From Nitrospirota bacterium (GTDB taxonomy: Bacteria; Nitrospirota; Nitrospiria; JACQBZ01): 35,766 bases of DNA. Below are positions 1 through 35,766 of the stretch, in pieces. The position numbers and the translations under genes were made by a program. Where the stretch lies: positions 1 through 35,766 of the forward strand of contig JACQCA010000067.1 in the NCBI GenBank assembly GCA_016201865.1, given 5' to 3'. How positions within the stretch are numbered: position 1 is the first letter of the stretch; each line of letters starts with the position of its first letter. The notes under the pieces are model-generated. The model searched no databases. It had not been told where the DNA came from and worked only from the letters and a program-made list of their open reading frames with translations.

Positions 1-52
1 CCTCGACCACTTGGCGTTTGAACTCGGAACTGAAGGTTCGCTGACTTCTCAT
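1..52 (-). CDS. IS3-family transposase OrfA, N-terminal fragment
   Basis: The ATG is at 52-50 and the frame runs off the window after 17 codons, reading MRSQRTFSSEFKRQVVE. The pattern R-x-F-S-x-E-F-K-x-x-V-V is the usual start of the helix-turn-helix OrfA protein of IS3-family elements. OrfA binds the terminal repeats and is fused to OrfB by programmed frameshifting to make the active transposase. The truncation is due to the window edge, so whether the element is intact cannot be judged. Confidence 0.7.
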   Translation of the reverse strand, partial: MRSQRTFSSEFKRQVVE

Positions 53-111
53 GACAAGATCCTTTCTGCCCCTTATCGGGGGCCGGTGATCCTGTCGGGT
101 ACTCTAACATA

Positions 112-139
112 GTTCGTCCAGTTTCAGGGGTGCAGTCCA
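112..139 (-). repeat. IS terminal inverted repeat
   Basis: This is the outermost 28 bases of the IS3-like element, beginning at 139 on the minus strand. The exact outer boundary is inferred from the IS3-family consensus, because the partner repeat is outside the window. Confidence 0.55.
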
Positions 140-147
140 GTCATGCC

Positions 148-588
148 CTACGGAAGCTGCCAGCGGAACAGGCGTGTCGGCACGCCGCCGACGCCGTCGA
201 TTCGCAATTCGATCATACCGTCCCGCCCCGGTTCCGGTTTGAACCGCAATACCCCCTTGCGATGATGGTCACCCGGCGGGTCACCTTCCCACTGAAGCGG
301 GGAGTGCGTGCGCCCCTCTGCATCGACGAGCGACGAGAATCGGGTCGGGTCGCCCGCGAGTATAACCGTATGCGTCTCGAATACAACCTCGAATTCCCAT
401 ATCTCGACGCCGGACGCCCACCGTCGCGGCGTCACCTTGACGATGACGCCGCCCTCCTTGTTGATCTGCGGCGACGGGCCGGAAACGATCGGGTCGGCGT
501 GAACGGCCCCAACCCACGCGGCGAGCGCAAACAGAACCGCTGTCGTCAGGAACATCCACCGTCCCGCGCTTATGCGCACCGTTCTCAT
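148..588 (-). CDS. Small exported protein of unknown function
   Basis: This is a 146-residue protein with an N-terminal signal peptide (hydrophobic stretch about residues 12-30, cleavage likely after VHA). The mature part is beta-rich and includes SGPSPQINKEGGV, EIWEFEVVFETHTV and a GDPPGDHHRKGVLRF block, ending in GVGGVPTRLFRW. I recognise it only as a conserved hypothetical periplasmic family. The start at 588 has a GGAGGG ribosome site and overlaps the stop of the upstream membrane gene by 4 bases (ATGA), so the pair is translationally coupled. It is the last gene of the hydrogenase-cytochrome operon. An IS end lies 8 bases past its stop without visibly truncating it. Function is unknown. 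Confidence 0.75.
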   Translation of the reverse strand: MRTVRISAGRWMFLTTAVLFALAAWVGAVHADPIVSGPSPQINKEGGVIVKVTPRRWASGVEIWEFEVVFETHTVILAGDPTRFSSLVDAEGRTHSPLQWEGDPPGDHHRKGVLRFKPEPGRDGMIELRIDGVGGVPTRLFRWQLP

Positions 589-1061
589 GCCTGTCCCTCC
601 ATCTGCGCCATGTGCCGCGTCGCCTGCACCGCCTTGCGGCCGACATACACTACGCCGGCGGCGTTGAACAACAAGCCCGCCCAGAAAAGCTCGGTCTGGT
701 ATTGCGCCGCGAGGGCAACGAAACCGGTGGCCCCGAGCACCGGCACGACATTGGCGAGGTAATGCGTGCAGCACGAGATCATCGCCGCGGTGGAGGTTCC
801 GCCGGTGACCGCGACGACCTTCCCCGAGCTGTCCGTATGGCGCGTGACAATCCGCAACTGGGTGTAGAGCCCGATCTGGATGCCGAAGCCGGCCGCCAGC
901 GTTACAATGAAGTACCAGAACCGGCCGAACTGCGCGAAGGCGAACTCCCGGCCGGAGACCAAGGTCAGCACCGCGAAGTAGACGGCCAGCAGCAGCACCG
1001 CCGCCGCGAGACCGATGAGTACGGGTCGCATCCCTCTACCGCCTGTTATATCGTCGCGCAT
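585..1061 (-). CDS. Four-helix membrane protein with a CCxH motif
   Basis: This protein of 158 residues (or 148 from the internal ATG at 1031) is mostly hydrophobic, with about four membrane helices: residues about 12-32, 45-65, 85-110 and 120-140. The third helix region carries ISCCTHYLANVVPVLG. A paired-cysteine plus histidine motif in a helix suggests metal or redox chemistry. I know similar CC-x-H small membrane proteins from environmental genomes, but none with a proven job. Two starts are possible: 1061 has a weak ribosome site, while 1031 has AGAGGG too close to the ATG. It is coupled by ATGA overlap to the exported protein downstream. It lies just after the porin-cytochrome gene, so a role linked to periplasmic redox or metal handling is an inference. 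Confidence 0.7.
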   Translation of the reverse strand: MRDDITGGRGMRPVLIGLAAAVLLLAVYFAVLTLVSGREFAFAQFGRFWYFIVTLAAGFGIQIGLYTQLRIVTRHTDSSGKVVAVTGGTSTAAMISCCTHYLANVVPVLGATGFVALAAQYQTELFWAGLLFNAAGVVYVGRKAVQATRHMAQMEGQA

Positions 1062-1092
1062 GGTGGCCGCCTCGTTCCGTCATCGCTCCCGC

Positions 1093-2328
1093 TTAGAAAT
1101 TGAGCATCAACTCGGCTACGACTTTATTGTCCGTGGTCTCCTTAGTGCCCGTGACCGCCTTCTCTTTCGTGGTGGCCGATCCCTCGACCGCCAGCCGCAG
1201 CCAATCCTGCAAGGGCCGAACAATTCCCACCGTGATCGTGGTTGTCCGATCGTTCTTCGACTTTGAATCGCTGTTCGGATCCACGAAATCATATCGGGCC
1301 AGCGCCGTGAGTTCCGCCGAGGCGATGTACTGTTCGAGCTCGACGTAATAGGCGTCCGCGTTGATGGTATCGGCGCCCGCCGCGGCTGGATCATCGGCGC
1401 TCTGAATATAGCCCCCCTGAATTTCAAACCCGACCGGCAGCACGCCGGCGAATGTCACTCCATACCGCTGGAACCCGATCCGATTCGCCGTCACGAGATC
1501 CGGGTCGGTGTGGTAGACGCCAGAGTAATAAAGCAGCGTGAAGCCCGAGGCCCGGTCGTCTAAGATCTGCTCGAACGCCAGCATGTAATCCTTTTGTGCA
1601 TCGATCTCGCCTTCGGTCCCCTTTCCGGCATCATCCACTCCGTTCGCGACCTGCGCGATCATCCGCGAGCGATCGGGCATGAACGGCAGCTTGAAGATAT
1701 GAGCCAGCTCCAAGCCGCGCTGGTCCTCGCCGAGCGTGAATTTTGCACCTCCTGTCGTCAAGTCGGCCGATCGGATCGCTGGTGTGCTGATTCCTGTAGG
1801 ACGATCAAACCCCGCGAAGCCCACACGGGATAGAGTATGAAACTGACCCGCACGGAGCGTCGTGAAATGTTCCGGGCTGCCCCAGACGCCCGCGATTGAA
1901 GCCACCAGGCTGATATCGTCCTTCGCCTCCCATTCCAGCTCGGCAAACCCGGCATAGTTCTTACCCACCGGCCCACCGTAGAAAAAGGTGGTGTCGTGCC
2001 ACTGGAACTCATTCGTGTCCCGTTTTGTATCGTCCTCAAAATTGGCATAGGCGTATTGCCCGCGCCCGCGCACCGATAGATAATGGCTCACGTTCGCGGC
2101 ATTGATCTCCTTGTCGAACTCGTCCGGCATCCGATAGCCCGCCTGCCGGAATTTATGCCCCAGGGTGTTGAGCCTCGGCGGCGCGGGATAGTGGCACATC
2201 GAGCAGGGCTGATCGTACTTCCGGGCCCAAGCAGGGATCGCCTGGGCTTCACTGATCCAAATAAAATCCATGCCCGCCCAACCGATCAGGAAGATTAACA
2301 GCGACAATGATAAGTGTGCTTGCCTCAT
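1093..2328 (-). CDS. Cyc2-like outer-membrane porin fused to a monoheme cytochrome c
   Basis: This is a 411-residue protein. A signal peptide (residues 1-30, ending EAQA) is followed at once by one heme site, in IPAWARKYDQPCSMCH, and then PRLNTLGHKFRQAGY. The rest is a run of alternating beta strands (for example QYAYANF, AELEW, TLLYYSGVY) ending in a terminal phenylalanine, typical of outer-membrane beta-barrels. The order A-R-x-x-x-x-C-x-x-C-H, P-x-L-N, G-x-x-F, GY matches the N-terminus of Cyc2-type fused cytochrome-porins, which in iron oxidisers move electrons across the outer membrane. The start at 2328 is chosen for its GGAGGGCG ribosome site and signal peptide; the longer frame upstream is not. 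Its place after a tetraheme cytochrome and hydrogenase suggests one electron conduit. The substrate is unknown. Confidence 0.75.
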   Translation of the reverse strand: MRQAHLSLSLLIFLIGWAGMDFIWISEAQAIPAWARKYDQPCSMCHYPAPPRLNTLGHKFRQAGYRMPDEFDKEINAANVSHYLSVRGRGQYAYANFEDDTKRDTNEFQWHDTTFFYGGPVGKNYAGFAELEWEAKDDISLVASIAGVWGSPEHFTTLRAGQFHTLSRVGFAGFDRPTGISTPAIRSADLTTGGAKFTLGEDQRGLELAHIFKLPFMPDRSRMIAQVANGVDDAGKGTEGEIDAQKDYMLAFEQILDDRASGFTLLYYSGVYHTDPDLVTANRIGFQRYGVTFAGVLPVGFEIQGGYIQSADDPAAAGADTINADAYYVELEQYIASAELTALARYDFVDPNSDSKSKNDRTTTITVGIVRPLQDWLRLAVEGSATTKEKAVTGTKETTDNKVVAELMLNF

Positions 2329-2360
2329 CGCGCCCTCCTTTTGTTTGAGAACCGTGCATT

Positions 2361-2840
2361 TTACTTTGGATGATTGATCTGCTCCCACAGCTTCGCATAA
2401 TCGAACCCTTTGAAGGTGGGGCTGTCCGGATTGTGGCAGCTCTTGCAGCTCTTCGGATCCGGCTTTACGATCAGGCCGGCCTTCTTCGCTCCCTCTTTGT
2501 CCTTTTTGGAATGCATTTTAATATAAAGACTCCCCGGACCGTGGCAGGCCTCGCACTGGATACCGACCATTTCGGGCGCTGCCTGTTTGGTTATGCGGTA
2601 CCCGGTGATATGACAGTCCAGGCATTTTGGATCTTTCTGCTGGTCAGGCTTTAAGACCTCAAAGGCCTTGGCATGTCCGCTCTCGGCCCAGATTTTATGT
2701 TGTTTCATATGACAGAGTTTGCATTTGGCCGCGCCCACATGGGTCGCCTCCTCTCCGGCAGCCTTTTGGATAAACCCGATTCCGATCGTCAGTAAGATCA
2801 GGACGGCCAGACTCAACATGATCCGCAGTGTGGTTCGCAT
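2361..2840 (-). CDS. Periplasmic tetraheme cytochrome c (c554-like)
   Basis: This is a 159-residue protein with a signal peptide (hydrophobic residues 7-26) and four c-type heme sites: CKLCH, CLDCH, CEACH and CKSCH. A histidine-rich spacing (MKQHKIWAESGHAKAF) supplies likely distal ligands. The layout resembles the cytochrome c554 family of small multiheme electron carriers. The start has a GGGGAGGAA ribosome site. The gene lies between hypE (19 bases upstream) and the porin-cytochrome gene (32 bases downstream) in the same operon. It is well placed to shuttle electrons in the periplasm between the hydrogenase cytochrome b or quinone pool and the outer-membrane cytochrome; this path is an inference. 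Confidence 0.85.
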   Translation of the reverse strand: MRTTLRIMLSLAVLILLTIGIGFIQKAAGEEATHVGAAKCKLCHMKQHKIWAESGHAKAFEVLKPDQQKDPKCLDCHITGYRITKQAAPEMVGIQCEACHGPGSLYIKMHSKKDKEGAKKAGLIVKPDPKSCKSCHNPDSPTFKGFDYAKLWEQINHPK

Positions 2841-2859
2841 CTCATTCCTCCCCTTTAGG

Positions 2860-3927
2860 TCAGCAGATCCTCGGCAACTGCTCGCCCGACAGCATATCCA
2901 CCACCCGGAAACCGCCGATTCGACTTTTCATGACGACGGTGCCGGCATGATCGGCGACGACCTCGCCGATGACGGCGGCCTCTTTCCCAAGCGGATGCCG
3001 TCGCATCGCGGCCAACACGCGGTCGGACGCTTCGGGGTCGACAAAGGCAATCAGCTTCCCCTCATTTGCGACGTAAAGCGGATCGAGCCCCAGAATCTCG
3101 CAGGCGCCCCTCACCTCTTCGCCGATTTGAATCCGATCTTCCACGATCGAGATTCCGACCTGGGCCTGCTCGGCGATTTCATTTAATACGCTGGCCAGGC
3201 CGCCGCGGGTGGGATCGCGAAGCACATGGATCGCTTTGCTCGCATCGAACATCGTCATCACCAAGTCATTGAGCGCAGCCGTGTCGCTTTCGATCCGGGT
3301 CTCGAACTCCAACCCTTCCCGGACGGACATAATCGCGATGCCATGCACAGCAATCGGCCCGTTGAGGATAATCTTGTCGCCGGCCCTTGCACGCTTCGGA
3401 TGGATCTCGACACCCGGTTCGATCATGCCCACGCCCGATGTGTTGATGAAGATTTTGTCGCCCTTGCCACGGTCCACGACTTTGGTGTCGCCCGTCACGA
3501 GCAAAACGCCGGCCTTTTGGGATGCCGACTGCATCGAGAGGACGACCCGCCACAAATCCTCCATCGGGAATCCCTCTTCGATGATAAACGCGGCCGAGAG
3601 ATAGAGCGGGCGGGCGCCGCACATCGCGAGGTCGTTCACGGTGCCGTTGACCGCAAGCCCGCCGATGTCCCCGCCGGGGAAGACGATCGGGTTCACAACA
3701 TACGAATCCGTGGTGAAGGCCAGCTTGACGCCGTTCAACGAAATGACGGCGCCGTCGTGCAGCGGCTCAAGAAACTCGTTCCGGAACGACGGCAGAAACA
3801 TCTTCCGGATCATCTGCTGCGTGAGCCGTCCCCCGCCGCCGTGAGCCAGAAGCACGCTTTTGTAATCGGTGATCGGAATAGGACACGACAGCCCGGCCGT
3901 TAGACCCACGATCATTTGCTTATCCAT
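2860..3927 (-). CDS. hypE: Hydrogenase maturation protein HypE
   Basis: HypE makes the cyanide ligands of the [NiFe] active-site iron. It dehydrates the thiocarboxamide that HypF places on its C-terminal cysteine and passes the CN group to the HypC-HypD complex. The 355-residue protein has the PurM-like ATP-binding fold, with HGGGGRLTQQMI near the start, TDSYVV, GGDIGGLAVNGTVNDLAM and DPTRGGLAS. It ends in PRIC, the essential terminal cysteine. Length and motifs are normal for the family. It is the last hyp gene of the operon, 28 bases after hypD, and that gap holds a perfect palindrome. Confidence 0.97.
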   Translation of the reverse strand: MDKQMIVGLTAGLSCPIPITDYKSVLLAHGGGGRLTQQMIRKMFLPSFRNEFLEPLHDGAVISLNGVKLAFTTDSYVVNPIVFPGGDIGGLAVNGTVNDLAMCGARPLYLSAAFIIEEGFPMEDLWRVVLSMQSASQKAGVLLVTGDTKVVDRGKGDKIFINTSGVGMIEPGVEIHPKRARAGDKIILNGPIAVHGIAIMSVREGLEFETRIESDTAALNDLVMTMFDASKAIHVLRDPTRGGLASVLNEIAEQAQVGISIVEDRIQIGEEVRGACEILGLDPLYVANEGKLIAFVDPEASDRVLAAMRRHPLGKEAAVIGEVVADHAGTVVMKSRIGGFRVVDMLSGEQLPRIC

Positions 3928-3944
3928 AACCGCTCCCTGTTTTT

Positions 3945-3969
3945 AATCTCAAATTTCAAATTTGAGATT
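3945..3969. repeat. Palindromic repeat, copy 1 (hypD stop / hypD-hypE gap)
   Basis: This is a perfect inverted repeat with 12-base arms (AATCTCAAATTT / AAATTTGAGATT) around one central C. The hypD stop codon lies at its centre, so the last six HypD residues (DLKSQI) are encoded by the repeat and its flank (to 3976). Read in another frame it gives ISNLKFEI, nearly the peptide found in both copies inside hypF. Confidence 0.85.
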
Positions 3970-5059
3970 TGAGATCCACCCTTCCGAAATGATAATACGC
4001 GGCGCAGGCCCCTTCGGATGACACCATCGGAGCGCCGAGCGGAAATTCGGGCGTGCATTGCGTGCCGAATGCCGGACAGTCGTGCGGTTTTTTCAGTCCC
4101 TGAAGCACGAGACCCGCGATGCAGAGGGGAGATTCCCTGGCTTCGATACCGGCCACGTCGAAACGCTTTTCGGCATCGTACTCGGAATAGTCTCTTTTCA
4201 ACCGGTAGCCGCTCATTGGAATCTCGCCGATGCCGCGCCACGTGCGGTCGGTCGGCTCGAACACCTCCGACAAGAGTTGCCGGGCCGGAATATTCCCCTC
4301 GCGCCGCACGGACCGCGCGTACTGGTTCTGAACCTCGGTCCGGCCCTCCTCAAGCTGTTGCACCGTCATATAGATCCCTTGTAGAATGTCCACCGGCTCA
4401 AATCCGGTCACAACGATCGGAACGTGATATCGTCCCGCGATCGGAATATATTCCTCATACCCCATCACGGTGCAGACATGTCCGGCCGCAAGAAACCCCT
4501 GGACCAAATGGGTCTGCGGCGATAGAAGCGCCTCCATCGCGGGCGGAACCAGTACGTGCGAGCAAAGAATCGAAAAGTTTTTCAGGCCGAGCCGCTTCGC
4601 AAGCCAGACCGACATCGCATTGGCCGGAGCCGTCGTCTCAAACCCGACCGCGAAAAAGACGACCTGCTTGTCCGGGTTCTGCTTTGCGATCTTCACCGCG
4701 TCGAGCGGCGAATAGACCATCCGCACGGCGCCCCCCTCCGCTTTCACGGTGAGCAGATCCTTGCTCGATCCGGGCACGCGAAGCATATCGCCGAATGAAG
4801 TGAAAATAACGTCCGGCCGGGACGCGATGGCGATGGCCTTGTCGATCATCGAAAGCGGCGTGACGCAAACCGGACAGCCCGGGCCGTGCACCAGAGTGAT
4901 CTCCTTCGGCAGCAGCGACTCGATCCCGTATTTGACGATCGTATGGGTCTGCCCGCCGCAGATCTCCATGATCGTCCACGGACGCGTGGTGATCGCGTGG
5001 AGCCGCTCGGAATATTTCCGTGCGGTCGCTTCATCCCGATATTCATCAATAAATCGCAT
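3956..5059 (-). CDS. hypD: Hydrogenase maturation protein HypD
   Basis: HypD is the [4Fe-4S] scaffold that, with HypC, assembles the Fe(CN)2CO unit of the [NiFe] active site. The 367-residue protein begins [10 protein letters not shown], the family's usual start. It has [10 protein letters not shown] (Cys34), HGPGCPVC (Cys62, Cys65), GFETTAPA, and a C-terminal cluster-binding set in [18 protein letters not shown] and [10 protein letters not shown] longer frame could start at 5086, but homology and the G-rich ribosome site favour 5059, giving a 14-base overlap with hypC. The final six residues (DLKSQI) come from an inserted palindrome, which may have replaced the original end without touching conserved residues. 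Confidence 0.96.
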
Positions 5060-5354
5060 CGGCCGGCCCCCCGCTTGAAGATTCATAACCTCGGTGATCT
5101 TCGGGCTCCGGGATTTTCAGCTCCTCCAGAGCGCCGTCGATCTGCTCGAACAGTTTCAGCGTCTTCATCGCCTCTTCCTCATCCATTTTGCTGATCGCGA
5201 AGCCCACATGGACGATCACATAATCACCCACCTTCACATCCGGAATCCATTCCAGACAGACCCGTTTCTGGATTCCTCCAAAGCTGGCCCGCCCCATTCG
5301 GGGCTCGACCGAATCCTCGATCTCCAGCACTTTGCCGGGTATTGCAAGACACAT
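5046..5354 (-). CDS. hypC: Hydrogenase assembly chaperone HypC
   Basis: HypC binds iron and the HypD scaffold through its N-terminal cysteine and delivers the Fe(CN)2CO group to the large-subunit precursor. The 102-residue protein starts MCLAIPGKV, the diagnostic motif with the essential Cys2, followed by [15 protein letters not shown], also typical. The ribosome site GGGAGGG sits upstream of this ATG. The longer frame upstream overlaps hypF and is not used. Its C-terminal tail ([19 protein letters not shown]) is longer than in many homologues and overlaps the start of hypD. One base separates it from the hypF stop. Confidence 0.96.
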
Positions 5355-5355
5355 T

Positions 5356-7728
5356 TTACGATCCCTCCCTCGTGTTTGATGATTGGGCCCCAATAAAATC
5401 CGTCATCGCCTTGGCTGCCCGAAGCGCAACAAAGGCCTGCCCCAATGCGATCCCTCCGTCGTTTGGCGGGACCCGTTGGTGCCAGTAAGGGCGAAAGCCG
5501 GCTGCCTCGAGCTCTCGGACGGCGCGTTCGGTCAGATATTTGTTTTGAAAACATCCGCCGGTCAACACGATCCGTTCTTCGCCGGCTCGCTTTGCAACAT
5601 CCACAATAATCCCGGCGAGCGTATTGTGAAATTTTGCCGAGATGATGCCGACTGAAATCTCCCGCTTCAGGTCATCAAGAATCCCCGATATCATAGGCTC
5701 CCAATCAATGTTCAGACAGTCGTCCATCTGAAATTTGAGATTTGAAATTTGAAACGGATACGCCTCATCCATCCGTTCGTCCCCGATCGCGAACTCCAGT
5801 TCCATCGCGGCCTGGCCTTCAAAACTGACGCGCTGACGAAGTCCGACAAGCGAGGCCACGGCATCAAACAATCGTCCCGCGCTCGAGGTCTTCGGCGAAT
5901 TCAATCCTCCGGCCAGCATCATCCGAAGCGCCGCCCGTTCGGCAGGCGCGAAGGCTTGTGTCGTCGGCAAGCCCGCACGATCAAACAGGCGGTCTCCGAG
6001 GATTTCATACAGCAGACCGACGGCGGTCCGCCTCGGTTCCTTGACGGCGGCCGCGCCGCCCGGCAGCCGGAACCGCCGAAACGAAGCGACACGCCGAAAA
6101 CCGGACGCATCCGTCTTCAAAAATTCTCCTCCCCAGATTGTTCCATCCGGGCCATAGCCGGTCCCGTCCCATGAAACACCCAGGACCGGTCCTTCGATCT
6201 CGTTCTCGGCCATGCAGGATGCCACATGAGCATAATGATGTTGAACCGCGATGAGAGGTACGCCCTGATCCTTGGCATATTGTGTCGAGAGGTAGTCCGG
6301 ATGCAGATCGCAAGCGATCCGTTCCGGTTGAGCGTTATACAAGGTTTGAAAGCTCGCGATCACCTTACGGAAGGCATTGAAAGCTTCCGGTGTCTCCAGG
6401 TCCCCGATATGCTGGCTGATGAAAATATTGTTTCCGGCCGTCAATGCCACGGTGTTCTTCAGATGTCCGCCGACCGCCAGCACCGATGGGGCGGCTCGAC
6501 TGAGCTCGCCGAAGTCCGGTCCCCTGAGATGAACGGGAAGAGGCGCATAGCCGCGGGCGCGGCGCAAGACCAACTCCCGCCCCATCATGATTCTCACGAC
6601 CGAGTCATCCACGTGCCGGATGATGGGGCGGTCGTGAATGAGAAACAGATCCGCAATACCGCCAAGCCGCTCGACCGCCTCCTGCTCATCCGTGCAGATC
6701 GGTTCGTCCGAATCATTTCCGCTCGTCGCCACGACCGGGAAACTTAGTTCGTTCATCAAAACGTGGTGCAGCGGCGTGTAGGGAAGCATGACGCCGAGGT
6801 AAGGATTGCGGGGGGCGACGGAGGGGGCGATTTGCAATTTCAAATTTGAGATCTCAAATTTTCGACGCAGCAGAACAATGGGCGATTCAGGAGAGAGAAG
6901 CAGCCGTTCTTCCAGTTCAGAGACTTCGCAGCAGGCCTTGACCGATTCGAGGGATGGAACCATCAGCGCGAACGGTTTCTCTTCACGATGTTTGCGCTCC
7001 CGCATTCGGGTCACGGCTTCCTCATTACGAGCATCCGCGATCAAATGAAATCCCCCCAGGCCTTTGACCGCGACAATCTTTCCGGCACGGATCGCGGCCG
7101 CCGCCCCGACCAATGCCTCGTGATGTTTGGACAGAAGACGTCCCGCCTCATCCCACAACTCCAGATGGGGCCCGCAGACCGGACAGGCGTTCGGCTGTGC
7201 ATGGAATCGTCGGTCGAGCGGGTTCTCGTACTCCTCCCGACAGGCCTCGCACATCTCAAATTTCTTCATCGTCGTGTTGCTGCGGTCGTAAGGGAGCGAT
7301 TCGATGATCGTGAAGCGCGGCCCGCAGTTCGTGCAGTTCGTAAAGGGGTAGCGATAGCGACGATTCGCCGGATCGAACAGCTCCCTCAAACAGTCCGGAC
7401 AGGCGGCGATGTCCGGAAGCACGAGGGCGGTCGGCGGGCCGTCGCCGTTGCTGTGGCGGATCTCAAAGCCGGAGAATCCGACGGGGTCGAGAAACGAAAA
7501 CTCAAGACTCTGGATGAAGGAGCGGGGCGGTTTTTCTTTTTCGATGCGGAGGAGAAAGGCGTCCAGATGGGGCTTGACGCCCTCCGCCTCGATGAAGACG
7601 CCTTGGGAGGAATTCAAGATCCAGCCCGGCAAACCCATCTCGGTCGCCAGTCGATAGATAAACGGGCGGAAGCCGACTCCCTGCACGGCCCCTCGAACCG
7701 TGATCTGAACTCGTTGGACGTCGACCAT
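5356..7728 (-). CDS. hypF: Carbamoyltransferase HypF
   Basis: HypF uses carbamoyl phosphate and ATP to carbamoylate the C-terminal cysteine of HypE, the first step toward the CN ligands. The 790-residue protein has the full order: acylphosphatase domain (QITVRGAVQGVGFRPF, residues 8-23), two zinc-finger repeats (CPDC...CTNC and CEAC...CPVC, about 108-190), a YrdC-like domain (about 210-390), and a Kae1-like C-terminal domain with QHHYAHVASCMAE and SWDGTGYGPDGT. Two stretches do not belong to the family: KFEISNLKLQI near residue 290 and FQISNLKFQM near residue 660. Both are translations of the palindromic repeat also found at hypD. They fall in what look like surface loops, and the reading frame stays open. 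The start at 7728 has GGGGCGGG upstream and overlaps no gene. Confidence 0.96.
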   Translation of the reverse strand: MVDVQRVQITVRGAVQGVGFRPFIYRLATEMGLPGWILNSSQGVFIEAEGVKPHLDAFLLRIEKEKPPRSFIQSLEFSFLDPVGFSGFEIRHSNGDGPPTALVLPDIAACPDCLRELFDPANRRYRYPFTNCTNCGPRFTIIESLPYDRSNTTMKKFEMCEACREEYENPLDRRFHAQPNACPVCGPHLELWDEAGRLLSKHHEALVGAAAAIRAGKIVAVKGLGGFHLIADARNEEAVTRMRERKHREEKPFALMVPSLESVKACCEVSELEERLLLSPESPIVLLRRKFEISNLKLQIAPSVAPRNPYLGVMLPYTPLHHVLMNELSFPVVATSGNDSDEPICTDEQEAVERLGGIADLFLIHDRPIIRHVDDSVVRIMMGRELVLRRARGYAPLPVHLRGPDFGELSRAAPSVLAVGGHLKNTVALTAGNNIFISQHIGDLETPEAFNAFRKVIASFQTLYNAQPERIACDLHPDYLSTQYAKDQGVPLIAVQHHYAHVASCMAENEIEGPVLGVSWDGTGYGPDGTIWGGEFLKTDASGFRRVASFRRFRLPGGAAAVKEPRRTAVGLLYEILGDRLFDRAGLPTTQAFAPAERAALRMMLAGGLNSPKTSSAGRLFDAVASLVGLRQRVSFEGQAAMELEFAIGDERMDEAYPFQISNLKFQMDDCLNIDWEPMISGILDDLKREISVGIISAKFHNTLAGIIVDVAKRAGEERIVLTGGCFQNKYLTERAVRELEAAGFRPYWHQRVPPNDGGIALGQAFVALRAAKAMTDFIGAQSSNTREGS
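5726..5755. repeat. Palindromic repeat, copy 2 (inside hypF)
   Basis: An AT-rich segment in GC-rich hypF, on the plus strand GAAATTTGAGATTTGAAATT and flank. It is read in hypF as FQISNLKFQM, adding about ten residues without breaking the frame. Confidence 0.8.
6831..6862. repeat. Palindromic repeat, copy 3 (inside hypF)
   Basis: Plus strand CAATTTCAAATTTGAGATCT and flank. It is read in hypF as KFEISNLKLQI, in the same translation frame as copy 2. It contains the partly self-complementary core AAATTTGAGATCTCAAATTT. Confidence 0.8.
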
Positions 7729-7737
7729 GACCCGCCC

Positions 7738-7983
7738 CTATTCCTCAAGATCCACTTCCACCACACTCAGCTCATTTCCAGGCACCGGTTCGATCTCAAG
7801 CTTTGCCCCGTCCAGTGCGGTTCCCTGACCGGCCAATTCGAAACAGAATGTTAGAGACTCCGGCGCGATGCCGACACGGTCGCCGATTCTCAGCTTCACC
7901 GACTTTACGCCCCGGAGTTCGCCGGCCGGAAGATGTTGTCGCACTGATTCGACGATGCTCCGGGCGATCGAGAATTCATGCAT
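7738..7983 (-). CDS. hypA: HypA-like nickel chaperone lacking the zinc-binding lobe
   Basis: HypA normally delivers nickel to the hydrogenase large subunit with HypB. It has an N-terminal nickel site (MHE) and a zinc loop with two CxxC motifs, in about 113 residues. This protein has the correct start (MHEFSIARSIVESV) and core (KLRIGDRVGIAPESLTFCFE, LEIEPVPG) but jumps from VPG directly to NELSVVEVDLEE. It is only 81 residues and contains no CxxC. About 30 residues are missing in frame, exactly the zinc ribbon. The ATG at 7983 has a GGGAGA site and overlaps the protease gene by 8 bases. It could be a functional minimal form, a decayed gene, or a local assembly error. Confidence 0.85.
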   Translation of the reverse strand: MHEFSIARSIVESVRQHLPAGELRGVKSVKLRIGDRVGIAPESLTFCFELAGQGTALDGAKLEIEPVPGNELSVVEVDLEE

Positions 7984-8479
7984 CGCGGGTCTCCCTTTGG
8001 ATCGGTTCCACGCCCAAGGCCCGGAGTTCCCCGACCGCGGCCTCGACCACGCGGGGAAGAGCATCCCGAAGCATGGGTGTGAGATCGAGGCCGACTTCCC
8101 GGACCTCAAGCGGCTGAACGCCGAGGATCCGTGTAAAAGGGAGCTTCCCCAGAAACCGAGCCGTCGACAGCAGCTCAGCGATGCCGATCTCATGGGCCGA
8201 GAAGAAGGGCCCCCGACGCGCGGACAGGTCTTCCGGGGCAAGTCGGTAGATCGCCCCCGGAGATTCCTTTCCGGTAACAGCATCAATGATCAGCAGATGC
8301 TCCGCCCCTTCGAATTCCGGCAGACACCGCAAACCCGCCACGCCCGCCTCGACGATCCGGACGCGGTCCGGGAAGTCGTAGGTCTCGGCCAAGGCCCGAA
8401 CGGCCCAGACACCGACGCCGTCATCCTGCATGAGCGTGTTGCCGACACCCAAGACGACGATGGAAGGGGCGCTCGTCAT
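7976..8479 (-). CDS. hyaD: Hydrogenase maturation endopeptidase (HyaD/HupD family)
   Basis: This nickel-dependent protease trims the C-terminal extension from the hydrogenase large subunit once the metal centre is built. The 167-residue protein has the family's start, IVVLGVGNTLMQDDGVGVW (residues 7-25), with the conserved GVGN and the metal-binding Asp/Glu region. It also has EAGVAG, IIDAV and SAHEIGIAELL (histidine ligand). Its start (8479) overlaps the stop of the cytochrome b gene by 4 bases (ATGA). Its substrate is clearly the neighbouring large subunit, whose C-terminus carries the cleavable tail. Confidence 0.93.
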   Translation of the reverse strand: MTSAPSIVVLGVGNTLMQDDGVGVWAVRALAETYDFPDRVRIVEAGVAGLRCLPEFEGAEHLLIIDAVTGKESPGAIYRLAPEDLSARRGPFFSAHEIGIAELLSTARFLGKLPFTRILGVQPLEVREVGLDLTPMLRDALPRVVEAAVGELRALGVEPIQRETRDA

Positions 8480-9147
8480 TTTCCGGCGCCTCCCCCGTGC
8501 TCCTGGACCTTGTACTTGTAGCCGGTGATCATCGAGCGGACCGTATGGTCGCGCCGGATCCAGGTCGTCATCGTCGCCATGTAGACGTGAATCGCCACCG
8601 TGATGAGGAAGACCCACATCGCAAGGAAATGCCAGATGCGGGTGTAAGACTCCCCGCCCAGAAGGTCGCGCACCCAGAGAAAGCGGTCCGGCGCCGCGAT
8701 GATGCCGAACACCTTCCCTCGGTAAAGGGCGAACCCGGTCAGGGTCATAAAGAGAACCAGGAAGACCCAGAAGAGATAGGTCAGGGCCTGCATCGGATTA
8801 TACCGACGGTACTCCTTGTGCGTTTCTTTTATAAAAAGATAGTACGGCAGAATGTCCGTGATGTTTTTAAGATTCCGTAGGATCCCGAAATCCCGCCAGT
8901 CGGCGTCGAAGGCCGAATTGAAGGCCAGATAGATTCTCACCACAAGCCCCAGGATGAAGACGTAGGCCGACGTGAAATGGGCGAACCGCATCCAGGCCAT
9001 CACGGCCAGACCGCCCGGTTCGCCTCCCGGTAAAAACGGCCAGTGGATATAAAATCCCGTGACGGTCAGCACGGTCATCGCCAAGACACGGACCCAGTGG
9101 TCGATCCGATAGGTCAGGTTCCATTCATACACGTATTCTCGTTTCAT
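8476..9147 (-). CDS. hyaC: Ni/Fe-hydrogenase b-type cytochrome subunit
   Basis: This is a 223-residue integral membrane diheme cytochrome b that anchors the periplasmic hydrogenase and passes electrons to the quinone pool. Four membrane helices are visible (about residues 18-38, 58-78, 122-145 and 170-192). Conserved histidines lie in RIDHWVRVLAM, MRFAHFTSAYVF, RIWHFLAMWVF and VAIHVYMATM, the expected heme ligands. Length and order match HyaC/HupC. It starts 7 bases after the large-subunit stop, with a TGAGG site. Confidence 0.95.
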   Translation of the reverse strand: MKREYVYEWNLTYRIDHWVRVLAMTVLTVTGFYIHWPFLPGGEPGGLAVMAWMRFAHFTSAYVFILGLVVRIYLAFNSAFDADWRDFGILRNLKNITDILPYYLFIKETHKEYRRYNPMQALTYLFWVFLVLFMTLTGFALYRGKVFGIIAAPDRFLWVRDLLGGESYTRIWHFLAMWVFLITVAIHVYMATMTTWIRRDHTVRSMITGYKYKVQEHGGGAGK

Positions 9148-9154
9148 GATTGCC

Positions 9155-10744
9155 TCACGAGATTCGAACTTTGTAGACCGCGTTGCTTTCCGGGTCGATC
9201 ACATGGACGGTGCAGGCCAGACAGGGGTCGAAGGAATGGGCCACGCGCAGGATTTCAAGCGGCCGCTTTGCATCGGCCACCGGTGTCCCGATGAGAGCCT
9301 GTTCAATCGGTCCTTTGACCCCGTTGGCATCCCTCGGCGAGATGTTCCAGCAGGTCGGCGTGATCACTTGGTAGTTGGCCAGCCGTGTTCCCTCGATCTG
9401 ATTCCAGTGGCCCAGCGCGCCGCGAGGGGCTTCCCAAAGACCCACGCCTTGTGCTCGGGCCGGCAGCGTGTACGGAGTGAAGGTATCTTTCTTCTCTGTC
9501 CTGATGTTCTCCAAGATCTCGTCGGACCACTGCACCATGGCATCGGCGATGATTTTCGTCTCCAATGCACGGGCCGCGATCCGGCCGACGACGGAAAAGA
9601 GGACCTCCGGATGGCCGCCGACGCCGAGCGCTCCAAGTGTCTGGTCGATCAGCGGGCGGGCCGCCGGGTGCCCCTTCGCGTACGCAACGACCATTCGAGC
9701 CAAGGCGCCCACCTCCATCGGTCGGCCCCCATAACGGGGAGCCTTGGCCCAGGTGTACTTTTTCTCCACATCCCATTGCGTAAACTCCGGCTCGGTCACG
9801 CCCATGCTCGGATGCGTCGGCTTGCCGTCCTTATACCAGCCGTGGGTCACATCCTCCGTAATAGTCGCCGGCTCAATCTCAAGCGCTTTGAGCCGACCGT
9901 CCAGGACGGTTCCGCTCGGCATAAGCCGGTTCTTGGTGTCAAAACTCGGGTCGTCAAAGACCCCCCAGGCCAGGAAGTTGCGCGGACCGACGCCGATCTT
10001 TGCGTAGTCGAGGTAATACGGCGCAATCGCCAAGACATCCGGAATATAAACATGCTCGACCCAATGCCGGATTTCTTCCAGTCGCGGTTTCAGGTTGGCC
10101 ATGTCATCCACAGTTGGGATGTGTACCGATCCGCCGGCCGGCGTCGTCATCGTCATCGGCATCCGCCCGCCGAAGATGGCCGAGATGTGCGAGGCCTGGG
10201 CCTGTTTGTCGAGCGCTTCGAGATAATGGGCCACGGCCAGCAGGTTCAGTTCGGGGGGCAGCTTATAGGCGGGATGTCCCCAATAGGCGTTGGCGAACGG
10301 ACCGAGCTGGCCGCCTTCCACGGACTTTCGCAGTCTCGCCTGAACATCCTTTAAATAATGATCCTTCGTCTCGGCCTTGATCGCCGAGACGACATCCACG
10401 AAATCGAGCGCGGCCAGGTGATAGAACCATAAAATATGAGAATGAAGAAATTGGGCGCCCTCGACCATGTTGCGCACGAGCCGACCGGTATCGGGGGCAT
10501 GGATGCCGGTCGCGCTTTCAAGGCAGAGGGCCGCAGCATGGGCATGGGAGGTAGGGCAGACGCCGCAGATCCGCTGTGTGATGTGATAGGCATCGCGGGG
10601 ATCGCGACCTTTCAGCACGATCTCGAATCCGCGGAAGAGCGTCCCCGACGCCCAGGCATCCTTGACTTTTCCACCTTCAACCTCCACTTCGAGCGCCAGA
10701 TGTCCCTCGATGCGGGTGATCGGATCGATAATAATGCGGCTCAT
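9155..10744 (-). CDS. hupL: [NiFe] hydrogenase large subunit, group 1 (membrane-bound, uptake type)
   Basis: This subunit carries the nickel-iron centre that splits H2. The 529-residue protein has the N-terminal L1 motif RICGVCPTSH (Cys60, Cys63) and the C-terminal L2 motif DPCLACTVH (Cys508, Cys511, His514). A 15-residue tail (VIDPESNAVYKVRIS) follows, to be removed by the maturation protease after His514. SRIIIDPITRIEGHL at the start and the overall pattern fit group 1 respiratory uptake enzymes. The start has a GGAGAGGAA site and overlaps the small-subunit stop by 4 bases. It has no signal of its own and should be co-exported with the Tat-targeted small subunit. Confidence 0.97.
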   Translation of the reverse strand: MSRIIIDPITRIEGHLALEVEVEGGKVKDAWASGTLFRGFEIVLKGRDPRDAYHITQRICGVCPTSHAHAAALCLESATGIHAPDTGRLVRNMVEGAQFLHSHILWFYHLAALDFVDVVSAIKAETKDHYLKDVQARLRKSVEGGQLGPFANAYWGHPAYKLPPELNLLAVAHYLEALDKQAQASHISAIFGGRMPMTMTTPAGGSVHIPTVDDMANLKPRLEEIRHWVEHVYIPDVLAIAPYYLDYAKIGVGPRNFLAWGVFDDPSFDTKNRLMPSGTVLDGRLKALEIEPATITEDVTHGWYKDGKPTHPSMGVTEPEFTQWDVEKKYTWAKAPRYGGRPMEVGALARMVVAYAKGHPAARPLIDQTLGALGVGGHPEVLFSVVGRIAARALETKIIADAMVQWSDEILENIRTEKKDTFTPYTLPARAQGVGLWEAPRGALGHWNQIEGTRLANYQVITPTCWNISPRDANGVKGPIEQALIGTPVADAKRPLEILRVAHSFDPCLACTVHVIDPESNAVYKVRIS

Positions 10745-11928
10745 TTTCTTTCCTCTCCTTCTTCGCGCGGCTCGCTTTTAAACCGCCCCTTCATGGCCGT
10801 ACCGATGGCATGGGCCGCAATCCCGACTGCCGTGGCGACGCCGGCCGCGATCCCGATGGTATCGGCGCCCGTTTCCACACCCTCCAGACCGGGAACTTTC
10901 ACATTCGGAAGCCTCTCGTAGAAACCGGCGAACTTGTCGACCCATCCGTGCTCGGCGCAGCCGATGCAGGGAGCGCCCGCGCCGATGCACCAACTGACCC
11001 GATCGTTGTACCGCATCTTCGAACAGTTGGCGTAAGTCTCCGGCCCCTTGCAGCCGACCTTGTAAAGACAGTAACCCCGTTCCTCTTCATTGGTTCCGAA
11101 TCGCTCGACGAAGCGGCCCGCATCGAAATGCGCACGGCGTTCGCATTGATCATGGATCGTCTGCCCGTAAAAGATTTTCGGCCGACCAAAGCCGTCCATC
11201 TCCGGCACCCGGTCGGTCATCAGGAAGTCCACGATGGTGGCGACCAGAATCCCTTCATTGACGGGACAGAGATCCAGATTGATGCAGTTGACGCCGAGCG
11301 CCTCGCGGACTCCCTTGAGCCCGGCCGGGTTAGGATCACCGGCAGGCACGCCGCCCCACGTGGCGCAGCTTCCGACGGCGATGACCGCCTTGGCCTTCGC
11401 TGCAAACTCTTTTCCGATGTCGATCATCTCGCGTCGTGCGATCATGCCGTATCCCTTTTTTGTCGGGATCGCTCCTTCGATGATCAGAATATAGCCTCCG
11501 CGATCCAATGCCTGATGGAGAATCTCCTCGGCCTGCGCACCGGCCGCCGCCATGATTGTCTCGTTGTAATCGAGGCTCAGGGTCTCGAGAATCAGCTGCG
11601 CGGCATTGGGATAGTTGGCCTTGATCAGCGCCTCGGTGCAGCCGGTATCCGAGGCGAAGTTCAACCAGACGACCGAAGGTCGTTTGGCGGCCGCCGCAAC
11701 CAAGGCTTCAGCAATTCGGGGAATGCCTATCGAGCCGAGGCCGAGAAAAGCCGCCGCCGCGCCGCAAACCTTGAGAAAGTCTCGCCGGTTTACTCCAGAG
11801 ATGACCGACGGTTCATCCGCCTGGGTTTTGGGGTCCTGAATGACCGGCAATCGGATGCCCTTCCGATGACTCATCCCTGAAATCAGAGGCGGTTCAACCT
11901 CCTGGATGACGGGTAATTCGATCTGCAT
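10741..11928 (-). CDS. hupS: [NiFe] hydrogenase small subunit, Tat-exported, with unusual proximal cluster ligand
   Basis: This FeS subunit takes electrons from the active site to the cytochrome b. The 395-residue protein has a Tat signal (NRRDFLKVCGAAAAFLGL, residues 47-64), FeS ligands and a C-terminal membrane anchor (about 355-378). Distal cluster ligands are His259, Cys262, Cys287 and Cys293; medial ligands are Cys302, Cys321 and Cys324. At the proximal cluster, Cys97, Cys188 and Cys221 are present, but the first cysteine of the usual C-T-G-C motif is Asp94 (ASDTGC). The 46 residues before the twin arginine are unusually long and hold a degenerate duplication (LPVIQ...ISG twice). The ATG at 11928 is supported by GGAGGGCG. 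It is the first gene of the operon, about 60 bases after a sigma54 promoter. Confidence 0.95.
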   Translation of the reverse strand: MQIELPVIQEVEPPLISGMSHRKGIRLPVIQDPKTQADEPSVISGVNRRDFLKVCGAAAAFLGLGSIGIPRIAEALVAAAAKRPSVVWLNFASDTGCTEALIKANYPNAAQLILETLSLDYNETIMAAAGAQAEEILHQALDRGGYILIIEGAIPTKKGYGMIARREMIDIGKEFAAKAKAVIAVGSCATWGGVPAGDPNPAGLKGVREALGVNCINLDLCPVNEGILVATIVDFLMTDRVPEMDGFGRPKIFYGQTIHDQCERRAHFDAGRFVERFGTNEEERGYCLYKVGCKGPETYANCSKMRYNDRVSWCIGAGAPCIGCAEHGWVDKFAGFYERLPNVKVPGLEGVETGADTIGIAAGVATAVGIAAHAIGTAMKGRFKSEPREEGEERK

Positions 11929-11990
11929 GGCGCCCTCCTTACCTTAAACTAATAAAACCTTCATACTTTGATATTCACATTATTATGTTG

Positions 11991-12006
11991 TGCAATGCCC
12001 ATGCCA
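11991..12006 (-). promoter_or_regulatory. Sigma54 promoter of the hydrogenase operon
   Basis: The minus strand reads TGGCATGGGCATTGCA, i.e. TGGCATG-N4-TTGCA, against the consensus TGGCACG-N4-TTGCW. The GG and GC are correctly 10 bases apart. The predicted transcript start is near 11980, leaving about 50 bases of leader before hupS. Sigma54 control of uptake hydrogenases is well known in other bacteria. Confidence 0.75.
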
Positions 12007-12058
12007 TATCGTTATTAAAGGGTTTCGTTATCTCGGCGTAAACGAAACCTTTCGATAT
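12006..12058. promoter_or_regulatory. Large imperfect palindrome upstream of the hydrogenase promoter (candidate activator site)
   Basis: The core is GGTTTCGTT (12021-12029) and AACGAAACC (12041-12049), a perfect 9-base inverted repeat with an 11-base spacer. Outer arms ATATCG (12006-12011) and CGATAT (12053-12058) extend it. It touches the -24 element. A related half-site, GGCTTCGTT, lies at 12125-12133. It could be the binding site of an NtrC-type activator, or of a repressor given its closeness to the promoter. Confidence 0.55.
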
Positions 12059-12237
12059 CACAAAGAGATGCCCTAAGACGCATCGTTCGAGACAAATGCT
12101 TACAAGGCCGCCGTTGTTCTAAAAGGCTTCGTTTGTGTTTAAGGAGTTAGACAGGAGCGGCCGGGAATTCGACACATGGCTTGGATTTTCTGGGATTTAT
12201 GATTCGTCCAGGAGGGTAGACATGTTTTCAGATACTT
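12059..12237. other. Non-coding gap between hydrogenase promoter region and pncB
   Basis: Contains the extra half-site GGCTTCGTT (12125-12133). On the plus strand an AGGAGGG ribosome-like site at 12210-12216 precedes ATG 12222. That ATG opens a 14-codon frame (MFSDTFRQTQAVRS, stop ending at 12266) overlapping the 3' end of pncB. The peptide may be the remnant of a lost gene. I see no RNA gene or clear terminator here. Confidence 0.4.
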
Positions 12238-13590
12238 TTAGACAGACCCAGGCCGTCCGGTCTTGATGTCCACCTCATCGGCCAGGGCGGTCAGGGCATC
12301 GGCAATTTTCACCGGATACACGGGAGCACCCCGAAGCCGGCGCAACGGCTCGGGCAGGCGCGCCAGTTGCCCGGCGGCATACGTCCTCGATTGGGTCAGC
12401 GGGACGGAAGGAGTGAGACGCCGACCTGCGCGCATCACGGGCTGAATGAGCCGCTCGCCGTCCCGGGGGTCATCCTCCAAGGTCAGAAGATCCTCCGCCA
12501 TACAACCGTCTGCGCCATACCGCCGGAAAATCTGCTTGCGCCCCGGCCAGGTGGCCTTCCCTTCCGAGCGCTTGCGCCGGGCGCGACCGGCATACTCCTC
12601 AAGTTTATAGGCGCAGTCCAGATGCGGCGCGTCGGCCGAAGTGACGAGATCCGAACCGATGCCGTAGCCGTCGATCGGGGCCCTGGTCTCGATCAGATTC
12701 CACAATCGTCCTTCGCTCAGGTTGCCGCTCGCGAAGATTTTCACGTCGGTCAAACCGCCGTTGTCTAAAATTCGACGGACTTTCCGCGCATGGTCGCCCA
12801 GATCCCCGCTGTCCAGCCGCACGGCCTTGATCACAATTCCTTCCGATTTGAGCTGAGGGGCGAGTAAGACCACCTTTTCAGCCGCCGCTTCCGTGTCGTA
12901 GGTATCCAGCAGGAGGGTCACGTTATTCGGCTGTGCATGGGCAAAATTTACAAAGGCCTCCCGTTCATCATCATGGGCCTGGATAAAAGAGTGCGCCATG
13001 GTGCCGTACGCCGGGACACCGAAGCGGTGCTCGGCCAGGACGGTGGCCGATCCGGAGAACCCGGCAAGGTATGCCGCCCGCGCCGCCATCAGCCCGGCCT
13101 CCGCGCCGTGAGCCCGACGCAGTCCGAAGTCGATGAGGAGTTTCCCCGGCGCCGCCAGTACGAACCGGGCCGCCTTGGACGCGATCAGGATCTGGAAATG
13201 GAGGAGATTAATCAGGCGGGTTTCAACCAGTTGCGCCTGTGGAAGCGGGGCGGTTACACGTAAAATCGGCTCATGCGGAAAAAAGATCGTTCCTTCCGGC
13301 ACGGCATGGACATCACCCGTAAACCGCAGCCGCTCCAGGTAATCCACGAAAGGCCGGCTGAACCGTCCGCTGTCGGCCAGCCATTTCAGCTCTTCGGGGG
13401 TAAACTGCAGCGTTTCCAGAAAATCCAACGACTGTTCCAGCCCGGCGGCCATCAAGAAACCGCGGTCGTGCGGCAGCTTTCGCACGAAGAATTCAAATAC
13501 GGCCGTCTCTTCCATTTCCCGGTCGAAATAGCCCTGAAGCATCGTGAGCTGGTAGAGATCGGTCAGCAGGACGCTGGTCTGGGATCCCAT
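12238..13590 (-). CDS. pncB: Nicotinate phosphoribosyltransferase
   Basis: Converts nicotinate and PRPP to nicotinate mononucleotide, the entry step of the NAD salvage (Preiss-Handler) pathway in the cytoplasm. The 450-residue protein begins with LLTDLYQLTMLQGYF, the family's signature. It has FEFFVRKLPHDRGFLMAAGLE split over residues 28-50, the DFGLRRAHG motif, LLDTYDTE, and VRLDSGDLGDHARKVR with the substrate-binding Asp. IFASGNLSE and YGIGSDLVTSADAP complete the phosphate-binding part. It follows the Lon-like protease by 15 bases on the same strand and is probably co-transcribed with it. Confidence 0.95.
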   Translation of the reverse strand: MGSQTSVLLTDLYQLTMLQGYFDREMEETAVFEFFVRKLPHDRGFLMAAGLEQSLDFLETLQFTPEELKWLADSGRFSRPFVDYLERLRFTGDVHAVPEGTIFFPHEPILRVTAPLPQAQLVETRLINLLHFQILIASKAARFVLAAPGKLLIDFGLRRAHGAEAGLMAARAAYLAGFSGSATVLAEHRFGVPAYGTMAHSFIQAHDDEREAFVNFAHAQPNNVTLLLDTYDTEAAAEKVVLLAPQLKSEGIVIKAVRLDSGDLGDHARKVRRILDNGGLTDVKIFASGNLSEGRLWNLIETRAPIDGYGIGSDLVTSADAPHLDCAYKLEEYAGRARRKRSEGKATWPGRKQIFRRYGADGCMAEDLLTLEDDPRDGERLIQPVMRAGRRLTPSVPLTQSRTYAAGQLARLPEPLRRLRGAPVYPVKIADALTALADEVDIKTGRPGSV

Positions 13591-13605
13591 CGGGCGTTGA
13601 TCCTT

Positions 13606-16047
13606 TTAGTCCGGCGGCTCCGAGGCCGGAGCGCCCGTCGTCCGGGGACGATCCGCTTCCATCTCGCGCATTTTTTCGGTCATCTCCGTCAGCCGCTTCA
13701 TCACCGCCGCATTGACCGTCCCGGCCGGATAGGTGCCGTCCGGCCGGAGTTCCCCGGCGGGAATACCCGTTAGGATCTCCATCGCCTCGTCAATGGTCGA
13801 GGCCGCATAGACATGAAACGTTCCCGCAGCCGCCGCCTCCACCACCTCATCCTTGAGCATGAGGTGCTTGACATTCTTTTGAGGGATGACCACGCCCTGC
13901 TCGCCCGTCAGCCCCGCGATTTTGCAGACGGCATAGAACCCTTCGATTTTTTCATTCACGCCGCCGACGGCCTGAAGTTCGCCCCGTTGATTTACCGAAC
14001 CCGTCATGGCAATGCCCTGGCGGATAGGACTATCGGAAAGACCGGATAGAAGGGCGATGAGTTCCGCGGCCGAGGCGCTGTCGCCCTCCACATCGCCGTA
14101 GCTCTGCTCAAAACAGAGGCTGGCCGCAAGCGAAAGGGGAATCTCCCGCGCATAACGGCCGCCCAGGTATCCGGAGAGGATCAGGACCCCCTTGCTGTGC
14201 GTCTTGCCGCTGAGCTTGGCCTCCCGCTCGATGTTCACGATTCCGGACGGACCGAGAAAGACCCGGGCCGTGATGCGGGACGGCCGGCCGAAGGAAAAAT
14301 CCCCCAGATCGTGAACCGAAAGCCCATTGACCTGGCCCACCACGGCGCCCGACAGATCCACCATGATGGTTCCCTCGGTGATCAGTTCACGAATGCGCTC
14401 TTCCAAGAGGTTCGACCGGTAGGCCTTTTCCTCCACGGCTTTCTGCACATGCGGGCGCGACACCCGTTCCTTCCCGTCCCGGCGAGCCCAGTGGCCGGCC
14501 TCCCGCACCAGATCCGCCAGGTCGCTGAAACGCAGAGAGAGCTTTTTCTGGTGCTCCGCCCATCGGGAGGTCTGCTCCAGCACGGCGGCCACGGCGGTTC
14601 GATCAAAATGGAGCAGTCCTTCCTCTCGACAGATCCTCGCGACGAAATGGGCATACTGCATCGGCGACTCGGCCTCACGATTCTGCTGCAGATCGAAATC
14701 CACCTTGACTTTATAGAGCTTGCCGAAATCCTCTTCATACGTATGGAGCAGGTAATAGATCATCGGATTTCCGATCAGAATCACGCGCAGCCGCACGGGG
14801 ATCGGCTCGGGTTTGATCCCCGCCGAGGCGATCACCCCGTAGAGCTCCCCGATATCCTCAATCTTCACCTCCTGATTTTTGATGATTCGCTTGAGCGCTT
14901 CCCAAGAGAAGGGGCTCCGAAGGACATCGAGAACGTTTAGGAGCAGATAGCCTCCGTTGGCTTGAAGAAGGGAGCCGGCTTTGATCAAAGTGAAATCGGT
15001 ATAGAGGGTTCCCAGTCGGCCCTTCTTTTCGATGCGGCCCACGAGGTTGTTGTAAGTCGGGTTCATCTCCTCCACCAGCGGCGCGCCTTGGGTCCCGGCG
15101 TTGTCCACGATGACATTGACCGCATACCGCGTCATCGATTTGTGCGGAGACTCCGGCTCCATTCCGGGAATGCGGAACGGGCTCTCCGGCTCGGGGAGGA
15201 AGTCCTTGAAGTTTTCCAGTACATCCTGCTGGACATCCCGGATGTAGTCCATGATTTTTTTTTGAAACGCCCGATATTTCTCCCGCAGACTTTCGAAGGC
15301 ATGCTCGGAGGTGTAATGCACCGCCTGGCGGTCGAGACCCTCGATCTTCCGGTGCATCTCTTCCCGCAGCGCACGGACCTGCAGGACAAAGGTGTGGATC
15401 TGCTCGTGGAGGGCCTTCTCCTTCCGCTCAATCTCGGATCGGGTTTTGGGCTCCAAGGCCTCTACTTGTTCAGCCTCCAGCGGCCGGCCCTTGATCACGG
15501 GAACCACGACCATGCCCAGAGGAGTGCTCTTGATCATGAAACCGTACTCCCGGGCCTGCTCTTCCAAACGGCTGGTGAGGCTGTCGCGGGCCTTGGAGAA
15601 ATTCTCCTCCAGCAACCGGCGCTGGTCTTCGTACTCCTTGCTTTGAAAAACCTTCGGGAGTTCCACGCGGAATGTAGCGATGAGGCGCTCCATATCCCGC
15701 TGGAACTCCTTTCCCTTCCCGGCGGAGAGGCTCAACGCCTTCGGACGATCCGGATCCTGAAAGTTATGGACGTAGCACCAATCATCCGGGGTGGGCTGTG
15801 TCTCGGCCACCCGTTTGATCATGGACTTCACGATCGTGTTCTTTCCGGTCCCCGGGACGCCGGAAACATAAATGTTGTAACCCCGGTCCTGGATATGGAG
15901 ACCGAAGTCCATCGCCCGAACGGCCCGTTCCTGCCCGATGACGGCATCCTGCGGGATCAGTTCTTCGGTGGACGTGAAGGGAAACTGATTCGGATCAAAG
16001 CGGGCGCGGAGGTTGTCGGAAGAAACCTCCCAGCGGTTTAGGGTCAT
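13606..16047 (-). CDS. ATP-dependent Lon-family protease (LonB-like, AAA_32 type)
   Basis: An 813-residue AAA+ serine protease. An N-terminal segment with ELIPQDAVIGQERAVRAM precedes Walker A GVPGTGKN (about residues 50-57). A long coiled-coil-rich insertion follows (about 100-290; KEKALHEQIHTFVLQ, EEMHRKIEGL). Next come a second ATPase part and a C-terminal Lon peptidase domain with GDSASAAELIALLS (catalytic Ser) and VGGVNEKIEGFYAVC (catalytic Lys). This architecture is that of the soluble Lon-like family distinct from classical LonA. The frame opens at GTG 16053, but ATG 16047 has a GGAG site at proper spacing and is preferred. A sigma70-type promoter lies just upstream. Confidence 0.9.
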   Translation of the reverse strand: MTLNRWEVSSDNLRARFDPNQFPFTSTEELIPQDAVIGQERAVRAMDFGLHIQDRGYNIYVSGVPGTGKNTIVKSMIKRVAETQPTPDDWCYVHNFQDPDRPKALSLSAGKGKEFQRDMERLIATFRVELPKVFQSKEYEDQRRLLEENFSKARDSLTSRLEEQAREYGFMIKSTPLGMVVVPVIKGRPLEAEQVEALEPKTRSEIERKEKALHEQIHTFVLQVRALREEMHRKIEGLDRQAVHYTSEHAFESLREKYRAFQKKIMDYIRDVQQDVLENFKDFLPEPESPFRIPGMEPESPHKSMTRYAVNVIVDNAGTQGAPLVEEMNPTYNNLVGRIEKKGRLGTLYTDFTLIKAGSLLQANGGYLLLNVLDVLRSPFSWEALKRIIKNQEVKIEDIGELYGVIASAGIKPEPIPVRLRVILIGNPMIYYLLHTYEEDFGKLYKVKVDFDLQQNREAESPMQYAHFVARICREEGLLHFDRTAVAAVLEQTSRWAEHQKKLSLRFSDLADLVREAGHWARRDGKERVSRPHVQKAVEEKAYRSNLLEERIRELITEGTIMVDLSGAVVGQVNGLSVHDLGDFSFGRPSRITARVFLGPSGIVNIEREAKLSGKTHSKGVLILSGYLGGRYAREIPLSLAASLCFEQSYGDVEGDSASAAELIALLSGLSDSPIRQGIAMTGSVNQRGELQAVGGVNEKIEGFYAVCKIAGLTGEQGVVIPQKNVKHLMLKDEVVEAAAAGTFHVYAASTIDEAMEILTGIPAGELRPDGTYPAGTVNAAVMKRLTEMTEKMREMEADRPRTTGAPASEPPD

Positions 16048-16078
16048 GGCCACACTCCAGCGGTAAGGTTGGAATGAG

Positions 16079-16108
16079 ACTCTATCCGGTTTGCCGGTTC
16101 GATGTCAA
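16079..16108 (-). promoter_or_regulatory. Sigma70-type promoter of the lon-like/pncB unit
   Basis: Minus strand: TTGACA (16103-16108), 18-base spacer, TAGAGT (16079-16084). The start of transcription would be near 16072, about 25 bases before the ATG at 16047. Confidence 0.5.
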
Positions 16109-16152
16109 TGCCTTGATTCGAGAAATCATGCGCGGAAACACGAATGGATCAT

Positions 16153-16187
16153 AAAAAAACCGAACTCCCCGCTTCCGGGAAATTCGG
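16153..16187 (-). terminator. Rho-independent terminator
   Basis: On the minus strand CCGAATTTCCCG and CGGGGAGTTCGG form a 12-base-pair stem with a few mismatches around a GAAG loop, followed by seven T. It ends transcription coming from 16644 or from the promoter at 16575-16604. Confidence 0.8.
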
Positions 16188-16568
16188 CATGGATAAAAAC
16201 AAAGGAGGCATCGTCCCAAACGCTTACCCTTCGTCCGTCGGTTCGAATGACCACCGGCCGATCCCTCACGGCCCTTGGGGGTAACCGCTGCGGACCGAAC
16301 CCGATCTTCTTCGAACCTGTTGCACGCCCGCAGGCATAACGGAACAGTCGAACGTCGACAGGCTTTCTTCGGGACGGTGCCAGTGACCGCGGTGCCGTTG
16401 TCCGGTTGTTGAATCCTAAGGCGTTCCGACTACGTGGGTGCTCTTCTTTTCCCCAATCCGTCACCGGCAGAGGGGAAGGCTCCCGACTCTTGGCTGTTCC
16501 CAAAGGTCAACAAACCGTCACAAACACCGCAGTCCTATTCTTTTTTCCAAAGATCAATTCCTTCTCTC
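16153..16568 (-). ncRNA. Candidate non-coding RNA, about 415 nt (promoter to terminator)
   Basis: The 590-base gap between the lon-like gene and the hibernation-factor gene holds a consensus-like promoter, a strong terminator, and no frame with convincing coding character. The longest minus frame (to 16126) runs through the terminator hairpin. Local hairpins are visible on the minus strand, for example CCCCTCTGCCG-GTGA-CGGATTGGGG (plus 16453-16477). I checked for tmRNA, RNase P and SRP signatures and did not find them. Alternatives are a long 3' UTR of the upstream operon or a degraded gene. Confidence 0.35.
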
Positions 16569-16574
16569 AATTTT

Positions 16575-16604
16575 ATGATACACCGATGGATGGGCGGATG
16601 TCAA
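16575..16604 (-). promoter_or_regulatory. Sigma70-type promoter in the intergenic region
   Basis: Minus strand: perfect -35 TTGACA (16599-16604), 18-base spacer, -10 TATCAT (16575-16580) followed by AAAATT. It lies 40 bases past the hibernation-factor stop and points into the candidate RNA. Confidence 0.6.
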
Positions 16605-16643
16605 ATCCAACGGTGGTATAAATATCGTTGATGCCGTTTCGGA

Positions 16644-17204
16644 TCAAGCACGCGCCTCCCGACCGCGGCGTTTTCGAGCAATCTCGACGGTGCTTGCCTG
16701 GGGACCCTTCTCCCCTTCTTCTTCAACAAATCGCACCTCCGTTCCGATCGTCAAGCGGTCGAACGCGCCCCCCAACACGCTGTTTCGATGAAAATAGACC
16801 TCATACCCGTTCGGCGCTTCGAGGAAACCATATCCCTCTTCAGAAAACAGCTTGATCACGCGGGCCTGGGACGGGGCTTCATGGATCTTGACATCCCCGC
16901 GCAGCCGCCGTTCATAAACCTCCAGTTGGCGTCGGGCCGCATCGAAGGCATCCCGAATCGCCACATAGATATCCTCGTGCGGCTGGCGTTTGACCACCAG
17001 CTCGGCGCCGCGGACGGTGATGTCGATTTGCACCGTATAACGCACGCCTTGGTGATGATGCCGATGGGGACTGTCCACCGTCACACGACATCCCATGAGG
17101 TTGTTTGAAAACTGCTCCAGTTTGTCCGCCCTTTCCCGAATCTCGTCCTTGACGACCTCTGAAACCGATGCATTGCGTACCGTGATCTGCAGTGGAAGTT
17201 TCAT
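16644..17204 (-). CDS. Ribosome hibernation factor (HPF/RaiA) fused to a cold-shock domain
   Basis: This is a 186-residue protein in two parts. Residues 1-105 are the HPF/RaiA fold that sits in the 30S decoding channel of resting ribosomes (PLQITVRNASVSEVV, EIRERADKLEQF, HEDIYVAIRDAFDAARRQLE). Residues about 115-178 are a cold-shock OB-fold (VIKLFSEEGYGFLEA, EVYFHRNSVL, GTEVRFVEEEGEKGPQA), with RNP-like motifs GYGFL and VYFHR. The usual long-HPF dimerisation domain is absent, replaced by an RNA-binding one. The ATG is preceded by a long G run. It is the last gene of the stress operon, 42 bases after osmC-like. Likely role: ribosome protection during dormancy. Confidence 0.9.
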   Translation of the reverse strand: MKLPLQITVRNASVSEVVKDEIRERADKLEQFSNNLMGCRVTVDSPHRHHHQGVRYTVQIDITVRGAELVVKRQPHEDIYVAIRDAFDAARRQLEVYERRLRGDVKIHEAPSQARVIKLFSEEGYGFLEAPNGYEVYFHRNSVLGGAFDRLTIGTEVRFVEEEGEKGPQASTVEIARKRRGREARA

Positions 17205-17246
17205 CGCGCCCCCCCCCGCTTCTATTGTCTGAATGGTTTCCGATTC

Positions 17247-17663
17247 CTACACCAGAACGACCGAAATCCTGGGCGGATGCGTCAGGGATTGATGGATGGT
17301 GCAACCCTCCAAGACCTGTCGGAGGCGATTTTTCATCTCCGAATCCAGGCGGGCCGGGAGATCCACGTGGACGGTGATCGTCCCGACGCGATGGGGTCGC
17401 TCGGCATAGTCCCATTCCACGGCGATCGTCAGTCCGACGGTCGGAATCCCGTGCCTCCGGCAAAACCGCGCCGCGAAATAACCGACACAGCCCCCCAGCG
17501 AGGCGATGAAGATCTCGACCGGCGTCATCCCCTGATCCTGTCCGCCCTCCTCCACCGGTTGGTCCAGAATAAGCCGGTGGTTTCGGACCTCCACGGCCAG
17601 TTGAACACCTCCGATCCAGGAAACCGTCATTGATTCTTTTTTCGTCTCGACAGATGTCGACAT
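17247..17663 (-). CDS. OsmC/Ohr-family protein
   Basis: A 138-residue member of the OsmC/Ohr superfamily of thiol-dependent peroxide-detoxifying enzymes. SLGGCVGYFAARFC carries the N-terminal catalytic Cys59, and LEGCTIHQSL the second one (Cys121); the spacing matches the YhfA/OsmC-like branch. An extra Cys68 is present. GMTPVEIFIASLGGC is the family's hallmark helix start. The frame opens with GTG at 17672, but ATG 17663 has AAGGG at good spacing and is preferred. It lies 27 bases after the universal stress protein gene. It probably reduces organic peroxides, but substrates are not predictable. Confidence 0.88.
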   Translation of the reverse strand: MSTSVETKKESMTVSWIGGVQLAVEVRNHRLILDQPVEEGGQDQGMTPVEIFIASLGGCVGYFAARFCRRHGIPTVGLTIAVEWDYAERPHRVGTITVHVDLPARLDSEMKNRLRQVLEGCTIHQSLTHPPRISVVLV

Positions 17664-17690
17664 GGGATGCACCCTTGGAACCGGTTTAAA

Positions 17691-18173
17691 TCACGGCCCC
17701 TTTTTCTCTTTTGCAGCGGCTGACGCCTTGGGTCTCACGGTGAACACGGGGCAGACGGCCTTTCGCACCACCCGCTCGGCCACGCTGCCCATCAGGACAT
17801 GGGCCAGCCCCGTGCGGCCGTGCGTGCCGAGCACAATCAGATCGGCCGGAATTTCCCCCTCCGTTTTGAGAATTTCAAGGAACGCTTCCCCCTCCTTGAA
17901 GACGGCATGCACCTTTGCGCCGTGATGCCGGACTTCCTCGGCCAGGGCGTTCAGCTTCCGGGCCTCTTCCTCCTTTACCTCCTTGATCCATTGATGGACC
18001 TCCGGCCGGACGTTCGGCGACACCCCGCTGCGGCTGAAGAAGGGCGGCTCGAACACATGAAGCAGGTACACGTCGCCCCCGACATGTCGGGCCAGATAGA
18101 CCGCATAATCCAATGCCTCCTTGGAATAGTCCGAAAAATCGGTCGCCATCAGAATGCGATGCAGGCTGATCAT
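17691..18173 (-). CDS. Universal stress protein (UspA family)
   Basis: A 160-residue single-domain USP. It starts HRILMATDFSDYSKEALDYA and contains the ATP-binding type motif GTHGRTGLAHVLMGSVAERV (G-2x-G-9x-G-S pattern, residues 117-136) and PVFTVRP. This suggests the nucleotide-binding class of USPs. A charged insertion (HQWIKEVKEEEARKLNALAE) is normal. The ATG at 18173 has AGGAGG upstream and overlaps the stop of the ATPase gene by 4 bases, so the two are coupled. The long frame upstream is a shadow of the ATPase gene. Such proteins support survival under energy or oxygen limitation. Confidence 0.93.
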   Translation of the reverse strand: MISLHRILMATDFSDYSKEALDYAVYLARHVGGDVYLLHVFEPPFFSRSGVSPNVRPEVHQWIKEVKEEEARKLNALAEEVRHHGAKVHAVFKEGEAFLEILKTEGEIPADLIVLGTHGRTGLAHVLMGSVAERVVRKAVCPVFTVRPKASAAAKEKKGP

Positions 18174-20860
18174 GGTGGTCCTCCTTTCCGGTAACGCAAC
18201 CCCTTTTCTCCCTCGACGGCGAAATAGACCGTCAACGCCACCGCAACGCATACGGCCAGTTCCCCTCCCGTCAAGGTCGTCGTATGGAAGATCGGCTGAA
18301 GCAGCGGATGGTACGTGATGATGAACTGAAGCCCCACCGTCAGCGCAACGGCCCCCATCAGTTGGGGATTGGAGAAGAAGCCGGTCCTCCAGAACGGATC
18401 CCGCTCCGAGCGGATCGCCAGGACGTTGAACATCTGAAACATCGTCAGCGTGAAGAAGACCGCCGTCTGTCCGTGTACGAGGTTCCGGCTCCGATGAAAC
18501 CATCCGAAAACGGCGATCGTGCCGAGGCCCATGAGAAGACCCGCCCAGACGATCTGAAGACCGAGTCCGTCGGCAAAGAGACTCTCCATGGGATTCCGGG
18601 GCGGTCTTTTCATAACGGCCCGTTCCGGCGGCTCCACCCCGAGCGCGAGAGCCGGAAGCCCGTCCGTCACCAGGTTGACCCAAAGAATCTGGACCGGCAG
18701 CAGCGGGAGCGGCAGGCCGAACAGGATCGCAAAGAACATGGTCATGATCTCGCCGCAGTTGGTGGACAACATGTACCGGGTGAACTTTCGGATGTTGTCG
18801 TAGATGATCCGGCCCTCTTTCACGGCCGAAACGATCGTGGCAAAGTTGTTGTCTAAAAGCACCATGTCCGCGGCCTCCCGAGCGACATCCGTGCCCCCCT
18901 GTCCCATCGCCACGCCGATATCGGCCATCCGCAGGGCCGGGGCATCGTTCACCCCGTCTCCGGTCATGGCCACGACGTCTCCCCTCCGCTTGAAGGCCTG
19001 AACGATTTTCACCTTCTGCTCCGGTGAAACCCGGGCATAGACGGAAACGTTCGGGATCAACGGTTCAAGCTCCTCCCGAGAGAGGGACTCCAGCTCCGCG
19101 CCGATCAGAATGCGATCGCCCGGACGCTGAATCCCCAAATGAATCGCGACGGCCTCGGCCGTGATCCGATGATCGCCCGTGATCATCACCGGTCGGATCC
19201 CGGCCTCCCGGCATCGGGCCACCGCCGCCCGGACCTCCGGTCGGGGCGGATCCATCATCCCGAACAGGCCCAGAAAGACCAAATCGTCCTCCACACCCTT
19301 TAAGTCCGCCTCGGATGGGGCGGCTTCAAGCCTTCGCGTCGCGCAGGCCAGAACACGGACCCCGTCCGCGGCCAGTTCCCGGTGGATCCGCAAGATTTCG
19401 TCGTGATGACGACGCGTGAGCGGCCGAACCGTTTCTCCCTCAATCACGGCAACGGCTCGTGGGAGAATTTCCTCGATCCCCCCCTTGATAAAGACCCAGA
19501 CCCGGCCTTCCGAGTCCCGGTGAACGGTGGTCATCCGCTTTCGACTCGAATCAAAGGGTCTTTCGGCAATTCGCGGATATTCGGTCTCAAGCCGGTCCTT
19601 CCAAAGACCGGCCTTTGAGGCCGCCGCCAACAGCGCCCCCTCGGTCGGATCCCCTAAGAGGGTCCACCGCCTCTCTTGCCGCTGGAGACGGGCATTTGTG
19701 CAAAGGGCGGCTGCACGGAGCAGTTCAAGAAGGACCGGCTCGTCCTTGGGGTTTAGCCTCTCCCCTTTTTCATAAAAACTCCCCTCCGGCGCATAGCCGT
19801 TCCCGGTGATATTCACCAGCCGCCCTGCGAAGTAAACCATCTCGACCGACATGATATTCTGAGTCAGGGTTCCGGTCTTGTCTGAACAGATCGTCGTGAC
19901 GGAACCCAGCGTTTCTACGGCCGGCAACTTTCGGATCAGTGCGTTTCGGCGCGCCATTTGCTGTGCGCCGAGGGCCAGAACAATCGTGACCACCACCGGA
20001 AGTCCCTCCGGAATGACGGCGACAGCCAGGCTGACGGCCGTTAGGAACATCATCCCCAGGGGTTCGCCCCGGAGAAGACCCGCGATGAAGATCACTCCCG
20101 TCATGGTCAGGGCCGCGCCGGCCAACCATTTTCCAAGATAGGCCAAACGGAGTTGAAGCGGGGTCTCCGACTCTTCGACCGTTTGGAGAAGATGGGCGAT
20201 CCTCCCCACCTCGGTCTTCATCCCCGTCTCGGTCACCAACACCCACGCACGACCGGCAAGGACCGTCGTCCCCCTAAAGACCATATTGGATCGATCGTCG
20301 AGCGCAAGATCTCTCTTGTGGAGGGTTCGGGCATGTTTAACGACGGCCGCCGATTCACCGGTCAACTGCGACTCATCCAATTGTAATTGGACCGCCTCGA
20401 TGAGCCTCCCGTCGGCGGGAACCCGCTGACCTTCATTCACCGCCATTAGATCGCCCGGGACAAGTTCCTGGGATGGGATCTCCACGAAACGTCCCTCCCG
20501 CCGAACCACCGCCTGGAGTTGCTCCAGCTTCCGTAAAGCCGCCAGGGCCCGCTCGGCGCGATACTCTTGACCGAATCCCAAAGAGGCATTCAATACCACA
20601 ATCATCAGGATCATGACGGCGTCGGTAAGATTCCCCATCCCCCCGGCGATCGCCGCGGCAGCCAAAAGGATCAGGATCATCACGTCCGTAAACTGTCTGA
20701 CCAGGAGAGGCCCGATCCTCTTCCGCTGTTCCTCCGCCAGGACATTGGGTCCATGCCGCATCAACCGCCGCTCGGCCTCCGCGACAAGCAATCCCTCTCG
20801 GGAACTGTCCAGCTCCCGGAGGACCTCATCCGTATCCATCTGGAACCATGGTTCGGTCAT
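18170..20860 (-). CDS. P-type cation-transporting ATPase (type II, Ca2+/cation class)
   Basis: An 896-residue membrane pump. It has an N-terminal cation-ATPase domain, actuator motif LTGES, membrane motif VIPEGLPVVVT (M4), phosphorylation motif CSDKTGTLT (Asp near residue 327), nucleotide-binding KRMTTVH and KGGIEEIL, and hinge MTGDGVNDAPALRMADIGVA. About four C-terminal helices follow (LPVQILWVNLVTDGLPALALG). The PEGLP and NLVTDG motifs place it among type II (SERCA/PMR1-like) pumps, so Ca2+ or Mn2+ is plausible but not proven. The frame opens at 20884; ATG 20860 has an AGGAGAG site and is preferred. Homologues linked with USP and CBS genes occur in low-oxygen stress loci. Confidence 0.92.
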   Translation of the reverse strand: MTEPWFQMDTDEVLRELDSSREGLLVAEAERRLMRHGPNVLAEEQRKRIGPLLVRQFTDVMILILLAAAAIAGGMGNLTDAVMILMIVVLNASLGFGQEYRAERALAALRKLEQLQAVVRREGRFVEIPSQELVPGDLMAVNEGQRVPADGRLIEAVQLQLDESQLTGESAAVVKHARTLHKRDLALDDRSNMVFRGTTVLAGRAWVLVTETGMKTEVGRIAHLLQTVEESETPLQLRLAYLGKWLAGAALTMTGVIFIAGLLRGEPLGMMFLTAVSLAVAVIPEGLPVVVTIVLALGAQQMARRNALIRKLPAVETLGSVTTICSDKTGTLTQNIMSVEMVYFAGRLVNITGNGYAPEGSFYEKGERLNPKDEPVLLELLRAAALCTNARLQRQERRWTLLGDPTEGALLAAASKAGLWKDRLETEYPRIAERPFDSSRKRMTTVHRDSEGRVWVFIKGGIEEILPRAVAVIEGETVRPLTRRHHDEILRIHRELAADGVRVLACATRRLEAAPSEADLKGVEDDLVFLGLFGMMDPPRPEVRAAVARCREAGIRPVMITGDHRITAEAVAIHLGIQRPGDRILIGAELESLSREELEPLIPNVSVYARVSPEQKVKIVQAFKRRGDVVAMTGDGVNDAPALRMADIGVAMGQGGTDVAREAADMVLLDNNFATIVSAVKEGRIIYDNIRKFTRYMLSTNCGEIMTMFFAILFGLPLPLLPVQILWVNLVTDGLPALALGVEPPERAVMKRPPRNPMESLFADGLGLQIVWAGLLMGLGTIAVFGWFHRSRNLVHGQTAVFFTLTMFQMFNVLAIRSERDPFWRTGFFSNPQLMGAVALTVGLQFIITYHPLLQPIFHTTTLTGGELAVCVAVALTVYFAVEGEKGLRYRKGGPP

Positions 20861-20913
20861 TGAGAAGAAACTCTCCTGAATCATGTTCCGTCAGAGGGAT
20901 GGACAAAATTGAT

Positions 20914-21120
20914 TCAGCGCCGACCCCGGCCTCCCGCGGCGTGTGTCTCCTCCTCCGTCTTGGACTGCTCGCGGTTCATGAGGATGAGTGGATCAACAAT
21001 TTCCCCGCAATAGATGCACCGCCAACCCTCATACGACCAGGCCATCTCGCCGCCGCCCACATTTATGAACTCCTCAAAATTCATCATGCCTTCGCATTTC
21101 GGACACCGCATCATGGCCAT
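20914..21120 (-). CDS. Small zinc-ribbon protein
   Basis: A 68-residue protein with two CxxC knuckles, MRCPKCEG (Cys6, Cys9) and WRCIYCGEI, about 30 residues apart. They should bind one zinc ion. Between them is NFEEFINVGGGEMAWSYEGW, a short beta hairpin region. The tail is charged. The start has a GGAGGAG site; a second ATG three codons in is possible. It sits between Hsp20 and the ATPase in the stress operon. No function can be assigned. Confidence 0.75.
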   Translation of the reverse strand: MAMMRCPKCEGMMNFEEFINVGGGEMAWSYEGWRCIYCGEIVDPLILMNREQSKTEEETHAAGGRGRR

Positions 21121-21140
21121 TCCCCTTTCTCTCCTCCGGC

Positions 21141-21635
21141 CTAGTCCACTTTGATCTTCACGTCTTTCCGCTTCGCCTCTTCGGTCTTGGGAATCCGGAC
21201 CTCTAAAACCCCCTCTTTGAAGCCGGCCCGGGCCTTGTCGCTTTGCACCTCTTTCGGAAGATCGATCGTCCGCACGAAGCTCCCGTATGAGCGCTCGGAG
21301 TAATAGTATCCTTTCTTCTTCACTTCCTCTTCCTGTTTCTTCTCTCCCTTAATCGTAAGGAGCTGGCCGGAAATGTTGAGCTCCAGATCCTCCTTCTTCA
21401 TGCCGGGAATTTCGGCCTTCACCACGACATCGTCTTTGTCTTCATAGATCTCGACGGCCGGCTCTCGAAATCCGATCCCCCGGAAGCGCAGGCGCTCCGG
21501 CCAACCGAAGTTCCAGAAGGGTCTTCCAATGAAATCGTCAAGAAGCTTCTCCACGTCCTGCTCCATGCGCGACAGACCCGAAAACGGCCGCCAAGGAGTC
21601 ACGTCCCGCGCCTCTTTCTCTCTTTCTTTTAACAT
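21141..21635 (-). CDS. Small heat shock protein (Hsp20/alpha-crystallin)
   Basis: A 164-residue ATP-independent holdase that keeps unfolding proteins soluble. The N-terminal arm holds WRPFSGLSRMEQDVEKLLDD (residues 15-34). The alpha-crystallin domain spans about 55-150 (PAVEIYEDKDDVVVKAEIPG, LELNISGQLLTIKGEK, SYGSFVRTIDLPKEV, KARAGFKEGVLEVRIPK), and the GVLEV motif is diagnostic. A GGAGG ribosome site lies 6 bases before the ATG. It is the fifth gene of the stress operon. Confidence 0.95.
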   Translation of the reverse strand: MLKEREKEARDVTPWRPFSGLSRMEQDVEKLLDDFIGRPFWNFGWPERLRFRGIGFREPAVEIYEDKDDVVVKAEIPGMKKEDLELNISGQLLTIKGEKKQEEEVKKKGYYYSERSYGSFVRTIDLPKEVQSDKARAGFKEGVLEVRIPKTEEAKRKDVKIKVD

Positions 21636-21677
21636 GGCCTTGCCTCCTTTTTGATCGCCGCTGATCGCGACGTTTCG

Positions 21678-22166
21678 TCACTCCGTTCGGTCCCGATGCC
21701 ATTTGACCCGGATAAACTTATCATCCCGCGACCAGTGATACGTGATGTCGCCTTTGTAGGCCCGCTGGATCTCCATCCCGATCCGCTGGGCAAACCGATC
21801 ACTGGTCGTCTGGATCTCCACCCCGTTGCCGTTATCCTTGATCGAGATGATGCGCTCGAGCGGATTATTCTTCTTTGCCCGCGCCTCTTCATTCCGAACG
21901 AGGCCGATGATCTGTTCCTTATGGGGCTTTAGAAACTCTCCGCTCAACACGATGATCCCTCCCGGAAAAGAATCATGCATCTTCTGACAGGCCGGGCAGA
22001 CCACGGAACGGATCGTACGACCTTCTACCGCAACGGGCGGGCTTTCCAGGGACCAGCGCTTGCGATGATAAACCGCCCCGCAATGTCGGCAGACAGCCAC
22101 CTCCTTCGGCCCCATCAACGGAAGATAAGGATCACGATGGACCGCAAGATTTTTCCGAATCGGCAC
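21678..22166 (-). CDS. BCAM0308-family protein (zinc-knuckle)
   Basis: A 162-residue protein with two CxxC pairs, AVCRHCGAVYHRKRW and VVCPACQKMHD, followed by FPGGIIVLSGEFLKPHKEQI. A C-terminal domain follows with RIGMEIQRAYKGDITYHW and FIRVKWHR. This arrangement is that of the BCAM0308 family, named after a Burkholderia cenocepacia gene. Its biochemical function is unknown; the fold suggests nucleic-acid or ribosome binding. It starts with GTG (22166), with GGAGG six bases upstream. The family's namesake lies in a low-oxygen-activated locus, which fits the neighbours here. Confidence 0.8.
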   Translation of the reverse strand: MPIRKNLAVHRDPYLPLMGPKEVAVCRHCGAVYHRKRWSLESPPVAVEGRTIRSVVCPACQKMHDSFPGGIIVLSGEFLKPHKEQIIGLVRNEEARAKKNNPLERIISIKDNGNGVEIQTTSDRFAQRIGMEIQRAYKGDITYHWSRDDKFIRVKWHRDRTE

Positions 22167-22229
22167 AGCCGCCTCCGCCGCTCGATCAACGCCAAAGAAG
22201 ATTCATCGCCATTCGTTTCGGACCCGGGA

Positions 22230-22646
22230 TCAATGGAAGACGGGGGTCGCCCGAAGCGAACACAGATTGTCCACCTCTTCCTGCACCACACGGGCCAGAT
22301 CGGTCAACGTAACGATGCCCAACAAATGACCGTCCTCCATCACCGGAAGGCGTCTCACGTGATGGGATGCCATCAGTCGCGTGGCCTCCACCAGATCCAT
22401 GTCCGGGGCGGCCGAGACGAGATGAGACTGCATCACGTCTTCCACTTTGGTCGCGGCCGGATCGGCGCCGTTGGCAATCACGTTCACCACGATATCCCGG
22501 TCGGTCAGAATTCCCTTTGCCTGTCCCTCCTGCACCACCATGAGACAACCGATGTTGCGTTCCGCCATCAGCCGGGCCGCCTCGATCACGGGAAAGTCGG
22601 ATGGGATCGAGATCACATTCCGCTTCATAATCTCTCTTAATCGCAT
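22230..22646 (-). CDS. Tandem CBS-domain protein
   Basis: A protein of about 138 residues made of two CBS repeats that form one Bateman module (MKRNVISIPSDFPVIEAARLM split by family pattern; IGCLMVVQEGQAKGILTDRD; MQSHLVSAAPDMDLVEA; HVRRLPVMEDGHLLGIVTLT). Such modules sense adenine nucleotides or NAD and control partners. The GTG at 22655 opens the frame, but ATG 22646 has AGGAGG at 8 bases and is chosen. The gene is third in the stress operon. The partner protein is unknown. Confidence 0.9.
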   Translation of the reverse strand: MRLREIMKRNVISIPSDFPVIEAARLMAERNIGCLMVVQEGQAKGILTDRDIVVNVIANGADPAATKVEDVMQSHLVSAAPDMDLVEATRLMASHHVRRLPVMEDGHLLGIVTLTDLARVVQEEVDNLCSLRATPVFH

Positions 22647-22682
22647 GCTCTTCACCTCCTTCCGCCTACGATCCCGGCGCCC

Positions 22683-23270
22683 TCACAACCCGCTCGCTCG
22701 CTTCAGCGGTTCCAGCGCAAAATCACCCACCTGCGGGCAAACCAGCCGTTCGAAATCCTCATAACGCATCTCAACCACCTCATGGTGCGATCCCGCCGGG
22801 AAGAAGATGGCCGATTCCCGGGCCAGCGAGGCGTCCACATAGACTCGAAGACCGTAGAGATTCCCAAAGGGAGGCATCGCCCCCAGTTCACAATCCGGGC
22901 AAAGTTTTCCTACGTCCGCCTCCGTCGCAAGCGTCACCCGACGCGCTCCAATCGCTTGAGCGAAACGCGCCAAGTCGAGTTGGCGGTGCGCGGGAAGAAC
23001 CGCCATGGCATATCGTCCGTCTGCCGAGACCATCACCACTTTCGCCACTTTCCGCCCCGACGTATGGATGGAAGCGGCCAACTCGGGAGCCGTATAAACC
23101 TCCGAATGGGGAATGACCCTGTACGGCACCTTTGCCTTCTCGAAAAGCATCTTCAGCCGCTCAAGAACCGTCGCCCATTCGGGACCCCCCTTTTCCTTTT
23201 GATGCCCCTTATAATATCCTTTCCACCAATTTTTTAATTTGATGATCTTGCCCATCTCCGACGTAAGCAT
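22683..23270 (-). CDS. YbaK/ProX-like aminoacyl-tRNA deacylase domain protein
   Basis: A 195-residue protein. After a basic N-terminus (KLKNWWKGYYKGH) comes the YbaK/EbsC fold: YRVIPHSEVYTAPELAAS, GRKVAKVVMV (with the conserved lysine), VLPAHRQLDLARFAQAIG and ELGAMPPFGNLYGLRVYVD. Relatives hydrolyse mischarged tRNA (for example Cys-tRNAPro). A few have moved to other tasks, so the exact substrate is open. The ATG is supported by AAGGAGG. It is flanked by CBS genes in the stress operon, and this pairing recurs in other bacteria as I remember it. Confidence 0.88.
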   Translation of the reverse strand: MLTSEMGKIIKLKNWWKGYYKGHQKEKGGPEWATVLERLKMLFEKAKVPYRVIPHSEVYTAPELAASIHTSGRKVAKVVMVSADGRYAMAVLPAHRQLDLARFAQAIGARRVTLATEADVGKLCPDCELGAMPPFGNLYGLRVYVDASLARESAIFFPAGSHHEVVEMRYEDFERLVCPQVGDFALEPLKRASGL

Positions 23271-23315
23271 CGGACACCTCCTTGCGCTCCCCCTCCGTGC
23301 GCCGCCCCAAAGCCG

Positions 23316-23753
23316 TTACGGCCAATACTCGGCCGTGGCCTTGATGTAACCGAAGAGGATGTCCCGCCGAGCGACGATTCCGACCAGTTTTCCTTCCCTG
23401 ACCACCGGAACACGAATGAGATGGTCGTTCTCCAGCAGCCGAATAATTTCGTCCACCGGCGTCTCTTCATGGATGAACTTGACCTCCCGGCTCATGATCT
23501 CTTCGGCCCGGACGTCCTTCAATTCACGTCCATTCATGAGGACTTTGAGCAGGTCGAATTCCGATACCAACCCCATCAACATCCCCTCGTCATCCACCAC
23601 CGGAAGGCTTCCGATATTGAATTGGGTGAGTTGCGACGCGATGGTACGGCCTGAATCGGACGGCCCGCAGCATTTCACCTCCTGCTCCATCATCACGGCG
23701 GCGGGAAGCGTATGGAATTCACGCTGTTCAGTCAGATATTCGGAGCGTCTCAT
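23316..23753 (-). CDS. Tandem CBS-domain protein
   Basis: A 145-residue protein with two CBS repeats: residues about 18-75 (NIGSLPVVDDEGMLMGLVSE) and about 85-140 (LIRVPVVREGKLVGIVARRD). A non-conserved N-terminal segment (EYLTEQREFHTLP) precedes them. Cys28 and Cys29 (VKCCGPSD) are unusual. Clear GGAGG site. First gene of the operon, 40 bases downstream of the predicted sigma54 transcript start. Likely an adenosine-nucleotide sensor. Confidence 0.9.
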   Translation of the reverse strand: MRRSEYLTEQREFHTLPAAVMMEQEVKCCGPSDSGRTIASQLTQFNIGSLPVVDDEGMLMGLVSEFDLLKVLMNGRELKDVRAEEIMSREVKFIHEETPVDEIIRLLENDHLIRVPVVREGKLVGIVARRDILFGYIKATAEYWP

Positions 23754-23804
23754 GACGGTACCTCCGTTTTTTGATGTCTTCTTTTCTCCCCGTTATTTTA
23801 ATAA

Positions 23805-23820
23805 AGCAAAGGTTATGCCA
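23805..23820 (-). promoter_or_regulatory. Sigma54 promoter of the stress operon
   Basis: The minus strand reads TGGCATAACCTTTGCT, i.e. TGGCATA-N4-TTGCT. It has the invariant GG and GC 10 bases apart and differs from the consensus only at the two bases after TGGCA. The start would be near 23793. An enhancer-like half-site cluster sits 100-200 bases upstream, and an NtrC-type activator gene is adjacent. Confidence 0.75.
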
Positions 23821-23920
23821 TCACGGATGGAACCCGACAAACCAAATCCTCGGTTATTTCTTTCTAAAATCGAGAGTTCTGAGGGCGCCCTTTTAAGGCC
23901 TTCGGCTCGTAAGAGAAAGA

Positions 23921-24004
23921 GGACAAGAAATGTCCAAAATAATGGACATTAAAATGGTTGGACGGCCATTTTCCAACTGATTTTCAAGCGACTTTATCTG
24001 TCCA
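23921..24004. promoter_or_regulatory. Cluster of GGACA/TGTCC half-sites (candidate enhancer for the NtrC-type activator)
   Basis: Half-sites are GGACA 23921-23925, TGTCC 23931-23935, GGACA 23944-23948, GGAC 23960-23963 and TGTCC 23999-24003. The central pair forms AATGTCCA-N6-TGGACATT, an 8-base inverted repeat (23929-23950). This lies about 130-210 bases upstream of the predicted sigma54 start, the usual enhancer distance. The same hairpin, followed by TTCTT on the minus strand, could also act as a weak terminator of the regulator gene. Confidence 0.6.
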
Positions 24005-24038
24005 CAGAGATATACAACTGTCTATACGAAACAGCCGT

Positions 24039-25415
24039 TTATTCTGAGAGATGATAGCGCTTCAGTTTATTATAGAGCGTGGCCCGGCTGATCCCCAAGA
24101 TTTTCGCGGCTTCGGACCGGTTGCCCTTCGCCCTCTGGGTCGCCTCCGCTATCTTTTCCTTTTCGACCATCTCGGTCGCCATCCGGGCCGCCTGCGGCAG
24201 GGGATCGGACGATTCTTCCGTCACCGGCTGGAGAAAGAGGACCTCGGCATTGATCTCGGAATCGGGGCTGATCAGCACGGCGCGCTCGATCACATTTTCC
24301 AGCTCTCTTACATTGCCCGGCCACGGAGAATCGATCAGAAGCCTCATGGCCTTCGGCGCGATTCGCCTCGGCTCCAGCCGATTTCGCCCGCAATATTTCT
24401 TGATGAAGTGGTCCGCCAAGAGAGGGATGTCCTCTTTCCGCTGCCTCAAGGTCGGGATCACGATCGGAACGACGGCCAGACGATAATAGAGATCCTCCCG
24501 AAAAGTCTTCTTCTCGACGCTCTTCTTGAGATCTTTATTGGTCGCGGCGATCACACGGACATCCACCTTAATCGTCTTATTGCTCCCCACCGGCCGGATC
24601 TCGTTTTCCTGAAGAACCCGCAACAGCTTGGATTGAAACGCCGGTGTGGTATCTCCGATTTCGTCCAGCAGAAGCGTTCCGCCGTGGGCTTCCTCGAACA
24701 GCCCCTTTTTGTTTCCGATCGCCCCGGTGAAGGATCCGCGCACATGGCCGAACAGCTCGCTCTCCAGAAGGGTCTCGGGCAAGGCTCCGCAGTCGATCGT
24801 GACAAAGGGCCGGTCGCGTCTCGGACTCTGTTGATGAATCGACCGTGCGACCAGCTCCTTTCCGGTGCCGGATTCTCCGTAGATCAGAATCGTCGTATTG
24901 CTGTTGGCGACAAGCCGGATCAGGCGGAAGAGGGCCTGCATCGGCTTGCTCCGGCCGATGATGTCGCTTGAGGCGGTTTCGATTCCGACTTTTTCCCTGA
25001 GATGCTCCACCTCGCGGGTCAGCCGATGCAGATCCAGGGCTTTTTTCACCGTCAACATAATCTCGTCGTTGTTGATCGGCTTGGCGAGATAATCATAAGC
25101 GCCTTCCTTCATCGCGGCCACGGCCGAATCAATCGTTCCATAAGCCGTGAGCACGATACACGGCAGGGTCGAACTGATGCCTTTGACTTTCTTTAAGAGC
25201 TCCAGCCCGCCTGTTCCGGGCATCTTCAGATCCGTGATGAGAAGATCGAACCAGTCCTTTTCCAACTTCTTCAAGGCCTCCTCCGCGGAGGAGACCGTGA
25301 CCACCTCGTACCCCTCTTTCCCCAGGACCTTTCGGAAAAGGGACAGCATGTTCGGCTCGTCGTCCACCATGAGAATTCGCTCGGAAGGGATCGAGTCAGG
25401 AAACGGCGGATTCAT
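24039..25415 (-). CDS. NtrC-family sigma54-dependent response regulator
   Basis: A regulator of about 458 residues with three parts. The receiver domain (about residues 12-130) has VDDEP, phospho-Asp in LLITDLKMPG and Lys in YLAKP. The AAA+ sigma54-interaction domain has Walker A GESGTGKE, the loop motif GSFTGA in place of GAFTGA, and TLLLDEIGD. A Fis-type HTH lies at the end (RSEAAKILGISRATLYNKLK). The GSFTGA form is a known working variant. The frame could start at 25424, but ATG 25415 has AGGAGG at better spacing. It overlaps the kinase gene. Its own neighbouring sigma54 promoter (23805-23820) and half-site cluster make the stress operon its probable target. Confidence 0.95.
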   Translation of the reverse strand: MNPPFPDSIPSERILMVDDEPNMLSLFRKVLGKEGYEVVTVSSAEEALKKLEKDWFDLLITDLKMPGTGGLELLKKVKGISSTLPCIVLTAYGTIDSAVAAMKEGAYDYLAKPINNDEIMLTVKKALDLHRLTREVEHLREKVGIETASSDIIGRSKPMQALFRLIRLVANSNTTILIYGESGTGKELVARSIHQQSPRRDRPFVTIDCGALPETLLESELFGHVRGSFTGAIGNKKGLFEEAHGGTLLLDEIGDTTPAFQSKLLRVLQENEIRPVGSNKTIKVDVRVIAATNKDLKKSVEKKTFREDLYYRLAVVPIVIPTLRQRKEDIPLLADHFIKKYCGRNRLEPRRIAPKAMRLLIDSPWPGNVRELENVIERAVLISPDSEINAEVLFLQPVTEESSDPLPQAARMATEMVEKEKIAEATQRAKGNRSEAAKILGISRATLYNKLKRYHLSE

Positions 25416-26622
25416 GACGTTCATTCCTCCTGCGGTCCGGCGGCAGGTGAAGGCGGAAGGTCGCCCCTCGGCCTGGAACGCTCACGGCCGAGATCCTTCC
25501 TCCATGGGCCTCCATAATGCTCTTGCAGATGGAAAGCCCGAGCCCCATCCCTTTTTTGCTCTTGGTCGTGAAGAACGGATGGAATATCTTGGACAGGTTG
25601 TCCGGGGTAATGCCTTGTCCGGTATCCGTCACGGTGACGATCACCCCGCCGCCGACGGCCGTCTCCGACGGAGATGGCGTTGCCGTAATACCGGTCGTCA
25701 ATGCCCCGCCGTCCGGCATCGCCTCGATGGCATTAAAAAACAGGTTCACCAATACCTGCCCCATTTGTTGAGGATCAACCCATACCTTGGGCAGCCCGTT
25801 TTGGTTCTGGGTCGCAACCTTGACCCTCGCCTTCTGGAAACGAACCGAGAGCAGATCAAGGCTCTTCTGAACCATCTCGGCAGGGTCTATTTGCTGAAAA
25901 TGCGGAGGGGTTTGACGGCCGAAATCCAGAAGGTCCTGTATGATTTTTTTGCAGCGCCGGGCTTCTTCTTCGATGATCTTCACGGACGGATACCGGGGGT
26001 CCGACGGATCCACCTCCGTCAGCAGATCCTGCGCAAACCCGATCACAATGCCCAGCGGATTGTTGAACTCGTGTGCGAGCGAGGCCGTCAGTTCGCCGAA
26101 GGAGATGAGCCGCTCCGAGAGGATGAGCTGCCGTTCCTGATCATGGGCCAGATCGCGGAATCGCCGCTCGCTCTCGCGCAACGACTCCTCCATCCGCTTG
26201 CGCTCGGTGATGTCACGGATCGTGGCGGCAACAAGGCTTGTGCCCTCCACACTCACCGGGCTTAAGCTGATCTCTACCGGAAACTCGGCCCCGTCTTTAC
26301 ACCGACCGGTCAGTTCAAGGCCGTTGCCCATCGCGCGTGTATGGGGTTGAGAAATATATCCATCGCGGCGGGCAATGTGCATTTTTCTGAAACGATCAGG
26401 AACCAGAATTTCAATGGGTCTGCCGAGTAATTCGCTGCGGTTGTAACCGAACGTCGTTTCAGTCCGACCGTTGATGATAAGGATGCGCCCCTCGCCGTCG
26501 ACAATCACGACGGCATCCGGAAGCCCTTCCAAAAGAGACTGGAACAACCCTTCCTTCCACTCGATACCAGGCAATCTTTGAACCGGTCCGCTCTGTCTTT
26601 GATGCCGTTCCGCAGATGACAT
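25396..26622 (-). CDS. PAS-domain sensor histidine kinase
   Basis: A 408-residue kinase without membrane segments, so probably cytoplasmic. One PAS domain (about residues 25-140; LPDAVVIVDGEGRILIIN, FGYNRSELLGRPI) is followed by a HisKA dimerisation helix with His184 in SLAHEFNNPLG. The ATPase domain has NLFFNAIEAM, DTGQGI and GMGLGLSICKS. The PAS may bind heme, flavin or another small ligand; nothing in the sequence decides this. Stop and start overlap with the NtrC-type regulator gene by about 20 bases, so the two form a cognate pair. The ATG has GGGAAGGG upstream. Confidence 0.95.
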   Translation of the reverse strand: MSSAERHQRQSGPVQRLPGIEWKEGLFQSLLEGLPDAVVIVDGEGRILIINGRTETTFGYNRSELLGRPIEILVPDRFRKMHIARRDGYISQPHTRAMGNGLELTGRCKDGAEFPVEISLSPVSVEGTSLVAATIRDITERKRMEESLRESERRFRDLAHDQERQLILSERLISFGELTASLAHEFNNPLGIVIGFAQDLLTEVDPSDPRYPSVKIIEEEARRCKKIIQDLLDFGRQTPPHFQQIDPAEMVQKSLDLLSVRFQKARVKVATQNQNGLPKVWVDPQQMGQVLVNLFFNAIEAMPDGGALTTGITATPSPSETAVGGGVIVTVTDTGQGITPDNLSKIFHPFFTTKSKKGMGLGLSICKSIMEAHGGRISAVSVPGRGATFRLHLPPDRRRNERHESAVS

Positions 26623-26723
26623 AGCCCTTCCCTCGGTATCCCGGCGGTTTCATCCTATGCCCTTGAAATTCCTTTGTCAAGATGAGGAAGCGCCGGGGAT
26701 GAGTGATCGGCAGACCTTGACTA

Positions 26724-27089
26724 TCAAGGAAGGAGATGTCCACGAACCGTTTCCTTGAGCTCGTTGATGTCGATCGGCTTGACGAGATAGGCCGTTGCCC
26801 CTCTGAGAGAGGCAAACATCCGTGTTTCATCGGTCGGATTGGCCGTGATCATGATCACCTTGGTATAGGGATGGCGCTTCTTGATCCGGTCCAGGATAGA
26901 CAATCCATCAATGGGAGCCATTCGAATATCAACCAAGGCCAGGTCAAACGGCCCCTCCTCAAGTCGCTCCAAGGCCTGCGTCCCATCCGCCGCCGTTTTG
27001 ACCTCATACCCTTCTTTTCCAAAGATTTTGGACAAAAGGCCAAGGAAATTCTCTTCGTTGTCAATCACGAGGATCTTAGGATAACCCAT
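26724..27089 (-). CDS. Single-domain response regulator
   Basis: A 121-residue stand-alone receiver domain: IDNEENF acidic pocket (one Asp replaced by Asn11), phospho-Asp54 in LVDIRM, switch Thr in MITAN and Lys104 in YLVKP. There is no output domain, so it may act by phosphotransfer or protein contact with the kinase encoded 100 bases downstream. A GTG at 27110 gives seven more residues, but homology starts at MGYPKILVIDN (27089). First gene after the consensus sigma54 promoter. Confidence 0.92.
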   Translation of the reverse strand: MGYPKILVIDNEENFLGLLSKIFGKEGYEVKTAADGTQALERLEEGPFDLALVDIRMAPIDGLSILDRIKKRHPYTKVIMITANPTDETRMFASLRGATAYLVKPIDINELKETVRGHLLP

Positions 27090-27162
27090 TTGATGCCATT
27101 TCCTTCCCACGGCGCCCGGATTCGATATTTTGGCCTGCTACTCATTTCTTAATTTACTTAAT

Positions 27163-27178
27163 AGCAAAACGCGTGCCA
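27163..27178 (-). promoter_or_regulatory. Sigma54 promoter of the two-component operon
   Basis: The minus strand reads TGGCACGCGTTTTGCT, i.e. TGGCACG-N4-TTGCT, a full match to the consensus. The start would be near 27151, giving a leader of about 60 bases before the receiver gene. One GGACA half-site lies upstream at 27203-27207. Confidence 0.85.
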
Positions 27179-27243
27179 CAGGCTGCGGTTTTTGCCTATT
27201 CAGGACACCGCAATCAGCGCCTTAACCCCGACAGCAGCCCGCT

Positions 27244-28959
27244 ATGATGCCTGAGCAGACTTGTGCTATAATACGCACGAAACGGAGAAGATCGATTCCC
27301 ACTCTTCACGGACATCTCAGCGGTCTCAAGGCTGGACAGACCCGGCGTCTGGAGCATCTCTACCGCCGCCGCATCCCGCCCGACAAGGTCATCACGCCCG
27401 AACTGGCGCGCACGCTGACCGAGCTGTCCCGAGACATCGGGCGACAGATCGGGCTGATCGTGACGCGACGCGGAGATATTTATGCCGTGATCGTGGGCGA
27501 CGACCGCGAGATCCTAATCCCAGATCTGTCGAAGTTCCGCGCCGGTCGCTTCCGGCTTCGCGGTGTCCGCTGCCTTCATACCCATCTCGACGATTCGCCG
27601 TTGACCCAGGACGACTTCACCGATCTGGCCTTGTTGAGGCTGGATCTCATCGCCGCGATCGGCGTACAGGAAAACGGGCTGCCGGGTCATTGTTATCTCG
27701 CCCATCTCCTCCCGCCCAATCCGGAAGGAAAGGCATGGGAGGTTCATCCGGCCATCTGGACGCACCAACTGGACCTGGATTGTCAGTCCTTCGTGAGTAC
27801 GATCGAAGACGAACTGGCACGATACCAGACGGCCTATGACGTCAAGGACAAGCGTGAACGTGCGATACTGGCCAGCGCCTCCACCCGGAACCGGCTTGAT
27901 CAGGAAGAGTCCATGGAGGAGTTGGCCGAGCTCGCGCGGACGGATCAACTCGTCGTGGTCGACACGGTGACTCAACGACCCAAGACATTGCATCCGAAAT
28001 ATCTCATGGGAGAGGGAAAAATAAAGGAGCTGATCATGAAGGCCTATCAGCTTGGGGCCGAACTGCTCGTCTTTGATCAGAACCTCACCCCGCTTCAAAG
28101 CAAGGCGATCGGCGAGATGACCGAGATGAAGGTGATCGACCGGACCCAATTGATCCTGGATATCTTCGCGCGGCGCGCACACAGCCGGGACGGGAAGGTC
28201 CAGGTCGAGCTGGCCCAACTGAAATATCGCCTGCCCCGTCTCCAAGAGCGCAGCACGGCGCTCTCAAGACTGACAGGCGGAATCGGCGGACGCGGGCCGG
28301 GTGAGACGCGATTGGAAGTGGACCGACGGCGCGCGCGGGATCGGATCAGCCGTCTGGAAAAGGAGCTTCAGATGCTCAGCCGGGCGAGGACAGAACGGCG
28401 GGCGATGCGTGTGAAGAGCGGGATCCCTATCATCTCGATCGTGGGATATACCAATGCAGGTAAATCGACCCTGTTGAATACACTGACCCACAGCGAGGTG
28501 CTGACGGACGACCTCCTGTTCGCCACGCTCGACACCACCAGCCGACGGCTTCGCTTCCCCCGCGAGCGGGAGGTCATCATTACAGACACGGTGGGCTTTA
28601 TCCGCGAACTGCCGGAAGATTTGATGGGCGCCTTCGCGCCGACGCTGGATGAACTGCGCGACGCCCATCTTCTGCTTCATGTGGTGGACATCAACAATCC
28701 CCGGTTCGAGGAGCAGATCGAGGACGTGGTCAAACTGCTGACGCAGCTTTCGCTTGATCAAATTCCCCGGCTGGTGGTGTTTAATAAGGAAGATCGGGTC
28801 GATCCGCAGATTGTAAAGGCCGTCTGCCGGCGCTATGATGCCGTCGCGATCTCGGCCCTTCATCCCGAGACGCTCCCCAAACTGCTGGCCGTTCTTGACG
28901 ACCGGATCTTCAGGCCGACGGAACCTTCGCCTCAGGCGGAGGCGCCGGCCGCGCACTGA
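27244..28959 (+). CDS. hflX: Ribosome-associated GTPase HflX
   Basis: HflX binds the 50S subunit and splits stalled ribosomes, for example after heat shock. The frame codes for 571 residues. An N-terminal extension of about 200 residues (RRRIPPDKVITPELARTLTE, HTHLDDSPLTQDDF) occurs in some phyla. The HflX N-domain (LVVVDTVTQRPKTLHPKYL; GGIGGRGPGETRLEVDRR) and G domain follow: G1 GYTNAGKS, G3 DTVGF, G4 NKED. The first ATGs (27244, 27247) have no ribosome site and lie upstream of an extended -10 promoter. The best-placed start is the ATT at 27295, seven bases after CGGAGAAG, which also matches where homologues begin. I list the canonical ATG frame but favour 27295. Confidence 0.93.
   Translation: MMPEQTCAIIRTKRRRSIPTLHGHLSGLKAGQTRRLEHLYRRRIPPDKVITPELARTLTELSRDIGRQIGLIVTRRGDIYAVIVGDDREILIPDLSKFRAGRFRLRGVRCLHTHLDDSPLTQDDFTDLALLRLDLIAAIGVQENGLPGHCYLAHLLPPNPEGKAWEVHPAIWTHQLDLDCQSFVSTIEDELARYQTAYDVKDKRERAILASASTRNRLDQEESMEELAELARTDQLVVVDTVTQRPKTLHPKYLMGEGKIKELIMKAYQLGAELLVFDQNLTPLQSKAIGEMTEMKVIDRTQLILDIFARRAHSRDGKVQVELAQLKYRLPRLQERSTALSRLTGGIGGRGPGETRLEVDRRRARDRISRLEKELQMLSRARTERRAMRVKSGIPIISIVGYTNAGKSTLLNTLTHSEVLTDDLLFATLDTTSRRLRFPREREVIITDTVGFIRELPEDLMGAFAPTLDELRDAHLLLHVVDINNPRFEEQIEDVVKLLTQLSLDQIPRLVVFNKEDRVDPQIVKAVCRRYDAVAISALHPETLPKLLAVLDDRIFRPTEPSPQAEAPAAH
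27264..27272 (+). promoter_or_regulatory. Extended -10 promoter of hflX
   Basis: TGCTATAAT on the plus strand: a perfect TATAAT (27267-27272) with an upstream TG. No good -35 is visible, as is common for extended -10 promoters. The start would be near 27279, inside the annotated frame of hflX, which bears on its true start codon. Confidence 0.55.
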
Positions 28960-28993
28960 AATCGGGGCCGCTGTATAAAAAGGAGACCGATCC

Positions 28994-29758
28994 GTGCCGC
29001 GAATCCGACTGCCCGGCCGCACCGACGAATACATTGATTTCACGTTAACCCTTCCGAAAGGCCGTCGCAAACCGGACAGTCTGGCGATCTATCTCCACGG
29101 CTTCTCCTCTCATCATCGAGGAGAAAAAGCGTTGTACTTCCGAGACCGGTTCAATGAAATCGGCGCGGCCTTTCTCGCCTTCGACCATCGCGGCCACGGA
29201 AACTCGTCCGGCCGCATGGAGGAACTGACCGTCACGAGGAATCTGGAGGACATCGAGACCGTTTTAACATCCCAAGGCGCGGGCTTTAAACATCGCATTC
29301 TGATTGGCTCCTCGATGGGCGGCCAGACGGCCGCCTGGTATGCCGCGCGTCATCCAGATCGGATCGCGGCCAACCTTTTGATCGCTCCCGGTTTCGGTTT
29401 CCTGGAAAGGCGCATGAGCGATCTCGGACCGAATGGGCTTGAAATGTTCCGAACGGAAGGAAAGATGACGATTAAAAATGAATGGATCGAGGCGACGATC
29501 GGCTGGGCGCTGCTTGAGGACGGCAGGCAATATCCGGTCAAAAAGCTCCTTTCCGACTACCGAACCCCGACGCTCATTCTTCACGGAACCGAGGATGAGG
29601 CCGTCCCGTTTGAGGACAGCGTGGACTTCGCTCGGCAATCCTCTGCCCGGCCGCTGGAGCTTCTCTTGATCGCCGGCGGCGACCACCGGCTCACAGACCA
29701 CAAAGAAAATCTCTTCCTGACCATGCAGACCTTTTGCAAAAGGCTCGGACTGCTTTGA
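28994..29758 (+). CDS. Alpha/beta hydrolase
   Basis: A 254-residue serine hydrolase. YLHGFSSHHRGEKALYF holds the oxyanion region. GHGNSSGR follows, then the nucleophile elbow GSSMGGQTAAW (GxSxG), then TLILHGTEDEAVPFEDS with the acid residue and GGDHRLTD with the catalytic His. It resembles acyl- or carboxyl-esterases, including the human ABHD10/palmitoyl-thioesterase-like group. It starts with GTG, preceded by AAAAGGAG, 34 bases after hflX, and is probably co-transcribed. The substrate is unknown. Confidence 0.88.
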   Translation: MPRIRLPGRTDEYIDFTLTLPKGRRKPDSLAIYLHGFSSHHRGEKALYFRDRFNEIGAAFLAFDHRGHGNSSGRMEELTVTRNLEDIETVLTSQGAGFKHRILIGSSMGGQTAAWYAARHPDRIAANLLIAPGFGFLERRMSDLGPNGLEMFRTEGKMTIKNEWIEATIGWALLEDGRQYPVKKLLSDYRTPTLILHGTEDEAVPFEDSVDFARQSSARPLELLLIAGGDHRLTDHKENLFLTMQTFCKRLGLL

Positions 29759-29788
29759 TCGAGGCTACGGTTGTCCTACGGAGGGAAA

Positions 29789-29863
29789 TGGAGCCGGCGA
29801 GTGGGATTGAACCACCGACCTGCTGATTACGAATCAGCTGCTCTACCACTGAGCTACGCCGGC
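29789..29863 (-). tRNA. tRNA-Thr (anticodon CGT)
   Basis: On the minus strand the acceptor stem is GCCGGCG/CGCCGGC. The D-arm is GCTCAGTGGTAGAGC. The anticodon arm has stem GCTGA/TCAGC and loop TTCGTAA (CGT, reads ACG). The T-arm GGTGG-TTCAATC-CCACT and an encoded CCA follow. All four arms pair. It reads 75 bases with CCA. It sits between a plus-strand hydrolase and the rodZ-like gene, on the same strand as the latter. Confidence 0.97.
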
Positions 29864-29922
29864 ACAAAGGAAGGTCAGTCTATCACAAAATCTTTTGGAG
29901 GAAAAGCGGAAGATTTAAAACG

Positions 29923-30885
29923 CTATTCTCGTTTTAATTTAATATTCTTCACGACCGCGCCCTTGGCGCCGAAGGGCGGAATCGGTTTGCCGTTGAACCG
30001 GACCTTGACCCCGCCCGCGTTTCCGAAGCTGAGCAGAAAATGATCCGAAGCCTTCCACGTCACCTTCTCGCCGGGCTCGAGAAAAACCTCCTTGGTGTCG
30101 CCCTCATCAATCTTGGCCGAAACCCAGCTCGCCTCCACGGCCTCGATGACCAGGACTAATTCGCCCGTTTCGGCAGAAGGCGCAGGCGTCTGCCCTGGAA
30201 CATTCACGGCCGCGGGCAGCTTTTCGGCCGGTTTGTTGACCGGTGCGGTCGTCGTCCGCCGGGATACCGGCGCGGTTCGCTGGGATACAGATGCGGCGGG
30301 TTGGGTGACGGCCGGTTTGGACGGCATTGGTAAAATCGGACCGGGCTTGGACTTGGAATCTTCCTCCCGAAGCATCGGCTTGTTCACGGCCTGCTCCGTC
30401 ACGATGGGCGGCAGATCCGAGAGGGGCGGCGTCTCCGGCGCGGACACGGCCGGAGGGCGGGCGACCGGCTCGACGACCTCGTCCGTGTCAGACGACCGTT
30501 TTGTATTAATGCCGTAAACCGTCAAGACGGCCAGCGCCAGCGCGGCCACGACCGCCGCCTGAACGATACGGCCGCGAAACTCTTTCCGACCCTTTTCCTG
30601 CTCGGCCGATTGTTCCGTGGTCCGCTTGTTTTCATCCCGCTCCCGAAAGAAAGACTGGGCCGACTGGGTAAACCGCGCCATCGTGTCCGGGTCGTCTAGG
30701 CCCAGGCAACGACCATAGACCCGAACGAACCCCCGGGCGAAGACCTCGCCCGGAAATTTATCCAAACGGTTTTCTTCCAGCGCCCGGATGTAGATCGGGC
30801 TGATCCGGGTCTTGTCCGCCACCTGTTCGATCGAGAGCCCCCGTTCCCGGCGTATTCTTTGTAGGTATTCGCCGATGGATTCCAT
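29923..30885 (-). CDS. rodZ: RodZ-like cell-shape protein (HTH + single TM + periplasmic domain)
   Basis: A 320-residue bitopic membrane protein. An N-terminal Cro/C1-type HTH (MESIGEYLQRIRRERGLSIE, residues 1-20, then TRISPIYIRALEEN) contacts MreB in known RodZ proteins. A transmembrane helix (about 107-125; VVAALALAVLTVYGI) is followed by a long Pro/Ala/Thr-rich linker (130-235). A C-terminal DUF4115-type domain ends it (ELVLVIEAVEASWV, LEPGEKVTWKA). It keeps rod shape by linking the cytoskeleton to wall synthesis. It begins 16 bases after the TPR lipoprotein stop. Confidence 0.92.
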   Translation of the reverse strand: MESIGEYLQRIRRERGLSIEQVADKTRISPIYIRALEENRLDKFPGEVFARGFVRVYGRCLGLDDPDTMARFTQSAQSFFRERDENKRTTEQSAEQEKGRKEFRGRIVQAAVVAALALAVLTVYGINTKRSSDTDEVVEPVARPPAVSAPETPPLSDLPPIVTEQAVNKPMLREEDSKSKPGPILPMPSKPAVTQPAASVSQRTAPVSRRTTTAPVNKPAEKLPAAVNVPGQTPAPSAETGELVLVIEAVEASWVSAKIDEGDTKEVFLEPGEKVTWKASDHFLLSFGNAGGVKVRFNGKPIPPFGAKGAVVKNIKLKRE

Positions 30886-30901
30886 CGTATTCCATCCCGA
30901 T

Positions 30902-31672
30902 TCAACGGAGGAGCTCGATGCCCTGTTTCGCCTTGCCGGCCCACTCGCCCTCGGGCGTCAGCTGGATCACCCGTTCATACTCTTCCTTGGCTTGCCGGCC
31001 GGAGCCGATCTTGGAATAAACCTGTGCCAGATAGAAATGGACCTCGGGATAATCCGGCACGATCTTCAACGCCTTGGTAAAGGCCTCCGCGGCCTCTGGA
31101 TACTGCCCGTCGCGGTAATAGGCCTGCCCCAGACCGTTGTACGCCAGCACATAATCCGGCGCCACCTGCAGGGCCTCTTTGAATTCCTTGACGGCGTTTT
31201 TAAGGTCGTTCCGATTCAGATAGACCATGCCCAGATTCTGGTGGGGAAGATGCGGCGTCACATACTGGGGATTGGAAAGCGCCTTCTGGTATTCCGCGAT
31301 CGCCCGGTTCGGGTCGGACAACTGTTCATGCACTTTGCCCAGGTAGTTGTGCGCCTCCGAAAAGTTGGGGTCGATGCGGATCGCCTTCTTGAAGGCCTCG
31401 CCGGCCTCCTCCAATCTTCCTTGGACAAAAAAGATATGTCCCAACCCGTAATGGGCGTCCCGATCCTTTGGATTGATCTCGATCGCTTTTTGAAACTCGA
31501 TAAAGGCCAGTTGGATCTGGTTGTCGTTCAGATAGGAGATCCCCAGTTTGTAATGGGCCTGGGCGTTTTTTTCCTTTTGGGACTTGGGCATCGTGGAGCA
31601 GCCGGAAAGGAAAAAACCGCCCAGGATCATGAAGATCAGAATCGATCGAGATCGAAATTGTATCGTATGCAT
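30902..31672 (-). CDS. TPR-repeat lipoprotein (PilW/PilF-like)
   Basis: A 256-residue protein with a signal peptide ending in lipobox LSGC (Cys25), so it is anchored in a membrane by lipid. At least six tetratricopeptide repeats follow (AHYKLGISYLNDNQIQLAFI, AHYGLGHIFFVQGRLEEAGE, AHNYLGKVHEQLSDPNRAIA, AYNGLGQAYYRDGQYPEAAE, VHFYLAQVYSKIGSGRQAKE). It resembles outer-membrane TPR lipoproteins such as PilF/PilW that help assemble type IV pilus secretins, but no pilus genes are nearby. A general scaffold role is as likely. Gap to the PfkB gene is only 6 bases. Confidence 0.88.
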   Translation of the reverse strand: MHTIQFRSRSILIFMILGGFFLSGCSTMPKSQKEKNAQAHYKLGISYLNDNQIQLAFIEFQKAIEINPKDRDAHYGLGHIFFVQGRLEEAGEAFKKAIRIDPNFSEAHNYLGKVHEQLSDPNRAIAEYQKALSNPQYVTPHLPHQNLGMVYLNRNDLKNAVKEFKEALQVAPDYVLAYNGLGQAYYRDGQYPEAAEAFTKALKIVPDYPEVHFYLAQVYSKIGSGRQAKEEYERVIQLTPEGEWAGKAKQGIELLR

Positions 31673-31678
31673 GTCGGT

Positions 31679-32596
31679 TTAGATCTCCCGTAAATCTTCA
31701 ACAGTGGTCAACCGTCGAAACTCCCGGTAACGGTCGTCGATCTCCGGTCGGGTCAAGCGGCGGAGGCGGTCCAGGCTGAAGGATTCGACATTGAAGGATG
31801 CCATGACGCTGCCAAAGATGACGGCCTGACGGATGCCGGTCTCGCCGAGATCGCCGGTTTGGGTCAGGCGGCCCATGAACCCTCCGGCAAAACTGTCCCC
31901 GGCGCCGGTCGGATCGAAGACCGTCTCCAGGGGATAGGCCGGCGCCGCAAAGATCGTCTTGTCGTTGAACATCAGCACGCCGTGCTCGCCGCGCTTGATG
32001 ATCAGCGTGCGCGGACCGTAGGACCGGATCGCCCGAGCCGCCTTCACCAGGTTCGCCTCGCCGGCCAGCTCGCGGGCCTCGCCGTCGTTGATGATGACGA
32101 TGTCAACCTTTTGAAGCGTCCGTTTCAACTCGTCCCGTCTTCCCTCAATCCAAAAATTCATCGTGTCGCAGGCCACCAGCTTCGGTCGCTCGACCTGGCG
32201 CAGGACCTCCTGCTGTAATACCGGATCGATATTCCCCAGGAAGACCATCTCGGCCTTCCGATACGAGGGGGGGAGAACCGGCTTGAAGGTCTCCAGGACG
32301 TTGAGCTGGGTCTCCAGCGTGTGCGCCTCGTTGAGCTGAAACCCGTACTCGCCCCGCCACCGGAAGGTCTTCCCCTCCAGGATCTGAAGACCGGAAAGAT
32401 CGATCTCCCGGCTCTTCAAGAATCGGTAATGTTCTTCCGGAAAATCGCGACCCACGACGGCCACCAGGCGGACCCGGGTAAAATAGCTCGCGGCCGTCGC
32501 AAAATAGGCGGCCGATCCGCCCAAAACCTCGCGGGCCTCGCCGAACGGCGTTTTAACCGAATCCAATGCAACCGTTCCGATCACCAGCAGGCTCAT
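31679..32596 (-). CDS. PfkB-family carbohydrate kinase
   Basis: A 305-residue ribokinase-like sugar or nucleoside kinase. LGGSAAYFATAASYF forms the substrate lid, and PTGAGDSFAGGFMGRL has the anion hole and catalytic Asp. IINDGEARELAG and LIIKRGEHGVLM are also typical. The substrate cannot be read from sequence. Its start overlaps the stop of mtnP by 4 bases (ATGA), so it is likely tied to nucleoside or methylthioribose salvage; adenosine is one candidate. Downstream it runs into a TPR lipoprotein. Confidence 0.9.
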   Translation of the reverse strand: MSLLVIGTVALDSVKTPFGEAREVLGGSAAYFATAASYFTRVRLVAVVGRDFPEEHYRFLKSREIDLSGLQILEGKTFRWRGEYGFQLNEAHTLETQLNVLETFKPVLPPSYRKAEMVFLGNIDPVLQQEVLRQVERPKLVACDTMNFWIEGRRDELKRTLQKVDIVIINDGEARELAGEANLVKAARAIRSYGPRTLIIKRGEHGVLMFNDKTIFAAPAYPLETVFDPTGAGDSFAGGFMGRLTQTGDLGETGIRQAVIFGSVMASFNVESFSLDRLRRLTRPEIDDRYREFRRLTTVEDLREI

Positions 32597-33483
32597 TTTT
32601 TCTCCGATTTCTTTGTCCGGGGGCTCAAATAGTCCCCTAAAATCAGCTTCAGGTTTTCTCGGGTCTTTTTCGGGATCAATGCAGGCGGTGTCATGATGGC
32701 ATTTTTGAGCGCCGAGCCGCAGGGGCAGCCCCGCGACACGGGAATGTCCGGAAGCGCCGCGCGGATGATCTGCTGAGACAGGACCACATTTTTCTTGAGC
32801 GTCTCGATGACGGCCTCGACCGTGACGGACTCCATGCTTTCATGCCAACAGTCATAATCCGTCACCAACGCGAGCGTAGCATAACAGATTTCGGCCTCAC
32901 GCGCAAGCTTGGCCTCGGTCACATTGGTCATGCCAATCACATCCACACCCCACCGACGGAAGATCAACGACTCGCCGCGCGCCGAGAACTGCGGCCCTTC
33001 GATGCAGAAGTAGGTCCCGCCGTCATGCATCACGGCCCCCCGGCTGCGGCCGGCCCGGCAGAGGACGGGCCGCAGCTCGGAACAGACCGGATCGGCGAAG
33101 GCGACATGGGCCACGACCCCGCCGCCGAAGAAGGTGCCGATCCGCCGCCGGGTGTGATCGTAGAACTGGTCCGGAACGACGACCTGGCCCGGCGCGATCG
33201 ATTCCTTCATGCTGCCGACGGCGCTGACCGAGATGATCCGTTCGACGCCCAGCTTTTTCATCCCCCAGATATTGGCCCGGAAATTGATCTCGCTCGGGAG
33301 GATGCGATGACCGCGGCCGTGTCTCGCCAGAAAGGCCACCCGCCTCCCCTCCAATTTTCCGACGATGTAAGCATCGGACGGCGGTCCGAACGGCGTCGAA
33401 AGCTTGACCTCCTTTTTCCCGGTCAGCCCTTCCATTTCGTACAGACCGCTTCCGCCGATGATTCCGATCTCAATTTTCTGCAT
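32593..33483 (-). CDS. mtnP: S-methyl-5'-thioadenosine phosphorylase
   Basis: Phosphorolysis of methylthioadenosine to adenine and methylthioribose-1-phosphate, in methionine and polyamine salvage. The 296-residue protein has IGIIGGSGLYEMEG at the start, FLARHGRGHRILPSEINFRA (phosphate and base binding), CIEGPQFSARGES, GVDVIGMTNVTEAKLARE and ALVTDYDCWH with the substrate Asp. The family includes enzymes for inosine or guanosine; VIGMTN and DYDCWH favour MTA. GGAGAG precedes the ATG. It is first in a four-gene unit with the PfkB, TPR and RodZ genes. Confidence 0.94.
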   Translation of the reverse strand: MQKIEIGIIGGSGLYEMEGLTGKKEVKLSTPFGPPSDAYIVGKLEGRRVAFLARHGRGHRILPSEINFRANIWGMKKLGVERIISVSAVGSMKESIAPGQVVVPDQFYDHTRRRIGTFFGGGVVAHVAFADPVCSELRPVLCRAGRSRGAVMHDGGTYFCIEGPQFSARGESLIFRRWGVDVIGMTNVTEAKLAREAEICYATLALVTDYDCWHESMESVTVEAVIETLKKNVVLSQQIIRAALPDIPVSRGCPCGSALKNAIMTPPALIPKKTRENLKLILGDYLSPRTKKSEKK

Positions 33484-33516
33484 GCGTTACTCTCTCCTCA
33501 CAACCGCTGTTAGTGT

Positions 33517-33531
33517 GCTATTTGAAATAGC
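33517..33531. promoter_or_regulatory. Palindrome upstream of mtnP
   Basis: GCTATTTGAAATAGC is a perfect 7-base inverted repeat around one G, about 35-50 bases before the mtnP ATG. It may be an operator. No clear -35/-10 pair can be assigned. The region 33484-33612 holds no other gene. Confidence 0.35.
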
Positions 33532-33613
33532 GTGCTGCAAAAATGAATCCCTTTGGTTCGCTGCAATGTTATTTGAACATCCCACGCTTTATACGCTTGT
33601 CTCTAGAGGTTGC

Positions 33614-34537
33614 TTAGGCTGCGCCATCCACCGGAGCCGCGGCTTCTGCTCCTCCCCCCGGCGGCGAGTGGAGGTCTCTCCATAACTCCATCGCGGTCTC
33701 GGTTCGAAATGGCACGTGCCGTCGGAGAGCCTTCTCGAGAGCGAAGTTCAATGGGGGCGGCAGTTCTAATGCCATTTCCCTTGGACGGCCGCCCAGGATC
33801 TCCTCACGAGAGAACTGTATCTGCTTAGATTGGGCCAATTGAAGTAACAAAAGCCCAATATGGTAGATGTCTATGCGATGGTCCATTGGCCCGAACTCGC
33901 CTGGGTCAAGAGCCTCCGGTGGTCGCATCCAGTCAGCCAGCGTATTAGAAGCATCAATCTCACTAAACACTTTACTAACTCCGAGATCCCCAAGCTTGAA
34001 CTGAATGGCCCCCGGTTCCGTGGGGCGCATCTCGTCACGCGAGAAAGCTGCGAACACGTTGCCCATGTGAATGTCTTGGTGAGCGTACTGATTCAGATGA
34101 AGGTACTGCACCGCTTGGAGGAGGCATCGAGCAACCGGCATGAGCCAAACTTTACCATCGAAAGATTGAAGAGAAAACAACTGCGTGAGCGGACAGTAAC
34201 AACGTTCCGTAATGATGTAAAACGTGTCCCGAAACTCGAAAGCGTCAAAGACATACGTAATATGCGGGTGTCTCAACGCCAAGAGCTTCTGGATCTCGGC
34301 TTCCGCCGACGCACGGACTTTCTCGTATGGACCTGTCGGCTTCAATACCTTGGCAGCCAGATCATTGGCCCACCCATCAACGCATGAGTACACCACACCG
34401 TAGGAGCCTTCGCCAATTCGTTCCCCCATCGTGTAGGAGTTCCGCGTCGCCAGGCTGGTGATCACCTCACCAACCGATGGCGCAATGACCATCTTGGTCT
34501 GAATTGGGACTGGTGGAAGCGGTAATTGGTCAGCCAT
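33614..34537 (-). CDS. Ser/Thr protein kinase (cassette-borne)
   Basis: A 307-residue eukaryotic-type kinase domain, residues 34-295. It has glycine loop GERIGEGSYGVVY (38-50), Lys63 (AAKVL), catalytic loop YAHQDIHMGN (HQD instead of HRD; Asp155, Asn160), metal-binding DLG (Asp184; usual DFG) and PPEA near 207. All catalytic residues are present, so it should be active. There is no membrane helix or sensor domain. The ATG has AGGA nine bases upstream. GC content is lower than in the core genes. It is preceded by an attC-like site at 34556-34639, and its own stop overlaps a degenerate site GCCTAAG. Role unknown; a defence or toxin function is possible. Confidence 0.88.
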   Translation of the reverse strand: MADQLPLPPVPIQTKMVIAPSVGEVITSLATRNSYTMGERIGEGSYGVVYSCVDGWANDLAAKVLKPTGPYEKVRASAEAEIQKLLALRHPHITYVFDAFEFRDTFYIITERCYCPLTQLFSLQSFDGKVWLMPVARCLLQAVQYLHLNQYAHQDIHMGNVFAAFSRDEMRPTEPGAIQFKLGDLGVSKVFSEIDASNTLADWMRPPEALDPGEFGPMDHRIDIYHIGLLLLQLAQSKQIQFSREEILGGRPREMALELPPPLNFALEKALRRHVPFRTETAMELWRDLHSPPGGGAEAAAPVDGAA

Positions 34538-34555
34538 GTTGATTTATCCTGTGCA

Positions 34556-34639
34556 GCCCAACAACAAGCTGAACCGTTACGAACCGGCACTCCGCTAACA
34601 TGTTACACTTTACGCGGTTGACATCAACGCGAGTTAGGA
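34556..34639 (-). repeat. Integron attC-like recombination site (between nuclease and kinase)
   Basis: On the minus strand the site opens with TCCTAAC (inverse core RYYYAAC, one mismatch), overlapping the stop codon of the nuclease gene. It closes with GTTGGGC (perfect core GTTRRRY). Inner arms ATGTCAACCG and CGGTTCAGC pair with one mismatch and a bulge. Length 84 bases, within the usual 57-141. Orientation matches the ORFs: the site follows a gene's 3' end. Confidence 0.65.
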
Positions 34640-35659
34640 TGAAATAATCTTGTTCCCGAAAAGCTGTTTATCAATCTCACTAAGAGAAAACATATTCCTT
34701 TCTCTGATACTGTCTTCGACGATTCGCATAAGCGCCGTTGCCGTAAGCATGCCAACGCTTCGGACTGGCGAATCGGAAAGATATTCTGTTAGCTTCTTCA
34801 GGTCGCCTTCACGAAAGGAGGAGCCCACAACAACCAGATACACCTTATCGAAGCCTTGACGCTGTAATTCCTTGCCGTGATTTATGGCGTACTCCAGGAA
34901 TTTACGATCTTCCGTGCCCAGCGCATAGCCATTTGCTCGAACCTTCGCATCTATAAGAACCGCGAATCGTTCCCTGCTCGCAATTGCAATTGCATCTGGA
35001 TTTCTACCGGTACCTTGTCCCAATGGCTGTATCTCGAACCCCAGAGATCGAAACGCATCCGCTGTTCGTCTCTCGAACAAGGTGCTTAAACTGACATCCG
35101 ATGACTCATATGGCGGCATCTCACCGCGCGCGAGAACATCCAAATATTGCAGTGAGGCTGGGAGGAATGGATGCAGTTGTGGTAAGGTTTGATAACCTAC
35201 GCCGGATGTAATTGTTTGGCTTTCTGCTTTAGGTCGCCGAAAACCGTCGTACTGGAGAATCACCTTCAAGTCATCTCGTGAACTTTCCAGCCATTTCCGG
35301 AACCGATTTTGAAATACTTCAATGGAGCCATCCCTTGTATATACGGTGTGCGTTTTAGTTTTTAATTCTCTTTGCGCAATTCGGAGCTCTGGCCCTGTTG
35401 GGATTTTGCCGAGGTGTAGACATACCCGGGCGTAGTCTTCAAAAACCTCTTCATCCGGGAGCCTCGAAGTAAATTTATTTGGCTCCTCTCCGACCTCACG
35501 AATGAAATCCGTAGGTCGTGCCCAGTAGTAACTTACTTCAGAAGATCTAATCTTGGCCATCTTACAAAAGCGCGCAATACCAAGAGCCTTGCCGAGCTTA
35601 GATTTGCATGCTCGGTACAGTTCTATAATCTCTTCTTTGCTGCGGCGTCTATTACTCAA
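34634..35659 (-). CDS. PD-(D/E)XK-like nuclease with N-terminal repeat domain (cassette-borne)
   Basis: About 341 residues. The first 130 hold two similar helical units (EEIIELYRACKSKLGKALGI and EEVFEDYARVCLHLGKIPTG), resembling homing-endonuclease-associated repeats that bind DNA. The C-terminal part carries a restriction-type nuclease core: FERRTADAFRSLGFEIQPLG (acidic Glu), NPDAIAIA and FAVLIDAKVR (Asp-x-Lys). The start is TTG: the frame opens at 35668, directly next to GAGG, while TTG 35659 sits nine bases after it and is preferred. GC content is clearly lower than in the core genes. It is bounded by attC-like sites on both sides. Probable role: DNA cleavage in phage or plasmid defence. 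I recognise no named family. Confidence 0.75.
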   Translation of the reverse strand: MSNRRRSKEEIIELYRACKSKLGKALGIARFCKMAKIRSSEVSYYWARPTDFIREVGEEPNKFTSRLPDEEVFEDYARVCLHLGKIPTGPELRIAQRELKTKTHTVYTRDGSIEVFQNRFRKWLESSRDDLKVILQYDGFRRPKAESQTITSGVGYQTLPQLHPFLPASLQYLDVLARGEMPPYESSDVSLSTLFERRTADAFRSLGFEIQPLGQGTGRNPDAIAIASRERFAVLIDAKVRANGYALGTEDRKFLEYAINHGKELQRQGFDKVYLVVVGSSFREGDLKKLTEYLSDSPVRSVGMLTATALMRIVEDSIRERNMFSLSEIDKQLFGNKIISS

Positions 35660-35710
35660 AATTTTCAACCTCGAATATCGAGACCGAAGACATACAAATG
35701 GTCGTTAACG

Positions 35711-35766
35711 GTCTAACGAGATAGAGTTCACCACCGCCGCTTCTTTTGTGGCGTCCGGCGCAACAA
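35711..35766 (-). repeat. Integron attC-like site, 3' part (cut by window edge)
   Basis: The minus strand closes with GTTAGAC (perfect GTTRRRY), preceded by the usual arm GGTGAACTC and an internal hairpin CGCCAC...GCGGCG. It lies 43 bases upstream of the nuclease start and points the same way. The rest of the site lies beyond the window. Confidence 0.6.

Follow-up and report, generated by a model that had tools for sequence, protein, structure and literature searches.

A membrane-bound [NiFe] uptake hydrogenase operon of a groundwater-type Nitrospirota bacterium appears to include the genes of a tetraheme c-type cytochrome and a Cyc2-like monoheme porin, which together would form an outer-membrane electron conduit in a two-protein minimal form. 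This hydrogenase-linked conduit, with H2 outward as the main direction, is the reading that we regard as moderately probable. The genes lie on the minus strand of the window, i.e., the whole stretch of DNA analyzed (35,766 nucleotides), which is an entire contig of a draft genome of 2.47 Mb and 95% completeness (G000:C85). At this locus, the closest relative with a name is L107, a MAG from groundwater designated "Nitrospirae bacterium". In the proposed pathway, H2 would be oxidized in the periplasm by the membrane-bound, periplasm-facing hydrogenase, and the electrons would be delivered to the quinone pool via the cytochrome b subunit or handed directly to the tetraheme cytochrome. This cytochrome would ferry electrons through the periplasm to the porin's single heme, and the porin would exchange them with a soluble external partner, e.g., Fe(III)/Fe(II) or a shuttle, entering the barrel. 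Heme loading, and electron flow between hydrogenase, tetraheme cytochrome, and porin, are presumed in this scheme.

The hydrogenase genes and the cytochromes that follow them

The hydrogenase, its cytochrome b, and the hyp genes occupy positions 2860–11928. Large and small subunits, a Tat signal, and a cytochrome b subunit, all of them present, characterize the enzyme as a membrane-bound [NiFe] uptake hydrogenase. The hyaA-like small subunit (10741–11928; TIGR00391, 365 bits) carries the Tat signal (RRDFLK), a hydrophobic C-terminal helix, and the proximal-cluster motif TGCTE, and its closest solved chains among PDB sequences are Desulfovibrio-type periplasmic NiFe enzymes. The six-cysteine proximal cluster of the O2-tolerant type is absent, as SDTGCTE and GSCATWGG display glycines at the positions of the two extra cysteines in O2-tolerant hydrogenases. 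The hyaB-like large subunit (9155–10744; PF00374, E = 4e-176; NF033181, 617.9 bits against a cut-off of 600) is followed by the b-type cytochrome subunit, a membrane anchor expected to reduce quinone (8476–9147; TIGR02125, 181.8 bits, cut-off 121.5), and by a hydrogenase maturation protease (7976–8479, start inferred within ORF 7976–8617; TIGR00072, 132.7 bits). Next comes a hypA-like gene (7738–7983) encoding 81 amino acids, which covers positions 1–68 of 116 in TIGR00100. Alignment with relatives reveals that about 35 residues including the zinc-binding cysteines are missing in frame with both flanks retained, which points to either a natural zinc-less form or an assembly error. The series is completed by hypF (5356–7728; named from sequence, 77–79% to hypF of the relatives G004 and G001, whose gene order is the same), hypC (5046–5354; start at MCLAIPG inferred, 88% to G004), hypD (3956–5086; 92% to G004), and hypE (2860–3927; AIRS and AIRS_C domains, 90% to G004), hypC and hypD being taken from the ORF list. 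A hydrogenase 82% identical to that of the window occurs in G040, a genome from another family of the same phylum (L095, 6891–8886), and reflects either transfer or mis-binning.

From hyaA (11928) to hypE (2860) and onward to the tetraheme cytochrome, the porin, a small membrane protein, and an exported protein, all genes share the minus strand, so that the sequence-only reading had rightly placed both cytochrome genes directly behind hypE. The end of hypE and the start of the tetraheme gene are separated by 19 bp, with GGGGAGG inside the gap; 32 bp separate tetraheme cytochrome and porin, and 31 bp separate porin and small membrane protein. Shine-Dalgarno-like sites precede both the tetraheme and the porin genes. 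A strong terminator with a separate promoter between hypE and the cytochromes had been named as evidence that would speak against the sequence-only reading; the minus strand between 1093 and 3927 yielded no terminator-like site. Judged by this spacing, the hydrogenase, tetraheme, and porin genes appear to constitute one operon and would be co-transcribed. The small integral membrane protein (585–1061; 158 amino acids) has a sub-threshold UbiA match only. Its gene overlaps that of the putative exported protein (148–588; start inferred), whose homologs in G001 (79%) and G004 (74%) lie upstream of, and adjoin, a different Cyc2-like gene. Because of this arrangement, contig C71 of the same genome, with a Cyc2-like and a diheme gene near its end, may continue the locus beyond positions 1–130, where the sequence at the end of the contig resembles the beginning of a transposase of the IS3 type (MRSQRTFSSEFKRQVVE; family called by eye).

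The tetraheme cytochrome (2361–2840; 159 amino acids) is predicted to be periplasmic and is c554-like, with four CXXCH motifs and a match to PF13435 (Cytochrome_C554; E = 3.9e-14, 53.8 bits against a cut-off of 20.8). Further conserved histidines (48/49 region, 56, 110, and 157) would suffice for bis-histidine ligation of every heme. A PDB search revealed resemblance to cytochrome c554 (1bvb, E = 5e-10) and to part of 6i5b, the surface cytochrome OcwA. The protein is conserved in three relatives, and no relatives were found on viral contigs. Assignment as the nitrifier c554/CycA was rejected, given a score far below the cut-off of NF043010 and the lack of such a gene context.

The Cyc2-like porin

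The porin gene (1093–2328) encodes a Cyc2-like monoheme cytochrome-porin of 411 amino acids with the heme motif AIPAWARKYDQPCSMCHYPAPPRLN, an assignment based on an AlphaFold (AF2) model, Foldseek, and an ortholog. Within the ORF, which extends over 1093–2388, the likely start is the ATG at 2328, preceded by AAAAGGAGGG. The lone CXXCH (residues 42–46) follows a signal-peptide-like hydrophobic N-terminus, the signal peptide being called by eye and from helix 2–24 of the model, and thus occupies an N-terminal cytochrome domain as in Cyc2. Built with 22 aligned homologs, the model (mean pLDDT 82.8) comprises 16 strands and places the CXXCH in the N-terminal helical part. Foldseek searches with it retrieved 16-strand porins including OprP/OprO (2o4v, 4rjw), the templates named for Cyc2 (PMC8406198), so that the predicted fold corresponds to the OprP/OprO-like outer-membrane barrel of these proteins. 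A structure model of a barrel with its heme had been suggested as a check on the sequence-only reading, and a 16-strand predicted barrel with an N-terminal monoheme domain is what emerged. With 411 residues, the protein also exceeds the lower limit of 365 amino acids applied to Cyc2, and PXL stands four residues past the CXXCH (CSMCHYPAPPRLN). No matches to Pfam or NCBIfam were obtained for the porin, and a search of PDB sequences with the porin profile returned noise only.

A single position departs from Cyc2. The published signature preceding CXXCH reads AXPXFAR[Q/K][T/Y] (PMC8406198), and the corresponding segment of the porin is AIPAWARKY, with tryptophan replacing phenylalanine and the remaining positions and the spacing in agreement. 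The match to Cyc2 asserted earlier thus holds at all other positions and fails at this one; the motif had moreover been written as A-R-x4-C-x-x-C-H and is in fact A-R-x5-C-x-x-C-H (ARKYDQPCSMCH), although the P-x-L-N behind it had been read correctly. The tryptophan is a trait of most of the porin's clade, members such as L108, L118, L119, and L120 having phenylalanine. Across the 22 homologs, conservation within the family peaks in the heme domain, with A30, P32, R36, K37, Y38, C42, C45, H46, P51, L53, and N54 invariant. The modeled porin would therefore appear Cyc2-like in build, yet the strict screen behind the published Cyc2 tree would exclude it on account of the tryptophan. Two other Cyc2-like genes in the same genome, on contigs C71 and C30, satisfy the strict motif. 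Three Chlorobium sequences (L174, L179, and L180) were discarded as Cyc2 references since they contain PVRN or PARN in place of PXL.

In a tree of 80 heme-porin sequences, none of them a certified Cyc2, the porin pairs with that of L107 (support 1.0) within a 22-member clade (0.998) spanning Nitrospirota, Omnitrophota, Gemmatimonadota, and others. Grouping with unrelated heme porins had been named as the outcome that would tell against the sequence-only reading; in this tree, the protein falls within a heme-porin clade and not with heme-less porins. Among the 80 named related heme-porin loci, many of which have short flanks, a hydrogenase lies beside the porin in L107 only. Relatives in Nitrospirota, Gemmatimonadota, and Ignavibacteria adjoin monoheme cytochrome c genes together with Rieske and/or cytochrome b genes, and in the porin's own clade the neighboring genes are those of cytochrome c and the bc complex. 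At L110 (3610–11191, plus strand), OmcA-like, MtrA-like, and MtrB/PioB genes are followed by a UspA gene and then by the gene of a Cyc2-like porin, downstream of which lie genes for cytochrome c, a Rieske protein, and cytochrome b, such that two kinds of conduit lie side by side. Owing to these partners (cytochrome c, Rieske, cytochrome b, and OmcA-MtrA-MtrB), the family overall has the appearance of an electron-transfer porin, with a hydrogenase link that looks derived.

Conservation of the locus and exchange of the outer-membrane module

In G004, a genome of another genus of the same family that contains L107, porin (81%) and tetraheme cytochrome (80%) lie downstream of hypE in an order matching that of the window, the full order being hyaB-cytB-hyaD-hypA-F-C-D-E-tetraheme-two cNMP-binding proteins-porin-UbiA. 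Comparison of the window with this other-genus pair yields dN/dS values of 0.13 for the porin and 0.12 for the tetraheme cytochrome, which indicates purifying selection. Since the order is retained in another genus under purifying selection, the placement of both genes behind hypE is not due to chance.

The orthologous locus of G001, which is recognizable from the Lon and NaPRTase genes shared upstream, has the order hyaA...hypE-barrel-nonaheme-dodecaheme-tetraheme-cNMP-MenA-like UbiA-11-heme/cytochrome b561 fusion (barrel ORF, 479 amino acids; nonaheme, 262 amino acids; 12-heme ORF, 941 amino acids; tetraheme cytochrome, 70%). In G003, hypE-barrel-nonaheme extends to a contig end, and tetraheme-UbiA-11-heme opens another contig, which is consistent with the order in G001. 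In its architecture, the barrel-nonaheme-dodecaheme trio represents the MtrCAB/Omb-Oma-Omc type of porin-cytochrome conduit. It forms a conserved unit in at least seven further Nitrospirota genomes, and in none of those seven does the nonaheme share a contig with hydrogenase matches; the genome of the window has neither the nonaheme nor the 11-heme protein. By gene content, the hydrogenase operon thus appears to carry one of two non-homologous outer-membrane modules, the Cyc2-like porin or the multiheme trio, always accompanied by the tetraheme cytochrome: in each of the four genomes of the family in which the locus was read, this position is taken by a conduit, and the tetraheme cytochrome is kept throughout. 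The exchange is our main ground for placing an outer-membrane conduit in the operon and for regarding the tasks of porin and trio as comparable, and the presence of the trio in the hydrogenase operons of G001 and G003 constitutes the strongest evidence for the conduit. Porin and trio are presumably functionally equivalent.

Several other genes recur in these loci. The fusion of an 11-heme cytochrome with cytochrome b561 (L191, 10531–12747, minus strand; L094, 1283–3298, plus strand; L095, 389–2404, plus strand) is situated near the uptake hydrogenase in G001 and, as a 40% copy, upstream of the 82% identical hydrogenase in G040; it is a candidate quinol dehydrogenase in the relatives. A MenA-like prenyltransferase lies in the hydrogenase-conduit locus of three relatives (L191, 12542–13459, minus strand; L094, 373–1290, plus strand; L046, 1–821, minus strand), suggesting a dedicated quinone. 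Proteins of 171–183 amino acids with a single cNMP-binding domain and no match to a DNA-binding domain (L046, 2117–3174, and L191, 13474–14025, both minus strand) sit between the tetraheme cytochrome and the porin or UbiA.

Direction of electron flow and alternative readings

The respiratory inventory of the genome consisted of four family searches. No heme-copper oxidase was matched, and two NuoG proteins were the only molybdopterin oxidoreductases; few other known acceptors for H2 electrons are hence apparent. Four bd-oxidase-like proteins (L207, L208, L209, and L210) match PF01654 over its first 240 positions only, and several adjoin a monoheme cytochrome c. Matches to sulfite/nitrite reductase domains (NIR_SIR) were confined to ORFs of 765 and 1026 amino acids with two domains each, unlike dsrAB. 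An MtrB/PioB barrel (PF11854), considered as another conduit in the taxonomic order of the window, matched neither in the genome nor in that order.

Electron flow from H2 outward is the most likely direction of the conduit, as the donor enzyme of the operon is an uptake hydrogenase and relatives carry the multiheme trio. Against the outward reading stands the established role of Cyc2 proteins in inward Fe(II) oxidation, and no outward-working Cyc2 was found in the open-licence literature searched. Also against it, the porin occurs in this hydrogenase operon in only two genomes, and the genome of the window lacks the 11-heme/cytochrome b fusion that may act as quinol dehydrogenase in relatives. 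The porin might instead oxidize Fe(II), Mn(II), or another soluble donor in the manner of Cyc2, with the tetraheme cytochrome feeding the respiratory chain and the hydrogenase serving as a second lithotrophic entry or as a source of low-potential electrons for carbon fixation. The tested Cyc2 proteins, one per cluster, oxidize Fe(II) (PMC8406198), Ghiorsea combines the use of H2 and Fe(II) (PMC10734525), the cytochrome c and bc-complex genes beside porin relatives fit an inward path, and the four bd-like oxidases are possible terminal acceptors. An inward conduit is nevertheless unlikely, though worth serious consideration: the MtrCAB-like trio of the sister hydrogenase operons has an architecture best known for outward transfer, if able to work both ways, the Cyc2-like genes on C71 and C30 with the strict motif could handle Fe(II) oxidation, and a heme-copper oxidase match is lacking in the genome.

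The outward conduit also has to be weighed against the absence of any conduit. The bd-like proteins could burn H2 via quinone and O2 without one, the cytochrome b subunit (TIGR02125) being the hydrogenase's own quinone link, and the cytochromes would then be co-located through shared regulation with no direct electron flow. Such an arrangement agrees with the finding that porin orthologs in other families have no hydrogenase nearby. It is rather improbable in view of a conduit that holds this position throughout the four family genomes in two non-homologous forms, with the tetraheme cytochrome invariably kept. That the porin merely conducts a solute, e.g., nickel or iron for the hydrogenase, with a structural or sensing heme domain, would suit its proximity to hydrogenase maturation genes and a fold shared with solute porins, but the high conservation of the heme domain among the 22 homologs and the electron carriers encoded alongside make this highly improbable. 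The path between H2 and the outside put forward in the sequence-only reading has accordingly gained from the predicted Cyc2-like barrel, the operon spacing, the conservation in a second genus, and the exchange with the trio; it has lost the residue of the heme motif and its assertion that no comparable operon had been described.

A more specific proposal, that a Cyc2-type monoheme porin constitutes an electron outlet for H2 oxidation, interchangeable with a multiheme conduit in the same hydrogenase operon, is put forward only tentatively. If it is true, Cyc2-like porins are not solely inward iron oxidases. Cyc2-like genes are widely used markers of iron oxidation, and a Cyc2-like porin locked in a hydrogenase operon offers a concrete test case for whether such porins serve other donors or outward electrons. 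The locus further suggests that groundwater Nitrospirota may carry, as one genetic package, the connection of H2 oxidation to partners outside the cell, here in a genome in which neither a heme-copper oxidase nor a molybdenum respiratory reductase was found.

Comparison with known systems

With group 1 quinone-linked uptake hydrogenases, the locus shares small and large subunits, cytochrome b, protease, and hyp genes, and it differs from them in the added tetraheme cytochrome and Cyc2-like porin and in a HypA without the zinc-binding segment. The porin has in common with Cyc2 of Mariprofundus PV-1 and A. ferrooxidans and with Leptospirillum Cyt572 a signal peptide, an N-terminal CXXCH, PXL, a 16-strand barrel (predicted for the window), a length of about 400 amino acids, and periplasmic cytochrome partners. 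For Cyc2, all three cases examined biochemically proved to be Fe(II) oxidases (PMC8406198), whereas Fe(II) oxidation is only putative for the porin's clade, and the protein of the window differs further in its tryptophan, its encoding with a hydrogenase, and its tetraheme partner. MtrCAB, MtoAB, and OmbB-OmaB-OmcB share with it the proposed role and the combination of a periplasmic cytochrome with an outer-membrane barrel, and G001 and G003 carry such a trio; in contrast to these systems, the porin contains one heme of its own and a modeled 16-strand barrel, and no MtrB/PioB homolog was matched in the taxonomic order of the window. Ca. Manganitrophus with its Cyc2 and PCC systems (PMC9040806), for which a hydrogenase is not mentioned, likewise represents Nitrospirota with Cyc2-like porins, and a full-length relative of the porin in a Manganitrophaceae MAG (L129) has a monoheme cytochrome c as its neighbor and not a hydrogenase. 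In Ghiorsea, H2 and Fe(II) are both used, and the excerpt of PMC10734525 describes no link of the two in an operon.

No report of a Cyc2-like porin encoded in the operon of an uptake hydrogenase was found in the open-licence literature. The hydrogenase-conduit operon as such has a precedent in extEFG of Geobacter sulfurreducens, which is transcribed as one unit together with a [NiFe] hydrogenase of Hox-like type (PMC6148476), and the earlier statement that no such operon had been described was too strong. Both loci combine an outer-membrane conduit and [NiFe] hydrogenase genes in one unit. In Geobacter, however, the hydrogenase has been likened to the bidirectional Hox enzyme and the conduit is multiheme, whereas the window encodes a membrane-bound uptake enzyme together with a Cyc2-like porin.
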